Assembly (NCBI RefSeq): GCF_029626265.1
Contig: NZ_JARUBN010000001.1
Location: 372,001-436,000 of the forward strand
DNA: 64,000 nucleotides
From: Micromonospora sp. WMMD1102
Lineage (GTDB): Bacteria; Actinomycetota; Actinomycetes; Mycobacteriales; Micromonosporaceae
Direction of reading: 5' to 3'
The notes under the pieces are model-generated. The model was not told the origin of the DNA. It saw only the letters and a list, made by a program, of their open reading frames with translations, and did not search any database. This document shows positions 1 to 64,000 of this stretch, in pieces (the first letter of the stretch is position 1; each line of letters opens with the position of its first letter). A program made the translations under genes and the position numbers.

Positions 1-94
1 TCGTAGCGTGAAGCCCGCCACAGCGGGTCCGCCAGGCGGGATCGAAGGTCGCGGGTGGTGGTCCGGCCGGTACTGATGTGGCAGCATGACGGGT

Positions 95-193
95 ATGACC
101 GCCGCAGTGCGCCGCTTCGCGAGGCCGGGATTCACCTCCCGCCGCCACGTGGACTACGGCCGCGTGCGCAGCGCGATCTGTCCGGCCCACTGA
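95..193 (+). CDS. putative leader peptide of sulfur-assimilation operon
   Basis: A 32-codon ORF precedes the sulfite reductase gene. Its C-terminal half, RRHVDYGRVRSAIC, fits the pattern RxHxDLxRVxSAxC of short 'putative leader peptides' that I recall upstream of sulfur genes in actinomycetes. A second in-frame ATG at 86 would add three residues; neither start has a strong ribosome binding site. The single Cys codon lies four codons before the stop. The inferred role is cis-acting: ribosome pausing at the Cys codon when cysteinyl-tRNA is short would alter folding or termination of the 133-nt leader that follows (194-326). The peptide pattern is seen in the sequence; the mechanism is inferred. 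Confidence 0.65.
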   Translation: MTAAVRRFARPGFTSRRHVDYGRVRSAICPAH

Positions 194-326
194 CGCCGCC
201 TGGACCTTTCCGTCCCGGGCGCCCAGCGCGCCGGCCCCTTCCGGCACCGTCGCTTCCGGCCCACTGTGGCCGAGGTCGTCGCGCTGCGCGTCCACCTGGT
301 CACACGAAACTACGGAGGACGCCGCG
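194..326 (+). promoter_or_regulatory. untranslated leader between leader peptide and sulfite reductase
   Basis: This GC-rich stretch separates the leader-peptide stop from the sir start. It holds short self-complementary segments (for example GGCGC/GCGCC around 218-233 and GGCC/GGCC around 267-281) but no single dominant terminator that I can defend by eye. The segment ending ACGGAGGACGCCGCG directly before the ATG at 327 carries the sir ribosome binding site. An attenuator here is an inference from the leader peptide. Confidence 0.35.
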
Positions 327-2120
327 ATGGCGGTCAGTGACACCCCGGCCCGGCCCGCCACCACCACTGCACCCGCTGTCGGCAACGCACCAGCGGGCGG
401 CAGCGCGGCATCCGGCGGCAGCGCGGCACCCGGCGGCGGCAGTGCTCGGGCGGCCCGACCGGCTCGTCGGCCGCGCGGCGAGGGGCAGTGGGCACTCGGG
501 CACCGGGAGCCACTCAACCCCAACGAGCGGACCAAGAAGGACGACAACCCGCTCAACGTACGGGCCCGGATCGAGAACATCTACGCGCACCGGGGCTTCG
601 CCTCGATCGACCCGCAGGACCTGCGCGGGCGATTCCGCTGGTGGGGGCTCTACACCCAGCGCAAGGCCGGCATCGACGGCGGGCGGACCGCCGTACTGGA
701 GCCGCACGAGCTGGAAGACGAGTACTTCATGCTCCGGGTGCGGATCGACGGCGGCCAGCTCAGCCTGGAGCAGCTGCGCACGATCGCCGACATCTCGCAG
801 ACGTACGCCCGGGACACCGCCGACATCACCGACCGGCAGAACATCCAGCTGCACTGGATCCGGGTGGAGGACATGCCGGAGATCTGGCGCCGGCTGGATG
901 CGGTCGGCCTGCAGACCACCGAGGCGTGCGGCGACTGCCCCCGGGTGGTGCTGGGCAGCCCGGTCGCCGGGATCGCCGAGGCGGAGGTGCTCGACCCCAC
1001 CCCGGCGATCGACGAGATCGTCCGGCGCTACGTCGGCGACCCGCAGTACTCCAACCTGCCGCGCAAGTTCAAGTCGTCGATCTCCTGGCTGGTCGACACG
1101 CCGTACGAGGTGAACGACATCTCCTTCCTCGGCGTCGAGCACCCGGAGCACGGCCCCGGTTTCGACCTCTGGGTCGGTGGCGGGCTGAGCACCAACCCGA
1201 TGCTGGCGCAGCGGCTCGGCGTCTGGGTGCCGCTTTCCGAGGTGCCGGACGTCTGGGCTGGCGTGGTCGGGATCTTCCGGGACTACGGCTACCGCCGGCT
1301 GCGGCACCGCGCCCGGCTCAAGTTCCTGGTCGCCGACTGGGGCGTGGCGAAGTTCCGCGAGGTGCTGGAGAAGGAATACCTGGGCCGGGGCCTGCTCGAC
1401 GGGCCGGCGCCGGAGCTGCCGGCCAAGCCGATCGACCACATCGGGGTGCACCGGCAGCGGGACGGGCGGCACTACGTCGGGGCCGCCCCGGTGGTGGGCC
1501 GGATCTCCGGCAGCCAGCTCGCCGAGCTGGCCGACGCCGCCGCCGAGCACGGCAGCGGTCGGGTCAGCCTCACGCCGTACCAGAAACTGCTGGTCCTGGA
1601 CGTGCCGGCCGAGCGGACCGACTCGCTGGTGACGGCGCTGCGCCGGATCGGCCTGGAGGCGTTCCCCTCGGTGTGGCGGCGGGACACCATGGCCTGCACC
1701 GGCCTCGAATACTGCAAGCTCGCCATCGTCGAGACCAAGGCCCGGGGCCAGGAACTGGTCGCCCGGCTGGAGGAGCGGCTCGCCGGGGCCGACCTCGGCG
1801 AAGGGCTGAGCATCCACCTGAACGGCTGCCCCAACGCCTGCGCCCGGACCCAGACCGCCGACATCGGCCTCAAGGGGCAGCTCGTGGTCGGGCCGGACGG
1901 GCGCCAGGTCGAGGGCTTCCAGGTGCACCTCGGCGGCGGCCTCGGGATGGCCCAGGGCCAGTCCGCCGGATTCGGCCGCAAGCTGCGCGGCCTGAAGACC
2001 ACCGCCGCGGAGCTTCCCGAGTACGTCGAGCGGCTCACCCGCCGCTACCTGGACGGTCGCACCGAGGGCGAGAGCTTCGCGAACTGGGTCGTGCGAGTCG
2101 ACGAGGAGGAACTGCGATGA
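327..2120 (+). CDS. sir: ferredoxin-dependent nitrite/sulfite reductase
   Basis: This 597-aa cytoplasmic enzyme reduces sulfite to sulfide with six electrons, using siroheme coupled to a 4Fe-4S cluster. After a Gly/Ala/Pro-rich N-terminus (about 1-55) come the two repeated ferredoxin-like halves of the NiR/SiR family. The cluster cysteines are visible as C457-x5-C463 (CTGLEYC) and C501-x3-C505 (CPNAC), both in the family context. Length is normal for actinobacterial SirA/NirA. The ATG at 327 follows GGAGG. The next gene overlaps its stop by 4 bp and APS/PAPS reductase plus a sirohydrochlorin-type chelatase follow, so sulfite is the likely substrate. A nitrite reductase is the alternative but fits the operon less well. 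Confidence 0.95.
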   Translation: MAVSDTPARPATTTAPAVGNAPAGGSAASGGSAAPGGGSARAARPARRPRGEGQWALGHREPLNPNERTKKDDNPLNVRARIENIYAHRGFASIDPQDLRGRFRWWGLYTQRKAGIDGGRTAVLEPHELEDEYFMLRVRIDGGQLSLEQLRTIADISQTYARDTADITDRQNIQLHWIRVEDMPEIWRRLDAVGLQTTEACGDCPRVVLGSPVAGIAEAEVLDPTPAIDEIVRRYVGDPQYSNLPRKFKSSISWLVDTPYEVNDISFLGVEHPEHGPGFDLWVGGGLSTNPMLAQRLGVWVPLSEVPDVWAGVVGIFRDYGYRRLRHRARLKFLVADWGVAKFREVLEKEYLGRGLLDGPAPELPAKPIDHIGVHRQRDGRHYVGAAPVVGRISGSQLAELADAAAEHGSGRVSLTPYQKLLVLDVPAERTDSLVTALRRIGLEAFPSVWRRDTMACTGLEYCKLAIVETKARGQELVARLEERLAGADLGEGLSIHLNGCPNACARTQTADIGLKGQLVVGPDGRQVEGFQVHLGGGLGMAQGQSAGFGRKLRGLKTTAAELPEYVERLTRRYLDGRTEGESFANWVVRVDEEELR

Positions 2121-2314
2121 GCGGTGAGACCCGAGCCGCACCGATGTACTGCCCGTACTGCGGCGAGGAGGACCTGCGGCCCAACGAGGCGTCGCACGGT
2201 GCCTGGGAGTGCCGGGCCTGTGCCCGGGTCTTCACGGTGAAGTTCACCGGCCTGCTCGCCCCCACCGCGTTCGAGTCGACAGTCCCCGCCGCGTTCGAAG
2301 GAGGGCAACCATGA
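2117..2314 (+). CDS. small zinc-ribbon protein in sulfate-reduction operon
   Basis: This 65-aa protein lies between sir and cysH, with ATGA overlaps at both ends (start 2117 inside the sir stop; its stop 2312-2314 overlaps the cysH ATG at 2311), so translation is probably coupled. It has two CxxC knuckles, CPYC near residue 12 and CRAC near 39, the pattern of a rubredoxin-like or zinc-ribbon fold, then a short Ala/Pro-rich tail. I recall similar small proteins at this position in other actinobacteria, but I know of no proven function. A redox or electron-carrier role for Sir or CysH, or a structural zinc protein, are both guesses from position. Confidence 0.85.
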   Translation: MSGETRAAPMYCPYCGEEDLRPNEASHGAWECRACARVFTVKFTGLLAPTAFESTVPAAFEGGQP

Positions 2315-3072
2315 GTCCGGTCGCCGCGGCCAACCTCGGGTTGGTCAAGCTCGGTCCCGTCGTGCCGGCCAGCCCGTCCCGTCGGGACCCGGAGGAGTTG
2401 CGGGCGGTGGCCGAGAAGGCCAACCGCGAACTGGAGGGCGCACCGGCCCGCGAGATCGTCCGCTGGGCGGCGGACGAGTTCGGCGACCGGTTCTGCCTGA
2501 CCAGCTCGATGGCGGACGCCGTACTCGCGCACGTCGTCTCCCGGGTGGTGCCTGGGGTGGACGTGGTCTTCCTGGACACCGGACTGCACTTCCCGGAGAC
2601 CCTGCGGGTACGCGACATCGTGGCCCGCACCCTGCCGGTGAACGTGCGTACCATCCGGGCCCGGCAGACCGTCGGCCAGCAGGACGGCGAGTACGGTCCC
2701 CGGCTCTTCTCCCGGGCGCCCGACGAGTGCTGCGCGCTGCGCAAGGTGGAGCCGCTGGAGCGGGCCCTGGCCGAGTACGACGCCTGGGCGGCCGGGCTGC
2801 GCCGGGACGAGTCGCCGACCCGGGCCAACACTCCGGTGGTCGGCTTCGACGCCCGGCGCGGCAAGGTCAAGGTGAACCCGATCGCGGCGTGGACCCAGGC
2901 CGAGGTGGACGCCTACATCTCCCGGTGGACGGTGCCGGTCAACGAGTTGTTCCGGCAGGGCTACACCTCGATCGGCTGCTGGCCGTGCACCCGCCGGACC
3001 AAGGCGGGCGAGGACGCCAGGGCCGGTCGCTGGGCCATGTTCGAGAAGACCGAGTGCGGCCTGCACGTGTGA
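2311..3072 (+). CDS. cysH: adenylyl-sulfate reductase (CysH family, 4Fe-4S type)
   Basis: This 253-aa member of the PAPS/APS reductase family forms sulfite from activated sulfate. The PP-loop-like LTSSMADAVL and DTGLHFPET motifs are present. The cysteine pairs C140-C141 (ECCALRK) and C223-x2-C226 (CWPC) that bind the 4Fe-4S cluster of APS-type reductases are intact, and the catalytic cysteine is C249 in ECGLH close to the C-terminus. The two pairs favour APS over PAPS as substrate. The start is set by the ATGA overlap with the zinc-ribbon gene and AAGGAGGG just upstream. Its TGA overlaps the GTG start of the next gene. No sulfurylase genes (cysD/N) are in view. Confidence 0.95.
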   Translation: MSPVAAANLGLVKLGPVVPASPSRRDPEELRAVAEKANRELEGAPAREIVRWAADEFGDRFCLTSSMADAVLAHVVSRVVPGVDVVFLDTGLHFPETLRVRDIVARTLPVNVRTIRARQTVGQQDGEYGPRLFSRAPDECCALRKVEPLERALAEYDAWAAGLRRDESPTRANTPVVGFDARRGKVKVNPIAAWTQAEVDAYISRWTVPVNELFRQGYTSIGCWPCTRRTKAGEDARAGRWAMFEKTECGLHV

Positions 3073-3857
3073 CCGACGAGGTCGGAGCCGGGGACGGTCG
3101 GCCGGCTCCGGTGCTGTTGGTGGCGCACGGCAGCGGCGATCCCCGGGCGGCCCGGGCCACCGAGGCGCTGACCCGGGCCGTGGCGGCGGCCCGGCCGGGG
3201 CTGCCGGTTCGGGCGAGCTATCTCGACCACGGCCCGCCCCGGCCCGGCGCCGTACTGGCCGAACTGGAGGCGGCCGGGCACCGGTCGGCCGTACTGGTGC
3301 CGTTGCTGCTGACCGCCGCGTACCACGGTCGGGTCGACATTCCCGGTGCGGTGGCGGCGGCCCGGGAGGCGGGGCTGCGCATTCCGGTGCGAAGTGCCGA
3401 GGTGCTCGGTCCGACGGCGGGGGTGGTCGATCCACGGCTGCTGGCCGGGCTGCTGCGCCGGCTCGCCGAGGCGGTCGGGGCGGCCACTCCGGCAGACGGC
3501 GGCGTCGACGGGCTGGTGTTGGCCGCGGCCGGCACCCGGGACGCTGCCGCGCGGGACACCGTCGTACGGGTGGCCGAGGCGCTCGGCCGGACGGCGGGCC
3601 TGCCGACCCGGGTCGGGTACGCCTCAGCGGCCCCGCCGACGGCCGGTGCGGCGGTCGGTGCGCTCCGGGCGGCCGGCGCCCGGCGGGTGGCGGTGGCCAC
3701 CTACTTCCTGGCTCCCGGCCGGCTCTGCGAGACGGCTCTGGAGTCGGCCCGGGAGGCCGGCGCGGTGGCCCTGGCCGACCCGCTGGGCGATGCGCCGGAA
3801 CTGGTTCGGCTGGTCCTCGGGCGGGTCGACGCGGCAGTCAGTGGTGACCCTCGGTAG
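3069..3857 (+). CDS. sirohydrochlorin chelatase / CbiX-like protein
   Basis: A 262-aa two-domain class II chelatase. LLVAHGSGDPRA near the N-terminus and the matching LAAAGTRDAAA about 130 residues later are the two halves of the duplicated CbiX/SirB fold; the first carries the active-site histidine, whereas the second has lost it (AAAG for VAHG). In this operon it most likely inserts iron into sirohydrochlorin to make siroheme for the sulfite reductase. The GTG start at 3069 forms a GTGA overlap with the cysH stop. A cobalt-chelatase activity cannot be excluded from sequence alone. It is the last gene of the run. Confidence 0.88.
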   Translation: MTDEVGAGDGRPAPVLLVAHGSGDPRAARATEALTRAVAAARPGLPVRASYLDHGPPRPGAVLAELEAAGHRSAVLVPLLLTAAYHGRVDIPGAVAAAREAGLRIPVRSAEVLGPTAGVVDPRLLAGLLRRLAEAVGAATPADGGVDGLVLAAAGTRDAAARDTVVRVAEALGRTAGLPTRVGYASAAPPTAGAAVGALRAAGARRVAVATYFLAPGRLCETALESAREAGAVALADPLGDAPELVRLVLGRVDAAVSGDPR

Positions 3858-4206
3858 TGATCGGCGCTGCGCTGCGGCCGGGCCGATCGGTGACACAGTG
3901 TGATGATCGGCGGCCACTCTGGGTAGTCGCTGTCGGGTCGGCGTCGCCGGCCCCCGCCGCCACGAGAGGCGGGCTCGGCGACGGTGGCCGGGCCCGGGTG
4001 GTGAATCGCGGTCGGAATCGCGACCGGCGGAGGGGAATTCGTCCCGGCCTAGCGGGCGACGAATTGATCAGCGGATTGTCGTCGATCCACTATCCATCGT
4101 CACGACGACAGCAGAACGCGTTCCGCGAACGACGGAACGTGTCAGGTCGCAACGAAGAACGCCCCGGGGAACGAGCCCCGGGGCGTTCTGTGCGTGGTGT
4201 GGTCGG
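3858..4206. other. intergenic region between convergent chelatase and whiB
   Basis: About 350 bp without a convincing gene. The open frames crossing it have arginine-rich, shadow-like translations. Apart from the strong stem-loop near its right end, I see only short local inverted repeats such as GTTCCGCGAACGACGGAAC around 4120-4138. Confidence 0.5.
4157..4188. terminator. perfect 13-bp stem-loop, bidirectional terminator
   Basis: GAACGCCCCGGGG (4157-4169) pairs perfectly with CCCCGGGGCGTTC (4176-4188) around the loop AACGAG. It sits 18 bp beyond the whiB stop and can serve convergent transcription from both sides. Confidence 0.85.
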
Positions 4207-4464
4207 TCAGGCAGAGTGAGCACGCAGGACCCGGAGGCCGCCACGGCGCTTGACGGCGCGCCGCTCTTCTTCGCTCATTCCGCCCCAGACGCCGGCGTCC
4301 TGACCGGATTCGAGCGCCCACTGGAGGCACTGATCGGTCACGGAGCAACGCCGGCAGACGGCCTTGGCCTGCTCGACCTGCAGGACGGCCGGACCGGACG
4401 TTCCGATCGGAAAGAACAGCTCCGGGTCTTCGTCGCGGCAGGCAGCATGGTGGCGCCAGTCCAT
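4207..4464 (-). CDS. whiB1: WhiB-family iron-sulfur regulator (WhiB1/WblE type)
   Basis: This 85-aa protein has the four cluster-binding cysteines C9, C37, C40 and C46 and the GVWGG turn followed by a basic C-terminal tail (RRAVKRRGG). The N-terminus MDWRHHAACRDEDPELFFP is the hallmark of the essential WhiB1/WblE branch, an O2- and NO-sensitive 4Fe-4S partner of the principal sigma factor. The ATG at 4464 is chosen because GAGGAG lies eight bases upstream and the WhiB1 family begins there; a longer open frame reaching 4659 is probably untranslated leader. It is monocistronic, with a terminator behind it. Confidence 0.95.
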   Translation of the reverse strand: MDWRHHAACRDEDPELFFPIGTSGPAVLQVEQAKAVCRRCSVTDQCLQWALESGQDAGVWGGMSEEERRAVKRRGGLRVLRAHSA

Positions 4465-4892
4465 GGCGGCAACACTCCTCAATCTGGGTGGGCGGCAGTG
4501 CTTCGTGCTTCGTGGATCTTTTCTATATGCGTCCGCGGTGCCGATCACGACGATCTGGAGCCCGTCGGTTCGGCAGCGCGAGAGCAGGCTTTGTGTTGTG
4601 GGACCCGCGGGGCGGCGGCCGTCGGACGAACGCGCCCACGCAATGTCCCGGTAACTCAAGTTCGCTTGTGAATACTTTCACGAACTCTCGCGATGTCAAG
4701 GGTAGCGCCCGGAAAAACTCTGGGCAGGTGAGACAGGTCACGGCCCATTTGTCCGGATCTCCGCCCTTGCCGGCACCCGGTGCGCCACAGCCGAGAATCA
4801 ATATAGTACAGTCCGCCCGACATTGCTGGCATTTCCGGCACCGCCCTCGTGGCATGCTGTAGAGGTCCGCTACCGGGTGCTGTACCCCAGGC
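4465..4892 (-). other. long 5' region of whiB
   Basis: About 430 bp of comparatively AT-rich non-coding DNA separates whiB from the convergently placed end of the lipid-kinase gene. It contains the promoter candidate at 4671-4699 and runs such as TACTATATT (minus strand, near 4800-4808). I see no gene in it. Confidence 0.5.
4671..4699 (-). promoter_or_regulatory. whiB1: candidate whiB promoter
   Basis: On the minus strand TTGACA (4699-4694) is followed after 17 bp by AGTATT (4676-4671), a good -35 and a moderate -10 for the principal sigma factor. Transcription from here would give a leader of about 200 nt before the whiB ATG. Confidence 0.45.
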
Positions 4893-5846
4893 TCAGCAGA
4901 TTACTCGCAGTGCAGCCGCCACGGAGGTGAAACGGACTTTGTTTCGCTCCCCAAGGTAGTCACCGTCCAGCTGGAACGCCTGCGGCTGCTCCGCGACCAG
5001 GGTGAACTCCTCCAGGTCGTGCAGGCGCAGGATCTGCCTGCCGCGCGGGTCGGGGCGGCGGGACAGGCTCTGGGTCACCATCCGGGTGGTGCTCGGCACC
5101 CGCAGCCGGCGCAGCGCCAGCACGTCCAGGCCCAGGTCGAACGAGGCGTCCGGGTTCGGATTGACCTCCCGGTCCCCGACGTACGTCCAGGGCGCGGTGT
5201 TCTGGATGATCACCGTGGCCAGCTCACCCTCGGTGATCTCGCCGGGTTGCTCCAGCCGGATCGCCGGGTGCCGCCGCTCCGCCCCGATCAGGAACTGGCT
5301 GACGATCGAGCGCAGGTAGAGGCTCGGGGTGGAGACCCGACCACGGTGGCGGGCCCGCTCCACCCGGTGGATCACCGCCGCGTCCATGCCCAGCCCGGCG
5401 CAGAAGGTGAAGTACCGGTCGTCGGCCAGGCCCAGCCCGATGGTGCGGACCCGCCCCACCCGCAGCGCCTCCAGGATCATGCTGGCCGCCTCCGGCCACT
5501 CGCGCGGCAGTCCCAGCGCCCGGGCGAAGACGTTCGTCGACCCGCCCGGTACGGCGGCGAGCGCCGGCAACTCCTCGGCCGGTGGCCGGTCGTCGGCGGC
5601 ACTGTTCGAGGGACCGGCGGTCATCAGGCCGTTGACCACCTCGTTGACGGTGCCGTCCCCGCCCAGCGTCACCACCAGGTCGACATCCTGCCGGGCAGCC
5701 TCCCGGGCCAGCGCGACCGCGTGTCCGCGCCGCCGGGTGTACGCGACGGTCAGGTCCACCTCGCTGCGGAGCGCGCGGACGAGAACGTCCCGGCCCCGGC
5801 CCGTCGTGGTGGTGGCCTTGGGATTGACCACCAGGATGGCCCGCAT
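4893..5846 (-). CDS. diacylglycerol kinase-family lipid kinase
   Basis: This 317-aa protein has the DAGK catalytic fold: VVNPKA at residues 6-11 and the nucleotide-binding LGGDGTVNEVVNG around residues 61-73, followed by GGSTNVFARALG, the YegS/DgkB-type second glycine motif. It probably phosphorylates diacylglycerol or a related lipid at the cytoplasmic membrane face. The start at 5846 is chosen because the family begins with this MRAILVVNP strand; an upstream in-frame start would run into the divergent gene. It is transcribed away from the small membrane-protein gene that starts about 40 bp upstream. Confidence 0.88.
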   Translation of the reverse strand: MRAILVVNPKATTTTGRGRDVLVRALRSEVDLTVAYTRRRGHAVALAREAARQDVDLVVTLGGDGTVNEVVNGLMTAGPSNSAADDRPPAEELPALAAVPGGSTNVFARALGLPREWPEAASMILEALRVGRVRTIGLGLADDRYFTFCAGLGMDAAVIHRVERARHRGRVSTPSLYLRSIVSQFLIGAERRHPAIRLEQPGEITEGELATVIIQNTAPWTYVGDREVNPNPDASFDLGLDVLALRRLRVPSTTRMVTQSLSRRPDPRGRQILRLHDLEEFTLVAEQPQAFQLDGDYLGERNKVRFTSVAAALRVIC

Positions 5847-5887
5847 GGGCGGCACTGTACCGCGAGCCGTCCGGTATCGTGGCGCCC

Positions 5888-6289
5888 GTGACGAGCGACC
5901 CCGAACCGGCACCCGGCCCGCTGCGCTGGGCGGTGTGGCTGCTGCGTGCCGAAGCGGTCGGGCTGGCCCTGCTGACGCTCTTCCTGGTCTACGAGCTGGT
6001 CACGGCAACCGCGACCGATCTGCTCTCCGCGCTCCTGGTCATCCTCTTCGCGGCGGGTGGCGCGGTGCTGCTCTGGGTGCTCGGCACCGCGCTCGACCGT
6101 CGCCGGCCGGCCGCGCGGGCTCCGGCGATCGTCCTGCAGCTCATGCTGCTGCCGGTCGGCTACTTCATGATCCTCGGCGGACTCGCCTGGCTGGGTGCAC
6201 CGTTGATCGCGTTAGGGCTGGTCGTCGTCGGGCTGCTGATCAGCACGGCCACCAACCGCGCGCTCGGCTTCGACACCGAACGGGCCTGA
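5888..6289 (+). CDS. small four-helix integral membrane protein
   Basis: A 133-aa hydrophobic protein with four predicted membrane segments (roughly residues 14-38, 45-67, 78-99 and 104-124) and an RRRPAAR basic loop between segments 2 and 3. I do not recognise a family with a known function. GTG at 5888 is preferred; GTG at 5879 would add three residues. It is divergent from the lipid kinase and convergent with the RsbW-like gene, from which the tandem repeat at 6301-6369 separates it. Confidence 0.8.
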   Translation: MTSDPEPAPGPLRWAVWLLRAEAVGLALLTLFLVYELVTATATDLLSALLVILFAAGGAVLLWVLGTALDRRRPAARAPAIVLQLMLLPVGYFMILGGLAWLGAPLIALGLVVVGLLISTATNRALGFDTERA

Positions 6290-6300
6290 CCAGCGGAGAA

Positions 6301-6369
6301 GCGGGTTCGACGGCCGCGGGTTCGACGGCCGCGGGTCCGACGGGCGCGGGTTCGACGGGCGCGGGTTCA
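6301..6369. repeat. 15-bp tandem repeat, 4.6 copies
   Basis: Units of GCGGGTTCGACGGCC or close variants start at 6301, 6316, 6331 and 6346, with a partial unit at 6361-6369 that contains the stop codon (TCA on this strand) of the minus-strand RsbW-like gene. The array fills the gap between two convergent genes. Confidence 0.9.
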
Positions 6370-6774
6370 GACCGCGGCGGCGCGTCGGGTCAGCAGTGTG
6401 ATGGTGGCCCGGTCGCCGGTCGCGGCGGCCGAGGCGGAGGTGGTCAGCGCGGTCAGCACCTTCCAGGCGAACGACGACTCCGAGGGCAGCCGCGCCCCCC
6501 GGGCGGTGGGCACCGAGACCTCGACGGTGAGCGCGTCGTCGGTGACGGCGAACCGGCAGTCCAGCTCGGCGTCCGGGGTCGCGACGGCCAGCAGCATGGC
6601 GCACGCCTCGTCGACGGCGATGCGCAGGTCCTCGATCTCGTCGAGGGCGAAGTGCAGGCGCGCGGCGAGGCCGGCGGTCGCTGTCCGCAGTACGCCGAGG
6701 AAGCCACCGTCGGCGGGCACGGTGAGCAGGACGACGTCGTCGCCGGTCGTCGGCGGTGTGCTCAGTGAAGTCAC
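6367..6774 (-). CDS. RsbW-like anti-sigma / ATP-binding regulatory protein
   Basis: A 135-aa GHKL-fold protein of the RsbW/SpoIIAB type. The helix reading EIEDLRIAVDEACAML (about residues 46-61) corresponds to the family's N-box, but the asparagine normally present after DEAC is missing (AMLLA), so Mg-ATP binding may be weakened. The family binds alternative sigma factors or anti-anti-sigma factors. GTG at 6774 is chosen for the GGGGGGAC ribosome site upstream and the usual family length. It follows sodN on the same strand, beyond a terminator-like hairpin. No sigma-factor gene is adjacent. Confidence 0.8.
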   Translation of the reverse strand: MTSLSTPPTTGDDVVLLTVPADGGFLGVLRTATAGLAARLHFALDEIEDLRIAVDEACAMLLAVATPDAELDCRFAVTDDALTVEVSVPTARGARLPSESSFAWKVLTALTTSASAAATGDRATITLLTRRAAAV

Positions 6775-6819
6775 CAGGCCTGTCCCCCCGTCTCGGACTC
6801 TACCGGCCCGTCGCGCCGA

Positions 6820-6849
6820 CGTGCCGACCGGACCGCTCCGGCCGGCACG
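6820..6849 (-). terminator. stem-loop behind sodN
   Basis: CGTGCCGACCGGA (6820-6832) pairs with TCCGGCCGGCACG (6837-6849) with one mismatch around a CCGC loop. It lies about 50 bp past the sodN stop and upstream of the RsbW-like gene. Confidence 0.65.
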
Positions 6850-6899
6850 TCGCCGAGACGAGATCCCGCCGGGCCAGGTGGCCGGGCGGGTGGCGGAAC

Positions 6900-7307
6900 T
6901 CACGCCTGCTTGGTCTCCCAGAAGATCTTCGCGATCTCGTCGATCTTCTGCAACAGCTCGTCGGCCTTGGACGCGTCGGTGCTGGCCTTGGTGCCGCCAC
7001 CACCACCGGCGAGCTTGGTGGCCTCGTTGAAGAGCTGGTGCAGTTGCGGGTACTTCTCGAAGTGCGGGGGCTTGAAGTAGTCGGTCCAGAGCACCCACAG
7101 GTGGTGCTTGACCAGCTCGGAGCGCTGCTCCTTGATGATCAGAGCCCGGGTGCGGAACTCGGGGTCGGTGTTCGCCGCGTACTTCTCGTCGATCGCTTTG
7201 ATCGACTCAGCCTCGATCCGGGCCTGCGCCGGGTCGTATACGCCGCAGGGCAGGTCGCAGTGGGCATGCGCGACGATGCGTGGTGTAAAGATGCGTGGAA
7301 GCCGCAT
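6900..7307 (-). CDS. sodN: nickel superoxide dismutase precursor
   Basis: A 135-aa precursor of the cytoplasmic hexameric Ni-SOD. A 15-residue propeptide (MRLPRIFTPRIVAHA) precedes the nickel hook HCDLPCG, whose His16, Cys17 and Cys21 become His1, Cys2 and Cys6 of the mature enzyme. The rest is the usual four-helix body with a Gly-rich loop (GGGGG) near residue 100. The ATG at 7307 has GGAGGG upstream. The maturation protease gene sodX lies divergently 83 bp away. In actinomycetes sodN is commonly controlled by the nickel regulator Nur, but I could not identify a clear Nur box in the 83-bp gap. Confidence 0.97.
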   Translation of the reverse strand: MRLPRIFTPRIVAHAHCDLPCGVYDPAQARIEAESIKAIDEKYAANTDPEFRTRALIIKEQRSELVKHHLWVLWTDYFKPPHFEKYPQLHQLFNEATKLAGGGGGTKASTDASKADELLQKIDEIAKIFWETKQA

Positions 7308-7390
7308 GGGACCCTCCAAGGCACGTCTGTGATGATCCAGGATGACAGTACTCCTGCGATATGTCCCCGAAGGGACGGAGGTGAAACTGG

Positions 7391-7753
7391 GTGTCCAGCG
7401 GCGCCTCCGCCCGACCGCCGGCGGCCGGTGGCCGGCCCGCTGCACCGGTCTTCGCCGTACTCGTGGTCGGGCCGTCGATGGTGCCGACCCTGCGGCACGG
7501 CGACGCGGTGCTGGTCCGGCGTGGAGGTCGCGCCGTCCGCGCCGGTGACGTGGTCGTCGGCGTCTTCCGCACCCGCCCGGACCTGTTGGTCGTCAAGCGC
7601 GCGGTACGCCAGCGCGACGGTGGCTGGGAACTGCACGGCGACAACCCGCTGGCCACCGACGACTCCCGGGTGCACGGGGTGGCCGACGTGCTCGGCCGGG
7701 TGGTGGCCCGCTACTGGCCCCGCCCGACGTGGTTCCACCGCCGGGCCGGATGA
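7391..7753 (+). CDS. sodX: nickel-type SOD maturation protease (S26 family)
   Basis: A 120-aa signal-peptidase-like serine protease. GPSMVPTL supplies the nucleophile Ser29 and the general base is probably Lys69 in LLVVKRA, the Ser-Lys dyad order of S26 peptidases. It lacks the long membrane segment of LepB, as expected for the SodX proteases that cut the Ni-SOD propeptide before His1. The GTG start at 7391 follows GGAGG. It is divergent from sodN, the standard pairing in actinobacteria. The end of the gene overlaps a 22-23-bp tandem duplication. Confidence 0.93.
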   Translation: MSSGASARPPAAGGRPAAPVFAVLVVGPSMVPTLRHGDAVLVRRGGRAVRAGDVVVGVFRTRPDLLVVKRAVRQRDGGWELHGDNPLATDDSRVHGVADVLGRVVARYWPRPTWFHRRAG

Positions 7754-7790
7754 CCCCCAGCGGGGCAACCGGATGACCCCTGCGGGGCAA
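7746..7790 (+). repeat. tandem duplication at the end of sodX
   Basis: CCGGATGACCCCCAGCGGGGCAA (7746-7768) is followed directly by an almost identical 22-bp copy (7769-7790). Each copy contains ACCCC...GCGGGG, able to form a small hairpin, so the pair may act as terminator of sodX. Confidence 0.7.
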
Positions 7791-7924
7791 CAGCGCCGTC
7801 GGGACGCCACTATGCTCTGTAGTCCATACCCGGGTGATCCCCGCACAGCTGCCGGCGACCGCCGATCTCGCGTCCCACCGGCCGCTATCGAATTCGTTTC
7901 GCGATCCCGATCCCTGGAGTCACC

Positions 7925-9151
7925 ATGTCATCCACCGCCGCCGTGGATCCGTCCGATCCCGCCTTCGAGCTGCACCGGGGCGGTAAGCTGGCGGTCGCCT
8001 CGACCGTACCGCTGGGCACGCGGGAGGACCTCTCCCTGGCGTACACCCCGGGGGTCGCCCGGGTCTGCGAGGCGATCGCCGCCGACCCCGCGCTGGTGGA
8101 CGAGTACACCTGGGTCCCGCACACCGTCGCGGTGGTCACCGACGGCTCGGCGGTGCTGGGGCTGGGCAACATCGGGCCGCGCGCCGCGATGCCGGTGATG
8201 GAGGGCAAGGCGGTGCTCTTCAAGCAGTTCGGCGGGGTGGACGCGGTGCCAATCTGTCTGGACACCCAGGACGTCGACGAGATCGTCTCGGTGGTGACCG
8301 CGCTGGCGCCGTCGTTCGGCGGCATCAACCTGGAGGACATCAGCGCGCCCCGGTGCTTCGAGATCGAGCGCCGGCTGGACGAGGCGCTGCCGATCCCGGT
8401 CTTCCACGACGACCAGCACGGCACCGCGGTGGTGGTGCTCGCCGCGCTGCGCAACGCCGCGACGCTGCTCAGCCGCAAGCTCGGCGATCTGCGGGTGGTG
8501 GTCAGCGGCGCGGGCGCGGCCGGTGTCGCGGTGACGAAGATGCTGATCGCCGGCGGGGTCAGCCCGGACGAGCTGGTGGTCTGCGACTCTCGGGGCATCC
8601 TGCACGGCGGCCGGCCGGACCTGACCCCGGTCAAGGCGGAGCTGGCCGAGCTGACAAACGCCGCCGGCCGGGTCGGCGGGATCACCGAGGCGCTGCGCGA
8701 CGCCGACGTGCTGGTCGGGGTCTCCGGTGGACAGATCCCGGAGGACGCGGTCGCCGGGATGGCGCCCGGCGGGGCCGTCTTCGCCCTGGCCAACCCGACG
8801 CCAGAGGTGCATCCCGAGGTGGCCGCCAGGTATGCCGCCGTGGTCGCCACCGGCCGCAGCGACTACCCCAACCAGATCAACAACGTGCTCGCCTTCCCGG
8901 GCATCTTCCGGGGCGCTCTGGCGGCCCGGGCGACCCGGATCACCGAGGGCATGAAGGTGGCGGCGGCGGACGCGATCGCGGCGGTCGCGGTCGAGGCGGC
9001 CTGGTCGGACGGTGCGCACCAGGCCGGTGTTGGGAACGGGCAGCTCCGGATCGACGCCATCGTGCCGTCCCCGCTCGACCCTCGGGTCGCCCCGGCGGTG
9101 GCCGAGGCGGTGTCCGAGGCGGCCCGCCGCGACGGCGTGGCCCGCGGCTGA
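7925..9151 (+). CDS. NAD(P)-dependent malic enzyme
   Basis: A 408-aa oxidative decarboxylase converting malate to pyruvate. YTPGVARVC carries the catalytic tyrosine. The lysine is in the [16 protein letters not shown] region. The metal ligands lie in [15 protein letters not shown] and FHDDQHGTA. The cofactor fold has [10 protein letters not shown]. The length matches the short single-domain bacterial malic enzymes that lack a phosphotransacetylase domain. The ATG at 7925 follows CTGGAG. Cofactor preference cannot be read reliably. It stands alone and links glycolysis and the TCA cycle. Confidence 0.95.
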
Positions 9152-9273
9152 CCGCGCCGAACCCGCACGACCCGTGTCCGCCCTGCCCGACGGCGGCGGG
9201 CCGCGGGTTCGCGGCCCGCAGCGCGGTGGCCGGCGCCGGGCGGCGGTTCGGGGCCGGGTGTAACGTCTTGATC

Positions 9274-10227
9274 ATGCGTGCCGCGTACGCCTCGAAGTTC
9301 GACGCCGACGATCCGCTCGCCGCGCTGGTCGTCGGGGAGCAGCCCGAGCCGGCCCATCCGGAGCCGGACTGGGTGACGGTGCAGGTGCGGGCCAGCTCGC
9401 TCAACCACCACGACCTGTGGTCGCTGCGCGGTGTCGGGCTGGCCGCCGACCGGCTCCCGATGATCCTCGGCTGCGACGCGGCGGGCGTCGACCCGGACGG
9501 CAACGAGGTCGTGCTCTATCCGGTGATCCCGGATCCCGGCGACCCCCGTGGCCTGTCGCTGCTCTCCGAACGGCATCCCGGCACGCTCGCCGAGCGGGTC
9601 GCGGTGCCCCGGGCCAACCTGGTGGCCAAGCCGGCCGAACTCTCCTTCGCCGACGCGGCCTGCCTGCCGACGGCCTGGCTGACCGCGTACCGGATGCTCA
9701 CCACCCGTGGGCGGGTCGAGGCCGGGGAGTCGGTGCTGGTCCAGGGCGCGGGCGGCGGCGTGGCGACCGCCGCCGTGCTGCTCGCGGTGGCGCTCGGCAA
9801 GCGGGTGTACGCGACCAGCCGCGACCCGGGCAAGCGGGAGCGAATCGCCGCGCTGGGCGCCACGGCGGTGGAGCCGGGAGCCCGGTTGCCGGAGCGGGTC
9901 GACGTGGTGGTCGAGACGGTCGGCGCGGCTACCTTCGAGCACTCGCTGAAGTCGGCCGCCCCGGGTGCCCGGATCGTCGTCTCCGGTGCGACCGCCGGCT
10001 ACGAGCCGCCGGTGAACCTCCGCCGGGTCTTCGCGATGCAGCTGGAGATCCTCGGCTCGTCCATGGGTACCCCGGCGGAGCTGGCCGAGCTGCTCGGACT
10101 CCTGGTGCGGCAGGGCATCCGGCCGGTGGTCGACGGGACGTACCCGTTCTCCGAGCCGGCTCCGGCGTTCGCCCGGCTGCTCTCCGGTGCCGCCTTCGGC
10201 AAGGTGGTGCTGGACCACACCGCGTAG
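9274..10227 (+). CDS. MDR-superfamily NADPH:quinone-type oxidoreductase
   Basis: A 317-aa medium-chain dehydrogenase/reductase. It has the GroES-like N-terminal half (SSLNHHDLWSLRG, residues 44-56; LGCDAAG, 67-73) and a Rossmann half with the nucleotide-binding QGAGGGVATAA near residue 156. The cysteine cluster of zinc alcohol dehydrogenases is absent, which points to the zinc-free quinone reductase branch. Start ATG 9274 is chosen because the family begins with MRA-type strands here; a longer in-frame read-through from the malic-enzyme region is shadow coding. The substrate is unknown. A stem-loop follows at 10245. Confidence 0.88.
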   Translation: MRAAYASKFDADDPLAALVVGEQPEPAHPEPDWVTVQVRASSLNHHDLWSLRGVGLAADRLPMILGCDAAGVDPDGNEVVLYPVIPDPGDPRGLSLLSERHPGTLAERVAVPRANLVAKPAELSFADAACLPTAWLTAYRMLTTRGRVEAGESVLVQGAGGGVATAAVLLAVALGKRVYATSRDPGKRERIAALGATAVEPGARLPERVDVVVETVGAATFEHSLKSAAPGARIVVSGATAGYEPPVNLRRVFAMQLEILGSSMGTPAELAELLGLLVRQGIRPVVDGTYPFSEPAPAFARLLSGAAFGKVVLDHTA

Positions 10228-10244
10228 CGTCCGGACCCTGGAGG

Positions 10245-10267
10245 CCACCGGGCCGTCAGGCCGGTGG
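10245..10267 (+). terminator. stem-loop behind MDR gene
   Basis: CCACCGGGCC (10245-10254) pairs with GGCCGGTGG (10259-10267) around GTCA with one bulged base, 18 bp past the stop. Confidence 0.6.
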
Positions 10268-10534
10268 TCACCGGGCAGACACGCCGTGAACACGCGCGGT
10301 GACAGTATCTGAAAATCCGGACGTTCCGCCCCGCTCCAAAACGGACAGCGAGGCAGGATAAGTTCTCCACAATGCACCGGAAAGTCGGGGTAAAGCCTGA
10401 CTTCAGGAAAAATAAAGGTTCAATTTTCGGTCCCTTCCTTCGCGTCTCAATCCGCTTGGGGCCGGCGGGTACAGTCGTCCCGTTCCGCCCCTGGCGATCG
10501 AGGACGATCTGTACGGCGAAGGAGTCGGATCTTG
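10268..10534 (+). promoter_or_regulatory. AT-richer upstream region of beta-helix gene
   Basis: This gap holds an unusually AT-rich patch for the window (about 10300-10435, with AGGAAAAATAAAGGTTCAAT near 10407-10426), probably the promoter of the secreted beta-helix protein. I cannot assign a specific sigma-factor consensus. GAAGGAG at about 10518-10524 is the ribosome site. Confidence 0.45.
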
Positions 10535-11890
10535 ATGAGTTTCTCTGTGGCGGGTCAGCACAATCGACAGACACCGCCATCCCGTCGTGCCCCCGGGCGC
10601 GGCTGGCGTACCCCGCGATCCCTGGTGGTGGGCTCGGTGACGCTGGGGATCATTCTCGCCGGGATTGGTGTGGCCGTCGCCGGAAGTGGCGACGGTTCGA
10701 TGACCATCACCCGCGACGGGACCGTGCTGGACGGCCGCAAGATCGAAGGGTACGTGCACATCAAGGCCGACGACGTCACGATCAGAAATAGCACGATCAA
10801 GTACGGCGGTGCGCATGCCGTACGGATTTTCGACGGGTTCACCGGGGCGCTGGTCGAGAACACCAGGATCCAGTGCACGGAAGCAAGGACGAATGGCATC
10901 GTCTTCGGCAACTACACGGCCCGCAAGGTGCGGGTGATCGGTTGCAGGAACGGCTTCGTGCACTCGCCCGAGGCACCCGCCACGATCGTCATGTCGACCT
11001 GGAACGGCCAGCCGGTGGCCGCCGGGGACCTGCCGTCGGCCGGTAAGCCGACGCCCGCCCCCGACCCCGGCACCCCCACCCCGGGCGACTCGCCGGACGC
11101 CTCCGACTCCGCCGCCGCCGCGACCGTGACCAGGGCACCGACCAGCCGGGCGCCGTCGACATTCCCCGGCCCCGACAACACCGGCGTGCCGGCCAGCACC
11201 GCACTGCGCGCCTCCGGCTCGCTCAAGCTCACCCAGGACGGCCAGGTGGTCAGCGGCCTGAACATCACCGGCTGCGTCACCGTCACGGCGAAGAACGTCG
11301 TACTCCGCAAGTCCCGGATCACCTGCGGCGGGAACTACTCGATCCGCACCATCGACGCCGTCAACCTGGTGGTGGAAGACGTCGAGATCAACGGATTGGG
11401 AAAGAACTCGGCGGCGGTCTGCTGCGGCGAATACACACTGCGCCGGGTCGACATCAGCAACGTCATCGACGGCCCCCGGCTCGGCAGTGACGTGGTAGTC
11501 GAGGATTCCTGGATCCACCACCTGACGCGGGGGCCGGGATCGCACAACGACACGCTCCAGACCACCGGCGCCTCCAACATCGTGATCCGGGGCAACTCGC
11601 TGGAGGCGTACAACCCGGTGACCAAGGATCCGTTCAACGCCTGTCTGATGATCGGATCCACCACCGGACCGATCGTGTCGAATCTGCTCTTCGAGGGCAA
11701 TTACTGCAACGGCGGAAACTATTCGATCGGCATACGGACCGACCTCAATGCCGCGAACATCCGGCTGAGTCGCAACGTCTTCGGACGCAACCACAGGTAC
11801 GGCGTGATAGCCCGGCCCGACCAGGCCGGTATCCGCTGGGACCGGTCGACGAACCTCTACGCGGACAACCGGAAGCCGGTGGTGGGTTAG
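10535..11890 (+). CDS. membrane-anchored or secreted parallel beta-helix protein
   Basis: A 451-aa protein with a basic N-terminus and one hydrophobic segment (about residues 28-48, VGSVTLGIILAGIGVAVAG) acting as signal or anchor. Two beta-helix stretches follow. The first (about 53-145) begins SMTITRDGTVLDGRKIEGYVHI; the second (about 225-450) begins with a clearly related run, LKLTQDGQVVSGLNITGCVTV. They are joined by a Pro/Ser/Ala/Thr-rich linker (about 165-220). The fold resembles pectate-lyase-like right-handed helices; HHLTRGPGSHNDTLQT resembles the ligand loop of such proteins. No catalytic assignment is safe. TTG at 10532 is an alternative start directly before the ATG. Confidence 0.8.
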   Translation: MSFSVAGQHNRQTPPSRRAPGRGWRTPRSLVVGSVTLGIILAGIGVAVAGSGDGSMTITRDGTVLDGRKIEGYVHIKADDVTIRNSTIKYGGAHAVRIFDGFTGALVENTRIQCTEARTNGIVFGNYTARKVRVIGCRNGFVHSPEAPATIVMSTWNGQPVAAGDLPSAGKPTPAPDPGTPTPGDSPDASDSAAAATVTRAPTSRAPSTFPGPDNTGVPASTALRASGSLKLTQDGQVVSGLNITGCVTVTAKNVVLRKSRITCGGNYSIRTIDAVNLVVEDVEINGLGKNSAAVCCGEYTLRRVDISNVIDGPRLGSDVVVEDSWIHHLTRGPGSHNDTLQTTGASNIVIRGNSLEAYNPVTKDPFNACLMIGSTTGPIVSNLLFEGNYCNGGNYSIGIRTDLNAANIRLSRNVFGRNHRYGVIARPDQAGIRWDRSTNLYADNRKPVVG

Positions 11891-11909
11891 CTCCGCCCAC
11901 CCCCACCCA

Positions 11910-11944
11910 GGGCGCGGTCGGTCAGGCCAGGACCGGCCGCGCCC
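11910..11944. terminator. 14-bp stem-loop between convergent genes
   Basis: GGGCGCGGTCGGTC (11910-11923) pairs with GACCGGCCGCGCCC (11931-11944), with one G-T wobble and a 7-nt loop. It lies between the converging beta-helix and hydrolase genes and probably terminates both. Confidence 0.8.
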
Positions 11945-12010
11945 GCCCGTCCCGGCGGAACTGCGGCGCCCGGCTTCCGCCGGCAGAACAGCCGCGCAAG
12001 GCCGCGTTCG

Positions 12011-13006
12011 CTACAACCGGTCGTCGAGGCTGGCCAGGCCGCCCCGGGTGGCCTGGTCCGGCAGCCGGCGCAGTGCCCGGTCGTCGCCGTACAGGGTCCA
12101 GCGGAGGAACTCGACGGTCGTGTCGGCCACCACGTCGAGGCCCTGCTCGTCGTCGCCGAGCAGCGCGCCACGGTGGTCGCCGTCCGGCAGCGTCATCATC
12201 GCCTTCGGCCAGGGAACCCGGTCGTACGCCGCCTTGCCCGCCTGGTACGAGACCACGTCGTCGCGCTCGCCGTGCACGAAGAGCTGCGGAGCCGGCGTAC
12301 CCGTGAACCCGGTGCCGACGCCGAGCGCGGTGCCGGCGAGCACGATGCCGGCGTCCAGCCGGACGTCCCGGCCCACGGTGAAGAGCCCGATCGTGGTCAC
12401 GCCCCCCGCCGAGTGCCCGGCGGCGGCCACCCGGTCGACGGCGAGCCGGCCACGCAGCGGGTCCCCGGCCGCCCGGTTCAGGGCCAGCACCCGGGTCAGC
12501 ACGAACGACGCGTCGGCCGGCTGGTTGACCACGTCGAGGATCTGGAGTTCCGCGGCGCCCCGGCTGGTGTGCGGATAACGCGGAGCCACCACCACGAACC
12601 CGGCCGCCGCCCAGCGGGTCAGCAGGGCCCGGTAGTCCGACGGCCGGCCGGTCAGACCGTGGCTGAACAGCACCAGCGGGAACCGTCCGGCGGCGACCCG
12701 GGCGCCACGGTCCGGGGAGCCGCCCGCTGCCCCGGCGGCCGGATACCAGACGGTGACCGGCAGCCTGCGGTCACCGCCCCGGTGGTAGCTCAGCTCCCGT
12801 ACCCCGACCGCGAAGCGGCGGCCCGGCGCGACACCGGCCAGGGCCGGACTGGTCGGGGCGGTGGCGCCCGGAGTCGGACGTTCCGGCGGCGCGGCCCGGT
12901 CGGCGGCCGGACGGTCCGACCCGGTGGAGCAGCCGGCCAGGCTCGCGGCCAGGATCGTCGTGGCGGTCGCTGCGGCGAGCGTGGCCCGGAGGGGACGTCG
13001 GAACAT
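12011..13006 (-). CDS. alpha/beta hydrolase lipoprotein
   Basis: A 331-aa lipoprotein: the signal sequence ends in the lipobox L23-A24-G25-C26. After a Pro/Thr-rich spacer comes an alpha/beta hydrolase of the platelet-activating-factor acetylhydrolase/dienelactone hydrolase type, with VTVWYPAAG, LVLFSHGL (oxyanion region), the nucleophile motif GHSAGG, and late HGERDD and DGDHRG segments that supply the acid and histidine. It probably hydrolyses an ester outside the membrane; the substrate is unknown. The start at 13006 is chosen to give a normal lipoprotein signal. It lies 62 bp downstream of a paralogue in the same direction. Confidence 0.88.
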   Translation of the reverse strand: MFRRPLRATLAAATATTILAASLAGCSTGSDRPAADRAAPPERPTPGATAPTSPALAGVAPGRRFAVGVRELSYHRGGDRRLPVTVWYPAAGAAGGSPDRGARVAAGRFPLVLFSHGLTGRPSDYRALLTRWAAAGFVVVAPRYPHTSRGAAELQILDVVNQPADASFVLTRVLALNRAAGDPLRGRLAVDRVAAAGHSAGGVTTIGLFTVGRDVRLDAGIVLAGTALGVGTGFTGTPAPQLFVHGERDDVVSYQAGKAAYDRVPWPKAMMTLPDGDHRGALLGDDEQGLDVVADTTVEFLRWTLYGDDRALRRLPDQATRGGLASLDDRL

Positions 13007-13045
13007 GACCCGATTCTGCCCCGCCCACCGACCGGCCGACCCGTT

Positions 13046-13063
13046 CCGCACCCACCGGTGCGG
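13046..13063 (-). terminator. short hairpin between the two hydrolase genes
   Basis: CCGCACC (13046-13052) and GGTGCGG (13057-13063) form a 7-bp stem with a CACC loop in the 62-bp gap. It is short, so it could be a weak terminator or a processing site. Confidence 0.35.
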
Positions 13064-13068
13064 CTCGT

Positions 13069-14028
13069 TCACGGTGCGTGCAGGCGGTCGGCGAAGACGG
13101 TGATCCCGGGGGCGGCGGCGCCGGTGGGGAGGTCACGCCGCGCACGGGGGTCGCCGTAGAGCGTCCAGCGCAGGAACTCCGTCGTCGCGGTCAGCACCTG
13201 GGTGAAGCCGCGTCGGCCGGGGATCAGGTACTCGCCGTGCCCCTGGCCGCGTACGGTGAGGAACGCCTTGGGCCAGGGCACCCGGCGGAAGGCGTCCCGG
13301 CTCCGGGTCACCGGTACGACGCGGTCCGAGTCGCCGTGCACGAAGAGCAGCGGTGCCGCCGGCCCGCCGAAGCTGGCCCCGGGCATCCCGGCACCACCGA
13401 GCACGATGCCGCCGCGCAGCCACTCCGAATGCCCCGGGGCGAACAGGCCGGCCGTGGTGTAGCCACCGGCGGAGTGCCCCACCGCGCCGATCCGGTTCAC
13501 CGCCAGATGCCCGGCGAACCGGTCCCCGTCGACCCGGTCGAGCCGGCGCAGATGCTGGACCACCCGCCAGGCGTCACCCGGTTGGCGGCGGATGTCGCCC
13601 CGGTCGAACCGGCGGGCCGCGCGCTTGGTGTGCGGATAGGCCGGCGCGGCGACGACGAAACCGGCGGCGGCCCACCGGGAGGTCAGCGGGGCGTGCAACT
13701 CGGGCAGACTGTGCAGGCCGTGGCTGAACAGCACGATCGGGAACCTCCCGGCCGCGACCGGGACGTCCCGGCGCGGCGTGGCTGCCGGGACGCGGCTGCC
13801 GTCGTCCCGGGTGCCGTCGTCCCTGGCCGGATACCAGACCGTGACCGGGAGCGGGCGGGCGGTGCCGCGACCGAGATCGAGCGTACGCACGCCGACCGCG
13901 TACGTCCGATTCGGGGCTGACCCGGGCGGTGCCGCGGGAGCCGGAGCGGCGACCACCCACCCGCCGACGGTGAGCGCGATCGGCAGCAGCAGGGCGAAGA
14001 GCCCCGCGACCAAGGGGTTCACGCGCAC
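13069..14028 (-). CDS. secreted alpha/beta hydrolase, paralogue of the adjacent lipoprotein
   Basis: A 319-aa protein with an N-terminal hydrophobic segment (about residues 5-28) but no lipobox cysteine, so it is probably secreted or anchored. The hydrolase domain matches its downstream neighbour motif for motif: RTYAVGVRTLDL, LPVTVWYPAR, FPIVLFSHGL, GHSAGGYTT, LFVHGDSDRVVP and GQGHGEYL. The WPKA motif and the C-terminal EFLRWTLYGD segment are also shared, which shows tandem duplication. GTG at 14028 is used; GTG at 14022 is an alternative. No strong ribosome site is visible. Function is likely an extracellular esterase. Confidence 0.87.
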   Translation of the reverse strand: MRVNPLVAGLFALLLPIALTVGGWVVAAPAPAAPPGSAPNRTYAVGVRTLDLGRGTARPLPVTVWYPARDDGTRDDGSRVPAATPRRDVPVAAGRFPIVLFSHGLHSLPELHAPLTSRWAAAGFVVAAPAYPHTKRAARRFDRGDIRRQPGDAWRVVQHLRRLDRVDGDRFAGHLAVNRIGAVGHSAGGYTTAGLFAPGHSEWLRGGIVLGGAGMPGASFGGPAAPLLFVHGDSDRVVPVTRSRDAFRRVPWPKAFLTVRGQGHGEYLIPGRRGFTQVLTATTEFLRWTLYGDPRARRDLPTGAAAPGITVFADRLHAP

Positions 14029-14163
14029 AGCGTCGACGCTAGATGGTGGAACGCCGTACGAGGCCAGCTTTCCGGCCCTCGTACGGCGCCCACCCGGACG
14101 GTTTGTCCCGCCGTCCGCCCCCGATTCGGGTTGCCAGGCAACCCGTCCCCCCGAAAGATCGTC

Positions 14164-16473
14164 TCAGCGTCCTGGCTCTGCCCCGATCGGCTCGGCCCCG
14201 ATCGGCTCGGTTGGCGGCAGGGCGTCCGGGGGCTCCTCGTGCGAGAGCCGGGGCAGCCAGCCCAGCCACCTGGGCAGGTACCAGTTCCGCTCGCCGAGCA
14301 GCACCATCACCGCCGGCAGCAGCACCGCCCGGACCACCGTCGCGTCGATGAGTACCGCGACCGCCAGGCCGAAGCCGAGTTCCTTCATCGACACCAGGGT
14401 CCCGGTGGTGAAGAGGGCGAAGACCGCGACCATCACCACGGCCGCGCTGGTGATCACCCCGGCGGTACCCCGGATGCCCCGGGAGACCGCGAGCCTGCTC
14501 GGCCAGCCCCGGTCGTGCCCCTCCCGGATCCGGCTCAGCACGAAGACGTGGTAGTCCATCGACAACCCGAAGAGGATCACGAAGAGGAACAGCGGCACCC
14601 AGTTGGTGATCGACCCGACCGACTCGAAGCCCAGCAGCGCCTCGCCCCAGCCGTGCTGAAAAACCAGCACCAGCAGCCCGTACGCGGCGGCCACCGAGAG
14701 CAGGTTCAGCACGATCGCGGTCGCCGCCACCACCACGGAGCGGAACGAGACGAGCATCAGCAGGAACGCCAGCCCCAGCACGAAGCCGAAGACCAGTGGC
14801 ACGCTGCGGGCCAGCGCCGCATTGAAGTCGACCGAGTCGGCGGCCTGGCCGGTCACCAGTACCTCCGCACCGTCGACGCCCTGCACGGTCCGTGGCACGA
14901 CCTGTTCGCGCAGGGTGCGTACCGCCTGCTCGGAGGCGGCGTCGACACCGGAGCCGGCGAGTCCCACCTTGACCACCGCGACCGTCCGGTCCGGGTTGAC
15001 CTCGACCGAGACCGGCTCGTGCAACTGCCCGGTGGCCAGCGCCCGGGTCTTCAGCTCGGCGATCGCGGCGGTAAGCGCCGGGGTCGTCACGTCGTCCGCC
15101 CGGATCGCCAGCACCGCCGGCTCGGCGCCGCCGGGAAAGGCGGCCTTGACATGCACGAAGGCGCTCAGCGCCGGGGCCGATTTCCGCAACGCGGTGACAT
15201 CCTCCTCGGCGGTCCGCATGCCGAGCAGCGGCACCGCCAGGACCAGCAGGGCGGCGGCGGCCAGCGTGGCGGAGACCCCGGGCCGGCGCAGCACCACCCG
15301 CATTGTCGCCCGCCAGAACCGGCCGCTCGACTGGCGGCGGTAGATCCCGGGTACCCGACCGAGGTCGATCCGGTCGCCGAGCTTGCTCAGCACCGCCGGC
15401 AGTACGGTCAGCGACCCGACGCCGGCGGTCGCGACCACCAGGATGGTGCCGGTGGCCATACTGACGAACGTGGCGTCCTGGGTCAGGAACATCCCGGACA
15501 TCGCGATGATCACGGTGAGCGCCGAGATCAGCACCGACCGGCCGGAGGTGGCGGCGGCGATCGCCAGCGCCCGCTCGGCGCTGGCGCCCCGGGCCCGCTC
15601 CTCCCGCTCCCGGCGCAGGTAGAAGAGGCAGTAGTCGACCCCGACCGCGAGCCCCATCAACAGCATCAGGTGCATCGTGGTGTCGACCGCCGGGGCGATC
15701 CGGCTGACCACCGCGAGCAGCCCGAGCGAACCGAGGAACGCGGTCAGGGCCAACCCCATCGGCAGTACGGCGGCGAGCAGCGCCCCGAACGCGATGACCA
15801 GGATGCCGAGCGTCACCGGAATGGAGAGCATCGACAGCCGGTGCATGTCGGCGTCCAAGGTCCGGCCGATCGCCTCGCCGATGCTGGCCCCGCCGGTCTG
15901 CGCCACGTACAGCTCGGGATGTGCGCGCTGCACGGCGGCGACCGCGTCGCGTACCGGCCCGACCCGGTCGGCGGCATCCTCGGCCGGCCCGGTCAGATCG
16001 AATGTGACGAGTACGGCGTGCCGGTCGGCGGAGACCGCGTCGGAGCGTACGTCCAGCACCCGGCCGGTGCGCTCGACGGCGGCGGTGGTATCGGCGACGG
16101 CGGCCCGGAAGGCGGGATCGTCCGCGACCAGGGTGTCGCTCTGCACCAGTACCATCTCGGCGGCCCGGTCCGGGAAGCCGGCGGCGGCGATGATCTCGTC
16201 CGCCCGGCGGGAGTCGCCGTGCCCCGACTCGCTGCTCTGCACCTCGACCGTCCCGACGACGGCGCTGAGCGCGGTCGCCGCGACCACGAACAACAGCCAG
16301 CCGAGTACGGCCGCACGTCGGTGCCGGGCGCTCCAGCCGGCGATCCGCCCGGCCAGGTTGCTCTGTCGGGAGCCCGCGGCGGCCAGGCTGCTCCGGCGGG
16401 AGGGGGCAGGGCTGCCCTCGGGGGAGGGCGCGGTGCCGGTGCCGGTCGGCGGCAGAGTCGTCGGCGTCGTCAT
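14164..16473 (-). CDS. MMPL/RND-family membrane transporter
   Basis: A 769-aa protein with the duplicated MMPL topology: a cytoplasmic Pro/Ser-rich N-terminus (1-45), a first membrane helix (about 53-75), a large extracytoplasmic loop (about 75-185), a helix bundle, a second large loop and a second bundle ending near residue 740. LFGLSMDYHVFVLSRIRE and the matching GLAVGVDYCLFYLRREREE are the paired D-Y motifs that mark proton-relay helices in this family. It probably exports a lipid, glycolipid or drug. It is divergent from a small membrane-protein gene. A hydrolase operon lies downstream on the same strand with a 135-bp gap. Substrate unknown. Confidence 0.92.
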   Translation of the reverse strand: MTTPTTLPPTGTGTAPSPEGSPAPSRRSSLAAAGSRQSNLAGRIAGWSARHRRAAVLGWLLFVVAATALSAVVGTVEVQSSESGHGDSRRADEIIAAAGFPDRAAEMVLVQSDTLVADDPAFRAAVADTTAAVERTGRVLDVRSDAVSADRHAVLVTFDLTGPAEDAADRVGPVRDAVAAVQRAHPELYVAQTGGASIGEAIGRTLDADMHRLSMLSIPVTLGILVIAFGALLAAVLPMGLALTAFLGSLGLLAVVSRIAPAVDTTMHLMLLMGLAVGVDYCLFYLRREREERARGASAERALAIAAATSGRSVLISALTVIIAMSGMFLTQDATFVSMATGTILVVATAGVGSLTVLPAVLSKLGDRIDLGRVPGIYRRQSSGRFWRATMRVVLRRPGVSATLAAAALLVLAVPLLGMRTAEEDVTALRKSAPALSAFVHVKAAFPGGAEPAVLAIRADDVTTPALTAAIAELKTRALATGQLHEPVSVEVNPDRTVAVVKVGLAGSGVDAASEQAVRTLREQVVPRTVQGVDGAEVLVTGQAADSVDFNAALARSVPLVFGFVLGLAFLLMLVSFRSVVVAATAIVLNLLSVAAAYGLLVLVFQHGWGEALLGFESVGSITNWVPLFLFVILFGLSMDYHVFVLSRIREGHDRGWPSRLAVSRGIRGTAGVITSAAVVMVAVFALFTTGTLVSMKELGFGLAVAVLIDATVVRAVLLPAVMVLLGERNWYLPRWLGWLPRLSHEEPPDALPPTEPIGAEPIGAEPGR

Positions 16474-16600
16474 GCCCCGACGCTATGAGCCGGAGCGAGC
16501 GGGATCGATCCGGCGGGCACCCTGGTCAGGGGTAGGGAATACGGAACGACGCCGGTAGGGCAGGCCCGACCATGTGCGGCGGTTCGCTATCGTGCTCGAC

Positions 16601-16771
16601 ATGGTTGATCAGCACCCTGACCCGAGCGGCAACACCGAGGCGTTCCGGGCGTTCGCCCAGTCCCCGGAGGCAGCCGCCGCCGAACCGCCGTCCCGACTGC
16701 CGCTCATCATCGGGATCGCGCTCGCCGTCGTCGTGGTGGTCGCACTGGTCGGCTGGCTCGCCCTCGGCTGA
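16601..16771 (+). CDS. small single-pass membrane protein
   Basis: A 56-aa protein with a polar N-terminal half containing NTEAFRAFAQSPEAAAAE and one membrane helix (about residues 34-55, LIIGIALAVVVVVALVGWLAL) at the very C-terminus, a tail-anchored layout. High third-position GC supports coding. I do not recognise a family. It is divergent from the MMPL gene and convergent with the GNAT gene 22 bp away. Confidence 0.7.
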   Translation: MVDQHPDPSGNTEAFRAFAQSPEAAAAEPPSRLPLIIGIALAVVVVVALVGWLALG

Positions 16772-16793
16772 CAGGCTCCATATCGGTGCGCGG

Positions 16794-17405
16794 TCACGCC
16801 TCCGTGCCGTCGCCGGTGTTCGGCGCCCGCCGCAGCAGGCAGATCCGGCTGCCGTCCGGGACGGGGATCGCGTGCACCGGACGGTATCCGAGGCTTCGGT
16901 AGAACTCCCGGGCGACGGTCGTGGCCGCGTCCGCGTACGTCGTGATCCCGGCCCGGTCGAGCTTGGCCAGGTGCTGCCGCACCAGTCGCCGACCCCGGCC
17001 GTCCTTCCGGAAGCCGGACGCCACCGCGACGAACGCCAACTGTTCGTGCCCCTCACCGGGCCGGTTTCCGTCGAGCAGCTTGTCCAGCAGCATGAACCGG
17101 GACAGGTTGCCGCCCGCGACGTCGGCCAGCCGCGACCAGTAGTCAAGCGGTGGCGGCATGGGGCGGTAGCGGTCGAACCAGACGGTCGCGGCGGTGCCGT
17201 CGGCGAGCATGCCGACCGTGCCGTAGAACGTGGCGTGTTCGATGTGGATCCGGGCGACCTCGCCGAGGATCATCCGTCGTTGGAGCCGGTTCGGAACCAG
17301 CCAGGCGGCCTGGTCGAACTCGCACCACGCCTCGGCGACCAGCCGGGCGACCCGGCGGACGTCGTCGTCCGACTCGACCGGCACGATCCTCGGTAGCTGA
17401 CGCAT
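16794..17405 (-). CDS. GNAT-family N-acetyltransferase
   Basis: A 203-aa acetyltransferase. The acetyl-CoA loop is carried by the AVASGFRKDGRGRRLVRQHLAKLD segment (about residues 125-150) and the late strand by REFYRSLGYRPVHAIPV. The start at 17405 has an excellent ribosome site (GAGGAGGAG). The acceptor is unknown. It is monocistronic; its upstream region contains a perfect 13-bp inverted repeat at 17486-17520. Confidence 0.85.
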   Translation of the reverse strand: MRQLPRIVPVESDDDVRRVARLVAEAWCEFDQAAWLVPNRLQRRMILGEVARIHIEHATFYGTVGMLADGTAATVWFDRYRPMPPPLDYWSRLADVAGGNLSRFMLLDKLLDGNRPGEGHEQLAFVAVASGFRKDGRGRRLVRQHLAKLDRAGITTYADAATTVAREFYRSLGYRPVHAIPVPDGSRICLLRRAPNTGDGTEA

Positions 17406-17791
17406 CGGGCTCCTCCTCGACTTAGGACACATGGGCGACGAGCACTGCGGTAGTCGGGCGGCGTGAATCGACAGATGGACGTTCTGGTGGGGCGTACGCC
17501 TGTGGGACGTACGCCCCACCATTCACCTACCGGCACGGAGCCCTCGTCACGTGACGGCAGGGAGCCGATCGGTGGGTACCGGCGGCGAGGCTGAGGCGCT
17601 GACGGAGGGTTTCTGTCGGCGCGACCTTGGACGACAATGCGAAGCGTGCAGATCACTGGCCGTGACAGCCACTCATGGAGGAATATGAGCCGCCCGGCTA
17701 TACCTGGATGTATGTCGATCACTTAGGGAAGGGGCATAGTGGAAGCGCGAGAGTCCGACACCACTCCGAGCCAGGAGGTGTTACCAGACCG
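17406..17791. other. intergenic region with stem-loop and possible micro-ORFs
   Basis: Nearly 390 bp between divergent genes, clearly less GC-rich in its right half than the flanking DNA. It contains the 17486-17520 hairpin. An ATG at 17685 with GGAGGA upstream opens a 13-codon ORF (MSRPAIPGCMSIT). An ATG at 17675 opens a 56-codon frame running to 17845 in phase with the micro-ORF at 17792. I cannot decide whether any of these is translated. Confidence 0.4.
17486..17520. other. perfect 13-bp inverted repeat
   Basis: GGTGGGGCGTACG (17486-17498) and CGTACGCCCCACC (17508-17520) flank a 9-nt loop. It lies about 80 bp upstream of the GNAT start. It may be a terminator, an operator or a leader structure; no T-tract follows on either strand. 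Confidence 0.7.
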
Positions 17792-17845
17792 GTGACACCT
17801 GCGGTGCCCGCGATGTTCCCCCACTTCACGGGCGTACTTCAGTGA
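17792..17845 (+). CDS. micro-ORF coupled to HTH regulator
   Basis: GTG at 17792 opens a 17-codon ORF (MTPAVPAMFPHFTGVLQ) whose TGA at 17843-17845 overlaps the GTG start of the regulator at 17842. A near-perfect Shine-Dalgarno AGGAGGTG lies at 17773-17780, 11 bases upstream, whereas the regulator itself has no obvious site of its own. This suggests translation of the regulator by coupling. The peptide has no recognisable function. Confidence 0.45.
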   Translation: MTPAVPAMFPHFTGVLQ

Positions 17846-19095
17846 TCAGGGCGCCGGTGGAGATGCTCGACCGGGCCGAGATCAGACGTGCGCTCCGCTC
17901 CGGTGACTGGTCGACCGTGCTTCAGGTCCTCGTCCGAGAGACGGGAGCATCGCAGACCGATATCGCGGTAGCGGTCGGCATCTCGCAGCCGCACGTATCG
18001 CGGCTGTTGAACGGCCAGAGCAAGGAGCCGGGCATCCGTACAGTGCGGGCATTATGCGACGGCTTGGGCATACCGAGGCCGCTCGCCGGCTTGCTTGATG
18101 ACCAGGAGGACGACACGAACCGCCGCCAGTTTCTAGCGGGCACCGCAGGTGCTTCGGGGATCGCGCTCGTCGGCACCGTCGCGGGTGCCGTTCCCGTCGA
18201 ATCTCAAGACGAGGAACGGTTACTGACGATTCCGTCTGCCACGTACCGCCGGCTCGAACAGCGGCTTCCCTCGCGGAGCCTGATCGCGCCGGTCAGCGCA
18301 CACCTTGCGCTGATCCGCCAACTTGCCGCGCGTAATGGGCACTCGCCAGCACATGTCCGCCGGTTGTTCGCAGTACTCAGCGAAACTGCCGGGCTCGCGG
18401 CGTGGCTGTACGTGGACGTGGAGGATCGGGCGAACGCCCGACGCCACTACCAACTCGCTACACGGGCGGCCGAGCGCTCAGGGCACCCGCTGCTACCGGC
18501 GTACATGCAGGCGAGTATGGGGCAGTTCGCCGCCAACTGTGGAGATGCGGCGCAGAGCGTACGACTGGTCGCGAGCGCGCGGCACCGACTCCCCAGGTCG
18601 GCGCCGGTTATCGCCGGCATCTGGATGGACGCGATCGAGGCGATTGCCTTGGCACAGGTCAGGGACCGGAACGCACTCAACAAGTTGGACAACGCCGAGA
18701 CCCGACTTGCCCGCGCAGCTACCGACGAACCCGTGTGGCCGTGGATCTTCCGCTTCGACGAGCGGAAGCTGGCCGGATTTCGGGCGCAGGCCGCCGGATC
18801 TCTGGGGCAAGTGGATGTCGCCGAGAAGGCGCTGCGCATCGCAAGTGACCCCGCTCAGGCGCCAAAACCGCGCGCGGTGATGGATCTGCTGCGAGCCGAC
18901 GTGCTTGTTCAGTCGGGCAACCTGGACGAGGCGTGCCGGGTTGCCGCCGAGGCGTTCGACGTGGGGAAGACCTACGACTCGGAGCGCGTCACGCGTGCCG
19001 TAGCAGACTTCCGGAACAGGCTTGGCAAACGCTCGGGTCAGGCAGGGGCCGCCCTTGACGAACGCTTGTACTCCAACTATCGGGAGGACCTTTGA
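17842..19095 (+). CDS. XRE-family HTH regulator with TPR-like C-terminal domain
   Basis: A 417-aa protein. The Cro/C1-type helix-turn-helix is at about residues 25-85 (ASQTDIAVAVGISQPHVSRLLNG). A linker with R94-R95-QFLAGT and a hydrophobic run follows, a Tat-signal-like stretch that I have seen inside similar actinobacterial regulators. A long helical TPR-like domain (about 130-400) makes up the rest. The architecture fits a ligand- or peptide-responsive regulator. Third codon positions use A/T more often than in neighbouring genes, a sign of accessory DNA. It heads a run with the SLOG-like gene (TTGA overlap) and a 62-aa gene. Confidence 0.87.
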   Translation: MIRAPVEMLDRAEIRRALRSGDWSTVLQVLVRETGASQTDIAVAVGISQPHVSRLLNGQSKEPGIRTVRALCDGLGIPRPLAGLLDDQEDDTNRRQFLAGTAGASGIALVGTVAGAVPVESQDEERLLTIPSATYRRLEQRLPSRSLIAPVSAHLALIRQLAARNGHSPAHVRRLFAVLSETAGLAAWLYVDVEDRANARRHYQLATRAAERSGHPLLPAYMQASMGQFAANCGDAAQSVRLVASARHRLPRSAPVIAGIWMDAIEAIALAQVRDRNALNKLDNAETRLARAATDEPVWPWIFRFDERKLAGFRAQAAGSLGQVDVAEKALRIASDPAQAPKPRAVMDLLRADVLVQSGNLDEACRVAAEAFDVGKTYDSERVTRAVADFRNRLGKRSGQAGAALDERLYSNYREDL

Positions 19096-19577
19096 CGCGA
19101 GTAGCCGTAAGTGGTCATCGAGGACTGTCCCCTCATGTCGCGGAGCTGGTGGCCGACGGGATCAACGGCTTGTTGACCCAGCTCGGGTCTGGCGGTCCAC
19201 CGTTGATCGGGGTGTCCTGCCTGGCCGACGGCGCGGACCAGATATTCGCCCGTGCCGTGTTGAACAGAGGTGGAAGCCTCGAAGCGGTGGTGCCTGCCGA
19301 CGAGTACCGCGACGGCCTTCCCGAGAACGCACGGGCCGAGTATGACGAACTGTTCGCTCGCGCGGTTGTCGTACACAGATGTGTGCATCGAGAATCGACG
19401 GCCGAGGCTCACATGGACGCGAGCCGAGTCATGGTGGACGGTGCCGATCATCTCATCGCGGTGTGGGATGGCGAACCGGCCCGTGCGTACGGCGGAACCG
19501 CAGACGTCGTGCAGTATGCGCGAGAAGAGGGCGTTCCTGTCTCCGTGGTCTGGCCGGCCGGTGCCCACCGTGACTGA
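19092..19577 (+). CDS. SLOG/LOG-like nucleotide-binding Rossmann protein
   Basis: A 161-aa protein with the marks of the SLOG (SMF/DprA-LOG) superfamily: an N-terminal VAVSGHRGL strand-loop (residues 3-11), the LADGADQIFA helix, DASRVMVDGADHLIAVWDG and the late glycine motif GGTADVVQYAR. SLOG proteins bind nucleotides or nucleotide-derived signals, often in conflict or stress systems; this one has no attached effector domain. TTG at 19092 overlaps the regulator stop (TTGA) and GGAGG lies five bases upstream. The role is inferred: probably a sensor or enzyme partner of the upstream regulator. Confidence 0.78.
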   Translation: MTRVAVSGHRGLSPHVAELVADGINGLLTQLGSGGPPLIGVSCLADGADQIFARAVLNRGGSLEAVVPADEYRDGLPENARAEYDELFARAVVVHRCVHRESTAEAHMDASRVMVDGADHLIAVWDGEPARAYGGTADVVQYAREEGVPVSVVWPAGAHRD

Positions 19578-19758
19578 AGAAGCCGCCTCACTCGAACCCG
19601 AGCCGGGCACCGACGCGTACGTCACCGAAGCCGTCCGTCGACAACTGGTCCGCGATGACATCCGGCGGAAACTCGCCGACGCCGACCGGCACTGGACCCC
19701 GCAGCGACGGCAGGAACTCCGCGAACGGCTCGGCCTCACCGATCCCCGCGCTGCCTGA
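19570..19758 (+). CDS. small charged hypothetical protein, third gene of the HTH-SLOG operon
   Basis: GTG at 19570 starts a 62-aa ORF that overlaps the SLOG gene by 8 bp. It is acidic at the N-terminus (TEEAASLEPEPG) and then mainly helical and charged (VRRQLVRDDIRRKLADADRHW, RRQELRERLGL). It has no cysteines or membrane segment. I do not recognise it. Overlap with the preceding gene and continuous third-position GC support translation. Confidence 0.6.
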   Translation: MTEEAASLEPEPGTDAYVTEAVRRQLVRDDIRRKLADADRHWTPQRRQELRERLGLTDPRAA

Positions 19759-19768
19759 CCTCACGTCG

Positions 19769-19948
19769 TCAGAGATCGTCCTCGTCGTCGAGTCGGGCCA
19801 GCCAGGTGGCGAACCGCTCGACCGGCGTCTCGAACTCCGGGTTCAGGTCGACGAAGTCGCGCAGCCGGGCGCCCAGCCACTCCAGGGTGACCGTCTCGGT
19901 GCCCCGGCGCTCGACGAGTTCCTCGATGCCTCGGTCGGTGAAGTACAC
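19769..19948 (-). CDS. DUF6104-like small protein
   Basis: A 59-aa acidic protein beginning YFTDRGIEELVERRGTETV and ending ERFATWLARLDDEDDL. This matches a small conserved actinobacterial family (I recall it as DUF6104) of unknown function that usually starts at this tyrosine-phenylalanine. The GTG at 19948 has GAGAGGAC upstream. It is convergent with the HTH-SLOG operon (10-bp gap) and lies downstream of the kgd hairpin on the same strand. Confidence 0.75.
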   Translation of the reverse strand: MYFTDRGIEELVERRGTETVTLEWLGARLRDFVDLNPEFETPVERFATWLARLDDEDDL

Positions 19949-19973
19949 GGCGTCCTCTCTCGACGGCACGAAA

Positions 19974-20021
19974 AGGAAGGGCCCCTTCATATCGCTTTCT
20001 GTATATGAAGGGGCCCTTCCT
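19974..20021. terminator. perfect 19-bp stem-loop behind kgd
   Basis: AGGAAGGGCCCCTTCATAT (19974-19992) pairs perfectly with ATATGAAGGGGCCCTTCCT (20003-20021) around a 10-nt loop. It lies 9 bp past the kgd stop. The GGAAGGGCCCCTTC core resembles hairpins I recall as recurrent in Micromonospora-type genomes. Confidence 0.85.
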
Positions 20022-20030
20022 AACAACACA

Positions 20031-23000
20031 TCAGGGGCGGGGCAGCGCCGCCTCGATCAGCGCGGACTGCTCGGCGTCGTGCATCTTCGCCGAGCCGACC
20101 GCCGGGGCCGCCGCCGCCGGGCGGGAGATCCGGCGCAGGCGTACGCCTTCCAGATGCTCCAGCAGGTTGAGCGCGACGAACGACCAGGCGCCCTGGTTGG
20201 CCGGCTCCTCCTGGACCCAGGCGAAGTCCTCGGCGTTCGGGTACTGCGCCAGCGCGGCCCGGACCTCGTCGACCGGCAGCGGGTAGAGCTGCTCCATCCG
20301 GACGATCGCCGTGTCGGTGATCTTCCGTTCGGTGCGGGCCTGGAGCAGGTCATAGTAGACCTTGCCGGAGCAGAGCAGCACCCGCTTGACCGCTTCGGGC
20401 GCCACGTCGGAGCTGTCGGCGATCACCGGCTGGAAGCCGCCGGTGGTGAAGTCCTGCACGCTGGAGACGCAGAGCTTGTGCCGGAGCAGGGACTTCGGGG
20501 TGAAGACGACCAGCGGCTTGCGCTTCGCCGAGAGCGCCTGCCGGCGGAGCAGGTGGAAGTAGTTCGCCGGGGTGCTCGGGATGGCGATCCGCATGTTGTC
20601 CTCGGCGCAGAGCTGGAGGAACCGCTCCGGCCGGCCGGAGGTGTGGTCCGGGCCCTGGCCCTCGTGCCCGTGCGGGAGCAGCAGGGTCAGTGCCGACTGC
20701 TGGGCCCACTTCACCTCGCCGGACGAGATGAACTCGTCGACAACCGTCTGCGCGCCGTTGGCGAAGTCGCCGAACTGTGCCTCCCAGAGCACAAGCGCCT
20801 CGGGGTTCTCCACCGAGTAGCCGTACTCGAAGCCCATCGCCGCGTACTCGCTGAGCAGTGAGTCGTGCACGAAGAACCGGGCCCGGTCGCCCGCCAGGGT
20901 GCCCAGCGGGGTGTGCTCGACGCCGGTGCGGGAGTCGACGATGACGGCGTGCCGCTGCACGAAGGTGCCGCGCCGGGAGTCCTGGCCGGCGAGCCGGACC
21001 GTGACGCCGTCCTGGAGCAGGGTGCCGAAGGCGAGGATCTCGCCGAAGCCCCAGTCGACGTTGCCGGCCTCGGCCATCTTGGCGCGCCGGTCCAGCAGTT
21101 GCTGGATCCGCTTGTGCGGGGTGAAGCCGTCGGGCAGCGAGGTGTGTGCCGTACCGACGGCGCGGAGCGCCTCGACGGTGCTGGCGGTCTGCACCTGCGG
21201 CTCGGGTTCGGCCTGCCGGCGGGGCCGGGCGGCCTGCCGGGCCGACGATGCGGCGTCCCGGGTGGCCTTGAAGACCCGCTCCAGCTGGGCCTGGAAGTCG
21301 CGCAGCAGCTCCTCCGCGTCCTCCAGGGTGATGTCGCCGCGCCCGATCAGCTCCTCGGTGTAGAGCTTCCGGACGGACCGCTTCGAGTCAATGATCTTGT
21401 ACATCAACGGGTTGGACATCGCCGGGTCGTCGCCCTCGTTGTGCCCGCGCCGCCGGTAGCAGACCATGTCGATCACGACGTCCTTGTTGAACGCCTGGCG
21501 GTATTCGAAGGCCAGCCGGGCCACCCGGACCACGGCCTCCGGGTCGTCACCGTTGACGTGGAAGATCGGCGCCTGGATCATCCGGGCCACGTCGGTGCTG
21601 TAGAGGCTGGACCGCGAGTATTCCGGCGCGGTGGTGAAGCCGACCTGGTTGTTCACCACCACGTGCACGGTGCCGCCGGTGCGGTAGCCGCGCAGCTGCG
21701 ACAGGTTGAGCGTCTCGGCGACCACGCCCTGTCCGGCGAAGGCGGCGTCGCCGTGCACCGCCACCGGCAGCACGGTGTAGCCCTCCAGCTTGAGGTCGAT
21801 CCGGTCCTGCTTGGCCCGGACGATCCCCTCGAGCACCGGGTCGACCGCCTCCAGGTGCGACGGGTTCGCGGTCACCGACACCTTGATCGAGTGCTCGCCG
21901 TCCGGCGTGGTGAACTTGCCGGCCTGGCCGAGGTGGTATTTCACGTCGCCGGAGCCCTGCGTCGAGCGCGGGTCGAGGTGCCCCTCGAACTCCGAGAAGA
22001 TCTTCTCGTACGGCTTGCCGACGATGTTGGCCAGCACGTTCAACCGGCCCCGGTGGGCCATCCCGATGACGACCTCGTCGAGGTCGTGCTCGGCGGCCGA
22101 CTCCAGCACCTCGCCGAGCAGCGGGATCAGCGACTCGCCGCCCTCCAGCGAGAAGCGCTTCTGGCCGACGTACTTGGTCTGCAGGAAGGTCTCGAACGCC
22201 TCGGCCGCGTTGAGCCGGTTGAGGACGTGCTTCTGCTCGTCCGGCGCCGGCTTGGTGTACTTGCGCTCGATCCGCTCCTGGATCCAGCGCCGCTCCTCCG
22301 GGTCCTGGATGTGCATGTACTCGATGCCGACCCGGCGGCAGTAGGAGTCCCGGAGTACCCCGAGGACCTCGCGGAGCTTCATCTTCTGCTTGCCGGCGAA
22401 GCCGCCGACCGGGAAGGTCCGGTCCAGGTCCCAGAGCGTCAGGCCGTGCTGGAGTACGTCCAGGTCCGGGTGCTTGCGGATCTTGAACTCCAGCGGATCG
22501 GTGTCCGCCATCAGGTGTCCACGGACCCGGTACGCGTGGATGATCTCGATCACCCGGGCGGTCTTGTTGATCTGCCCCTCGGAGCTGACCGCCACGTCCC
22601 GCATCCAGCGCACCGGCTCGTAGGGGATGCGCAGCGAGGTGAAGATCTCGTCGTAGAAGCCGTGCTCGCCGAGGACCAGCTCGTGCACGGTCTTGAGGAA
22701 CTCGCCGGACTGCGCGCCCTGGATGATCCGGTGGTCGTACGTGCTGGTCAGCGTGATGATCTTGCTGACCGCCAGCTCGGCGAGGGTCTCCTCGGACATC
22801 CCCTGGTACGGCGCCGGGTACTCCATCGCGCCGACCCCGATGATGGCGCCCTGGCCGACCATCAGCCTCGGCTGGGAGTGCACGGTGCCGATCCCGCCCG
22901 GGTTGGTGAGCGAGATCGTCGTACCGCCGTAGTCCTCCATGGTCAGCTCGTTGCGGCGGGCCCGCCGGACGATGTCCTCGTACGCCTGCCAGAACTGCCG

Positions 23001-23942
23001 GAAGTCCATCTGCTCGCTGGCCTTGATCGACGGCACGACCAGGGTGCGCGAGCCGTCCGGCTTGGCCAGGTCGATCGCGATGCCCAGGTTGACGTGCTCC
23101 GGCTTGACCAGCGCCGGCTTGCCGTCGACCTCGCCGAAGGAGTTGTTCATCTCCGGGTGCTCGGCGAGCGCCCTGATCAGGGCCCAGCCGATCAGGTGGG
23201 TGAAGCTCACCTTGCCGCCCCGGCCCCGGGCGAGGTGGTTGTTGATGACGATCCGGTTGTCCACCAGCAGCTTGGCCGGTACCGCGCGGACGCTTGTCGC
23301 GGTCGGCACCGCCAGCGAGGCGTCCATGTTCTGCACGATCCGCGCCGCCACGCCGCGCAGCGGGGTGGTCTGCGGGCCGGCGGGCTGGGCCGCACCGCCC
23401 TTGCCGGCGGTCGGCGCGGCGGCCTTCGCCGCCGGGGCCGGCTTCGCCGGGGCGGCCTTCGGTGCGCCCGCGGCCGGCTTCGGCGCGGCGGTGGCCTTGC
23501 CGTCCGGGGCCTGGGCACCGCGCCTGGCCGGCCCGGTCTCGGTCTTCGCGGCGGTACGCGGGGTCGCGGCGGGCTTTCCGGTGGCCTTCTCGACGGTGGT
23601 GGCGGCGCCCCCGGACCTACCGTCGCCGGTCGCCGTCGCCGTCTTGTCGGCGGTTGCCGTGGTGTCGCCGGCCGCCGTCTTGTCGCGGGTGGCCGTCTTG
23701 TCGCGGGTGGCCGTCGTCGTGTCGCCGGTCACGGTGGTGTCGCTTGTCACCTTCGCCTCACCGGCCCCGCCGCCGTCCGGGGTGGGCTGCCCGCCGGGGC
23801 GGTAGTCGGCGAAGAAGTCGTGCCAGGCGGGATCGACGCTGGCGGGGTCGGCGAGGTACCGCTGGTACATTTCCTCGACGATCCACTCGTTGGGGCCGAA
23901 CCCCGCCAGTGGATTTTCCTGCGAAGTCTGCTGGGTCGACAC
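20031..23942 (-). CDS. kgd: multifunctional 2-oxoglutarate decarboxylase/dehydrogenase E1 with fused E2-like domain
   Basis: This 1303-aa TCA-cycle enzyme has the actinobacterial fused layout. The N-terminal E1 helix ([27 protein letters not shown], cited in part) is followed by a low-complexity linker rich in Thr/Ala/Lys with short repeats (DTT, RDKTA; about 55-175), then a succinyltransferase-like domain (about 190-430, catalytic segment [11 protein letters not shown]), then the thiamine-diphosphate E1 domain ([36 protein letters not shown]). No lipoyl domain is present, so a separate lipoylated E2 is needed. GarA/FHA-type inhibition is typical of the family. GTG start at 23942. Confidence 0.97.
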
Positions 23943-24255
23943 GGCCGGTAATCGCCTCTTTCACGCGGGGTGTGTGTCACGCGGTCTCCTGCCCACCTGG
24001 GCCGGGGGGCTGGCGTCGAAAGACGGGTTCAAGGCTACGCCGTGCGGTAACCGACAGCATTGTCGCATCGGGCCCGTGTCGTGTTTCACAGGTTTTGCGA
24101 GTTGTCGGCCTTTCGGTAACGCCGAGATGACCGGGCCACGAACGCCGAACCCGGCCGGGCGTAGGCCCGGCCGGGTTCACCCGTCGACTCGACGATCCTC
24201 GTCGCGGCGGTGGAGGCTCCGTGTCGCAGCGGTCAGGAGACCCTGGCCGCAGCGG
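23943..24255 (-). other. intergenic region upstream of kgd
   Basis: About 310 bp between kgd and the ABC exporter operon, both on the minus strand. It holds the 24147-24178 hairpin behind the exporter and, nearer kgd, moderately AT-rich DNA that should contain the kgd promoter. I see no gene or defined promoter consensus. Confidence 0.5.
24147..24178 (-). terminator. perfect 14-bp stem-loop behind ABC exporter operon
   Basis: GAACCCGGCCGGGC (24147-24160) and GCCCGGCCGGGTTC (24165-24178) pair perfectly around GTAG. It lies about 80 bp past the permease stop. Confidence 0.8.
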
Positions 24256-25083
24256 TCAGGAGACGTCCCGCTTGCGCATGATCAACGTACCGATCGTACC
24301 GGTCACCAGGGCGTACGCGACCATGACGGCCGCACCCGCCCAGCGGGGCGGGCTGCCCGGCAGGTCGGTGCCGGTCGCCATCAACTGGGAGGCGAGCGAC
24401 GGGACGATCAACTGGAGGTTGTTGATCCAGTCGCCGAACCGGTCGGCCAGGATCGACAGCACGATGATCGCCCCGATGTAGCCGGCGAGATAGACCAGCA
24501 GCGCGGTGACGGTGGCACCGATCTGGCTGCGGATCAGCACCCCGAACCCGATCCCGAAGATCGCCCAGAGCAGGTACGCCAGCCCGTTCAACCCGATCGC
24601 CTGCCAGATCGCACCCTCGCCGAGCTGGCTGGCCACGTCCAGGCTGCTCAGGATCAGTGGCGTGAAGATCAGGTTCAGTGCGGTGGTGACCACCCAGAAG
24701 ATCAACCCGAGGATCCCGGCGGCGACCAGCTTCGCCACCACCACGGCGGTGCGGTGCGGCGTGGTCAGGAAGGTGGTCGTCGCGGTCTGGTGGAAGAACT
24801 CGTTGGTCACCACGATCACGCCCAGCAGCATCACGATCAGCACGCCGAAGAACTGGCCGTTGGTGTAGAGGTTCGCCGCGACGTTGACGTGCTCCCCGGC
24901 CGCCTGGAACTGCGCGTTCTGCTCCGACTCCGGCACGCCGACGCTGGCCGGGTCGAGCAGGGCCTGGGACTGGAAATAGTTGATCAGCAGGGTGAGCCCC
25001 CAGAGGGGCAGCGTGATGAGCCCGAAGATCCACCAGGTGTTGGTGGTGCGGATCTTCAACAGCTCGGACCGGACCAGGTTCAT
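24256..25083 (-). CDS. ABC-2 type transporter permease
   Basis: A 275-aa integral membrane subunit. It begins MNLVRSELLKIRTTNTWW, the typical ABC-2 N-terminus, with about six membrane segments: one near residue 20, a long extracytoplasmic loop (about 40-85) and five towards the C-terminus. Its ATG overlaps the ATPase stop by 4 bp (ATGA), so the two form a dimeric exporter. The substrate is unknown; antibiotic, peptide or lipid export are all possible. Confidence 0.88.
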   Translation of the reverse strand: MNLVRSELLKIRTTNTWWIFGLITLPLWGLTLLINYFQSQALLDPASVGVPESEQNAQFQAAGEHVNVAANLYTNGQFFGVLIVMLLGVIVVTNEFFHQTATTTFLTTPHRTAVVVAKLVAAGILGLIFWVVTTALNLIFTPLILSSLDVASQLGEGAIWQAIGLNGLAYLLWAIFGIGFGVLIRSQIGATVTALLVYLAGYIGAIIVLSILADRFGDWINNLQLIVPSLASQLMATGTDLPGSPPRWAGAAVMVAYALVTGTIGTLIMRKRDVS

Positions 25084-26018
25084 CGGATCCCCGCCTTTCC
25101 GGCCGTCAGCTCCAGGAAGACCCCTTCGAGGTCAGGGCGCTCCGTGGTCAGCTCGTGCAGCTCGACCTTCGCCGCCAGCGCCGCCCGGCCGACCGACGGG
25201 GCGTCCGCCCCCTCGATCAGCAGTACGCCGTCCTCGCCCCGGGTCACCTGGGCACCGTTACCGGTCAGCGCGGCGACCAGCTCGTCACCCTGCGGGGTCC
25301 GCACCCGGACCCGGCCCGTCTGGGCCATCGAGCCGATCACGTCCTCGACCCGACCCTGCCGGACCAGCTTGCCGGCCGCGATGATCACCACGTCGTCGGC
25401 GAGCAGCTGCATCTCGGAGAGCAGGTGGCTGGAGACCAGCACCGTACGTCCCTCGGCGGCGAGCCCCTTGAGGAAGCCGCGCATCCACCGGATGCCCTCC
25501 GGGTCGAGCCCGTTCGCCGGCTCGTCCAGGATCAGCACCCGAGGGTCGCCGAGCATCGCCGCGGCGATGCCGAGCCGCTGCTTCATGCCGAGCGAGTAGC
25601 CCTTGAACTTCCGCTTGGCCGCCGGGGTGAGCCCGACCAGCGCCAGCGCCTCGTCGGCGCGCTGCTTCGGCAGCCCGGCCGCCGCACAGGTCACCCGCAG
25701 GTGGTTGATCCCGGTCCGGCCCTTGTGCGCGCTCGACGCCTCCAACACCGCCCCGACGTGCCGCAGCGGCTGCGGCAGGTCGGCGTAGCGGGCGCCGCCG
25801 ATCGTCGCGCTGCCCGCCGTCGGAGTGACGAGGTTGAGCAGCATCCGCAACGTGGTCGTCTTGCCGGCACCGTTGGGGCCCAGGAAGCCGGTGACCCGGC
25901 CGGGCTCGACGGTGAACGACAGGTCGTCGACCGCCCGGACATTGCGATAGACCTTCGTGAGACCGGAGACCACTATCTGGCCACTCCCGGCCGTTGGGCC
26001 TGTTCGCCCGTCGGACAT
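25080..26018 (-). CDS. ABC transporter ATP-binding protein
   Basis: A 312-aa ATPase of the DrrA/CcmA-type exporter group. Walker A is GPNGAGKTT (about residues 52-60), the signature is YSLGMKQRLGIA, Walker B is VLILDEPANGLDP, and there is a C-terminal extension of about 90 residues typical of this group. GGAGGGAGAG precedes the ATG at 26018. It is translated together with the permease that follows. Confidence 0.93.
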   Translation of the reverse strand: MSDGRTGPTAGSGQIVVSGLTKVYRNVRAVDDLSFTVEPGRVTGFLGPNGAGKTTTLRMLLNLVTPTAGSATIGGARYADLPQPLRHVGAVLEASSAHKGRTGINHLRVTCAAAGLPKQRADEALALVGLTPAAKRKFKGYSLGMKQRLGIAAAMLGDPRVLILDEPANGLDPEGIRWMRGFLKGLAAEGRTVLVSSHLLSEMQLLADDVVIIAAGKLVRQGRVEDVIGSMAQTGRVRVRTPQGDELVAALTGNGAQVTRGEDGVLLIEGADAPSVGRAALAAKVELHELTTERPDLEGVFLELTAGKAGIR

Positions 26019-26330
26019 CTCTCTCCCCTCCGTGTGGCGCTGCCGTGCCGCTTACGCCGTCACCCAGCGTCGACATTGTGGGCTGCGCGGTCAACCGGGA
26101 TCATTGCCGAACCCGTCGTCATACCTGGGCAGGAGCCCGTCCTCCTACAGCACGAGCCGCGCGGCATTTGGGGAGGAGGGGCGAATGTACCAGCTCCACC
26201 GGGCCGCCCGGGGGACAACACGGCAGGCCGGCCGGGCGGGTCGGCGGCACCACATCCCGTTCACCGGATCGACACGCCACCGGTCGACGGCCGACACGTG
26301 CCGGGCAGCCCGGGGGCCTACACAGAGACC
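26019..26330. other. divergent intergenic region with a possible upstream ORF
   Basis: This 312-bp gap separates the ABC exporter (minus) and the acyltransferase pair (plus) and should hold both promoters. On the plus strand GGGGAGGAGGGG at about 26169-26180 is followed by ATG at 26185, opening a 67-codon frame to 26388 that overlaps the acyltransferase start at 26331. Its arginine-rich translation is not convincing, but the ribosome site is far stronger than that of the acyltransferase itself. Confidence 0.4.
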
Positions 26331-27185
26331 ATGGCCGTTCTGCTCACCGCCCCGGCACAAACCAGGACCAGCGGATACACCCTGCTGATCGCGGACAGCG
26401 CGTCACAGGTCGCCGCCGCACAGCGCCTCCGGCACAGCGTCTTCGTCGACGAGTTCGGCGCCGATCTGCGTACCCCGGTGACCGGGCTCGACGTCGACGA
26501 GTTCGACCCGTACTGCGAGCACCTGGTCGTCCGGGAGGACGCCTCGGGTGCGGTGGTCGGCACGTACCGGATGTTGCCACCGGACCGGGCCGCCCAGGCC
26601 GGCCGGCGGTACGCCGAGGGCGAGTTCGACCTCTCCCCGCTCGCACCGCTGCGCGACGAACTGGTCGAGATCGGCCGGTCCTGCGTCGACCCGGCGCACC
26701 GCACCGGCGCGGTGATCAACCTGATGTGGGCGGGGATCGCCCGCTACCTGCAACTACGCGGCCTGCGCTGGCTCGGCGGCTGCACCTCGGTGCCGCTGGA
26801 CGACGGCGGGGCGACGGCGGTCGAGGTCTGGTCCCAGGTGCGCCGCCGGCACCTGTCGCCGCCGCCGCTGCGGGTCCGGCCGCACCGGCCCTGGCTGGCC
26901 GAGCCGGCCGGCGCGGCGGCGCTGGCAGCCGCCGGGGCGGACCTACCGCCGGGCGGGGCGGACCTACCGCCGGGCGGGGCGGACCTACCGCCGGGGGCGT
27001 CGGCCGTCGCCCGGGGCCGGGCCGGGATGCCGCCGTTGCTCCGCGGCTACCTGCGACTGGGCGCCTGGGTCTGCGGCGAGCCGGCGTACGACCCGGAGTT
27101 CGACGTGGCCGACTTCTACGTACTGCTCTCGATGGACCGGATGCCCGACCGGTACCGGCGGCACTTCCTCGGGACGGACCGGTGA
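26331..27185 (+). CDS. GNAT-like N-acyltransferase, OlsB-type (Acetyltransf_5)
   Basis: A 284-aa protein. Residues about 15-175 match the acyl-ACP-dependent N-acyltransferases related to OlsB and autoinducer synthases: AAQRLRHSVFVDEFGADL, GTYRMLPPDRA, EIGRSCVDPAHR, and a WLGGCTSV strand. OlsB attaches a hydroxyacyl chain to ornithine. A Gly/Ala linker with three tandem GADLPPG copies (DNA 26934-26996, 21-bp unit) interrupts the family's C-terminal part, which resumes at PLLRGYLRLGAWVCGEPAYDPEF and ends in DFYVLLSMDRMP. The PlsC-type gene follows with a GTGA overlap, as in olsB-olsA pairs. The amino-acid acceptor is inferred. Confidence 0.82.
   Translation: MAVLLTAPAQTRTSGYTLLIADSASQVAAAQRLRHSVFVDEFGADLRTPVTGLDVDEFDPYCEHLVVREDASGAVVGTYRMLPPDRAAQAGRRYAEGEFDLSPLAPLRDELVEIGRSCVDPAHRTGAVINLMWAGIARYLQLRGLRWLGGCTSVPLDDGGATAVEVWSQVRRRHLSPPPLRVRPHRPWLAEPAGAAALAAAGADLPPGGADLPPGGADLPPGASAVARGRAGMPPLLRGYLRLGAWVCGEPAYDPEFDVADFYVLLSMDRMPDRYRRHFLGTDR
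26934..26996 (+). repeat. 21-bp in-frame tandem repeat, three copies
   Basis: GGGGCGGACCTACCGCCGGGC occurs at 26934, 26955 and 26976, encoding GADLPPG three times in a linker of the OlsB-like protein. Units are essentially identical, which indicates recent slippage expansion. Confidence 0.9.
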
Positions 27186-28249
27186 ACTCCCGTCGGCCGG
27201 GCCGGGTGCACTCGACTCAGCCCGGGCCGGAGCACCCGGCCCGGCCTGGTCAGGTGAATTCCGGTCAACTGAATTCCGGTCAGCGCGGTCCGGTTGGTTC
27301 CGCTCGTCCCGGCGGGCACGCCGGGCGGTCGCTCTGGCGGCCGAACTCGATCTGCGGGCCGGCCTGCCTGCCCGGTCCCGACCAGACGCCGCGGGCGTCC
27401 GCGCCGCGCCAACTGGCCCGGCTGTTGGCGTTGGCCGGCGCGCTGATCCTCGGCGGGCTGCTGCTGCCGGTACTGCCGCTGCTGTCCCCGGCCGGCCGGC
27501 AGGCCGCCGGGCGGGCCTGGGCCCGTACCGTGTTGCGGGCCGGCGGGATCCGGCTCGACGTGCGGGGCCGGCCGCCGCTGCGCCGGGCGCTGCTGGTGGC
27601 CAACCACGTCTCCTGGCTGGACGTCGTCGCCATCCTCGCCGTGACCCCGGCCCGGCTGCTGGCCAAGCACGAGGTGCGGAACTGGCCGCTGATCGGGCCG
27701 TTGGCGGCGCTCGGCGGCACCCTGTTCGTCGACCGGACCAGGCCGCGAACCCTGCCCCGGACGGTCGCCGAGGTGGCGGACGCGCTGCGCGCCGACGGGG
27801 TGGTCGCGGTCTTCCCGGAGGGTACGACCTGGTGCGGCGTGCCCCGGACCGCCGTCGGCTGCGGCTGGGCGGTCCGGTTCCGCCCGGCGATGTTCCAGGC
27901 CGCCGTCGACGCGGCGGCCCCGGTGGTGCCGGTGCATCTGGGGTACCGCATCGAGCGGCCCGATGGCGGCCGGGCGAGCGGCCCGGCGCCCACCCCGGCC
28001 GGGTCCGCGTCGGCCGGGACCACGGCCGCGGCCTTCCTGGCCGAGGAGAGCCTCTACACCTCGGTACGCCGGGTGCTGGCCCTGCGCGGCCTGGTGGTGA
28101 CAATGACAGTGGTCGACGAGCCGTGGTACGAGGGTCCGGCGTTGCGTCGCCAGCTCGCCGAGGCGGCCGAGTCGGCGGTACGAGCGGCGGCTCGACCGGC
28201 CCCGTCGGAGCAGCCGGCCGGCCCGGTATCCCTGGAACTGGCCGCCTGA
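27182..28249 (+). CDS. PlsC/OlsA-like lysophospholipid acyltransferase
   Basis: A 355-aa membrane-associated acyltransferase. The N-terminal 75 residues are polar and repeat-like (VNSGQLNSGQRG), then come a hydrophobic helix (about 80-103) and the PlsC motifs: NHVSWLD (the H-x4-D catalytic motif), LFVDRTR and FPEGTTW. GTG at 27182 overlaps the upstream stop (GTGA). Paired with an OlsB-like enzyme it probably O-acylates lyso-ornithine lipid; 1-acylglycerol-3-phosphate acylation is the alternative. An internal start just before the hydrophobic helix would remove the odd N-terminus and cannot be ruled out. Confidence 0.88.
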   Translation: MNSRRPGRVHSTQPGPEHPARPGQVNSGQLNSGQRGPVGSARPGGHAGRSLWRPNSICGPACLPGPDQTPRASAPRQLARLLALAGALILGGLLLPVLPLLSPAGRQAAGRAWARTVLRAGGIRLDVRGRPPLRRALLVANHVSWLDVVAILAVTPARLLAKHEVRNWPLIGPLAALGGTLFVDRTRPRTLPRTVAEVADALRADGVVAVFPEGTTWCGVPRTAVGCGWAVRFRPAMFQAAVDAAAPVVPVHLGYRIERPDGGRASGPAPTPAGSASAGTTAAAFLAEESLYTSVRRVLALRGLVVTMTVVDEPWYEGPALRRQLAEAAESAVRAAARPAPSEQPAGPVSLELAA

Positions 28250-28351
28250 CCGCCGGCCCTGGTGGCGGATGCCGGCGCCTGACGGAGGCACCGGCGGCGG
28301 CGGAGCCGGCCGGCTGACACGCCCCCGTGGCGGGTCGACGGGCGTTCCGGA

Positions 28352-28369
28352 AACGCGATGTATCGCGTT
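28352..28369. promoter_or_regulatory. 18-bp perfect palindrome, probable PadR operator
   Basis: AACGCGAT-GT-ATCGCGTT lies 80 bp before the DUF4097 gene, whose operon partner encodes a PadR-family regulator. PadR proteins bind palindromes of this size and similar ATGTATCGCG-type sequence, so this is the likely autoregulatory site. Confidence 0.65.
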
Positions 28370-28449
28370 ATCGTGGCAGCACCACCTCCGCCTCCCGTCC
28401 GGCGTCGCCCGACCGGAGGACGGACCGGCCAGCACCAGGGAGTGTCGTG

Positions 28450-29256
28450 ATGCCGAGCTGGACCGTGGACGGCCCGCGCCGGTTGACCCTCGTCGAACCG
28501 GTCGACCAACTCGTCGTACGGCTCGACTCCGGCCGGGTCAACGTCTTCGGCACGGACGGCCCGGCCCGGATCGAGGTGACCCGGACGGACGGTCGGCCGC
28601 TGGTCGTCGAGCACCAGGACGGGAAGCTCTCGGTCCGGCAGCGGACGCCGCGCGACTGGACCCTGCTGCTGCGCCTGTTCGGGCGCGACAGCGGGCCGGA
28701 GATCTCTATCGGCGTACCGGCGCGGGTGCGGGTGGACCTGCGGCTGCACGAGGGTGCGGTGGTGGCGTCCGGACTGACCGAGGCGACCCGGGTCGACGTG
28801 ACGGCCGGCCAGGTCACCCTGATGGGGCTGGCCGGGCGGACCACGGCACGGCTGATCTCCGGGCCGGTGGAGGCGCTCGGCGTCTCCGGTGACCTGACCA
28901 TGGAGACGGTCTCCGGTGAACTGGTCCTCGCCGACGGCACCGCCGAACGGGTCCGGGCCAGTACGGTCTCCGGCGCGATCACCTGCGATCTCGGCAACCC
29001 GGGCAGCGGCGAGATCCAGCTCGGCGCGGCCTCGGGCAGCGTCACGGTGCGGGTGCCCGAGGAGAGTGACCTCGACGTCCGGTTGCACACCACCTCGGGA
29101 AAGATCACCACGGACTTCCCCCAGCTCCAGCCGGGTGCCGCGCCGAGCTGGTCGAGCGACCGGCGGGGGAGACTCGGCGCCGGCGGCGGCAGTCTGCGCG
29201 CCGCCACCATGTCCGGGAGCATCGTGCTGCTGGCCCGGCGGTCGGGCGGCATCTGA
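28450..29256 (+). CDS. DUF4097-family beta-repeat protein
   Basis: A 268-aa soluble protein made of repeating beta-strand units (VTAGQVTLMGLAG, ISGPVEALGVSG, TVSGAITCDLG, TTSGKITTDF, TMSGSIVLL), the putative-adhesin or DUF4097 fold. It has no signal peptide or membrane segment. The family is commonly encoded with PadR regulators or PspC/two-component genes and lacks a defined biochemical role. ATG at 28450 is preferred with GGGAG upstream; GTG at 28447 is possible. Its TGA overlaps the PadR ATG by one base. Confidence 0.88.
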   Translation: MPSWTVDGPRRLTLVEPVDQLVVRLDSGRVNVFGTDGPARIEVTRTDGRPLVVEHQDGKLSVRQRTPRDWTLLLRLFGRDSGPEISIGVPARVRVDLRLHEGAVVASGLTEATRVDVTAGQVTLMGLAGRTTARLISGPVEALGVSGDLTMETVSGELVLADGTAERVRASTVSGAITCDLGNPGSGEIQLGAASGSVTVRVPEESDLDVRLHTTSGKITTDFPQLQPGAAPSWSSDRRGRLGAGGGSLRAATMSGSIVLLARRSGGI

Positions 29257-29975
29257 TGACGACGGTGTTCGGCCACGGCCGGCTCCGGCTCTACCTGCTC
29301 AAGCTCCTCGACGGCGGGCCGAAGCACGGCTACGAGCTGATCCGGCTGCTGGAGGAGCGGTTCCTCGGCCTGTACGCGCCGAGTGCCGGCACCATCTACC
29401 CCCGGCTGGCCCGGCTGGAGGCCGAGGGGCTGGTCGCGCACGACGCGGTCGGCGGCCGGAAGGTCTACCGGATCACCGAGGCGGGCCGGGCGGAGCTGCG
29501 GCAGCGGGCCGACGAGGTGGCCAGCCTGGAGTCGGAGATCTGCGCCTCGGTCTCCGACCTGGCGAAGCTGGCCGGTGAGATCCGCTCCGAGGTACGCGGC
29601 TCGGTGCGGGACCTGAAACAGGAGTTACGGGCCGCGGTCCGGGAGAGCCGGCTGGGTGACCGGCGGCCGGGCCCGGGAGCGCCGTACCCGAATGCCGGAG
29701 CGGCCGAGAGCGGCGGGCCGACGGGAACCCGTCCCGGGGAGCGGCCGGCGGCCGGCGGGCCCGGCGCCGGTGGGCCGGCAGGCGGCTGGTCGGCGGCCGG
29801 CGGGCCGGCGGAGCAGGGCGACGGTCCGAGCGCCGAGTTCGAGCGGCAACTCCTGCTCTTCGTGACCGAGGTACGCACGCTGGCCCGCAGCGGCCGGTTC
29901 ACCGAGGCCCAGCTGGGCACGGCGGCCCGGCTGCTGCACGGGGCACTGGACGGGCTGCGCCGGCTGCTGCGCTGA
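29256..29975 (+). CDS. PadR-family transcriptional regulator
   Basis: A 239-aa regulator. The winged helix is at residues about 5-80: LYLLKLLDGGPKHGYELIRLLEERF, then AGTIYPRLARLEAEGLV and the wing with RKVYRITEAG. A helical segment (80-140) and a Gly/Pro-rich linker (about 145-190) lead to a further helical end, longer than a minimal PadR. It is coupled to the DUF4097 gene (TGATG). The palindrome at 28352-28369 is its probable operator. The effector is unknown. Confidence 0.9.
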   Translation: MTTVFGHGRLRLYLLKLLDGGPKHGYELIRLLEERFLGLYAPSAGTIYPRLARLEAEGLVAHDAVGGRKVYRITEAGRAELRQRADEVASLESEICASVSDLAKLAGEIRSEVRGSVRDLKQELRAAVRESRLGDRRPGPGAPYPNAGAAESGGPTGTRPGERPAAGGPGAGGPAGGWSAAGGPAEQGDGPSAEFERQLLLFVTEVRTLARSGRFTEAQLGTAARLLHGALDGLRRLLR

Positions 29976-30049
29976 CCCCGCCAACCGTTCTCAGAAAACT
30001 TTCAGGTGATGCTCAGCCGCGCCGCAGCGGAAGCGCGGATGATGTCCAG

Positions 30050-30754
30050 ATGGCAGCGACAACGCAGAGCGAGGCCCGGCTACTCGTGGTCGAGGACGAC
30101 CCGAACATTCTCGAGCTGCTCTCCGCCAGCCTGCGGTTCGCCGGCTTCGACGTGGCCACCGCCACCAGCGGCAGCGCGGCGGTCAGCGCGGCGAAGGAGC
30201 GCCGACCCGACCTGGTCGTGCTCGACGTCATGCTGCCCGACCTCGACGGCTTCGAGGTGATCCGGCTGCTCCGCGAGGGTGGCACCCGTACCCCGGTGGT
30301 CTTCCTCACCGCCCGGGACGCCACCGACGACAAGATCCGCGGGCTGACCCTCGGCGGCGACGACTACGTCACCAAGCCGTTCAGCCTGGAGGAGCTGACC
30401 GCCCGGATCCGGGCCGTGCTGCGGCGTACCGCCACCGGGGAACACGCGCCGTCCCGGCTCACCTTCGCCGACCTGGAGCTGGACGAGGAGACCCACGAGG
30501 TGCAGCGGGCCGGCAAGCGGGTGCAGCTCTCGCCGACCGAGTTCAAGCTGCTGCGCTATCTGATGCTCAACGCCAACCGGGTGCTGTCCAAGGCGCAGAT
30601 CCTGGACCACGTCTGGAACTACGACTTCCGGGGCGACGACAACATCGTGGAGTCCTACATCTCCTACCTCCGGCGCAAGATCGACACCACCCAGCCCCGG
30701 CTGATCCACACGCTGCGCGGGGTGGGCTACGTGCTCCGCAAGCCGGCGGCGTGA
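30050..30754 (+). CDS. OmpR/PhoB-family response regulator
   Basis: A 234-aa regulator with a receiver domain (residues 10-122; acidic pocket ED-D, phospho-acceptor Asp59 in LDVMLPDLDG, Lys in TKPF) and a winged-helix DNA-binding domain (about 135-230; SPTEFKLLRYLMLNANRV, then SYISYLRRKID and HTLRGVGYVL). It closely resembles the TcrA/PrrA/MprA group. The kinase gene follows with a GTGA overlap, so they form one two-component system. The signal and the regulon are unknown. Confidence 0.95.
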   Translation: MAATTQSEARLLVVEDDPNILELLSASLRFAGFDVATATSGSAAVSAAKERRPDLVVLDVMLPDLDGFEVIRLLREGGTRTPVVFLTARDATDDKIRGLTLGGDDYVTKPFSLEELTARIRAVLRRTATGEHAPSRLTFADLELDEETHEVQRAGKRVQLSPTEFKLLRYLMLNANRVLSKAQILDHVWNYDFRGDDNIVESYISYLRRKIDTTQPRLIHTLRGVGYVLRKPAA

Positions 30755-32364
30755 ATGTCGCCCTGCCGCTGAAGGGGCGGCTCCGCGGCACGCCGCTGCG
30801 GATCAAGCTGGTCGCCGCCGTACTCGTGCTGGTGGCCGCCGCGCTCGTGGTGATCAGCGTGATGACCGCCTTCTTCCTGCGCAGCTATCTCGTCGGCCGG
30901 ATCGACGACGAGTTGGCGGGCCTGGCCCGCGACGCGAACGCGACGGAGGTCCAGCGGCTCTACGACGCCGCCGCGGCCGGCCGCAGCGCCCTGCCGACCG
31001 ACTACCTGATCGTGCGCGCCGACCGCGAGGTCGGCCTCTACAACCCGCTCTACGACCGGACGCTGAACCAGGGCAACCTGCCCGGCTCGCTCGACGACCC
31101 CGAGTGGTACGAGCGGCACGCCGGTGGGGACTTCTTCACCGTCTCCTCGGCCGACCGCCGGTTCCGCTGGCGGATGATGGTCGTGCAGTGGCCCAGCGGC
31201 AGCTACCTGGCGGTCGGGCAGCACCTGACCGACGTCGACCTGGCGGTCAAGGAACTCATCTGGATCGACGTACTCGTCGGCGGCTCGGTGCTGATCACGC
31301 TGGCCGCGGCGGGCGCGGCGATCGTGCGTACCAGTCTAAAACCGCTCGTCGAGATCGAGCGGACCACGGCGGCCATCGCCGGCGGCGACCTCTCCAGACG
31401 AATACCCGATCCGGAGCCGGGCGAGGCGGAGGCGAAGACCGAACTCGGCCGGCTGTCCCGGGCACTGAACACGATGCTCAGCCAGATCGAGATGGCCTTC
31501 ACCGCGCGGGCCGCCTCGGAGTCGGCCGCCCGGGCGGCCGAGGCGAACGCCCGCAGCGCGGCGACCGCGGCCCGGCACGCCGCCCTCGCCGCGCAGGCGT
31601 CGGAGTCGCGGGCGCTGCGTTCCGAGGAACGGATGCGGCAGTTCATCGCGGACGCCTCGCACGAACTGCGTACCCCGCTCACCACCATCCGGGGCTTCGC
31701 CGAACTCTACCGGCAGGGCGCGGCGGCCGGGCCGCCCGAGGAGACCGCCCGGCTGATCCGCCGGATCGAGGACGAGGCGGCCCGGATGGGACTGCTCGTC
31801 GAGGACCTGCTGCTGCTGGCCCGGCTGGACCGGGAACGGCCGTTCACCCTGGCCCCGGTCGAGCTGCCGGTGCTGGCCAGCGACGCCGTGCAGGCCGCCA
31901 AGGCGGTCGCGCCGGACCGGACGATCGACCTGGACATCGAGCCGGGCGCCGGTTCGCTCGTGGTGCTCGGCGACGACGCCCGGCTGCGGCAGGTGCTCGG
32001 CAACCTGATGACGAACGCGCTCAACCACACCCCGACGGAGGCGGCGGTGACGCTGCGGCTGCGGGCCGAGCCGGACGACGCGGTGATCGAGGTCGCCGAC
32101 ACCGGCCCGGGGCTCTCGCCGGAGCAGGCCGAGCGGGTCTTCGAGCGGTTCTACCGGGCGGACGCGGCGCGGACCCGCAGCGCGGGTGGCGGGGTCAGCA
32201 CCGGGCTCGGCCTGGCCATCGTCGCCGCCCTGGTCGCGGGGCATAACGGCAGCGTCGAGGTGGTTGACACCCCGGGTGGCGGCGCGACCTTCCGGGTCCG
32301 GCTGCCACGCGCGCCCGAGGTCTCCGAGGAGTCGGAGACCGCCGAATCAATCGACGTACAGTAA
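30751..32364 (+). CDS. sensor histidine kinase
   Basis: A 537-aa membrane kinase. Helix 1 (about residues 18-42) and helix 2 (about 170-193) flank an extracytoplasmic sensor of about 125 residues. A HAMP domain, an Ala-rich coiled coil (about 250-290), HisKA with the phospho-acceptor His304 in SHELRTPLTTIRG, and a HATPase domain (NLMTNALNHTP, DTGPGLSPEQ, STGLGLAIV) follow. GTG at 30751 overlaps the response-regulator stop. The pair lies directly upstream of an HtrA-like protease gene, so envelope stress is a plausible signal, but this is inferred. Confidence 0.95.
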   Translation: MNVALPLKGRLRGTPLRIKLVAAVLVLVAAALVVISVMTAFFLRSYLVGRIDDELAGLARDANATEVQRLYDAAAAGRSALPTDYLIVRADREVGLYNPLYDRTLNQGNLPGSLDDPEWYERHAGGDFFTVSSADRRFRWRMMVVQWPSGSYLAVGQHLTDVDLAVKELIWIDVLVGGSVLITLAAAGAAIVRTSLKPLVEIERTTAAIAGGDLSRRIPDPEPGEAEAKTELGRLSRALNTMLSQIEMAFTARAASESAARAAEANARSAATAARHAALAAQASESRALRSEERMRQFIADASHELRTPLTTIRGFAELYRQGAAAGPPEETARLIRRIEDEAARMGLLVEDLLLLARLDRERPFTLAPVELPVLASDAVQAAKAVAPDRTIDLDIEPGAGSLVVLGDDARLRQVLGNLMTNALNHTPTEAAVTLRLRAEPDDAVIEVADTGPGLSPEQAERVFERFYRADAARTRSAGGGVSTGLGLAIVAALVAGHNGSVEVVDTPGGGATFRVRLPRAPEVSEESETAESIDVQ

Positions 32365-32426
32365 TTCACAGCCAACATTCAGGCGGGCTCCAGGTACGTC
32401 GCAGAGCGAGGGGGCAAGGTAAGGGC

Positions 32427-34106
32427 ATGAACGACTTCGAGACCGACCCGCAGCGGCGGCCGGTGACCGCCGACAGCGAGCACTCGCACCACACCGCCGA
32501 GCTGCCGCGCGACGACCGCGGTCAGTCCGACTCCGGCGCCTCCAGCGCCGACGCGGCCACCCCGGCCGCCAGCCCCACCGGCTCCACCGACCCGACCGCC
32601 GAGCAGCCCTACAGCGGCGTGCCGGCCTCGGGCCAGCCGTACGCGGGCGCATCGGCCCCGGGCCAGCCCTACGGCGGCGGGCCGGCCTCGGGCCAGCCGT
32701 ACGCGGGGCCACCGGCCCCGGGCCAGCCCTACGGTGGCGCCCCGGCCTCCGGAGCGCACTACGGCGGTGCACCGGCCTCCGGGACCACCTATGGCGGCAA
32801 CCCCTACGCCGCCGCCCCCGCCTCCGGGCAGCCGTACAGCCTTCCACCGACCGGCCGGCCCGGTGGCGTACCCGGGCAGCCCGGCGGCAGCCCGTGGCAG
32901 GCGCCCAGCGACGGGCGTACCCAGTCGCCCTGGGCGCCGGGGCACACCGGCGGGCCGCCGCAGCAGCCGTCGCACCTCGGCGGCCCGGTACCGCCGCCCT
33001 GGGCCACCCCGGGCACGCCCGCACCGAGCCCCTCCGGTTCCGGCCGGGTCGGCCGGGCCGTGGCGGTCGGCGTGGCCGCGCTGGCCCTGATGCTCGGTTC
33101 CGGTATCGCCGGTGGTGCGATCGTGACGGCGCTGGACGACGACTCGCCGACGGAGACGAACCGGACATACTCGGCGGCCCCGGTGATCAACGCCGCCGAC
33201 CTGCCGAAGATCGCCGCCCAGGTGCAGCCCAGCGTGGTGTCGATCAGCACCAGCAGCAGCGAGGGCTCCGGCGTGGTGACGAGCGCCAACGGCTTCGTGC
33301 TGACGAACAACCACGTGGTCGCCAGCGCCGAAGACGGCACCGTCAAGGTCTTCTTCGCCGACGGCAGGAACGCCGAGGCGAAGGTCGTCGGCACCGACCC
33401 GAAGACCGACCTGGCCGTGGTGAAGGTCGACGGGGTCTCCGGGCTGACCGCCGCGAAGCTCGGCGACAGCGACGCGATGCAGATCGGCGACCAGGTGCTC
33501 GCCCTGGGCAGCCCGCTCGGCCTCCAGGGCTCGGTGACCGCCGGCATCATCAGCGCCCGGGACCGGACCATCCGGGCCGGTGGCGGGGGTGAGCAGCAGA
33601 GCCCGTTCGAGCAGCCGCAGCAGGGTGGCGCCAGCTCGATCGCCGGACTGTTGCAGACCGACGCCCCGATCAACCCGGGCAACTCCGGCGGCGCGCTCGT
33701 CAACACCAGGGCCGAGGTGATCGGGATCAACACCGCGATCCTCACCGCCGGGCAGGGCAACGGCAACATCGGCGTCGGCTTCGCCATCCCGAGCAACAAG
33801 GCGCGGGCGGTCGCCGAGGCGCTCCAGCGCGGCGAGAAGGTCAGCCACCCGTCGCTCGGGGTCCAGGTCACCCCGGCCGAGAACGGCGGGGCGCTGGTCG
33901 GCGGGGTCGTGCCGGACAGCCCGGCCGCGAAGGCCGGCCTCCAGCAGGGCGACGTGGTCACCCAGTTCGGTGACAAGTTGATCGGCGACGCCGACGACCT
34001 GGTCGGTGCGGTACAGGCCGGCAAGGTGGGTGACCAGGTGCAGGTGACGTACACCCGAAACGGAGTCGAGAAGACGGCAACCGTGACGCTCGCCGAAACG
34101 TCGTAA
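32427..34106 (+). CDS. HtrA/DegP-like membrane-anchored serine protease
   Basis: A 559-aa S1C protease. The first 200 residues are cytoplasmic and Gly/Pro/Tyr-rich with repeats of the PASGQPY/APGQPYGG type. A membrane helix follows at about 210-235. The trypsin-like domain has the triad His296 (NNHVV), Asp328 (TDLAVVK) and Ser420 (GNSGGAL), and a PDZ domain ends the protein (about 465-555; LGVQVTPAENGG, DSPAAKAGLQQGDVV). It degrades or senses misfolded extracytoplasmic proteins. It follows the two-component genes by 62 bp and may be their target. The next gene lies beyond a strong terminator. Confidence 0.95.
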   Translation: MNDFETDPQRRPVTADSEHSHHTAELPRDDRGQSDSGASSADAATPAASPTGSTDPTAEQPYSGVPASGQPYAGASAPGQPYGGGPASGQPYAGPPAPGQPYGGAPASGAHYGGAPASGTTYGGNPYAAAPASGQPYSLPPTGRPGGVPGQPGGSPWQAPSDGRTQSPWAPGHTGGPPQQPSHLGGPVPPPWATPGTPAPSPSGSGRVGRAVAVGVAALALMLGSGIAGGAIVTALDDDSPTETNRTYSAAPVINAADLPKIAAQVQPSVVSISTSSSEGSGVVTSANGFVLTNNHVVASAEDGTVKVFFADGRNAEAKVVGTDPKTDLAVVKVDGVSGLTAAKLGDSDAMQIGDQVLALGSPLGLQGSVTAGIISARDRTIRAGGGGEQQSPFEQPQQGGASSIAGLLQTDAPINPGNSGGALVNTRAEVIGINTAILTAGQGNGNIGVGFAIPSNKARAVAEALQRGEKVSHPSLGVQVTPAENGGALVGGVVPDSPAAKAGLQQGDVVTQFGDKLIGDADDLVGAVQAGKVGDQVQVTYTRNGVEKTATVTLAETS

Positions 34107-34172
34107 GAAGAAGGACGACCGTACGCTTGGCGGGTAGCCCTTCCGGACACGGAAGTGAGAGCCTCCTCCCCA

Positions 34173-34221
34173 GAGCGGCGGGCGACGTGACCAAGGGGGT
34201 TGGTCAGGTCGCCCGCCGCTC
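34173..34221 (+). terminator. long bipartite stem-loop terminator
   Basis: GAGCGGCGGGCGAC (34173-34186) pairs with GTCGCCCGCCGCTC (34208-34221). Inside it TGACCAA (34188-34194) pairs with TTGGTCA (34200-34206) around GGGGG, separated from the outer stem by a single G-G mismatch. CTCCTTTTC follows. This is a classic strong terminator behind the HtrA-like gene. Confidence 0.9.
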
Positions 34222-34362
34222 CTCCTTTTCCGCCTTCACCTGGTCCGGGTGAGCCCGGCTCACCCGGACCAGGGCGAACATCGGGGTTGGTCCGGCACGG
34301 ACTCGGTCTCGGCCGTGGGCCGACGACCACGAGGACCACGAGGACCCGGGGGAGGAGTGCTG

Positions 34363-35040
34363 ATGAGCACCGCGACCATGGCGCGCAGCGACGCCGACAT
34401 CCAGCGGGACGTACTGGCCGAACTGGCCTGGGACGCCCGGGTACGGGCCAGCGAGGTGGGTGTCTCGGTCGCCAGCGGCATCGTGACCCTCACCGGCTGG
34501 GTGGACAGCTACGCGAAGAAGTGGGCCGCGGAACGGATCGCGCACCGGGTCCGGGGCAACCGGGCGGTCGCCAACGACATCGAGGTACGCCTGCCGGGCA
34601 CCGCCGAGCGCACCGACACCGACATCGCGACGGCGGCGAGCCGGGCCCTGGAGTGGGACGCCTTCGTGCCGGTCGACCGGATCCAGGTGACCGCCGGCAA
34701 CGGCTGGCTGACACTGCGCGGCGAGGTGGAGCGCGGCTACCAGAAACGCGCCGCCGAGCGGGCGCTGCGCCGGCTGACCGGAGTACGCGGGGTGACAAAC
34801 CTGATCACCGTGACACCGGCCGGCGACCTCTCCGAGGAGGACCTGAAACGGGCCCTCCGGATCGCACTCGCCCGGCGGATCGACGTCGACGCCGACCTGA
34901 TCGAGATCGACGTCGCCGGTGCGACGGTGGTGCTCTCCGGCGAGGTGCGGTCGTGGCTTGCCCGGGAAGAGGCGGAACGGGTGGCCTGGGCCGCGCCCGG
35001 GGTGGGCGAGGTCGAGCTGCGGCTGCGCCTGACGACGTGA
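34363..35040 (+). CDS. triple BON-domain protein
   Basis: A 225-aa protein made of three consecutive BON domains (about residues 10-75, 85-150 and 155-223), each with the VxVxxGxVTLxGxVxS-type core: VSVASGIVTLTGWVDS, VTAGNGWLTLRGEVE and IDVAGATVVLSGEVRS. BON domains bind phospholipid or periplasmic surfaces, but no signal peptide is visible, so this one is probably cytoplasmic. ATG at 34363 has GGAGGAG upstream. A glycosyltransferase gene follows 30 bp later and may be co-transcribed. Confidence 0.9.
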   Translation: MSTATMARSDADIQRDVLAELAWDARVRASEVGVSVASGIVTLTGWVDSYAKKWAAERIAHRVRGNRAVANDIEVRLPGTAERTDTDIATAASRALEWDAFVPVDRIQVTAGNGWLTLRGEVERGYQKRAAERALRRLTGVRGVTNLITVTPAGDLSEEDLKRALRIALARRIDVDADLIEIDVAGATVVLSGEVRSWLAREEAERVAWAAPGVGEVELRLRLTT

Positions 35041-35070
35041 CCAGCCGACCCCGGGGGGAGGACCGCTGGC

Positions 35071-36207
35071 GTGACCAACGACCCGTCGAAGTCCGTGGCT
35101 GACGACCCGCCCGAGCGGGCGCAGCCGGAACGCCCGCTGCGCATCGCGATGATCGTCCCGCCCTGGTACGAGCTGCCGCCGCCCGGCTACGGCGGACTGG
35201 AGCAGGTCTGCTCGGCCCTGGTCGACGCCCTGGTGGCCAAGGGACACCAGGTGACCCTCTTCGGCGCGGGCAGCGGTACGGGCACCGCCGCGCACTTCGT
35301 CGCCACCGTCGGCGAGTTGCAGCACCCCCGGCTGGGCGAGACGCTGCCGGAGCTGGCCCACCTGTCCCGGGTCAACCGGATGATCACGCCGGAGTCGTTC
35401 GACATCGTGCACGACCACACCACCGCCGGCCCGTACGTCGCCGACCGGGCGGTGCCGACCGTCAGCACGGTGCACGGCAAGCCGACCGGCGAGCTGCGGG
35501 AGGTGCTCGCCGACGTCGACCCGAAGGTCGGGCTGGTCGCCATCTCACACACCCAGCGCCGGCTGGCCCCCGAACTGCCCTGGGTCGCCACCGTGCACAA
35601 CGGGATGTCGACCCGCAACCTGGTGACCAAGTCGGCGCCGGGAATGGGCCCGGTGCTCTGGCTGGCCCGGTTCGACGCCGACAAGGGCCCGGACCTGGCC
35701 ATCGAGGCGTGCCGGGCCGCCGACCTGCCGCTGGTGCTGGCCGGCAAGTGCGACGAGCGGTCCGAGCGCCGCTATCTCGAACAGGTCGTCGAACCGATGC
35801 TCGGCCCGGACGTGACGGTGCTGCGCAACCCGGACCGGGACGCCACGGTCCGGCTGATGCTCGCCGCCCGCTGCCTGATCATGCCGATCCGCTGGGAGGA
35901 GCCGTTCGGCATGGTGATGGTGGAGGCGATGGCCAGCGGTACCCCGGTGGTGGCGCTGAACCGGGGTGCCGTGCCGGAGCTGGTCCGGCACGGGGAGACC
36001 GGGCTGATCTGCGACGACCCGGCCGAGCTGGGGCCGGCGCTGCGCGAGGTGTCCCGACTGGACCCGGCGGTCTGTGCGGCGCACGTGCGCCGGGAGTTCT
36101 CCGCCGAGCGGATGGCCGACGACTACGAGCGGGTCTACCGGTCCGTGCTCGCGCCGGGACCGGAAAACCCGGTCCGGCCGGCGTCGGCACCGACCGGCGC
36201 CTGGTGA
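35071..36207 (+). CDS. glycosyltransferase family 4
   Basis: A 378-aa GT-B glycosyltransferase. The N-terminal domain carries PPPGYGGLEQVCSALVDAL (the glycine loop) and DIVHDHT. The C-terminal domain has PVLWLARFDADKGPDLAIEA and the nucleotide-sugar motif EEPFGMVMVEAMASGTPVVAL, which contains the E-x7-E pair. It has no membrane segment, so it probably acts at the cytoplasmic face on a lipid or metabolite acceptor. GGGGGGAGGA precedes the GTG start. Donor and acceptor are unknown. A 19-bp direct repeat follows the gene. Confidence 0.9.
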   Translation: MTNDPSKSVADDPPERAQPERPLRIAMIVPPWYELPPPGYGGLEQVCSALVDALVAKGHQVTLFGAGSGTGTAAHFVATVGELQHPRLGETLPELAHLSRVNRMITPESFDIVHDHTTAGPYVADRAVPTVSTVHGKPTGELREVLADVDPKVGLVAISHTQRRLAPELPWVATVHNGMSTRNLVTKSAPGMGPVLWLARFDADKGPDLAIEACRAADLPLVLAGKCDERSERRYLEQVVEPMLGPDVTVLRNPDRDATVRLMLAARCLIMPIRWEEPFGMVMVEAMASGTPVVALNRGAVPELVRHGETGLICDDPAELGPALREVSRLDPAVCAAHVRREFSAERMADDYERVYRSVLAPGPENPVRPASAPTGAW

Positions 36208-36252
36208 GACCGCCGGCCGCCGCCCGCCCCGGTCACGGCCACCGACCGGTTC

Positions 36253-36297
36253 CGGGTACGACGTCAGCCACTTGATTTCGGGTACGACGTCAGCCAC
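36253..36297 (+). repeat. 19-bp direct repeat upstream of the M50 protease gene
   Basis: CGGGTACGACGTCAGCCAC occurs at 36253-36271 and again at 36279-36297 (26-bp period, 7-bp spacer). It lies about 90 bp before the GTG start of the protease gene, a good position for a two-site operator or activator site. Confidence 0.7.
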
Positions 36298-36387
36298 GCT
36301 CCCTGTCGGGTAGTGGACGCGCGGGCGTCAGAGTGGGATCGACGCCTTACTCTGCATGCCGCAGCAGCACGTGGAGGGCAGGGGTCG

Positions 36388-39300
36388 GTGGCCGTCGTCG
36401 AGAGCCGGGTGAGCGTCTGGGAGGCTCTGGCCGGTCGTGCCCCGGGCAGGCCGGTCGGACCGGCCGACCGTGGACTGTGGACCGCCGTCGTCGAACGGCT
36501 GAACCCGGCCCGGGCCCGCCCGGTGCTCCGCCCCGGCATCGAGCGCGCCGAACTGGTCTCGGTGCGCGGCGTGCCGTACGTGATGCTCCGTTCGCCGGAC
36601 CCCGGCGGCAACGCCTGCTACCTGCGGCTGTCGCCGGAGGAGTGGCGGCTCGCCGAGCTGATGGACGGCACCCGCACGGTCGCCCGGCTGGTCGCCGAGT
36701 TCGCCCGGATCGCCGGCCGGCTCGCCCCGGAGCAGGTGACCCGGGTCGTCGCCGACCTGGCCGGCAACCGGATGCTGGCCGAGCTGCCGGTGGACGCGTT
36801 CCGGCCGCTGGACCGGGTGCACCGGCGACCCTGGCCGGTGCGGCTCGGCCGGGGGCTGCTCGCCGCCGCCAAGGGGCAGCGCACGGTGGTGGCCGACGTG
36901 AACCGGCTGGTCGAGCTGGTCTACCGGGCCGGTGGGCGGCTGCTCTTCACCCGGGTCGCCGCCGGGCTGCTCGGCGCGGTGGCCCTGGCCGGGCTGCTGC
37001 TCTTCGGCTGGACGTGGTGGGCCGGCAGCCAGTCGCTGTTCCTCACCGACGGCTCGTACGCGGCCGGTGCGGCGGTGCTGCTCGGGCTGAACGTACTCGC
37101 GCTGGCCTGTCACGAGCTGGGGCACGCGCTCGCCACCAAGCACGCCGGTCGGCGGGTGCCGGCCGCCGGGTTCCTGGTCTACTTCGGCATCCCGTCGGTG
37201 TTCGTCGACACCACCGACGTCTGGATGGCCGGTCGCCGGGCCCGGATGCTGACCACGGCGGCCGGTCCGGCGGCCGGACTGGTGCTGGCCGGTCTCGCCC
37301 AGCTCGTCGGCGTACTGGTGCCGGAGGCGGCGCCGTGGACGTTCAAGCTCGCCTTCGCCTGGTATCTCAACGCCCTGTTCAACCTGAACCCGTTCCTCGC
37401 CCTCGACGGCTACTACCTGCTGATGGACTGGTTGGAGATCCCCAACCTGCGTGCCCGTGGCCTCGCCTGGCTGCTGGCCAGGCTGCGCCGCCGCCCCCCG
37501 GGCTGGGCGCAACTGGACCGGGAGGGCCGGATCGTCGCCCTGTACGGCACCCTGGCCCTGCTCTGGGTGGTCGTCGCCGTCAACCTCGGCTGGCGGATCT
37601 GGACCGACCGGGTCGCCGGGCTGGTACTCGGACTGTGGCGCTCCGGCTGGCCGGCCAGGCTGCTGCTCGTGGCAGTCGTCGCCGGGCTGGCCGCCCCGCT
37701 CGTCTACCTGGTCGCCGGCTGGCTCGCCCGGCGGGTCCGGCGGCTGCGTGCCCGCTGGGCGGAGCGGCGGCAGCGGCTGGACCTGCCCCGCCGGCTGGAC
37801 GCGCTGCGTACCTCGCCGCTGGGCCGGCTGCCCGAGGCGACCCTGGCCGAGCTGGCCCGGCGGGCCCACTGGGTACGTCCGCGTACCGGTCAGCAACTGG
37901 TCTTCGCCGGTGCCGCGCAGTCGACGGTCTTCGTGGTCGTCGACGGCGCGATGGAGGGCCGGCAGCCGGGTGACCCGGGCGGGCTGGTCCGGCAGCGGCT
38001 CGGCCCCGGCGGGGTGGTCGGGCTGGCCAGCGCGCTCACCGGCACCCCGGCCACCCTCGACTGGCACACCGCCGGGACGCTGCTGCTGGGGTTGCCGGCC
38101 CCGGCGGTGGTCGTCGGGGTCGGGCCGCTGCCCGGCCCGCCGCCCAGCGAACGGGCCGCCGCCGAGACGCTCTTCGCCGAGGCTCCGGCGCTGCGCGGGC
38201 TCAGCGCCGAGGACCGGATGGGGCTGGTTTCCGGCGCCCTCGTCTCGTCGGTCGCCGCCGGTGACCCGATCGTGCTCGCCGGGCCGAACGACGCGGTGGT
38301 GGTGGAGTCCGGGGTGATCGAGCTGCCGGACGGCACCCAGCTGCGCCGGGGCACCCTGATCGGCCCGGCCGGGGAGGGCGAGCCGGGTACGGTGGCGACC
38401 GCGCGTACGCCGGTCCGGGTCTGGGCGCTGCCGGCCGTCACCGGCCTGCCGCTGCTCTTCGACACCTCGGGCGGCGCGACCCCGGCCGCCCCGCCCGGAC
38501 CCGGCACACCGGGCAGCCCGCCCCGGGCCGGCGTCCACCCCGACGGCGGCTATCCGCCGCTGGCCGCCCCGCCCGGACCGCCGCCGCCGCAGGCGGACCC
38601 CGACGTCGACCGTCGCTTCGAGCGCCGGCTCTGGTGGCTGGTCCTGCTCCTGTTGCTGCTGGCCCTGCTCAGCACGGCCGCCAACCTGGTCCCCGGCCCG
38701 GCCTGGGCGGAGATGCCCGCCGACCGGGCACTGCTCAGTGCCGAGGAGGGAACTGTCGACACGACCGTGGACGGCCGGAGCCTGCTGCTGGCCGAGGGCG
38801 AGCGGAGCTACGTCTCCGAAGGTGACCAGATCCGGCTGCCGGCCCGGTCCCGTGCCGTACTGACCTTCCGGGGCGGTGCGACGGTGACGTTCTGCGCCGG
38901 CTCCCGGGCCGTACTCGGACCACTGTGGAGCGACGGCGGGCGGACCGTCACCCCGCACGGCCGGCTGACCCTGGACACCGGGCGGATGGTCGCCGACACC
39001 GAGAGCCCGAGCGGTGCCTTCGAGCCACTGGCGCTGCTGGTGGACCGGACCGGCGGCGGGATCGGCAACCGCGGAGCGGCCCGGTACGCCGCCTGGACCC
39101 GGGGGATCGAGGTCTCCACCGGCGAGGTGCGGGTCACCGGAGTACGCCAGCCGGAGCAGCGCCGCCCGCTGGGCTGCGGCGGTGGTACGGCGCCGGACGG
39201 CACCGGCTCGTCCCCGACAGGTACCCCGGACGAGCCGGAACCGACGACCGGCCTGCCGTTCCCGACCCCGACGGCATCGGTGAGCGCCACCCCCGGCACT

Positions 39301-39810
39301 CCCGGGCCGACCCCGGCCACCCCGGGCAGCACCCCGACCGGCACGTCCAGCACCCCGGCTACCACCCCGACCACCGGCCCGCCGAGGACCCCGCCGCGCA
39401 CCACACCTCCGCCCACCAGCGCCGCCCCGACCACCCCGCCGGCCAACCGGCCACCGGTGATCAGCTGGCAGCGCGACCCGGGCGGCACGCTGAGCCAGCA
39501 GACCGCGAGCGGCGGCTGCACCGAGCACCCGACCACCACGACTGCGGTGGTGAACGTCTCGGACGACCGGGACGCCGGCCAGTCCCTGGTGGTGACCGTG
39601 CACTGGAGCGGCTTCGCCAGCGGCTCGGCCCGGATGTCCCCGGACGGCGCCTACTACGGCACCGTCGGGCCGGTGCCGTACCCCGGGCAGGACAACCGGG
39701 GCGGCACGCTCGACGTCTGGGTCACCGCGACGGACAGCCAGAAGGCGGAGTCCACCCTGGCGGGCAGCCCGATCACGGTGGCCGGCTGCACCCAGGTGAC
39801 CATCAGGTGA
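36388..39810 (+). CDS. RRE/PqqD-like, M50 metalloprotease, cNMP-like, FecR-like membrane protein
   Basis: A 1140-aa protein. Residues about 45-145 form a PqqD-like winged helix (CYLRLSPEEWRLAELMDGTRTV), the RiPP-recognition fold. Membrane helices carry the site-2-protease motif HELGH (His242, Glu243, His246) and NPFLALDG (Asp340), so all zinc ligands are present. Two degenerate cyclic-nucleotide-binding-like jelly rolls follow (about 495-590 and 600-695), then a Pro-rich linker, a membrane helix (about 752-772), a FecR-like extracytoplasmic domain, a Pro/Thr tail and an Ig-like end with two cysteines. The GTG at 36388 has GGAGGG upstream. It probably processes or exports a peptide; the substrate is inferred. 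Confidence 0.85.
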   Translation: MAVVESRVSVWEALAGRAPGRPVGPADRGLWTAVVERLNPARARPVLRPGIERAELVSVRGVPYVMLRSPDPGGNACYLRLSPEEWRLAELMDGTRTVARLVAEFARIAGRLAPEQVTRVVADLAGNRMLAELPVDAFRPLDRVHRRPWPVRLGRGLLAAAKGQRTVVADVNRLVELVYRAGGRLLFTRVAAGLLGAVALAGLLLFGWTWWAGSQSLFLTDGSYAAGAAVLLGLNVLALACHELGHALATKHAGRRVPAAGFLVYFGIPSVFVDTTDVWMAGRRARMLTTAAGPAAGLVLAGLAQLVGVLVPEAAPWTFKLAFAWYLNALFNLNPFLALDGYYLLMDWLEIPNLRARGLAWLLARLRRRPPGWAQLDREGRIVALYGTLALLWVVVAVNLGWRIWTDRVAGLVLGLWRSGWPARLLLVAVVAGLAAPLVYLVAGWLARRVRRLRARWAERRQRLDLPRRLDALRTSPLGRLPEATLAELARRAHWVRPRTGQQLVFAGAAQSTVFVVVDGAMEGRQPGDPGGLVRQRLGPGGVVGLASALTGTPATLDWHTAGTLLLGLPAPAVVVGVGPLPGPPPSERAAAETLFAEAPALRGLSAEDRMGLVSGALVSSVAAGDPIVLAGPNDAVVVESGVIELPDGTQLRRGTLIGPAGEGEPGTVATARTPVRVWALPAVTGLPLLFDTSGGATPAAPPGPGTPGSPPRAGVHPDGGYPPLAAPPGPPPPQADPDVDRRFERRLWWLVLLLLLLALLSTAANLVPGPAWAEMPADRALLSAEEGTVDTTVDGRSLLLAEGERSYVSEGDQIRLPARSRAVLTFRGGATVTFCAGSRAVLGPLWSDGGRTVTPHGRLTLDTGRMVADTESPSGAFEPLALLVDRTGGGIGNRGAARYAAWTRGIEVSTGEVRVTGVRQPEQRRPLGCGGGTAPDGTGSSPTGTPDEPEPTTGLPFPTPTASVSATPGTPGPTPATPGSTPTGTSSTPATTPTTGPPRTPPRTTPPPTSAAPTTPPANRPPVISWQRDPGGTLSQQTASGGCTEHPTTTTAVVNVSDDRDAGQSLVVTVHWSGFASGSARMSPDGAYYGTVGPVPYPGQDNRGGTLDVWVTATDSQKAESTLAGSPITVAGCTQVTIR

Positions 39811-39819
39811 GGAGACGCA

Positions 39820-40035
39820 GTGCTCTGTTGGTTCTGTCCGAAGGCGGCCCGGGGCGGGTGCCGGTTCTGCGGGCGCGGCCTCTGCGAGGACCATGCGCGG
39901 TTCGGCCCGTACCTGTTGCAGGTGCACCGTTCCGAGACGCGCGGCCGGGCCGAGGCGCTGGTGGTGGAGGACGCCCTCCAGTGCGGCACCTGCCGGCCAC
40001 GCCCGCAGCCGGTGCCGATGCCGGAACTGGACTGA
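39820..40035 (+). CDS. small zinc-binding protein coupled to the M50 protease
   Basis: A 71-aa protein with eight cysteine/histidine-type ligands early on (CWFC, CRFCGRGLCEDH) and a second CGTC pair near the C-terminus, resembling a B-box or treble-clef zinc finger. It starts 9 bp after the protease stop, with GGAG between, so the two are surely co-transcribed. It may help recognise the protease or its substrate. I do not know a characterised homologue. Confidence 0.82.
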   Translation: MLCWFCPKAARGGCRFCGRGLCEDHARFGPYLLQVHRSETRGRAEALVVEDALQCGTCRPRPQPVPMPELD

Positions 40036-40189
40036 TCCCGTCCGCAGGCCTGTCGGTCCCGTTCGGGGTACCCCGTCGTCCCCTTCTCGTCCGTCGCAGG
40101 GTTCGCCGTCCGGTCCGTCGGGCCGATGTCCCGGGCTGGCGGTGCCCGGATAGCCTGGGGACGCCCCGGCGGGTGCGAGGAGGCGGCAC

Positions 40190-41221
40190 GTGAGTGACTT
40201 CGACGACGTACTCGAACGGCTGGTAGGCGATCCGGCGTTCGCCGCCGCCCTCGCCGCCGACCCGGTGCACACCCTGGCCGGCTACCGGCTCGACGCCGAC
40301 GAGTTGGCGCTGCTCCGGCTCCAGGTCGGCGGCAGCGGCGACGGTCAGCACGGCGTCGAGACCCGGGCCAACCAGTCGAGCCTGTTCGGCATGTTCAGCC
40401 CGCTCGCCGGGCTGGCCGGCGCGCTGCCCACCCCCGGCGGGTTCCCCACGGCGGGTGGGTTGCCCACGGCGGCCGAGGTCGGCGGCGCCGGCCTCGGACC
40501 GGCCGGGGGTGGCGGCGGCAACGCACCGGCGGTGACCCAGGGCTTCGGGGCGGCCGGCGGTCCCGGTGACGGCGTGCCACCGCTGGCCGGGGCGTCGGGC
40601 TGCGCGGCGCCGGTCGGGCCGGGCACTGCCGGCGTACCCGTGGGTGGGCTGGGCGGGCTCGGTGACGAGATCGGCCGGGAGCTCGGGGCGGCCACCGACG
40701 GGGCGCTGGCGCAGCCGGCGGGCGGCCTGGCCGGCGCGCTGGCGGACCCGGACGTCGGCCTCGCCGCCGCACTGGCCGGCGCCGAGTCCGGGTTCGGGCC
40801 GGCGCCCGGACCGGGGTTCGGGCCGCCGGCCGAGGTCGGGTTCGGGTCCGCGCCCGAGCCGGGAACGCCGGCCGAGGAGGGCTTGGGACCGGCCGGACCA
40901 CCTCCCGGCGCGACGGAGGCCGAGCCGGCTCTGCCGGCGGGCTACCGGACCCGGGTCGACGTCGACGGCGACGGCGACTGGGACAGGCACACGTTGCGGG
41001 GCCGGGCCGACGGCGGGGTGGACATCCTGGTCGACCTCGACCGAGACGGGCGGACCGACTTCGTCGGTCACGACCTGGACGCCGACGGGCTGGTCGAGAT
41101 CAGCGAGTACGACAAGAACCGTGACGGCTTCTTCGAGAAGCGGATGTACGACGACGACGGCGACGGCTGGATGGACCGGACCGTACGGGTCGACCCGCCG
41201 CCGGCCGGCAGCACCCGCTGA
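40190..41221 (+). CDS. protein with leader-like N-terminus and calcium-binding-like repeats
   Basis: A 343-aa protein without signal peptide or membrane helix. Residues 1-45 (VLERLVGDPAFAAALAADP, then TLAGYRLDADELALL) resemble the helical leader-like N-termini of Nif11/LigA-like precursors. A long Gly/Ala/Pro-rich region (about 60-245) contains FGP-type repeats. The C-terminal 95 residues carry five DxDxDG-type loops (DVDGDGDWD, DLDRDGRTD, DLDADGLVE, DKNRDGFFE, DDDGDGWMD). GAGGAGG precedes the GTG. Standing behind an RRE-bearing protease, it is the best candidate for that protease's substrate; this is inference. Confidence 0.83.
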   Translation: MSDFDDVLERLVGDPAFAAALAADPVHTLAGYRLDADELALLRLQVGGSGDGQHGVETRANQSSLFGMFSPLAGLAGALPTPGGFPTAGGLPTAAEVGGAGLGPAGGGGGNAPAVTQGFGAAGGPGDGVPPLAGASGCAAPVGPGTAGVPVGGLGGLGDEIGRELGAATDGALAQPAGGLAGALADPDVGLAAALAGAESGFGPAPGPGFGPPAEVGFGSAPEPGTPAEEGLGPAGPPPGATEAEPALPAGYRTRVDVDGDGDWDRHTLRGRADGGVDILVDLDRDGRTDFVGHDLDADGLVEISEYDKNRDGFFEKRMYDDDGDGWMDRTVRVDPPPAGSTR

Positions 41222-41258
41222 CCCCGTCGCAGCCGCACTGCGTCGCACCCACACCGCA

Positions 41259-41381
41259 CACCGGCCGTAGCCCCACGCACCGGCCGCAGCCCCACGCACC
41301 GAACCGTAGTCGCCCACCGACCGTAGCCAACCACCGACCGTAGCCAACCACCGACCGTAGCCGCGCACGGCTGTAGTCGTG
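41259..41381 (+). repeat. 17-19-bp degenerate tandem repeat, about seven copies
   Basis: Units based on CACCGACCGTAGCCAAC start at 41259, 41278, 41297, 41315, 41332, 41349 and 41366. The central three are nearly identical; the outer ones are 16-19 bp and diverged. The array fills the gap after the repeat-protein gene. Confidence 0.85.
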
Positions 41382-41422
41382 CAGCGGCCGGGACAGCACG
41401 GCATGGGACGCCGTGGCATTAT

Positions 41423-41488
41423 GCCGTCCGGCGCACCGGGTCCGGCCGTCCGGCGCACCGCGCGTGGCCGTCCGGCGCACCGGGACTG
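41423..41488 (+). repeat. 22-bp tandem repeat, three copies
   Basis: GCCGTCCGGCGCACCG plus six variable bases repeats at 41423, 41445 and 41467, about 40 bp before the ribosome site of the MalK-like ATPase gene. Confidence 0.88.
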
Positions 41489-41535
41489 GCGCGCAACCCG
41501 CCGGCCCCGGACGATGGCGTCAGGAGGTGGTCGCC

Positions 41536-42864
<1,329 letters not shown>

Positions 42865-42886
42865 CCGGGGAATCGGTGGCTGGGCG

Positions 42887-42910
42887 GGACCCGGGTGGCC
42901 AACCGGGTCC
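42887..42910 (+). terminator. 8-bp stem-loop after ABC ATPase gene
   Basis: GGACCCGG (42887-42894) pairs perfectly with CCGGGTCC (42903-42910), 22 bp past the stop. Confidence 0.55.
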
Positions 42911-42945
42911 GGTTGTCGGGCGGAGCGGACCTGCACCGGGCGGCA

Positions 42946-42966
42946 CGCCACCCCCGCCGGGTGGCG
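42946..42966 (-). terminator. 8-bp stem-loop after kinase gene
   Basis: CGCCACCC (42946-42953) pairs with GGGTGGCG (42959-42966) around CCGCC, 37 bp past the minus-strand kinase stop. Confidence 0.55.
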
Positions 42967-43003
42967 AGGTGTCGTCGCGGTTTATCCGCGGCGGTCGGGG
43001 GAC

Positions 43004-45022
43004 TCAGACCGCCCTGGCGAGCCGGAGCAGGGCGGTGTCGAGCAGTTCGGCGTACTCGGGTGAGATCGAACCCTCGTCCCGGCGGACCGTGACCTTGTCG
43101 CGCAGCAGGGAGACCTGGCCGGCCAGGTCCGCCGTCACGCCGCCCGAGTCGGCCCGCAGGTTGCGGAGATGGTTGCGCAGGTCCACCCCGGCGTGGTCCT
43201 CGATCTCGTTCGTCGCCACCCCGTCGTCGACGATCTGGTAGAGCTGGGCCATCACCTCGCTGATCGGCGCTGGTGGGATGTTGGGGTTGTCCCGGACGTC
43301 CGGCTGCCGGCCCGGCGCGGTGCTGGCCGGTGGCCCGGCCGTCGGAACCTCCGGCGCCGGGGTACCGGTCGGAGCAGGGGATTCCACCCGGTCCGGTCCG
43401 GCGGTCGTCGGTCCGGTGTTCGGCCGCGATTCCGGCTCCTCCCCCACGGTGGAGGCGAGCACGACGGTGGTGGTGAGCGCGACCAGCACGGCGGCGGCGA
43501 CCAGCAGGACCCGGCCACCCCGGGGCGGCTCGCCGGCCGGACCCGGCTGGGGTGGCGGCGCGGTCCGCTCCGGACCCGGTTGGGTCGACGGCGCGGTCCG
43601 CTCCGGACCCGGTTGGGGTGGCGGCGCGGTCCGCTCCGGACCCGGCTGTAGTGGCGGCGGGGTCCGGTCCGGAGGCGTTCGACCGGGCGGCGACAACCGC
43701 CGCTCCGGATCCGTCGCGGGTCGATCCCGTGGCGCGACCTCCGGCCCGCCCGCTGTGGCCGACCAGGCCGACGGCCCCGAGAGTTCCGAGGGCTGCGACA
43801 AATCCGTCACACCCGCACCCGACGCCGACCCCGCTCCCGCCGCCATACCCGGGCCCGTCGCCGACCCCGCACTCCCGACCGGACCCGGACCCGGACCCGT
43901 CGCCGGGCCATGGCCGGTTGCCGGCCCCAGGCCCGTTGCCGCAGCCGCAGGAGGACCCGCAGCCGCAGGCCGGCTGCCCGGCGTTGCCGGTGCATCGTCC
44001 CGTCGGGCTCGGGGCGCGTCCTCCGGGTCCGCCGGAGCCGGCTGCGGCAGCGGCGCCCGCATCGGTGTCGGGTCCGCCGATGGCCGGTCCGCCGATGCCC
44101 GGTCCGCCGTTGTCGGGGGCCCGGATGCCAGCATCGGCATCGGCAGTGTCCCCGGCCGGGTGTGGCCCAGCATGGCGCGTCGGGGGTCGGCGACCAGGAG
44201 CTGCTGGCGCAGCAACTCACCGACCTGGGCCGCCGTCGGCCGCTCGACCGGGTCGCGGGCCAGACAGCGCAGGCAGACGTCCGCCACCGCCGACGGCAGG
44301 TCGGGTACGCCGGTCAGCGTCGGCTCCGCCTCCGTCGCCAGCGCCCGGGTCAGCTCGTCCCAGGTGTCGGCCGGGAAGGGCACCCGGCCGGTCAGGGTCT
44401 CGTAGAGCAGCACACCCAGCGAGTACGTGTCGGTCGCCGGTTGCGCCGGGAGCCCGTCCAGCCGCTCCGGCGCGACGTACGCCGGGGTGCCGAACGTCTC
44501 GCCGTCCTCGTCCTCGTCCGGCGCGCCTACCTGGGTGGCGATGCCGAAGTCGAGCACCTTGGCACCGATCGCGGTCATCATGATGTTGGCCGGGGTGATG
44601 TCCCGGTGCACGATGCCGAGCCGGTGTGCGGCGGCCAGCGCCTCGGCCACCTGGGCGCAGATCTCGACCGCCGTCGGCCAGGGGAGCGGACCGGCGGTGA
44701 GTTCGGCCTTCAGTTCCTCGCCGGTGAGCAGCTCCATCACCACGAACGCGGTGATCCCGCCGTCCGGCCCCAGGGTCTCGCCGTAGTCGTGCACGGCGGT
44801 GACGTGTGGATGTACGAGTTGCGCGGCGGCTCGCGCCTCCTCCCGGACCATCTCCCGGAACTTCGCGTCGGCGGCGAGTGCGGCGGCGAGCACCTTCACC
44901 GCCACCACCCGGTCGAGCACCTCGTCGCGGGCCCGCCAGATCACCGACATACCGCCGGCGCCGATCCGGTCGATGAGCCGGTACCTGCGGGCGAGCAGGC
45001 CGCCCGCCTGCAACGCTGCCAT
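43004..45022 (-). CDS. PknB-type membrane serine/threonine protein kinase
   Basis: A 672-aa kinase. The catalytic domain spans about residues 10-275: GAGGMSVIWRA glycine loop, VAVKVL lysine, HRDITPANIM catalytic loop and DFG. A Pro/Ala/Gly-rich juxtamembrane region (about 300-500) includes a GPERTAPPPQP repeat. A single helix (about 502-522) leads to an extracellular domain with a helical C-terminus but no PASTA repeats, so the ligand differs from muropeptide-sensing PknB. ATG 45022 is preferred; GTG 45034 is an alternative. HRDIT replaces the common HRDVK, so the catalytic-loop lysine is missing; a pseudokinase or reduced activity should be considered. Confidence 0.9.
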   Translation of the reverse strand: MAALQAGGLLARRYRLIDRIGAGGMSVIWRARDEVLDRVVAVKVLAAALAADAKFREMVREEARAAAQLVHPHVTAVHDYGETLGPDGGITAFVVMELLTGEELKAELTAGPLPWPTAVEICAQVAEALAAAHRLGIVHRDITPANIMMTAIGAKVLDFGIATQVGAPDEDEDGETFGTPAYVAPERLDGLPAQPATDTYSLGVLLYETLTGRVPFPADTWDELTRALATEAEPTLTGVPDLPSAVADVCLRCLARDPVERPTAAQVGELLRQQLLVADPRRAMLGHTRPGTLPMPMLASGPPTTADRASADRPSADPTPMRAPLPQPAPADPEDAPRARRDDAPATPGSRPAAAGPPAAAATGLGPATGHGPATGPGPGPVGSAGSATGPGMAAGAGSASGAGVTDLSQPSELSGPSAWSATAGGPEVAPRDRPATDPERRLSPPGRTPPDRTPPPLQPGPERTAPPPQPGPERTAPSTQPGPERTAPPPQPGPAGEPPRGGRVLLVAAAVLVALTTTVVLASTVGEEPESRPNTGPTTAGPDRVESPAPTGTPAPEVPTAGPPASTAPGRQPDVRDNPNIPPAPISEVMAQLYQIVDDGVATNEIEDHAGVDLRNHLRNLRADSGGVTADLAGQVSLLRDKVTVRRDEGSISPEYAELLDTALLRLARAV
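43558..43656 (-). repeat. 33-bp in-frame repeat in kinase juxtamembrane region
   Basis: CGGTCCGCTCCGGACCCGG recurs at 43561, 43594 and 43627 (33-bp period), encoding three tandem 11-residue GPERTAPPPQP units on the minus strand. Confidence 0.88.
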
Positions 45023-45443
45023 TGTCGGTCGCACCTGCCTGGGAAGTCGGGGGTCGCGTCAGGCCGTGTGGGGGGTCGTATCAGGCTCCGTGACTGGATA
45101 CCTCCTGTCAACGACGGATCAGCAGCCGGACACAGCCCGGTTTTCGTGACATCCCAGCCGGGTGCCCCGACCGGTCCGTCCGCCGGGCACCACCGGTCGG
45201 AATGTCGGCTGTGGCCGGCCGCGAATGTCACGCGTCGTCGGACGGCACCGTCCGTGCGCCGAACGGTCGTCCACGCAACACCTCGAACGGGCGTCGATCC
45301 GCTGCCCCGGACCCGTCGATCCGCTGCCCCGGACGGGTGTCGATCCGCTGCCGCGCCGGTCGGCCGCCGGGCCGGGGTTCGTCGGGCCGCCGGACCGGTA
45401 CGGCGGGCGGCCCGACGGGTCGGAGTGGGCGACCCGTGCCAGG
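45023..45443. other. divergent intergenic region, kinase / patatin
   Basis: About 420 bp with no convincing gene. It should hold the promoters of both flanking operons and contains the 22-24-bp repeats at 45293-45355. Confidence 0.5.
45293..45355 (+). repeat. 22-24-bp tandem repeat, three copies
   Basis: GTCGATCCGCTGCCCCGGAC-type units start at 45293, 45315 and 45339 (the last ends CCGCG). They lie about 90 bp upstream of the patatin gene. Confidence 0.85.
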
Positions 45444-46289
45444 ATGAACGACATGGTCAGCGGTCCGGTGGCGTTCGTGCTCGGCGGCGGTGGGGTGCTC
45501 GGTGCCGTCGAGGTGGGCATGCTGCGGGCGCTGTTCCGGGCCGGCATCTATCCGGACCTGGTGCTCGGCACCTCGATCGGGGCGGTGAACGGCGCCCTGG
45601 TCGCGGCCGACCCGTCCGAGGCGGTCACCGACCGGCTGGTCCGGCTCTGGGCCTCGCCCGAGGCGAGCGAGGTGTACGGCGACTCCATCGCCCGGCAGCT
45701 GCGCCGGTTCGCCGCCCGGACCCACCTGCACTCGCCGCGCCCGCTGCGCCGGCTGCTGGAGGCCGAACTCGGCGAGCAGACCACCTTCGCCGACCTCAAG
45801 GTGCCGTTCCGGTGCTGTGCGGCGAGCATCGAACGGGCTGCCGAGCACTGGTTCCGCAGCGGCCCGCTGGTGCCGGCGGTGCTCGCCTCGGCGGCCGTGC
45901 CAGGGCTGTTGCCACCGGCCCAGATCGACGGCGAGCACTTCGTCGACGGCGGGATCGTCAACTCGATCCCGATCGGCGAGGCGGTGCAGCTCGGCGCCAG
46001 GCAGATCTTCGTACTCCAGGTCGGCCGGATCGAACGGCCGCTCAGCCCGCCGCGCCGGCCGTGGGAGATCGCCCAGGTGGCCTTCGAGATCGCCCGGCGG
46101 CACCGGTTCGCCCGGGAGATGGCGGCGCTGCCCGACGACGTGGACGTGCACGTGCTGCCGACCGGCGGGCTGGGCCTCCGGGACGACAGCCCGTGGGCGT
46201 ACCGGGACATGGCGGCGGTGGGCCGGCGGATCAGCCGGGCGTACACGGCGTCCCGGCGTTACCTCAGCGAACACCTGGACCCCGGCTGA
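45444..46289 (+). CDS. patatin-like phospholipase
   Basis: A 281-aa lipid hydrolase of the RssA/YlbK type. It shows LGGGGVLGAVEVG (oxyanion hole, about residues 12-24), the nucleophile in GTSIGAVNG, and the dyad aspartate in FVDGGIVNSIP. It probably deacylates phospholipids at the inner membrane face. ATG 45444 is used; ATG 45453, with AGGA eight bases upstream, is equally possible. The acyltransferase gene follows with a TGATG overlap, which suggests a deacylation-reacylation pair for lipid remodelling. Confidence 0.92.
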   Translation: MNDMVSGPVAFVLGGGGVLGAVEVGMLRALFRAGIYPDLVLGTSIGAVNGALVAADPSEAVTDRLVRLWASPEASEVYGDSIARQLRRFAARTHLHSPRPLRRLLEAELGEQTTFADLKVPFRCCAASIERAAEHWFRSGPLVPAVLASAAVPGLLPPAQIDGEHFVDGGIVNSIPIGEAVQLGARQIFVLQVGRIERPLSPPRRPWEIAQVAFEIARRHRFAREMAALPDDVDVHVLPTGGLGLRDDSPWAYRDMAAVGRRISRAYTASRRYLSEHLDPG

Positions 46290-47350
46290 TGCCGCTGCCG
46301 CCGAGATGGGTCCGGCGGGTCGTGCTCGCGCCGGGTACGGTGCTGCTCGCCCTGCTGGTGGTGACGACGCTGCCGGTGTGGCTGATCGTCGCCGCGGCCG
46401 CCTCGCCGCTGGTGCCCGGCTACCTGCGCCCGCTGCGGGTGCTCTGGGTCGGGATCGTCTACCTGGTCTGGGACGCCACCGCGCTGGTGGCGATGTTCGG
46501 GCTCTGGGTCGGCTCGGGTTTCGGCTGGCACAAGCGGTCCCCGGGTTTCCAGCGCGCCCACTACGTACTGGCCGGGTGGTTCCTCACCGCGCTGTTCTGG
46601 CAGGCCCGGTGGACGCTGCGGCTGCGCATCGACGTCGTCGGCACCGACCCGGACACGGCGCTGCCCGGCCGCCCCGAGCTGGTGCTCTGCCGGCACGCCG
46701 GACCCGGCGACTCGTTCATCCTGATCCACGCACTGGTCAACTGGTTCAAGCGGGAACCGAGGATCGTGCTGAAGGACACCCTCCAGTGGGACCCGGCGGT
46801 GGACGTACTCCTCAACCGGCTGCCCAACCGGTTCATCGCGCCGCACCACCGTCGGCCGACCCGGGTCGGGCCGACCGAGCGGGCCGGCCCGCCCCGGGAG
46901 AGCCTGGCCGAACAGATCGGCCACCTGGCCCGCAACCTGGACGAGAACGACGCCTTCGTGATCTTCCCCGAGGGCGGTAACTTCACCCCCAAGCGGCGGC
47001 GCCGCGCCATCGACCTGCTCCGGGCCCGGGGCCTTACCGACATGGCGGAGCGGGCCGAGGCGATGCGGCACGTCGTCGCCCCGCAGCCGGGCGGGGTGAT
47101 CGCCGCGCTGGACGCCGCGCCCGACGCCGGGGTCATCTTCGTCGCGCACACCGGGCTGGACCGGATGCTCACCGGCGCCGACGTGTGGCGGGAACTGCCG
47201 ATGGACAAGCGGATCGTGATGCGGTTCTGGTCGGTGCCGCCGGAGGAGGTGCCGAAGGACCACCAGGAGCGGATCGACTGGCTTTACGACTGGTGGGCCC
47301 GGATCGACGCCTGGGTCGACACGCACCGGGGCGGCACCGATCGGGCGTAG
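46289..47350 (+). CDS. PlsC-like membrane acyltransferase
   Basis: A 353-aa protein with two to three N-terminal membrane segments (about residues 10-35, 45-75 and 90-110). A diverged lysophosphatidate-acyltransferase domain follows: CRHAGPGDSF supplies the H-x4-D motif, then NRLPNRFIAPH and the FPEGGNFTPKRR motif. The glycine-rich HAGPGD version marks a specific actinobacterial subfamily. Its ATG overlaps the patatin stop. It probably reacylates a lysolipid. Confidence 0.9.
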   Translation: MPLPPRWVRRVVLAPGTVLLALLVVTTLPVWLIVAAAASPLVPGYLRPLRVLWVGIVYLVWDATALVAMFGLWVGSGFGWHKRSPGFQRAHYVLAGWFLTALFWQARWTLRLRIDVVGTDPDTALPGRPELVLCRHAGPGDSFILIHALVNWFKREPRIVLKDTLQWDPAVDVLLNRLPNRFIAPHHRRPTRVGPTERAGPPRESLAEQIGHLARNLDENDAFVIFPEGGNFTPKRRRRAIDLLRARGLTDMAERAEAMRHVVAPQPGGVIAALDAAPDAGVIFVAHTGLDRMLTGADVWRELPMDKRIVMRFWSVPPEEVPKDHQERIDWLYDWWARIDAWVDTHRGGTDRA

Positions 47351-47360
47351 GGTGCGCGGC

Positions 47361-47681
47361 GTGGACCAGATCTGCATCGTGACCACGGTGGTGGACGCGC
47401 GGGCGGTCGCCGACGTACTCGCCGCCGCCGCGGTCGCCGGCCGGCTCGCCGCGTGCGCTCAGGTGACCGGCCCGGTGGACAGCACCTACTGGTGGGAGTC
47501 GCGGATGGAGACCACCCGGGAGTGGACTGTCGTCTTCAAGACCGCCCCGGACCGGATGGAGGCGCTGGTCGACCAGGTGCGGGCGGCGCACCCGTACGAG
47601 GTGCCGGAGGTGCTGGTGACCTGGGTGCAGGGTGGCAACCCGGACTACTCGACCTGGCTGCACGAGCAGACCCGTCCCTGA
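47361..47681 (+). CDS. cutA: CutA-like divalent-cation tolerance protein
   Basis: A 106-aa small ferredoxin-like protein of the CutA1 family: ICIVTTVVDARAVADVLA at the N-terminus, RLAACAQVTGPVDSTYWW, and the C-terminal AAHPYEVPEVLVTWV and YSTWL motifs. CutA forms very stable trimers; its physiological role is still unclear. GTG at 47361 (TAGGGTG upstream) is preferred over GTG at 47352. It starts 10 bp after the acyltransferase stop and may share its transcript. Confidence 0.93.
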   Translation: MDQICIVTTVVDARAVADVLAAAAVAGRLAACAQVTGPVDSTYWWESRMETTREWTVVFKTAPDRMEALVDQVRAAHPYEVPEVLVTWVQGGNPDYSTWLHEQTRP

Positions 47682-47812
47682 CCGGGCACGGACCGCCGGC
47701 TGGCCGGCCAGGGGCGCCGGAGGATCGTCGGCCCGGCCGGGTCCGGACACCCAACCCGGAGTAGGTACGCGCACTCTGCCGACCGGTTGGCCACGGGTAC
47801 GAACATGGCACC

Positions 47813-50800
47813 GTGACCGCGTCCGTGAACCCGAACCCGAACCCGACCGCGTACCCCTGTCCGGTGTGCGGTGCCGGTGCCGACCTGGCGACCGGCTGTC
47901 CCGGCTGCGGCCGGGGACCCGATCCGGCCGCCGCCGAGGTGGTCCGGCTCGGTGCGGAGATCACCGCGCTGGCCGGGCGGGTGGAGCAGGCGCGGCGGGC
48001 GTACCTCGGACTGGACGCCACCCTGTGGCAGCTCCGGCGGCGCCGCGACACGCTGGCCGAGCAGGTCCGGGCGGCGGCGGCCGTCGCCGTGCGGGTCCCG
48101 GTGAAGAGCTTCCCCGGCGCACCGGCGGCCACCTTCGGCCCCGCCGGCACGCCGGCCCCGCAGGCTTCCGCACCGGTACGCCCGGAAGCCTCCACCCGGA
48201 CCGTGCAGAACCTGCTCTTCATCCTCGGCGGGCTGCTGGTCGGCACGGCGGCGGTCGTCTTCACGGTGGTCGCCTGGGCGGCGGTCGGGACCGGCGGTCG
48301 GGCCCTGATCCTCGGTGTGCTGACCGCGCTGGCCCTGGCGGCTCCCCTGCTCGCCCGGCGGCGCGGGCTCACCGCCACCGCCGAGACGTTCGCGGCGATC
48401 GGCCTGCTCCTGGTGGTGCTCGACGGGTACGCCGGCTGGGCCGTCGACCTGTTCGGCGTGGCAGGCTGGCCCAGGGTCCGGTACGCGGCACTGGTGCTCG
48501 GGGTCGGCGCGGTGGTGGCGGGGGGTTACCACCGATTGACCCGGCTCGCCGCGCCCGCGTTCGCCGGACTGCTGCTGCTCCAGCCGGTCGTGCCGCTGCT
48601 CGCCTACGACGCGGGCTTCGGCGCGGCCGGCTGGACTGTGGCGCTGGCCGTACTGGCGGCCGTCAACCTGACACTGACCCGGGGGCGGGACGGCGACGGA
48701 CCGGCGGACCCGGTGACCGTGGTCCGCCGGTCCGTCGCCTGGGTCGGATACGGAGTGGCCGGTCTCGCCTCGGCGCTCTGCGGGACGCTGGCCGTGGTCA
48801 CCGCCGACGGCCCGCTCGCGGTACTCGCCGGTGTTCCGCTGCTGGTGGCGGCCCTGCTGCCGATCGCCGGAGCCGTGCGGCTGCGCAGCACCGCCGCCGG
48901 AGCCGGCGCGGCGGCCCTCTTCGTCGTGGTACTGGCGGTGGCGCTGGTCCGGGCCGCCGCCGAGGCATCCTGGCCGCTGCTCCTCCCAGCCGCCGTGATC
49001 GTCGCGCTGCTCGCCGCCGCCGTCACGGCCACCGCCCGGCTGCTGCCGGCCGGCATCCGGATCGGTCCCCGGGCCGGCGGGCTGGTGGTGGCCGGCGCCC
49101 TGGCGCTGCTGACCGGCTCGATGGCGCTGGTGGTCGGGCTGGCCGTGGCGGCACGCTCGCAACCGGCCTGGCGGGCCGAGCTGACCGCCCGGTCCGGCCC
49201 GTTCGACTGGCAGCTTCCGGTGGCGCTGCTGCTGGCGGCCGGGGCGCTGGCCCTGCTGGGCCGGCGGCGGAACCGCCCGGTTGTCGCGATCGCCGCCGCG
49301 ACCCTCACCGTGCTGGCGGCGCCGGCCGGGCTGGCCCTGCCCTGGTGGCTGGTCGCCACCCTTGACCTGGTGGCGGCCGGCGTCCTCGCGCTGGCCGCCG
49401 GGTGGCCGCACCGCGGCCCGCGCCCGGTGCTGCCGGCGGCGGTCGCCGCGCTGCCACTGGCCGGGCACGCCCTGCTGGTCGGCCTGGCCCGGCCGGCGGG
49501 TGCCGCCGCCGTCTGCGGCGCGCTGGTACTGCTCGGCGCCGCGGTCGCACTGGCCGCCCTCCGCCAGCCCACCCCGGCCACGCCTCCGACCGCCGACGCC
49601 GCTGCTCCGGCCGTCGGTGGTACGGCGGTGCCCGCTGGGGCGGCGCTGCGCCGGGTGGTCGGCGGGACCGGGCTGGCGGTGGCGGTACTCGCCGCTCCGG
49701 CGACCGTCCTGCTCGGACTCTTCGCCGCCGGGGTGCCGCCGTGGTGGCAGGCGCGGGCCGTGCTCGCCGCTGCCGTACTGCTCGCCGCCGGGTTGGTGCC
49801 GGTGCGCCGGGCGGCCCCGCACTACCGGCCGTACGCCAACGCCGCGCTGTCGACCGTCGCGCTCGCCGTCGGCCTGGCACCGGGACTGCCCGGGGTCGGC
49901 GAGCCGGCTGGCCCGTACGCCGCCGGGGCGCTGCTGCTCACTCTCGGCGTCTGGTTGGCGGGGCGGGGTCGGCCGACGCGGTCGGCCGGTCCGGAGCAGT
50001 GGCCCAGGGCAACCGGGGTACCGGCACTGTTCTCCGGGGCGGTGCTGCTCGTCCGGGCCGCCGTGGTGGCGGTACCGGCGGTGCTGGTCGTGCTGGTCGC
50101 CCCGTACGCCTGGTTGGGCCGGATCTGGTCGGGCCCGCCGGCCGGGGTCGGACTTCACCCGGTCGGCACCGGTCCGGTCGACTGGCGGCTGGACGCGGCC
50201 GACGTGCTGACCCTGCTGCTGCTCACCGTCGCGGCGGCGGTCGCCGGCTGGGCACGCGGGCGGACCGTCCGGGCTGCGACGCTGGCGGCGGCTCCGCTCG
50301 CGGCCGGCACGGCACTGGTCGGGCTCGCGGTCGCCGGGGCGCCGTGGCCGGTCGTACCCGCGTCCAGCCTGCTCGCCGGGGCCGCCGGCCTGCTCGCGCT
50401 GGCGCTGCGGCCCGGCACCGCCCCCGCCGTGGCATCGGGGGGCGGCACAGCGTCCGCCGTGGCGCCGGAGGGCGGGGCCGCGTCCGTCGCGGCAACAGCG
50501 GACAGCACTGCTTCCGCTGCGGCACCAGCGGGCGGCACTGCGTCCGGCTCGGCGGCAGGGGGCGGCACTGCGTCCGGCTGGGCAACAGGGGGCGGGGCCG
50601 CGCCTGGCGTGGTGCCGGGTGGTGGTGTCGGGTGGCGGCTCTGGCTGGTACCGGTGGGGGTCGCCTTCGTGGCGGCGGGCCTGGCCGGGCTGCTGCCGAC
50701 CCGTGCCGGCACGCTCGGCGGGCTGGCGCTGGTCGGCGTGGCCGGACTGGCCGCCGGAGCGCGCGGCGGCACCTCGGCGGCGCGGGTGGCGGGGTGGCTG

Positions 50801-51751
50801 ACCGGGGTCGCCGGCACGGCGTCGCTGGCTGCCACCGCCACGGTCGCCGCAGACCTGCCGCTGCGGCTCACCGCCCTGGCGGTGCTCGGCGTCGCCGCCC
50901 TGGCCCTGGCCCTGGCGACCCTGCTGGCCGGCCCTCTCACCGGCGCCCCACTTCCGGCTGGCACCCCGGGCGGGGCAGGCACGTCGGCTCCGGCTGGCAC
51001 GTCGGGCGGGGCTGGGACGTCGGTCCCGGCTGGCAGGTCGGTGCCGGCTGGTGGTCGACGGCGGTGGGGGGCCCGGGGGCCGGAGCGGCGGGGCGAGGCG
51101 GCGGCCGTCGAGGTGGCCAGTCATGTCACCGCCGCGATCGCGCTGCTGCTGACCGTCGGTGAGATCCGGTACGCGGCGGCGGTCTGCACGCTCTGGGGGG
51201 TGGCACTGGGACTGCGTGCCCTGCGGCCGGGCGAGCCGGCGCCGCACCGCTGGGCTCGGGCGGCAGCGGCGGGTGGTGCCGAACTGGTCGCCGCCTGGCT
51301 GCTGTTCGCCTCGGCCCGGGTGGCGCTGGTCGAGGCGTACACGCTGCCGGCGGCGGTGCTGGGAGTGCTGGCCGGCTGGCTGGCGCTGCGGGCCTGGCCG
51401 GCGCTGAGCAGCTGGGTCGCGTACGGGCCGGGGCTCGGTGCCGCACTGCTGCCGAGCCTGGTCTCGGTCGTGGTCGCCGCCGACCAGCCGTGGCGACGGC
51501 TGCTGCTCGGTGCCGGCGCGCTGGCGGCGGTACTTGTCGGTGCCCGGTGGCGGCGGCAGGCGCCGGTGCTGCTCGGCGGTGCCGTACTTGCCGTACTGGC
51601 CGTGCGGGAGATGGTCGACGTCTGGGACCTGCTGCCCCGGTGGATCTTCCTGGCCGTCGGTGGCTTCGCGTTGATCGGTCTGGCGATGACGTACGAGCGG
51701 CGGCGCCGGGACCTGCGCCGGCTACGCGCGGCGGTACACCGGATGAGCTGA
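47813..51751 (+). CDS. giant polytopic membrane protein, SCO7613-like
   Basis: A 1312-aa protein. It starts with a zinc ribbon (CPVCGAG, CPGCGRG; about residues 16-35) and a coiled-coil segment (about 42-90). From about residue 135 nearly everything is hydrophobic, with roughly 30 or more predicted membrane helices joined by Gly/Ala/Pro-rich linkers. Around residues 870-940 a low-complexity stretch repeats GGTAS-type units. It matches a family I recall as 'SCO7613 C-terminal domain-containing membrane protein'. No function is known. The continuous frame with strong third-position GC argues for a single gene. Confidence 0.87.
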   Translation: MTASVNPNPNPTAYPCPVCGAGADLATGCPGCGRGPDPAAAEVVRLGAEITALAGRVEQARRAYLGLDATLWQLRRRRDTLAEQVRAAAAVAVRVPVKSFPGAPAATFGPAGTPAPQASAPVRPEASTRTVQNLLFILGGLLVGTAAVVFTVVAWAAVGTGGRALILGVLTALALAAPLLARRRGLTATAETFAAIGLLLVVLDGYAGWAVDLFGVAGWPRVRYAALVLGVGAVVAGGYHRLTRLAAPAFAGLLLLQPVVPLLAYDAGFGAAGWTVALAVLAAVNLTLTRGRDGDGPADPVTVVRRSVAWVGYGVAGLASALCGTLAVVTADGPLAVLAGVPLLVAALLPIAGAVRLRSTAAGAGAAALFVVVLAVALVRAAAEASWPLLLPAAVIVALLAAAVTATARLLPAGIRIGPRAGGLVVAGALALLTGSMALVVGLAVAARSQPAWRAELTARSGPFDWQLPVALLLAAGALALLGRRRNRPVVAIAAATLTVLAAPAGLALPWWLVATLDLVAAGVLALAAGWPHRGPRPVLPAAVAALPLAGHALLVGLARPAGAAAVCGALVLLGAAVALAALRQPTPATPPTADAAAPAVGGTAVPAGAALRRVVGGTGLAVAVLAAPATVLLGLFAAGVPPWWQARAVLAAAVLLAAGLVPVRRAAPHYRPYANAALSTVALAVGLAPGLPGVGEPAGPYAAGALLLTLGVWLAGRGRPTRSAGPEQWPRATGVPALFSGAVLLVRAAVVAVPAVLVVLVAPYAWLGRIWSGPPAGVGLHPVGTGPVDWRLDAADVLTLLLLTVAAAVAGWARGRTVRAATLAAAPLAAGTALVGLAVAGAPWPVVPASSLLAGAAGLLALALRPGTAPAVASGGGTASAVAPEGGAASVAATADSTASAAAPAGGTASGSAAGGGTASGWATGGGAAPGVVPGGGVGWRLWLVPVGVAFVAAGLAGLLPTRAGTLGGLALVGVAGLAAGARGGTSAARVAGWLTGVAGTASLAATATVAADLPLRLTALAVLGVAALALALATLLAGPLTGAPLPAGTPGGAGTSAPAGTSGGAGTSVPAGRSVPAGGRRRWGARGPERRGEAAAVEVASHVTAAIALLLTVGEIRYAAAVCTLWGVALGLRALRPGEPAPHRWARAAAAGGAELVAAWLLFASARVALVEAYTLPAAVLGVLAGWLALRAWPALSSWVAYGPGLGAALLPSLVSVVVAADQPWRRLLLGAGALAAVLVGARWRRQAPVLLGGAVLAVLAVREMVDVWDLLPRWIFLAVGGFALIGLAMTYERRRRDLRRLRAAVHRMS

Positions 51752-51813
51752 CCAGATCGCCCGCCCGATCGCCCGCCGGAGGGGAGGGGAAGGGCAGCGG
51801 AGTTCGACTCCCT

Positions 51814-51846
51814 ATCCTGGGTGGTGGTGCTACCACCACCCCGGAT
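51814..51846 (+). other. 10+4-bp stem-loop between SCO7613-like and desaturase genes
   Basis: GGGTGGTGGT (51819-51828) pairs with ACCACCACCC (51832-51841) around GCT. After one mismatch ATCC (51814-51817) pairs with GGAT (51843-51846). It lies 62 bp past the membrane-protein stop and 100 bp before the desaturase start. It could be a terminator or a leader element. Confidence 0.7.
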
Positions 51847-51946
51847 ACGGGGGTTGTCGGGGTTACTGAGTGCAAGCGTCGCCCGGAGACTTGGAGATCA
51901 GCGCTCCGCCGACCGGCGGGCGAAGGGCGACGTGGGGAGCTTGCAG

Positions 51947-53008
51947 ATGGCGGTAACCGCTGCCGTGGACGCACCGGGGTCGCGTCGAGGAAGTGACTAC
52001 TCACGGTTATCTCGACGGATCAGTGCGGCCGGTTTGATGGAACGCCGCACCGGCTGGTACGTCGCCCGGATCGCGCTCACCGTCGGGCTCTTCGTCGCCG
52101 GATGGGTCGGCTTCGCCCTCGTCGGCGACTCGTGGTGGCAGATCGGGGTGGCGGTCTTCCTGGCCGGAGCCACCACCCAGGTCGCCTTCCTCGGCCACGA
52201 TGCCGGGCACCGGCAGATGTTCCGGCACCGGCGGGCCAGCGAGGTGGCCGGGCTGCTTGCCGGCAACCTGGCGGTCGGGCTCAGCTACGGCTGGTGGATC
52301 GACAAGCACAACCGGCACCACGCCAACCCGAACCACTCGGAGGAGGACCCGGACGTCGGGGCGGGCGCGCTGGTCTGGACCGAGGAGCAGGCGCAGGCCA
52401 CCCGGGGCTTCGGGCGGTGGCTGGCCCAGCGTCAGGCGTACCTGTTCTTCCCGATGCTGCTGCTGGAAGGGCTGGCGCTGCACGTCTCCAGCGTGCGGGC
52501 ACTGACCGACGGTACGCCGATCCGGCGCCGCCGGGCCGAGGCGGTACTGCTGGCACTGCACGCTGTCGGCTACCTCGGTGCGCTGTTCACCGTGCTCTCC
52601 CCCGGGAAGGCGCTGGTCTTCCTCGCCGTCCACCAGGGGCTCTGGGGGCTCTACATGGGGTGCTCGTTCGCGCCCAACCACAAGGGCATGCCGGTGCTGA
52701 CCGCCGAAGACGACCTCGACTTCCTGCGCAAGCAGGTGTTGACCTCGCGCAACGTCCGGGGCGGGGTGATGGTCGACTTCGCGCTGGGCGGCCTCAACTA
52801 CCAGATCGAGCACCACCTGTTCCCGAGCATGCCCCGGGTGAACCTGCGCCGGGCCCAGCCGATCGTCGAGCGGTACTGCGCAGAGCACGGCATCCCGTAC
52901 GAGCAGACCGGGCTCTTCGCCTCGTACCGGCAGGCGCTGGGACACCTGCACGAGGTCGGTGCCCCGCTGCGCCGGCAGGACAACCCGCCGGCCGGGGCGG
53001 CCCGCTGA
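51947..53008 (+). CDS. fatty acid desaturase (acyl-lipid type)
   Basis: A 353-aa membrane di-iron enzyme with the three histidine boxes of the FA_desaturase family: HDAGH, HNRHH and QIEHHLFP, set between four membrane helices. It introduces double bonds into acyl chains using O2 and ferredoxin. ATG at 51947 is chosen with GGGGAG eight bases upstream. The regiospecificity (delta-6- or delta-9-like) cannot be read. It fits the lipid-remodelling theme of the preceding patatin/acyltransferase genes. Confidence 0.95.
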   Translation: MAVTAAVDAPGSRRGSDYSRLSRRISAAGLMERRTGWYVARIALTVGLFVAGWVGFALVGDSWWQIGVAVFLAGATTQVAFLGHDAGHRQMFRHRRASEVAGLLAGNLAVGLSYGWWIDKHNRHHANPNHSEEDPDVGAGALVWTEEQAQATRGFGRWLAQRQAYLFFPMLLLEGLALHVSSVRALTDGTPIRRRRAEAVLLALHAVGYLGALFTVLSPGKALVFLAVHQGLWGLYMGCSFAPNHKGMPVLTAEDDLDFLRKQVLTSRNVRGGVMVDFALGGLNYQIEHHLFPSMPRVNLRRAQPIVERYCAEHGIPYEQTGLFASYRQALGHLHEVGAPLRRQDNPPAGAAR

Positions 53009-53030
53009 CCGGTGGGTCGAGGACTCCCGG

Positions 53031-53816
53031 TCACACCTCCAGGCGGTCGGCCAGCGATCCCGGCAGTTCGGTGACGTCGGCGGGGGCGGGACGCTCGGCG
53101 TCCACCCCACCGTCCGACCTGCTGTAGCCGTACGTGATCCTGCCATGTTCCGGCAGCACGCTCGGTACGTCGATGCTGATCTCGTGCAGATCGCCACCGC
53201 GACTCGTCCGAGCGCTGAACGGGACTGCTCGGGCCAGCGGGCCGAGTTCGTCGAGCACCCCGCGGTTCAGGGTGCGCGACCGGGTCAGGTCCATCATCCC
53301 GACGTAGTCGTGCCCGCCCTTGCGCGTCGCCGAGACGACGCAGCCGGCGAGGTCGGCCGCGCCGCTGTGGTCGGCGCCGCGGAACAGGTGCAGCGGGCTG
53401 CCCGCCGGCAGGTCCGACACCCGGCTGTGCATCCACTTCTTCCCGGCGCCGGGCAGGTCGGGCATCCGCAGGTACACGTCGGTGTCGATCTGGATCAGGT
53501 CGGCCCGGACCACCTCCTCGCCCGGCCCCTCGATGCTGATGCTCATGGTGCCCTTCCGGGCGGCCGGGTCCAGCCTGGTGTCGGTCACGACTCCCGGGGC
53601 CCGCATGACGACGGTGATGACGCCCTGGTTCGTCTTCGCGGCCGCGTCCGCGAGCTTCTCCGTCGGGCTGGCCTGGGCCGGCGTGGACGTCGCCGGTCCA
53701 GGCGGCGCGGCCCGGTCGACCGGGCGGGTGCCGATGCCGCAGCCCGCGGCCGGGAGGCTCATCGCGGCGGTGAGGACGAACACCGGGACCGCTGACCGCG
53801 CAGTGCGCACCTGCAT
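53031..53816 (-). CDS. LppX/LprAFG-like lipoprotein
   Basis: A 261-aa lipoprotein. The signal ends in PAAGC (cysteine near residue 26), then comes a Pro/Ala/Thr spacer and a domain starting TEKLADAAAKTNQGVITVVM with repeating beta strands and ADLIQIDTDVYLRM, the pattern of the LolA/LppX-like lipid-carrier fold of actinobacteria. The C-terminus carries DVTELPGSLADRLEV. ATG at 53816 has GGAAGGA upstream. It is convergent with the desaturase gene, 22 bp apart. A role in lipid binding outside the membrane is inferred from the fold. Confidence 0.82.
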   Translation of the reverse strand: MQVRTARSAVPVFVLTAAMSLPAAGCGIGTRPVDRAAPPGPATSTPAQASPTEKLADAAAKTNQGVITVVMRAPGVVTDTRLDPAARKGTMSISIEGPGEEVVRADLIQIDTDVYLRMPDLPGAGKKWMHSRVSDLPAGSPLHLFRGADHSGAADLAGCVVSATRKGGHDYVGMMDLTRSRTLNRGVLDELGPLARAVPFSARTSRGGDLHEISIDVPSVLPEHGRITYGYSRSDGGVDAERPAPADVTELPGSLADRLEV

Positions 53817-54050
53817 AGCTTCCTTCCGTCGACGGACTTCCCCGCGTCCCGCTTCCCCGCGACCGGGTCCCGCCGAAACACCCCGCCCGGCGAGAGAACC
53901 GTCCGGTGGTGTCGACCGGGCGGAGGGGGACGCTAATCGTAAGCGTGTCGATGCCCTGTGCGTCGGCCCGGTAGACAAAGGGTCACGGGCACGCCCGCAC
54001 CCGTTCGGGTTGGACAACACGGGAGGGATTCCCGGCGGTAAGGTCTGGCC

Positions 54051-54344
54051 ATGGCAGAGGTGCTGGATGCGGAGGCGGTGCGGACCGAGCTGGCGGCACT
54101 GGACGGCTGGGCCGGCGACCCGGCCGGCATCGCCCGTACCGTCGACCTGCCCACGTTCCGTGACGCGATCGGCGTGGTGGACCGGGTGGCGGTGGTCGCC
54201 GAGGAACTCGACCACCACCCCGACATCGACATCCGATGGCGTACCGCCACCTTCCGCTGTGCGACCCACTCGGTGGGCGGGGTCACCCGACGGGACGTCG
54301 AGCTGGCGCGGCGGATCGACGAGATAGTCCGGGGAGCGGCGTGA
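54051..54344 (+). CDS. 4a-hydroxytetrahydrobiopterin (pterin-4a-carbinolamine) dehydratase
   Basis: A 97-aa single-domain protein. The active-site signature EELDHHPDIDIRW is intact (the HHP triad around residues 54-56), with THSVGGVTRRDVELARRIDEI at the end. The family recycles pterin cofactor but often sits in organisms without aromatic hydroxylases and may have other roles. The downstream FHA gene overlaps its stop (GTGA), suggesting one operon. Confidence 0.95.
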   Translation: MAEVLDAEAVRTELAALDGWAGDPAGIARTVDLPTFRDAIGVVDRVAVVAEELDHHPDIDIRWRTATFRCATHSVGGVTRRDVELARRIDEIVRGAA

Positions 54345-55489
54345 GATTCGAGATAAGCAAGGTCCTCGACGCGATCGAGGACCGGGTCAGCACCGACCCG
54401 TCGCTGGTACGCGCGGTGCTCGACCTGGCCGAGGTCGTCCGCTACCAGGACCTCGACGGCGGCCGGCCGGCCAGCACGATGCGGCTGGGCATGGTCATCG
54501 ACGCGCTCGGGCGGCACCTGGAGGAGGACAACGTCCCGGTGTACGCGGTGGTGCACCGGGCGCTGCTCAGTGACGCCGACCTCACCTCCAACGAGCGGAT
54601 GGTGCTGCGGCGCTGGGCCGACAACGGCCTGGTCGAGGTGCTGGTGAACCCCGGCGACCGGGTGCTGGAGGTGGCCGACCTGCTCGGCCTGCCGGTGCTG
54701 AGCCGGGGCCGCTTCGACGGGGTGTCCGGGCGCTTCCCCTGGGTGACCAGCACCCCGGGCCGGCTGCTGGCCCCGCTGCCCGGTGCCGGGGGGCCGGTGC
54801 TGGCGCAGCGGGTGAAGGGCGCCGTGGCGGCCACCGGCCCGTCCCCGACCGGGCGGAAGCTGCTGGCCCGCACCTGGCGCTGCAAGGAGCCCGGCTGCGT
54901 GCTGTTCGGCGGTGGCGGCGGCGGTGGCGCCTTCGCGGACCTCGCCGAGATCGACCGTAAGCCGAGCGGCCAGCCGCCGCCGACGCTCCGCGCCGGCACG
55001 CCGATGTGCCCCCGGCACGACCAGCGGCTCAGCGACGCCGGACCGAGGCCGACCGAGGAGGTGCTGTCGGTCCGGATCGGCGGCATGGTGCGGCGCCGGT
55101 TCGTGGTGACCGCCGAGCGGCCGGTGGTGGTCGGCCGGGCACCGGACGACTCCGGCGGGATCCGCCTCGGCCAGTGGCTCAACGACGAGGCGCGGCGCTG
55201 GATCAGCCGCAGCCACGTCCGGTTCGAGCTGCGCGGCGCCGATCTGGTGGCGCAGGACGTCAGCACCAACGGCTCCGGGGTACGCCCGGGTGGGTCGATG
55301 GACGAGGCCGAGCGGGTCGCGCTGGGCCGCCAGCAGTCCCGGGTGATGCGCGGCGGCGACATCGTGGAGCTGTATCCGGGCGTGCAGGTGGGGCGGTCGA
55401 GCACCTGGAACTCGGGCGGCATGACCAACCCGACCTCGGTGATGGCCGAGGCCCCGACGATGGCGATCCGGCTCCCCGACCGGGGCTGA
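54341..55489 (+). CDS. FHA-domain protein with N-terminal helical domain and zinc motif
   Basis: A 382-aa cytoplasmic protein. Residues about 1-130 form a helical domain of unknown type (ISKVLDAIEDRVSTDPSLVRAV). A CKEPGC...CPRH zinc knuckle and glycine run follow (about 185-230). An FHA domain ends the protein (about 255-345: VVVGRAP, ISRSHVRF, DVSTNGSG), with the phosphothreonine-binding residues present. It probably recognises a Ser/Thr-kinase substrate; a kinase is encoded about 9 kb away. Its GTG overlaps the dehydratase stop. Confidence 0.88.
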   Translation: MRFEISKVLDAIEDRVSTDPSLVRAVLDLAEVVRYQDLDGGRPASTMRLGMVIDALGRHLEEDNVPVYAVVHRALLSDADLTSNERMVLRRWADNGLVEVLVNPGDRVLEVADLLGLPVLSRGRFDGVSGRFPWVTSTPGRLLAPLPGAGGPVLAQRVKGAVAATGPSPTGRKLLARTWRCKEPGCVLFGGGGGGGAFADLAEIDRKPSGQPPPTLRAGTPMCPRHDQRLSDAGPRPTEEVLSVRIGGMVRRRFVVTAERPVVVGRAPDDSGGIRLGQWLNDEARRWISRSHVRFELRGADLVAQDVSTNGSGVRPGGSMDEAERVALGRQQSRVMRGGDIVELYPGVQVGRSSTWNSGGMTNPTSVMAEAPTMAIRLPDRG

Positions 55490-55584
55490 CCGCCACTTCG
55501 GCGCGGTACCGCCCCGCCGGTACGGCGCGGTGCTGAACCGGCGGTTCGGCGCGGTGCTCCGCGCGCCGGTTCAGCGCGCCGGTT

Positions 55585-56880
55585 TCAGCGCAGTACGGCG
55601 GCGAGCTGCTCCAGCACGTGGTCCAGTTCGGGTGCCTCGACGACCAGTGGCGGGGCGAGCCGGATCGTCGAGCCGTGGGTGTCCTTGGCCAGTACGCCCC
55701 GCTCGGCCAGCCGCTCACACGCCTGCCGCCCGGTCATCAGCGCCGGGTCGATGTCGATGCCGGCCCAGAGCCCCCGGCCGCGTACCGCGACCAGGCCCTC
55801 GCCGACCAGCGCGTGCAGCCCGGCGTGCAGCCGCTCGCCCAGCTCGGCCGAGCGGCGCTGGAACTCGCCGGTGGACAGCAGTCGGACCACCTCGGTGGCG
55901 ACCGCACAGGCCAGCGGGTTGCCGCCGAAGGTCGAGCCGTGCTCGCCCGGCCGCAGTACGCCGAGTACGTTCGCGTCGGCCGCGACCGCCGAGACCGGCA
56001 CGATCCCGCCGCCGAGCGCCTTGCCGAGGACGTACATGTCCGGCGTGACGTCCTCGTGGTCGCAGGCGAACGTCTCGCCGGTGCGGCCCAGGCCGGACTG
56101 GATCTCGTCGGCCACGAACAGCACGTTCCGGTCGGTGCAGAGCCGGCGTACCCCGGTCAGGTAGCCCGGAGGCGGCACCACGACACCCTGCTCGCCCTGG
56201 ATCGGCTCCAGCAGTACGGCCACGGTCGTCTCGTCGACCGCCTGGGCCAGCGCGGCGAGGTCGCCGTACGGGACGATCCGGAACCCCGGGGTGTACGGCC
56301 CGAAGTCGTCCCGGGCCTCCCGGTCGGTGGAGAAGCTGACGATCGTGGTGGTACGCCCGTGGAAGTTGCCGTCGGCGACCACGATCGTCGCCCGCCCGTC
56401 CGGTACGCCCTTGACCCGGTAGCCCCACTTACGGGACACCTTGATCGCGGTCTCCACCGCCTCTGCCCCGGTGTTCATCGGCAGCACCAGGTCCTTGCCG
56501 CAGAGCTGGGCCAGCTCCCGGCAGAAGTCGGCGAACTGGTCGTGCACGAACGCCCGGCTGGTCAGGGTGAGCCGGTCGAGCTGGGCGTGCGCGGCGGCGA
56601 TCAGCGTCGGGTGCCGGTGCCCGAAGTTCAGTGCCGAGTAGCCGGCCAGGCAGTCCAGGTAGCGCCAGCCGTCGACGTCGGTCACCCAGGCGCCCTCGGC
56701 CGAGGCGATCACCACCGGCAGCGGGTGGTAGTTGTGCGCGGTCCAGCGCTCCGCCTCACGTAACGCCTCCGGGGTGCGGGAGCCGCCCGCCGCCTCCGGG
56801 ATGCGGCTCCCGCCCGCCGCCTGCGGGGTGCCGGGGATGCCGCCCGCCGCCTCGGGGCGCAGCATGTCGTCCACGATCAC
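55585..56880 (-). CDS. rocD: ornithine aminotransferase
   Basis: A 431-aa PLP enzyme of class III converting ornithine to glutamate-semialdehyde. The conserved body starts at about residue 40 (EAERWTAHNYHPLPVVI) and includes NTGAEAVETAIK, NFHGRT, EPIQGEQGV, the DEIQSGLGRTG segment and the lysine in LGKALGGG. The first 35 residues are an unusual extension with an imperfect repeat (EAAGGIPGTPQAAGGSR...). GTG at 56880 makes a GTGA overlap with ddaH, and the AGAGGCG site supports it; ATG 56865 is an alternative. It forms an operon with the upstream amidinohydrolase. Confidence 0.93.
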   Translation of the reverse strand: MIVDDMLRPEAAGGIPGTPQAAGGSRIPEAAGGSRTPEALREAERWTAHNYHPLPVVIASAEGAWVTDVDGWRYLDCLAGYSALNFGHRHPTLIAAAHAQLDRLTLTSRAFVHDQFADFCRELAQLCGKDLVLPMNTGAEAVETAIKVSRKWGYRVKGVPDGRATIVVADGNFHGRTTTIVSFSTDREARDDFGPYTPGFRIVPYGDLAALAQAVDETTVAVLLEPIQGEQGVVVPPPGYLTGVRRLCTDRNVLFVADEIQSGLGRTGETFACDHEDVTPDMYVLGKALGGGIVPVSAVAADANVLGVLRPGEHGSTFGGNPLACAVATEVVRLLSTGEFQRRSAELGERLHAGLHALVGEGLVAVRGRGLWAGIDIDPALMTGRQACERLAERGVLAKDTHGSTIRLAPPLVVEAPELDHVLEQLAAVLR

Positions 56881-57734
56881 TTGGTCGCCTCTCGTTCCCG
56901 CAGCACCAGGGTGCAGCACTTCGGTCCGCCACCGGCCTTGCGCAGCTCGGACAAATCAACACCGATTGTGTCGTACCCGCGCTCGCGCAGGGCCGCCGAC
57001 AGTCCGGTGGCCTGGGCCGGGAGTACGACGTGCCGGCCGTCGCTCACCGCGTTCAGGCCCAGCACCTCGGCGTCGACCGCCTCGGCCAGCACCGCGTCCG
57101 GGAAGAGCCGGCGCAGGACCGCGCGGCTGCCCGGGGAGAACGCTTCCGGCAGGTAAGCCACCGTCTCGTCGTCGAGGACGCAGAGCGCGGTGTCCAGGTG
57201 GTAGAAGCGCGGGTCGACCAGTTGCAGGGTGATCACCGGGCGGCCGAAGACCTCCTGGAGGTGCGCGTGCGCGGCGTGCGAGGTGCGGAAGCCGGTGCCG
57301 GCGAGCAGCAGTCCGCCGACCGGCAGGATGTCCCCCTCGCCCTCGTTGACGTGCTTGGCCTCGTGCACCTCGAAGCCGGCCCGGTCCAGCCAGCCGGCGT
57401 ACGCCGGGGCCTCGTCGGCCCGCTCCGGGTCGCGGAACTGCACCGCCAGCGCCCGGCCGTCGAGCACTGTCGCGCCGTTCGCCGCGAACACCATGTCCGG
57501 CAGGCCGGGCAACGGCTCGATCTCGTCGACGGTGTGCCCGAGGTCCAGGTAGACCTGCCGCAGCGTCTCCCACTGCCGCAGCGCGAGTGCACTGTCGAGC
57601 GGGGCCGTCGGGTCCATCCAGGGATTTATCGCGTACTCGACGGTGAAGTGCGTCGGCCGGCACATCAGGTAGTGCCGGGTCTGTCCCGGGCCGGCCGGGG
57701 TACGCCTGCCGATGGCGGTGGCGTCCAACGTCAT
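56877..57734 (-). CDS. ddaH: dimethylargininase-like guanidine-modifying hydrolase
   Basis: A 285-aa amidinotransferase-fold hydrolase (DDAH family). Substrate and catalytic motifs are CRPTHFTVEYAINPWM, FAANGAT, EGEGDIL, the catalytic histidine in HLDTALCVL and the nucleophilic cysteine in GGGPKCCTLVL. The usual reaction gives citrulline and dimethylamine from dimethylarginine. Because ornithine aminotransferase is coupled to it, an arginine-dihydrolase type reaction yielding ornithine deserves consideration. It heads the operon; the 334-bp region before it should hold the promoter. Confidence 0.92.
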   Translation of the reverse strand: MTLDATAIGRRTPAGPGQTRHYLMCRPTHFTVEYAINPWMDPTAPLDSALALRQWETLRQVYLDLGHTVDEIEPLPGLPDMVFAANGATVLDGRALAVQFRDPERADEAPAYAGWLDRAGFEVHEAKHVNEGEGDILPVGGLLLAGTGFRTSHAAHAHLQEVFGRPVITLQLVDPRFYHLDTALCVLDDETVAYLPEAFSPGSRAVLRRLFPDAVLAEAVDAEVLGLNAVSDGRHVVLPAQATGLSAALRERGYDTIGVDLSELRKAGGGPKCCTLVLREREATK

Positions 57735-58068
57735 GGTCCTGCTCCTGGGATCGGGCGCGCCGGGCCTCCGTACGGCTCACGGGCTGGCGCCGGACCCAAC
57801 GCTATGCGGGGCCGACCGGCGGGAACCACCGTTGAGAATTGCTTGTCGCGGCTGATCGTTGCGTGTGGGTGGGGAGACGACGGCGAACCGTTGCGTGGCC
57901 TCCTCGCCGCACCCCTCGGCGGCGGTGGCGGTGTCCGGTGCCCGGCCCCGGACGCACTTCGGGGGCGGCATCTTCGCCGCCCCCGAAAACGTGCGCTCAG
58001 GTGGTGAACCACCACCGGCCGGCGGGGCCGGAGCGGTGCACCACCGCTCCGCGCAGGTCCTTACCCGG
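57735..58068 (-). promoter_or_regulatory. upstream region of ddaH-rocD operon
   Basis: This 334-bp gap lies between two minus-strand genes. The part next to ddaH contains a moderately AT-rich patch (about 57830-57870, TTGAGAATTGCTTG) that may hold the promoter or an Lrp/AsnC-type site. Farther left is the terminator of the preceding gene. I see no gene. Confidence 0.45.
57958..57987 (-). terminator. perfect 12-bp stem-loop
   Basis: TTCGGGGGCGGC (57958-57969) pairs with GCCGCCCCCGAA (57976-57987) around ATCTTC. It is about 80 bp past the stop of the repeat-bearing membrane protein gene. Confidence 0.8.
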
Positions 58069-58959
58069 TCAGAACCGGTCCACAAACTGTGAGTCAAGCC
58101 ACTCGCGGAACCGCACGACGGTGTCGCCGTCGGTGGTGGGCCAGTCGAACTGGCCGGTCATCGCCAGCACCGCGACGACGACGGCACCGACGCCGAGCAC
58201 GATCCCGATCAGCGCGTCCGTGCGGCCGGCGACGTGCCGGCGGGCGGTCGCGGAGACGCCGCTGACGCCGAGCAGCAGGGCGAGGGTGCCGAGCACGATG
58301 CCGTACCCGGCGAGGGCGCCGGCCAGCACGAACGCGGCCGCGGCCACCCCGAGGACCAGGCTCAGCGTGGCCAGCATGCTGGCCCGGGGGCGCGGGCCGC
58401 GGTCCACCACGACCGGCTCGGTCTGCGGCGTACTCTCGCCGAGCCCGCGCTCCGGTTCGGTCGTGCCGTCGGCGTCCTGCCGGGGCTCGGCCTTCGTGCC
58501 CGGGGTGGTCGGGGCGACCGGCGGGGCCGGCCGGGACGCGGTGTCCGGGTCCGCGACGGCGGTGCCGGCCCGGCGGGCCGGCGGGTCGTCGCTCCGGACT
58601 GCGTCGTCGCGGCTGGCGTCGGTCCGGGCGGCGTCGGTCCGGGCGGTGTCGGTCCGCTCCTCGGTCCGGGCGGTGGCGGTCGATCCGGTACGCGCGGAAG
58701 CGTCCCGGTCCGCAGCCGACCGGGTGCCGGTGTCGGTCGTGGTGGCGCCGGCGGTCGCCCGCTCGTCGCGGCCGTCGACGCGGCTCTCGGCGCTCTCGAC
58801 GCGCCCGGCGTGGCTGTCGCGGCTGTCAACCTGGCTGTCAACCTGGCTGTCGACCTGGCTGTCGACCTGGCTGTCGCGGTTGTCGACGCGACCGTCGCTG
58901 TTCTCGACCCGCGTCGGCGCCGGCTCCGATTTGCGCATCAGTGATGGAATCCTGACCAC
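58069..58959 (-). CDS. membrane protein with disordered, repeat-bearing cytoplasmic domain
   Basis: A 296-aa protein. Residues about 1-195 are highly polar and predicted disordered, with QVDS repeated four times near the N-terminus and many DA/RT/RD runs. The C-terminal third has three membrane helices (about 195-220, 222-243 and 250-272) in a DUF4190-like arrangement with a TDALIGIVLG motif. The GTG at 58959 follows AGGAGGTG. I know no function. Third-position GC is continuous, so the low-complexity part is genuinely translated. Confidence 0.8.
   Translation of the reverse strand: MVRIPSLMRKSEPAPTRVENSDGRVDNRDSQVDSQVDSQVDSQVDSRDSHAGRVESAESRVDGRDERATAGATTTDTGTRSAADRDASARTGSTATARTEERTDTARTDAARTDASRDDAVRSDDPPARRAGTAVADPDTASRPAPPVAPTTPGTKAEPRQDADGTTEPERGLGESTPQTEPVVVDRGPRPRASMLATLSLVLGVAAAAFVLAGALAGYGIVLGTLALLLGVSGVSATARRHVAGRTDALIGIVLGVGAVVVAVLAMTGQFDWPTTDGDTVVRFREWLDSQFVDRF
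58821..58880 (-). repeat. 12-bp in-frame tandem repeat
   Basis: GGCTGTCAACCT or GGCTGTCGACCT units occur at 58821, 58833, 58845 and 58857, with a diverged fifth at 58869; on the minus strand they encode the QVDS repeats of the membrane protein. Confidence 0.92.
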
Positions 58960-59065
58960 AACACACCTCCTGATCCATGCGTGGAGCCTCGTCGGTGGCG
59001 CCTACGCAGCGTTGGGATCGGTGTACCCCGATGGTTGATCCACCACACCTCGGGCCCGGCTGGTC

Positions 59066-59105
59066 GGCGCGGCGCGGTGCGGTGCGGTGCGGTGCGGTGC
59101 GGTGG
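59066..59105. repeat. 5-bp microsatellite (CGGTG/CGGCG)
   Basis: Two CGGCG units (59066-59075) followed by six uninterrupted CGGTG units (59076-59105), just beyond the stop of the TetR gene. Confidence 0.95.
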
Positions 59106-59113
59106 ACGCTGCG

Positions 59114-59767
59114 TCAGCCGGGCAGCAGGGCGTGGCGCATGCTGGTGGCCAGCCAGCCGGCGAAGTCCCGTTCGGACCAACCACGGTCGTGCACCAGTGT
59201 GGCGTAGTGCGCGGGGTCGTTGTGCAGCCAGAGGACGTCGATCGCGCGGTCCCGGTCGAGGTCGGGCGTGAGCGGGCCGAGGGTGGCGGCGCGGTCGACT
59301 GCCATGGTGGCACCGGCCCGCCGGTTGCGGCAGAGCGTCTGCCACAGGTCGGCCACCTCGGGGGCGTCGTCGGCGGCGCGCCGTACGGTCTCGAACAGCC
59401 GGGCCGCCCGTCCGCCGATCAGTACGCACACCTCGGCGTACGCGTCGAGCAGTTCGGCCGGGGTGGTGGCGTCCCAGACAGGCCGGAACCAGGGCCGGTC
59501 GGCGACGGCGACCGGGGCGTCGTCACCGGCGAGCGCCTGGTCGAGCACCTGGCGCAGCAGCGCCGGTTTGGAGCCGAAGGCCGCGAAGACGGTCGGCCGG
59601 GCCACTCCGGCGGCCGTGGCGATGTCTGCCAGCGAGGTCGCCGCGTAGCCGCGTTCCACGAACATCCCGGCGGCGGCGGCCACGATCGCCTGCCGGGTAC
59701 GCCGGGCAGCCTCCTCGCGGACCGGTGACTGGTAACGGCGCCTGGGTCTGGGGTTGACAGCACTCAT
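59114..59767 (-). CDS. TetR-family transcriptional regulator
   Basis: A 217-aa regulator with an N-terminal helix-turn-helix (about residues 20-66: RQAIVAAAAGMFVERGYAATSLADIATAAGVARPTVFAAFGSKPALL, cited in part) and an all-helical ligand domain. It is divergent from the cupin gene and the 107-bp gap contains an imperfect palindrome, so it probably represses itself and the cupin gene. The ligand is unknown. Confidence 0.93.
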   Translation of the reverse strand: MSAVNPRPRRRYQSPVREEAARRTRQAIVAAAAGMFVERGYAATSLADIATAAGVARPTVFAAFGSKPALLRQVLDQALAGDDAPVAVADRPWFRPVWDATTPAELLDAYAEVCVLIGGRAARLFETVRRAADDAPEVADLWQTLCRNRRAGATMAVDRAATLGPLTPDLDRDRAIDVLWLHNDPAHYATLVHDRGWSERDFAGWLATSMRHALLPG

Positions 59768-59779
59768 GACTTGGCCATA

Positions 59780-59798
59780 CTAGCTACATATTCACTAG
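59780..59798. promoter_or_regulatory. candidate TetR operator
   Basis: CTAGCTACATATTCACTAG is an imperfect 19-bp palindrome with identical CTAG ends. It lies just upstream of the tetR start and inside the divergent promoter region. Confidence 0.5.
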
Positions 59799-59874
59799 AC
59801 GGCGGTATGTTGAATTGGTCCCGCAACCGCACAACTCGGCGGCGGTCCGGGCGAGGCTCGAAGGAGGCGGCACC

Positions 59875-60363
59875 ATGACCGATGCGGCAATCCGTCCGTT
59901 CGTACGCCGAGAGGCCGAAGGGGAGACCCTGTGGTTCCTCAGCAGCCTGGTGACGGTCAAGGCCGACGGCGCGGCGACGGGTGGGCGGGTCACCGTCGTG
60001 GAATTCGTGAACCCGCCCGGCTTCGCGCCGCCGGTGCACCGGCATCTGGCCGAGGACGAGATGTTCTACGTCATCTCCGGCGCCGCCGAGTTCCGCTGCG
60101 CCGGTGAGGTGTTTCCGGTCGGGCCGGGTGACTTCGTGCTGCTGCCGGCGGGTCTGGCCCACACCTTCCTGGTCGGCGCCGACGAGCCGCTGCGTACCCT
60201 GCAGATCACCGCGCCCGCCGGGTTCGAGCGGTTCGCCGCCGAGGTCGGCGCGCCGGCCCGGGAACCGCGACTGCCCGATCCCGGACCGGTCGACCCCGCC
60301 GCCCTCGGGCACGCGGCGGCCCGGCACGGCATCGAACTGCTCGGACCGCCGCCCACCCACTGA
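59875..60363 (+). CDS. cupin-domain protein
   Basis: A 162-aa single-cupin protein. Motif 1 is PPVHRHLAEDEMFYVISGAAEF with two histidines and a glutamate as metal ligands, and motif 2 is GDFVLLPAGLAHTFLV with the third histidine. It resembles the quercetin-dioxygenase-like small cupins, but the substrate is unknown. AAGGAGGCGG precedes the ATG. It is divergent from tetR, and its stop lies 4 bp from the stop of the convergent CBM protein gene. Confidence 0.9.
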   Translation: MTDAAIRPFVRREAEGETLWFLSSLVTVKADGAATGGRVTVVEFVNPPGFAPPVHRHLAEDEMFYVISGAAEFRCAGEVFPVGPGDFVLLPAGLAHTFLVGADEPLRTLQITAPAGFERFAAEVGAPAREPRLPDPGPVDPAALGHAAARHGIELLGPPPTH

Positions 60364-60367
60364 CCGC

Positions 60368-61099
60368 TCAGTCGTCGTCGGCCTGGGTGATGGTCACGGT
60401 GTCGGAGAGATAGCCGGGCACGGCGAGGGTGAAGACGACCACGTCGTCGACCGCGTCGGCGTCCTGGCTGCTGTAGACGGCGAACGACTTCGGCGTACTC
60501 CAGTCGCTCGGCGAGAACGTGAGCACCATCGGCGGGACGGCCCAGGTGCCGGTACCGCTCGTCGTCATCCGGACGGAGACGGACCCGGCCGGCGGGTGGC
60601 TCAGTCGTACGGTGAAGCTGGTGGAGGCACCCTCGGGCACCGTCGCCGCCGTCGGGTCGGCGAGCACGGCCGGAGCCGAGCCGCGCACCGAGCAGGTCGC
60701 GCCGTTGACCCGCCAGTTGGTCGGCGGCCGGAAAGTGCCGCTGTGCCGGGCGACGAAGCCGAACGAGGTCGTTCCGCCGGGCGGCACCGCAGCCAGGCCG
60801 GGGCTGCTCTCCGCCCGCACGTTCTGGCCGAGGACCACCACGTTGTAGTTCCAGATCGACGCGAGCTGGTGGCCGTCGGGGAGGGTGAACTCCACCACGA
60901 CCCTTTCCCAGGGCAGGTCGCCGAGATTGCGGAGCAGGGCGTTGCCGAGATAGCCACCGTTCCAGTTGGAGGCGGTGAAGTCGACCTCGCAGGCGACCGC
61001 TGCCCGGGCCGGGGCGGGTGGGGCGACGAGCCCGGCGGTGACGGCCAGGGCCAGGGCGGCGACGGCGGTGGTCCAGCGGCGTACGGAGGGGACGGTCAT
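60368..61099 (-). CDS. secreted CBM2-like and Calx-beta-like protein
   Basis: A 243-aa protein with a signal peptide (about residues 1-33, ending in PARA). Residues about 35-135 resemble a family 2 carbohydrate-binding module: ACEVDF at one end and NGATCSV at the other supply the flanking cysteine pair, with SNWNGGYLGNALLRNLG and PPTNWRVNG typical of the fold. A Calx-beta-like beta-sandwich follows (about 145-240; VPEGASTSFTVRLSHPP). No catalytic domain is present. It probably binds polysaccharide outside the cell. ATG at 61099 has AAGGGA upstream. Confidence 0.8.
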   Translation of the reverse strand: MTVPSVRRWTTAVAALALAVTAGLVAPPAPARAAVACEVDFTASNWNGGYLGNALLRNLGDLPWERVVVEFTLPDGHQLASIWNYNVVVLGQNVRAESSPGLAAVPPGGTTSFGFVARHSGTFRPPTNWRVNGATCSVRGSAPAVLADPTAATVPEGASTSFTVRLSHPPAGSVSVRMTTSGTGTWAVPPMVLTFSPSDWSTPKSFAVYSSQDADAVDDVVVFTLAVPGYLSDTVTITQADDD

Positions 61100-61674
61100 C
61101 GGATTCCCTTCGGGTCGGAAACAGGGCATGTGGAGGGCGCCGCCGTTGCCCGTCGGCGGCCTGACCCGTGCCCGTCCCGCGCGAAACATCGACAGCCTCC
61201 CATGCGTCAGGGTCGGCCGGAAGGTCGCTGCCGGTTCGGTCGTACCGGACGACCCGGTCGTCTCCGGCGACCCGTCGCCGGCCGCACCCCGCGGCACGGA
61301 CGGCTGCTCGTCGTCATGGCCGGCCGGCTGCTCGTCGTCCTCGCCGGGTGGCGGTCGCGCCCAGCCGGGCGGCGGCGCGCCGCGCGGACCCCGGTCGCCC
61401 CCTCCCATGGTTTCCGACCGGGATTTCTCGTGCGGGCGCCGCCGCCTCGGCTGCCGGTACCGCTGGCGGGGTACCGGACGCCGTCGTGATACGGATCCGG
61501 TCATTGCCGGCCGGCCGATCACCAGAAAACGGCGTAGAACATGCGTAGCAGGTATCGGGTATGGCGAGTGCAACGAGGGGAAGGCAAGTGGAAGGGCTCC
61601 TTCCGCCGGCATTTTCCCCGGTCCACCCGGGCCGCCGTGGAGTCGGACCGGGCGGCGGTACGTCATTTGCGACT
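61100..61674. other. gap without a convincing gene
   Basis: About 575 bp. Open frames exist on both strands. The minus-strand frame that runs on into the CBM2 gene has a Gly/Pro/Arg-rich low-complexity translation (GEDDEQPAGHDDEQPS), and I do not trust it. The promoter of the CBM2 gene should be near 61100-61200. Nothing else was recognised. Confidence 0.5.
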
Positions 61675-62007
61675 TCAGATCAGCGCGGCCGGCAGAGGTC
61701 TCGGCTTCCGGGCGGTACGCCGGACCGGTTCCGCCCTTCGTACTCGCGGCGGCGGGGCGGCCCGCTTCGGCTCGGGTGGGCGTGGGCGGGCCGGTTGCAG
61801 ACCGGCCAACTGGACGTAGATTTCCCGGCGTCGAACTGCCCTGCCGTACTCGTCCAAGCTGTAGCCGGTGAGCCAGCACCAGCCGTGATAGGTGGGCTTT
61901 TCGCTGACCCTCGACACCCGGAACAACAGTCCCCGCCGACCCGCGAACTGTACGCTCGCAGCCGCCCCGACCTGCACCACCATTCCGGGGCGAGGTGGCT
62001 CGCGCAT
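61675..62007 (-). CDS. SH3-like small protein coupled to zinc protein
   Basis: A 110-aa protein. The core (about residues 8-70: VVQVGAAASVQFAGRRGLLFRVSRV, then YHGWCWLTGYSLDEYG) is beta-rich and resembles an SH3-like barrel; the last 40 residues are basic and Pro/Arg-rich, likely nucleic-acid or membrane binding. The ATG at 62007 overlaps the stop of the zinc-protein gene by one base (TGATG). I recall similar proteins in Micromonosporaceae beside such a zinc protein but no known function. Confidence 0.8.
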   Translation of the reverse strand: MREPPRPGMVVQVGAAASVQFAGRRGLLFRVSRVSEKPTYHGWCWLTGYSLDEYGRAVRRREIYVQLAGLQPARPRPPEPKRAAPPPRVRRAEPVRRTARKPRPLPAALI

Positions 62008-62396
62008 CAGGGGACCGGGATGAGAAAGCCGGGTCCGTTCGGGTCGAGTCGTACCCAGCAGTTGCCGGCATCGCCGCAGACCGGGCATCTCCCGAACCGA
62101 TCGGGGCTGTGCGAGTCGGCCAGCCGATAGCTGTTGAGCAGGATGTCCGCCGAGGTGTACGGCGGCGGATCCGCGGCCCGGTCCGTCCAGGCCATGAAAC
62201 GATTGTGTAACCAACCGGCGGGAACATGTCGCAGATCCTCGGCGGCGTTGACGAGATGATGGGCCAGGTAGTACCTGAGTGAGACGATGCTGCCGGCGAA
62301 CTCCGCCCGCAGCTGTCGTCTTCGGGCCGTACAGGGCCAGTCGTCGCCGCATCCGGTGCAGGTCCAGAGCGGAGTGGCCGGATCGTGGTCCCACAT
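62007..62396 (-). CDS. double zinc-knuckle hypothetical protein
   Basis: A 129-aa protein with CTGCGDDWPC at about residues 12-21 and CPVCGDAGNC near the C-terminus, framing a helical middle (FAGSIVSLRYYLAHHLVNAAEDL). ATG at 62396 is chosen because GGGGGGA lies about eight bases upstream; earlier in-frame ATGs exist at 62438 and 62468. It is the first gene of a two-gene operon divergent from the DUF5753 regulator, which suggests common control. No function is known to me. Confidence 0.82.
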   Translation of the reverse strand: MWDHDPATPLWTCTGCGDDWPCTARRRQLRAEFAGSIVSLRYYLAHHLVNAAEDLRHVPAGWLHNRFMAWTDRAADPPPYTSADILLNSYRLADSHSPDRFGRCPVCGDAGNCWVRLDPNGPGFLIPVP

Positions 62397-62602
62397 TTCC
62401 GTTCCCCCCGCTTCGGTCGTCAGAGGTTCGGCTGCCATGAATCGATGCTTTACTAGAGCGAGAAACAATGCAATATTACGTCTTGGTTGAACGATTTCCC
62501 TCTAACGATCTGTAATTACCTGAATCACGGAGAGTACTCAGTGGACATTACAAGCCGAATGAAAGGTTCATCCAAAAGGTAATACCGGAGAGGGGGAGTG
62601 AA
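62397..62602. promoter_or_regulatory. AT-rich divergent promoter region
   Basis: This 206-bp region between the zinc-protein operon and the regulator gene includes the most AT-rich stretch of the window (about 62455-62580, for example GCAATATTACGTC and CTGTAATTACCTG). It must contain both promoters; I cannot fix -35/-10 boxes with confidence. Confidence 0.55.
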
Positions 62603-63490
62603 GTGCAGGCAGGGGTGGACTCCACCGTTCCTCGCAGAGAGCTGGGGCGGCACCTACGCCAGCTCCGCGAGGATGCCCGGCTCACCATCAGGGTGGTGGC
62701 CGAGGCGTTGGAGTGGTCGATGCCGAAGATCTGGCGCATCGAGAGCGGGGCGACCAGCATGCGCTCGCTGGACGTCGAGGCGATGTGCCGGATATACGGT
62801 GCGTCACCGCAAATGACCGAGGCTCTGACCGGGCTGGCGAAGGAAACCAGGGCCCGGGGTTGGTGGCACTGCTACGGCGAGGCCATCCCCGGGTGGTTTG
62901 AGCCGTACCTCGGGCTGGAGGCCGTGGCGAGCCATCTCCGGATGTACGAGCCGCAGTTCGTACCCGGGCTGCTCCAGACCCCGGCGTACGCCACCGAGGT
63001 CTCCCGGATTGTCAGTCCCGAACTCGCACCCGCCGAACGCGAGCGGGCAGTCCGGATCGAACTGTCCCGGCAGGAGATCCTCGACGGGCAGCGGGGACCG
63101 GCGCCGCAGCTCGACGTGGTGCTCGACGAGGCGGTGCTGCGCCGGGCCGCCGGCAGCGGGCAGATGATGGGCGAGCAGCTGCGCCACCTGGTGACGGTCA
63201 GCCAGCAGCCGAACATCTCGGTACGGGTGCTGCCGTTCTCGGCAGGGCTCTACCGGGCCGAGCGGGCCAACGGCGGCTTCGCGATCCTGGAGTTTCCGAA
63301 GGACGGGCTCGGACGCCGCACCGAGCCGCCGATCGTCTACAGCGGCGGCCTCACCGGCGCGCTCTATCTGGAGAAGCCGCACGAGGTGGACAGCCACGCC
63401 GCCCTCTGGCGGGACTTCGAGGAAATCTGTCTCACCGAGGAGCTGTCCCGGAAGCTGATCACGACGGTGGCCGAGGAGTACGGCGGCTGA
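62603..63490 (+). CDS. XRE-family regulator with DUF5753 domain
   Basis: A 295-aa regulator. The helix-turn-helix (about residues 12-65: LGRHLRQLREDARLTIRVVAEAL, then SMPKIWRIESG) is followed by the DUF5753 domain (about 100-285; RMYEPQFVPGLLQTPAYA, LDEAVLRR, QLRHLVTVSQQPNISVRVLPF). These regulators are abundant in mycelial actinomycetes, and many are paired with small DUF397 proteins; no DUF397 gene was found next to this one. GTG at 62603 has GGGGGAG upstream. It is divergent from the two-gene zinc-protein module. Confidence 0.93.
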   Translation: MQAGVDSTVPRRELGRHLRQLREDARLTIRVVAEALEWSMPKIWRIESGATSMRSLDVEAMCRIYGASPQMTEALTGLAKETRARGWWHCYGEAIPGWFEPYLGLEAVASHLRMYEPQFVPGLLQTPAYATEVSRIVSPELAPAERERAVRIELSRQEILDGQRGPAPQLDVVLDEAVLRRAAGSGQMMGEQLRHLVTVSQQPNISVRVLPFSAGLYRAERANGGFAILEFPKDGLGRRTEPPIVYSGGLTGALYLEKPHEVDSHAALWRDFEEICLTEELSRKLITTVAEEYGG

Positions 63491-63889
63491 CGCCCGCCGG
63501 GACAGCGTCCGGCCGGCTCCGGCCGGACAGCGGTACGGGGAGGGAGAAGCGGTAGTCGGCAGCCTGCCGTACGTCGCCGGTGTGGGGAGACAGCGGCGAC
63601 CGGCGGGCCGGCCCAGCATCGGGCCGAGCCGAGAGGACGGACGAGATTCGGTGCCCCGCCGTTGCCCGGGACCGGGACGGTGGACGGTGGAGCGGGATCG
63701 TCCCACTCCACCTCCGCGCCCACCCCGACGGGCACCCGCATCGTCGCGCCCGCCGCCGGGTCGCGACCGACGGCGAGGCAGCCGGCCGCGACCGGGCCGT
63801 CGGCCCCGACGTGCACGAACCGGCCGCCGAGATCGCCGGCCCCGACGTGCACGAACCGGCCGCCGAGATCGCCGGCCCCGAGGCCGGCG
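63491..63889. other. region without a convincing gene
   Basis: About 400 bp. A minus-strand frame from about 63889 to 63690 has high third-position GC (translation includes GGRFVHVGADGPVAAG and GVGAEVEWDDP) that decays further left, so it could be a gene remnant. The 36-bp duplication at 63805-63876 lies in it. I see no complete gene. Confidence 0.4.
63805..63876. repeat. 36-bp tandem duplication
   Basis: CCCGACGTGCACGAACC and the following 19 bp occur identically at 63805-63840 and 63841-63876, then a partial CCCGA. The period is 12 codons. Confidence 0.95.
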
Positions 63890-64000
63890 TCATTCCCAGG
63901 CCCGGTCGAGCGCGACCGCCAGTCGCCGCGCCCACTGCTCAGCCGTGCCGGTGACTCCCGGGTACTCGTCGACGAAGTTGCTCCAGTCGACGTCCCAGTT
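63890..64000 (-). CDS. C-terminal end of a protein running off the window
   Basis: Reading inwards from the right edge on the minus strand gives 36 codons ending in TGA at 63892-63890. The translation (WDVDWSNFVDEYPGV...EQWARRLAVALDRAWE) is acidic, aromatic and GC3-rich, as expected of a real C-terminus. The family is unknown. Confidence 0.55.
   Translation of the reverse strand, partial: NWDVDWSNFVDEYPGVTGTAEQWARRLAVALDRAWE

Follow-up and report, generated by a model that had tools for sequence, protein, structure and literature searches.

Three adjacent genes at positions 36,388 to 41,221 of the window (the whole 64,000-nucleotide stretch of Micromonospora sp. WMMD1102 that was analysed) form a real unit. 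All lie on the forward strand and encode an RRE-bearing M50 membrane protease, a zinc microprotein and a protein with an NHLP-type leader, as the first-pass annotation had observed (1140, 71 and 343 aa, respectively). None of its three refuting conditions turned out against its interpretation, which is partly supported. Other bacteria also keep relatives of the trio side by side, a pattern that points to a protein-maturation route not yet described; we found no description of such a system in the open-access literature. On balance we favor reading the locus as a leader-guided membrane-protease module, with the following features.

36388..39810, + strand: RRE-M50 membrane protease gene, 1140 aa, GTG start (NF041824, 118.1 bits, cut-off 300)
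36508..36789, + strand: PqqD/RRE-like winged helix, residues 41-134 (beta3-alpha3 in the predicted model; hhalign; 82% mean identity)
36790..37752, + strand: M50 site-2 protease core and transmembrane region, residues 135-455 (profile match, predicted model, alignment)
37111..37125, + strand: HELGH zinc-binding motif, residues 242-246
37402..37410, + strand: LDG motif, residues 339-341
37768..38454, + strand: tandem cyclic-nucleotide-binding-like jelly rolls, residues 461-689
38599..38688, + strand: predicted transmembrane helix, residues 738-767 (sequence and predicted model)
38719..39135, + strand: predicted extracytoplasmic beta domain, FecR-like by eye, residues 778-916 (predicted model)
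39448..39807, + strand: predicted C-terminal beta domain, residues 1021-1140, after a Pro/Thr-rich stalk (36% mean identity)
39820..40035, + strand: 71-aa zinc-motif microprotein with the conserved tail PRPQPVPMPELD
40190..41221, + strand: putative client, a 343-aa NHLP-leader protein (profile matches, homologue names)
40190..40327, + strand: NHLP/Os1348-type leader, residues 1-46 (NF038399, 31.6 bits, cut-off 40)
40355..40375, + strand: conserved box V56-E-T-R-A-N-Q62, general form R-x-[STN]-[KQR]
40376..40426, + strand: conserved small/hydrophobic stretch after the box (SSLFGMFSPLAGLAGAL)
40427..40939, + strand: variable Gly/Ala/Pro-rich linker with GFGPA-like repeats
40940..41179, + strand: domain with five DxDxDG calcium-type loops

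The protease carries the M50 catalytic pattern HExxH plus N..P...xDG, and the intact site-2-protease core proposed earlier was borne out by alignment: H242, E243, H246, N332, P335, D340 and G341 were the same in all 43 type I and all 12 wide sequences aligned, window included. D340 is presumably the third zinc ligand, as in the M50 family generally. The Pfam M50 model (PF02163) scored 10.9 bits on the whole window protein and 20.0 bits on its core, short of the gathering score of 27.2, and matched all 12 wide members at E<=1, with a best value of 3.4e-9. The YydH/LiaK model NF058609 aligned with residues 231-352 at 43.4 bits, below its cut-off of 225. Mean identity to the window protein in the 43-row alignment was highest in the RRE and catalytic core (82% and 79%) and fell to 49% and 32-36% in the outer parts, where the FecR-like domain had no Pfam match at E<=1.

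The window protease had no direct PqqD Pfam match, but the PqqD-like winged helix of the first-pass annotation was recovered by way of its relatives. PqqD matched two of the 12 wide members and scored 22.6 and 21.8 bits in type II relatives (cut-off 23.4), hhalign of the winged helix against PqqD-matching relatives gave 97.6% and, for one comparison, an E value of 3e-12, and the predicted model has the expected topology (strands 52-57, 63-68 and 78-81; helices 83-90, 98-109 and 114-126). Cyclic-nucleotide-binding domains have a phosphate-binding cassette with the consensus FGE...PR.A. In this case the fold of the two jelly rolls held up, with a PF00027 score below the curated cut-off, but the cassette did not: the window protease reads VGLASALTGTPATLDW at this position, which does not match the consensus. 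The cassettes are kept in six of six deep relatives aligned and have been lost in this lineage.

The zinc microprotein has the pattern CxxC ... CxxC ... CxxH, common to small zinc proteins of the B-box/DUF2180/C5HCH kind, and matched DUF2180 and C5HCH weakly. Its tail hardly varies in the family. The genes co-occur very strongly, as the earlier proposal required. Among 121 family genomes, protease and zinc protein were both present in 54, the protease alone in two, the zinc protein alone in none and neither in 65 (Fisher 1.6e-32); this count takes the 56 genomes with a protease at >=55% identity from 81 with any protease match, and includes G005 by a partial match and G024 by a copy away from its zinc gene. 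Among 396 phylum genomes the same classes numbered 20, 3, 2 and 371, a count that leaves out type II genomes (G302, G198 and G220), weaker M50 matches (such as G143, G291 and G128) and the marginal zinc match of G220; the phylum set also holds weak zinc-protein relatives in G136 and G211, and the control genomes include G143 and G128 with their weaker M50 matches. Both genome sets were compiled by hand. With the zinc protein as the sole criterion, 80 loci were chosen: an M50 gene lay within 2.2 kb on the same strand at 70 and an NHLP gene nearby at 48, Chloroflexota included, where taxon groups were assigned by hand from record titles, a few of which read only "bacterium", and some of these contigs coincide with other loci of this analysis; no protease was seen at the other 10, four of which are at contig edges.

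The client's leader resembles a family best known from RiPP natural products, in which NHLP leaders are cut by C39 transporters at Gly-Gly. Its profile matched nitrile hydratase 1v29, Os1348 6lk7 and, weakly, NHLP 8tb1; PF14407 matched below its curated cut-off, Chloroflexota counterparts scored 63.1-64.9 bits with NF038399 (three of three scanned, above the cut-off of 40), and several close relatives bear the name Os1348 family NHLP clan protein. The profile, for which type I and type II leaders of 48 residues were the training set, matched 62 of 15119 ORFs and none when they were reversed. A helical leader had been proposed for the first 45 residues; by homology it is NHLP/Os1348-type, but its extent was underestimated, since the conserved part reaches about residue 62 and ends in the box. 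The leader is also retained among relatives, with a leader protein within 200 nt at 47 of 53 zinc-protein loci, 2.2 kb away at one and none adjacent at five. The five DxDxDG loops at the C-terminus are likewise general (each of 49 type I proteins, the window's among them, has four to six), while whole length varies from 233 to 613 aa in the same 49 proteins. This repetitive, DxDxDG-ended client probably acts outside the cell. It has no evident signal peptide or transmembrane helix (maximum 19-residue hydropathy 1.26).

The box recurred at a near-fixed distance after the leader in 93 of 101 NHLP ORFs, against about five expected, where the ORFs are mutually related, the shuffles preserve composition only, and L152, L153 and L157 are left out as below the E threshold. 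All 11 aligned leaders have R59. Both the box and the Chloroflexota matches fall outside what the leader profile was trained on. In G145 and G269, the NHLP-like ORFs next to proteases (L202 and L201) do not carry the box. The window client has a GG at residues 47-48, which is not conserved among homologues such as L079, L082 and L088.

In the mechanism we propose, the client would be synthesized in the cytosol carrying a folded NHLP-type leader (residues 1 to ~60), which the winged-helix RRE at the protease N-terminus would dock. Docking would bring the box (VETRANQ here; many relatives have RxSK) and the short hydrophobic stretch after it to the zinc active site within the membrane, where a cut would release the leader-free client. 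The zinc microprotein may be a dedicated third subunit, as adaptor or regulator, and the jelly rolls, or the FHA or kinase parts of relatives, might gate the protease by cytosolic signals.

RRE-fused site-2 proteases are known from daptides. Daptide MpaP/DapP has the same order of RRE then M50, cleaves the leader off a ribosomally made precursor in Actinomycetota, and is represented by NF041824, the closest curated model to the window protease, which matches residues 77-431 far below its equivalog cut-off. The accessible part of one report describes daptide leader removal by this RRE-dependent intramembrane peptidase (PMC10036551), a parallel not named in the first-pass annotation that may extend to the RRE-binding and processing steps proposed here. 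Unlike daptides, which have a short precursor with an ELExMEAP leader and a C-terminal Thr, the window has a 343-aa neighbor with an NHLP leader, and its set adds the zinc microprotein, jelly rolls and outer domains. The NHLP/Os1348/Frankia_peptide clan (NF038399, PF14407, TIGR03793) includes the leader of the client, its first ~45 residues; the window client differs in that it is protein-sized with calcium-type loops and has an RxSK-type box after the leader instead of a conserved Gly-Gly site. From the portions of the sources available, an NHLP leader engages the RRE-bearing enzyme MprC (PMC12455567), and the M50 enzymes EpeP, TglG and TmoG act on RiPP precursors (PMC10885120). YydH/LiaK/EpeP (NF058609) and pearlin TglG/TmoG share with the window protease the membrane M50 type, with other substrates and another domain make-up.

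The window's flanking ORFs that were scanned encode BON, GT4, HtrA-like, histidine kinase, response regulator, PadR, DUF4097, ABC ATPase, protein kinase, patatin and acyltransferase proteins. Among them we found no modification enzyme, including the aminotransferase, dehydrogenase, methyltransferase and DapB genes of daptides, which suggests that "peptide maturation" may here be proteolysis only; no C39 peptidase transporter was found among them either. The trio itself contains no exporter.

That absence bears on a conventional RiPP pathway, in which enzymes encoded elsewhere modify the client and the M50 protein does no more than take off the leader as the last step. The usual partners of NHLP leaders are modifying enzymes, according to the part of PMC2887384 available, and at L284 an M50 gene, zinc protein, NHLP peptide and TIGR03975 RiPP radical-SAM enzyme (650.8 bits) stand in a row, a RiPP context that also speaks for the leader-guided module, but the size of the client and its conserved loop domain fit poorly, and we regard this pathway as quite unlikely. 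Somewhat more credit, short of making it likely, goes to signalling, with the protease as a regulated-intramembrane-proteolysis sensor, its outer beta domains sensing wall or calcium and its jelly rolls a ligand, and the leader protein as a regulator whose cleavage signals. The arrangement of outer and inner domains is sensor-like, type II relatives contain FHA and in some cases adjoin a kinase gene, and Crp-like genes lie near deep relatives L155 and L156. A signalling role is harder to reconcile with a conserved trio that lacks a transcription or sigma factor, with a repetitive client of such variable length ending in calcium-type loops, and with the several short precursor-like NHLP peptides at each of the Anaerolineae loci L243 and L268.

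M23 peptidase domains are normally extracellular, and one is found on an NHLP relative (L152). This, the calcium-type loops on a client lacking an evident signal peptide, and the view, in the accessible part of PMC10885120, that EpeP both cleaves and exports, could suit a protease that serves as a translocation or anchoring platform, with the leader docking the client for export by another machine and catalysis serving another step. We consider such a platform improbable given the strict conservation of HExxH and LDG, and no secretion gene kept with the trio was noticed in the loci read. Least probable is that the genes are neighbors by shared descent with no functional link. Synteny in Micromonosporaceae is broad and often extends to the downstream ABC gene, so some of the linkage there is shared descent; this does not account for the lockstep presence and absence of protease and zinc protein, for linkage that spans Actinomycetota and Chloroflexota with differing flanks in the loci read, for gene orders that differ at L154, L243 and L268, or for domain fusions. 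In the shorter type II relatives, zinc ribbon, FHA, PqqD/RRE and M50 occur in one protein beside NHLP-leader proteins.

If the leader-guided module is real, an NHLP leader and an RRE-fused site-2 protease come together here on a client of protein size, with no modification enzyme detected close by, and leader/RRE recognition would be an addressing code for membrane proteolysis of proteins, more general than RiPP work has assumed. We tentatively extend this, with more doubt than conviction, to a cross-phylum route in which the RRE would direct whole proteins, rather than small peptides only, to an intramembrane protease gated by signals and cutting at R-x-S-K, with the zinc microprotein as third subunit. 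It would work without modification enzymes, as one machine for diverse payloads (calcium-loop proteins, TSP3-like proteins, an M23 peptidase and short peptides), instead of the C39-peptidase ABC transporters associated with NHLP leaders. If the module is real, the predicted cut site could be tested directly through the box and the invariant R59, and the zinc microprotein is conserved enough to act as a genome-mining hook. The leader type is not universal, since none of 18 deep Actinomycetota loci had an NHLP gene by this leader profile despite having protease and zinc protein, and L054 and L055 also keep the pair without one. A short KK-x-PK peptide, by a pattern written after seeing examples, was present at 11 of these 18 deep loci.

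The first-pass annotation had noted three adjacent genes in the window, and all three are confirmed as ORFs on the same strand:

36388-39810, + strand, ORF of the protease (1140 aa)
39820-40035, + strand, ORF of the zinc protein (71 aa), 9 nt after the protease gene
40190-41221, + strand, ORF of the client (343 aa), 154 nt after the zinc protein gene

A search of the genome itself found a single copy each of protease, leader and zinc protein, and the closest relatives of the window proteins are in Plantactinospora. No RiPP modification enzyme was present among the scanned flanking ORFs (HtrA-like, BON, GT4, ABC ATPase, kinases, patatin, acyltransferase and others). A 1312-aa membrane protein with an SCO7613 C-terminal domain (195.8 bits) is encoded at 47813-51751.

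The client was described earlier as having a leader-like N-terminus and five DxDxDG loops, and both features hold. Similarity to the Os1348/NHLP leader family (E 1.3e-7) and to Frankia_peptide (E 5.8e-4) spans residues 3-43, in each case scoring under the cut-off. A profile built from 11 client-type leaders matched nitrile hydratase 1v29 (E 1.9e-6) and the crystal structure of Os1348, 6lk7 (E 6.1e-6), with a weak match to NHLP 8tb1 (E 0.017); the next match was the unrelated-looking XaxB (E 0.04). Past the leader come a conserved box (VETRANQ in the window), a short small/hydrophobic stretch, a Gly/Ala-rich linker of highly variable length and the loop domain, which has five DxDxDG loops in the window and four to six in 49/49 proteins, the window counted. 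These calcium-type loops, along with the M23 domain of one relative, suggest that the client would work outside the cell.

The survey of co-occurrence in Micromonosporaceae that had been proposed bears out the association. Among 121 genomes, including that of the window, the zinc protein was present in 54 and the type I protease in 56; both occurred in 54, the protease only in two, the zinc protein only in none and neither in 65 (Fisher 1.6e-32). At 47/53 zinc-protein loci the client gene follows at a distance of no more than 200 nt, and at one it is 2.2 kb off; the gap is -1 in four zinc-client pairs. At the remaining five it is non-adjacent; L054 and L055 look like real losses, and the rest reflect a broken frame, another contig or a contig edge. 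Type I-like protease copies (core identity 65-67%) with no adjoining zinc protein or NHLP gene occur at L050, L051 and L052 in three genomes, and in G024 a zinc-NHLP pair (L053) is located elsewhere with no protease found adjoining. The length of the zinc protein in the window, 71 aa, recurs at 52/53 Micromonosporaceae loci, the 53rd (L120) being interrupted at a contig end; the protein terminates in MPELD or IPELD. Across 14 aligned Actinomycetota zinc proteins the CxxC, CxxC, CxxH and CxxC residues and the PELD tail are invariant, with three residues added in three copies from distant (deep) relatives; the ends differ in the Chloroflexota copies read.

The pairing extends beyond the family. 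Among 396 Actinomycetota genomes, in lists set by hand and with type II and weaker protease matches excluded, 20 held both genes, three the protease only, two the zinc protein only and 371 neither. In 50 chosen genomes, the leader profile NF038399 (E<=0.01) matched in 9/25 with the protease versus 2/23 controls, two of which carry weaker M50 matches, and in neither of the two holding a zinc relative only. One of the two control matches is presumably a true nitrile hydratase, judging by its CTLCSCY motif. The protease gene adjoins six of the nine matches in protease genomes, on the opposite strand in G145. Scanning named genomes with the zinc protein only gave 237 relatives; among the best 80 of these, a same-strand protease lay within 2.2 kb at 70 loci (Micromonosporaceae 30/31, Chloroflexota 20/27, deep or untyped Actinomycetota MAGs 17/18, four other records 3/4). 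An NHLP gene was nearby at 48 of the same best 80 (Micromonosporaceae 30/31, Chloroflexota 18/27, deep or untyped MAGs 0/18, other records 0/4). Gene order is variable, with the NHLP gene upstream in L154, L243 and L268, which argues against mere synteny. At L250:4253-10249, in a possibly mis-binned record titled Methanosaeta MAG, the protease and zinc genes share a few nt, and upstream lie radical-SAM-like genes, one of which was scanned.

The box, R-x-[STN]-[KQR], occurs just past the leader in 93/101 distinct NHLP ORFs, where composition shuffles predict about five; these ORFs are mutually related, and 93 is not a number of independent events. It was found in type I Micromonosporaceae (57/57), type II (11/11), other actinobacterial (5/5), Chloroflexota (19/27) and Acetobacteraceae MAG (1/1) ORFs; counted from where the leader match begins, it lies at 57-60 residues in actinobacterial ORFs and at 52-57 in those of Chloroflexota. 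The eight box-less ORFs have EERKS (seven) or EKRISMS (one). The box is also absent from the protease-adjoining NHLP-like ORFs of G145 and G269 (L202 and L201). Among NHLP-like matches away from a protease, L210 has the box and L203 and L208 lack it, in a comparison that leaves out L204 and L206 (unread) and L205 (masked).

The protease is most simply read as a leader-dependent processing enzyme: it is a membrane site-2 protease with its own putative leader-docking domain, nearly always accompanied by a zinc microprotein and often by a leader-bearing neighbour. This supports in part and extends the first-pass interpretation that the RRE binds the client leader for cleavage or export by the protease. 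Precedents are the M50 enzymes EpeP, TglG and TmoG (PMC10885120) and an NHLP leader that engages the RRE-bearing enzyme MprC (PMC12455567). Haft et al. attributed NHLP leader conservation to handling by a transport system and reported a Gly-Gly site (PMC2887384). The Gly-Gly site is unconserved in clients of the window type, and no transporter of this kind turned up among the scanned flanking ORFs, which suggests that the M50 protease may take the transporter's place.

Type II systems combine zinc ribbon, FHA, PqqD/RRE and M50 in a single protein of about 600 aa, with NHLP-leader proteins adjoining; some of these loci have a protein kinase downstream. Two of the associated NHLP-leader proteins match TSP3 weakly, with 16.6 and 20.0 bits against a cut-off of 25. 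In Micromonosporaceae, L056-L058, L060, L061 and L064 represent this second system, some with a Ser/Thr kinase and some with a Gly/Ala-rich hydrophobic end on NHLP-leader proteins. At L152:7891-12616 and L153:8188-10252 an NHLP-leader protein directly follows the fusion; that of L152 bears the M23 peptidase domain (45 bits), with Baseplate_J and PASTA genes just upstream in a phage-tail or contractile-injection-like context. Two strong cyclic-nucleotide domains (135-166 bits) were found in 4/4 scanned proteases, three from Chloroflexota and one deep, and Chloroflexota NHLP proteins exceed the family cut-off (63-65 bits, 3/3 scanned). At L284, a RiPP radical-SAM methyltransferase gene (TIGR03975, 650.8 bits) directly follows the NHLP protein. 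In Anaerolineae, several short NHLP peptides, some with NHNQSAL/NHNESML-like tails, lie beside the protease-zinc pair (L243:8830-9447 and L268:8485-9986).

At 11/18 deep Actinomycetota loci there is a peptide of 38-55 aa starting with KK-[IV]-x-PK, a pattern composed after examples had been viewed; the client slot in deep loci may therefore be filled by another leader type. In 9/11 the zinc gene precedes the peptide by about 140-185 nt; R-V-[ST]-K is present in 8/11. The peptides (L211-L214, L216-L219, L221, L224 and L225) are short and basic, many with ATRV[ST]K, and L224 carries a tandem pair whose tails differ, resembling RiPP precursors. Elsewhere, L169:9373-10064 encodes three short tandem peptides beside an M50 gene; their motif, ELEMQELExLEAPG, resembles the daptide leader motif ELExMEAP, and this looks like a daptide locus.
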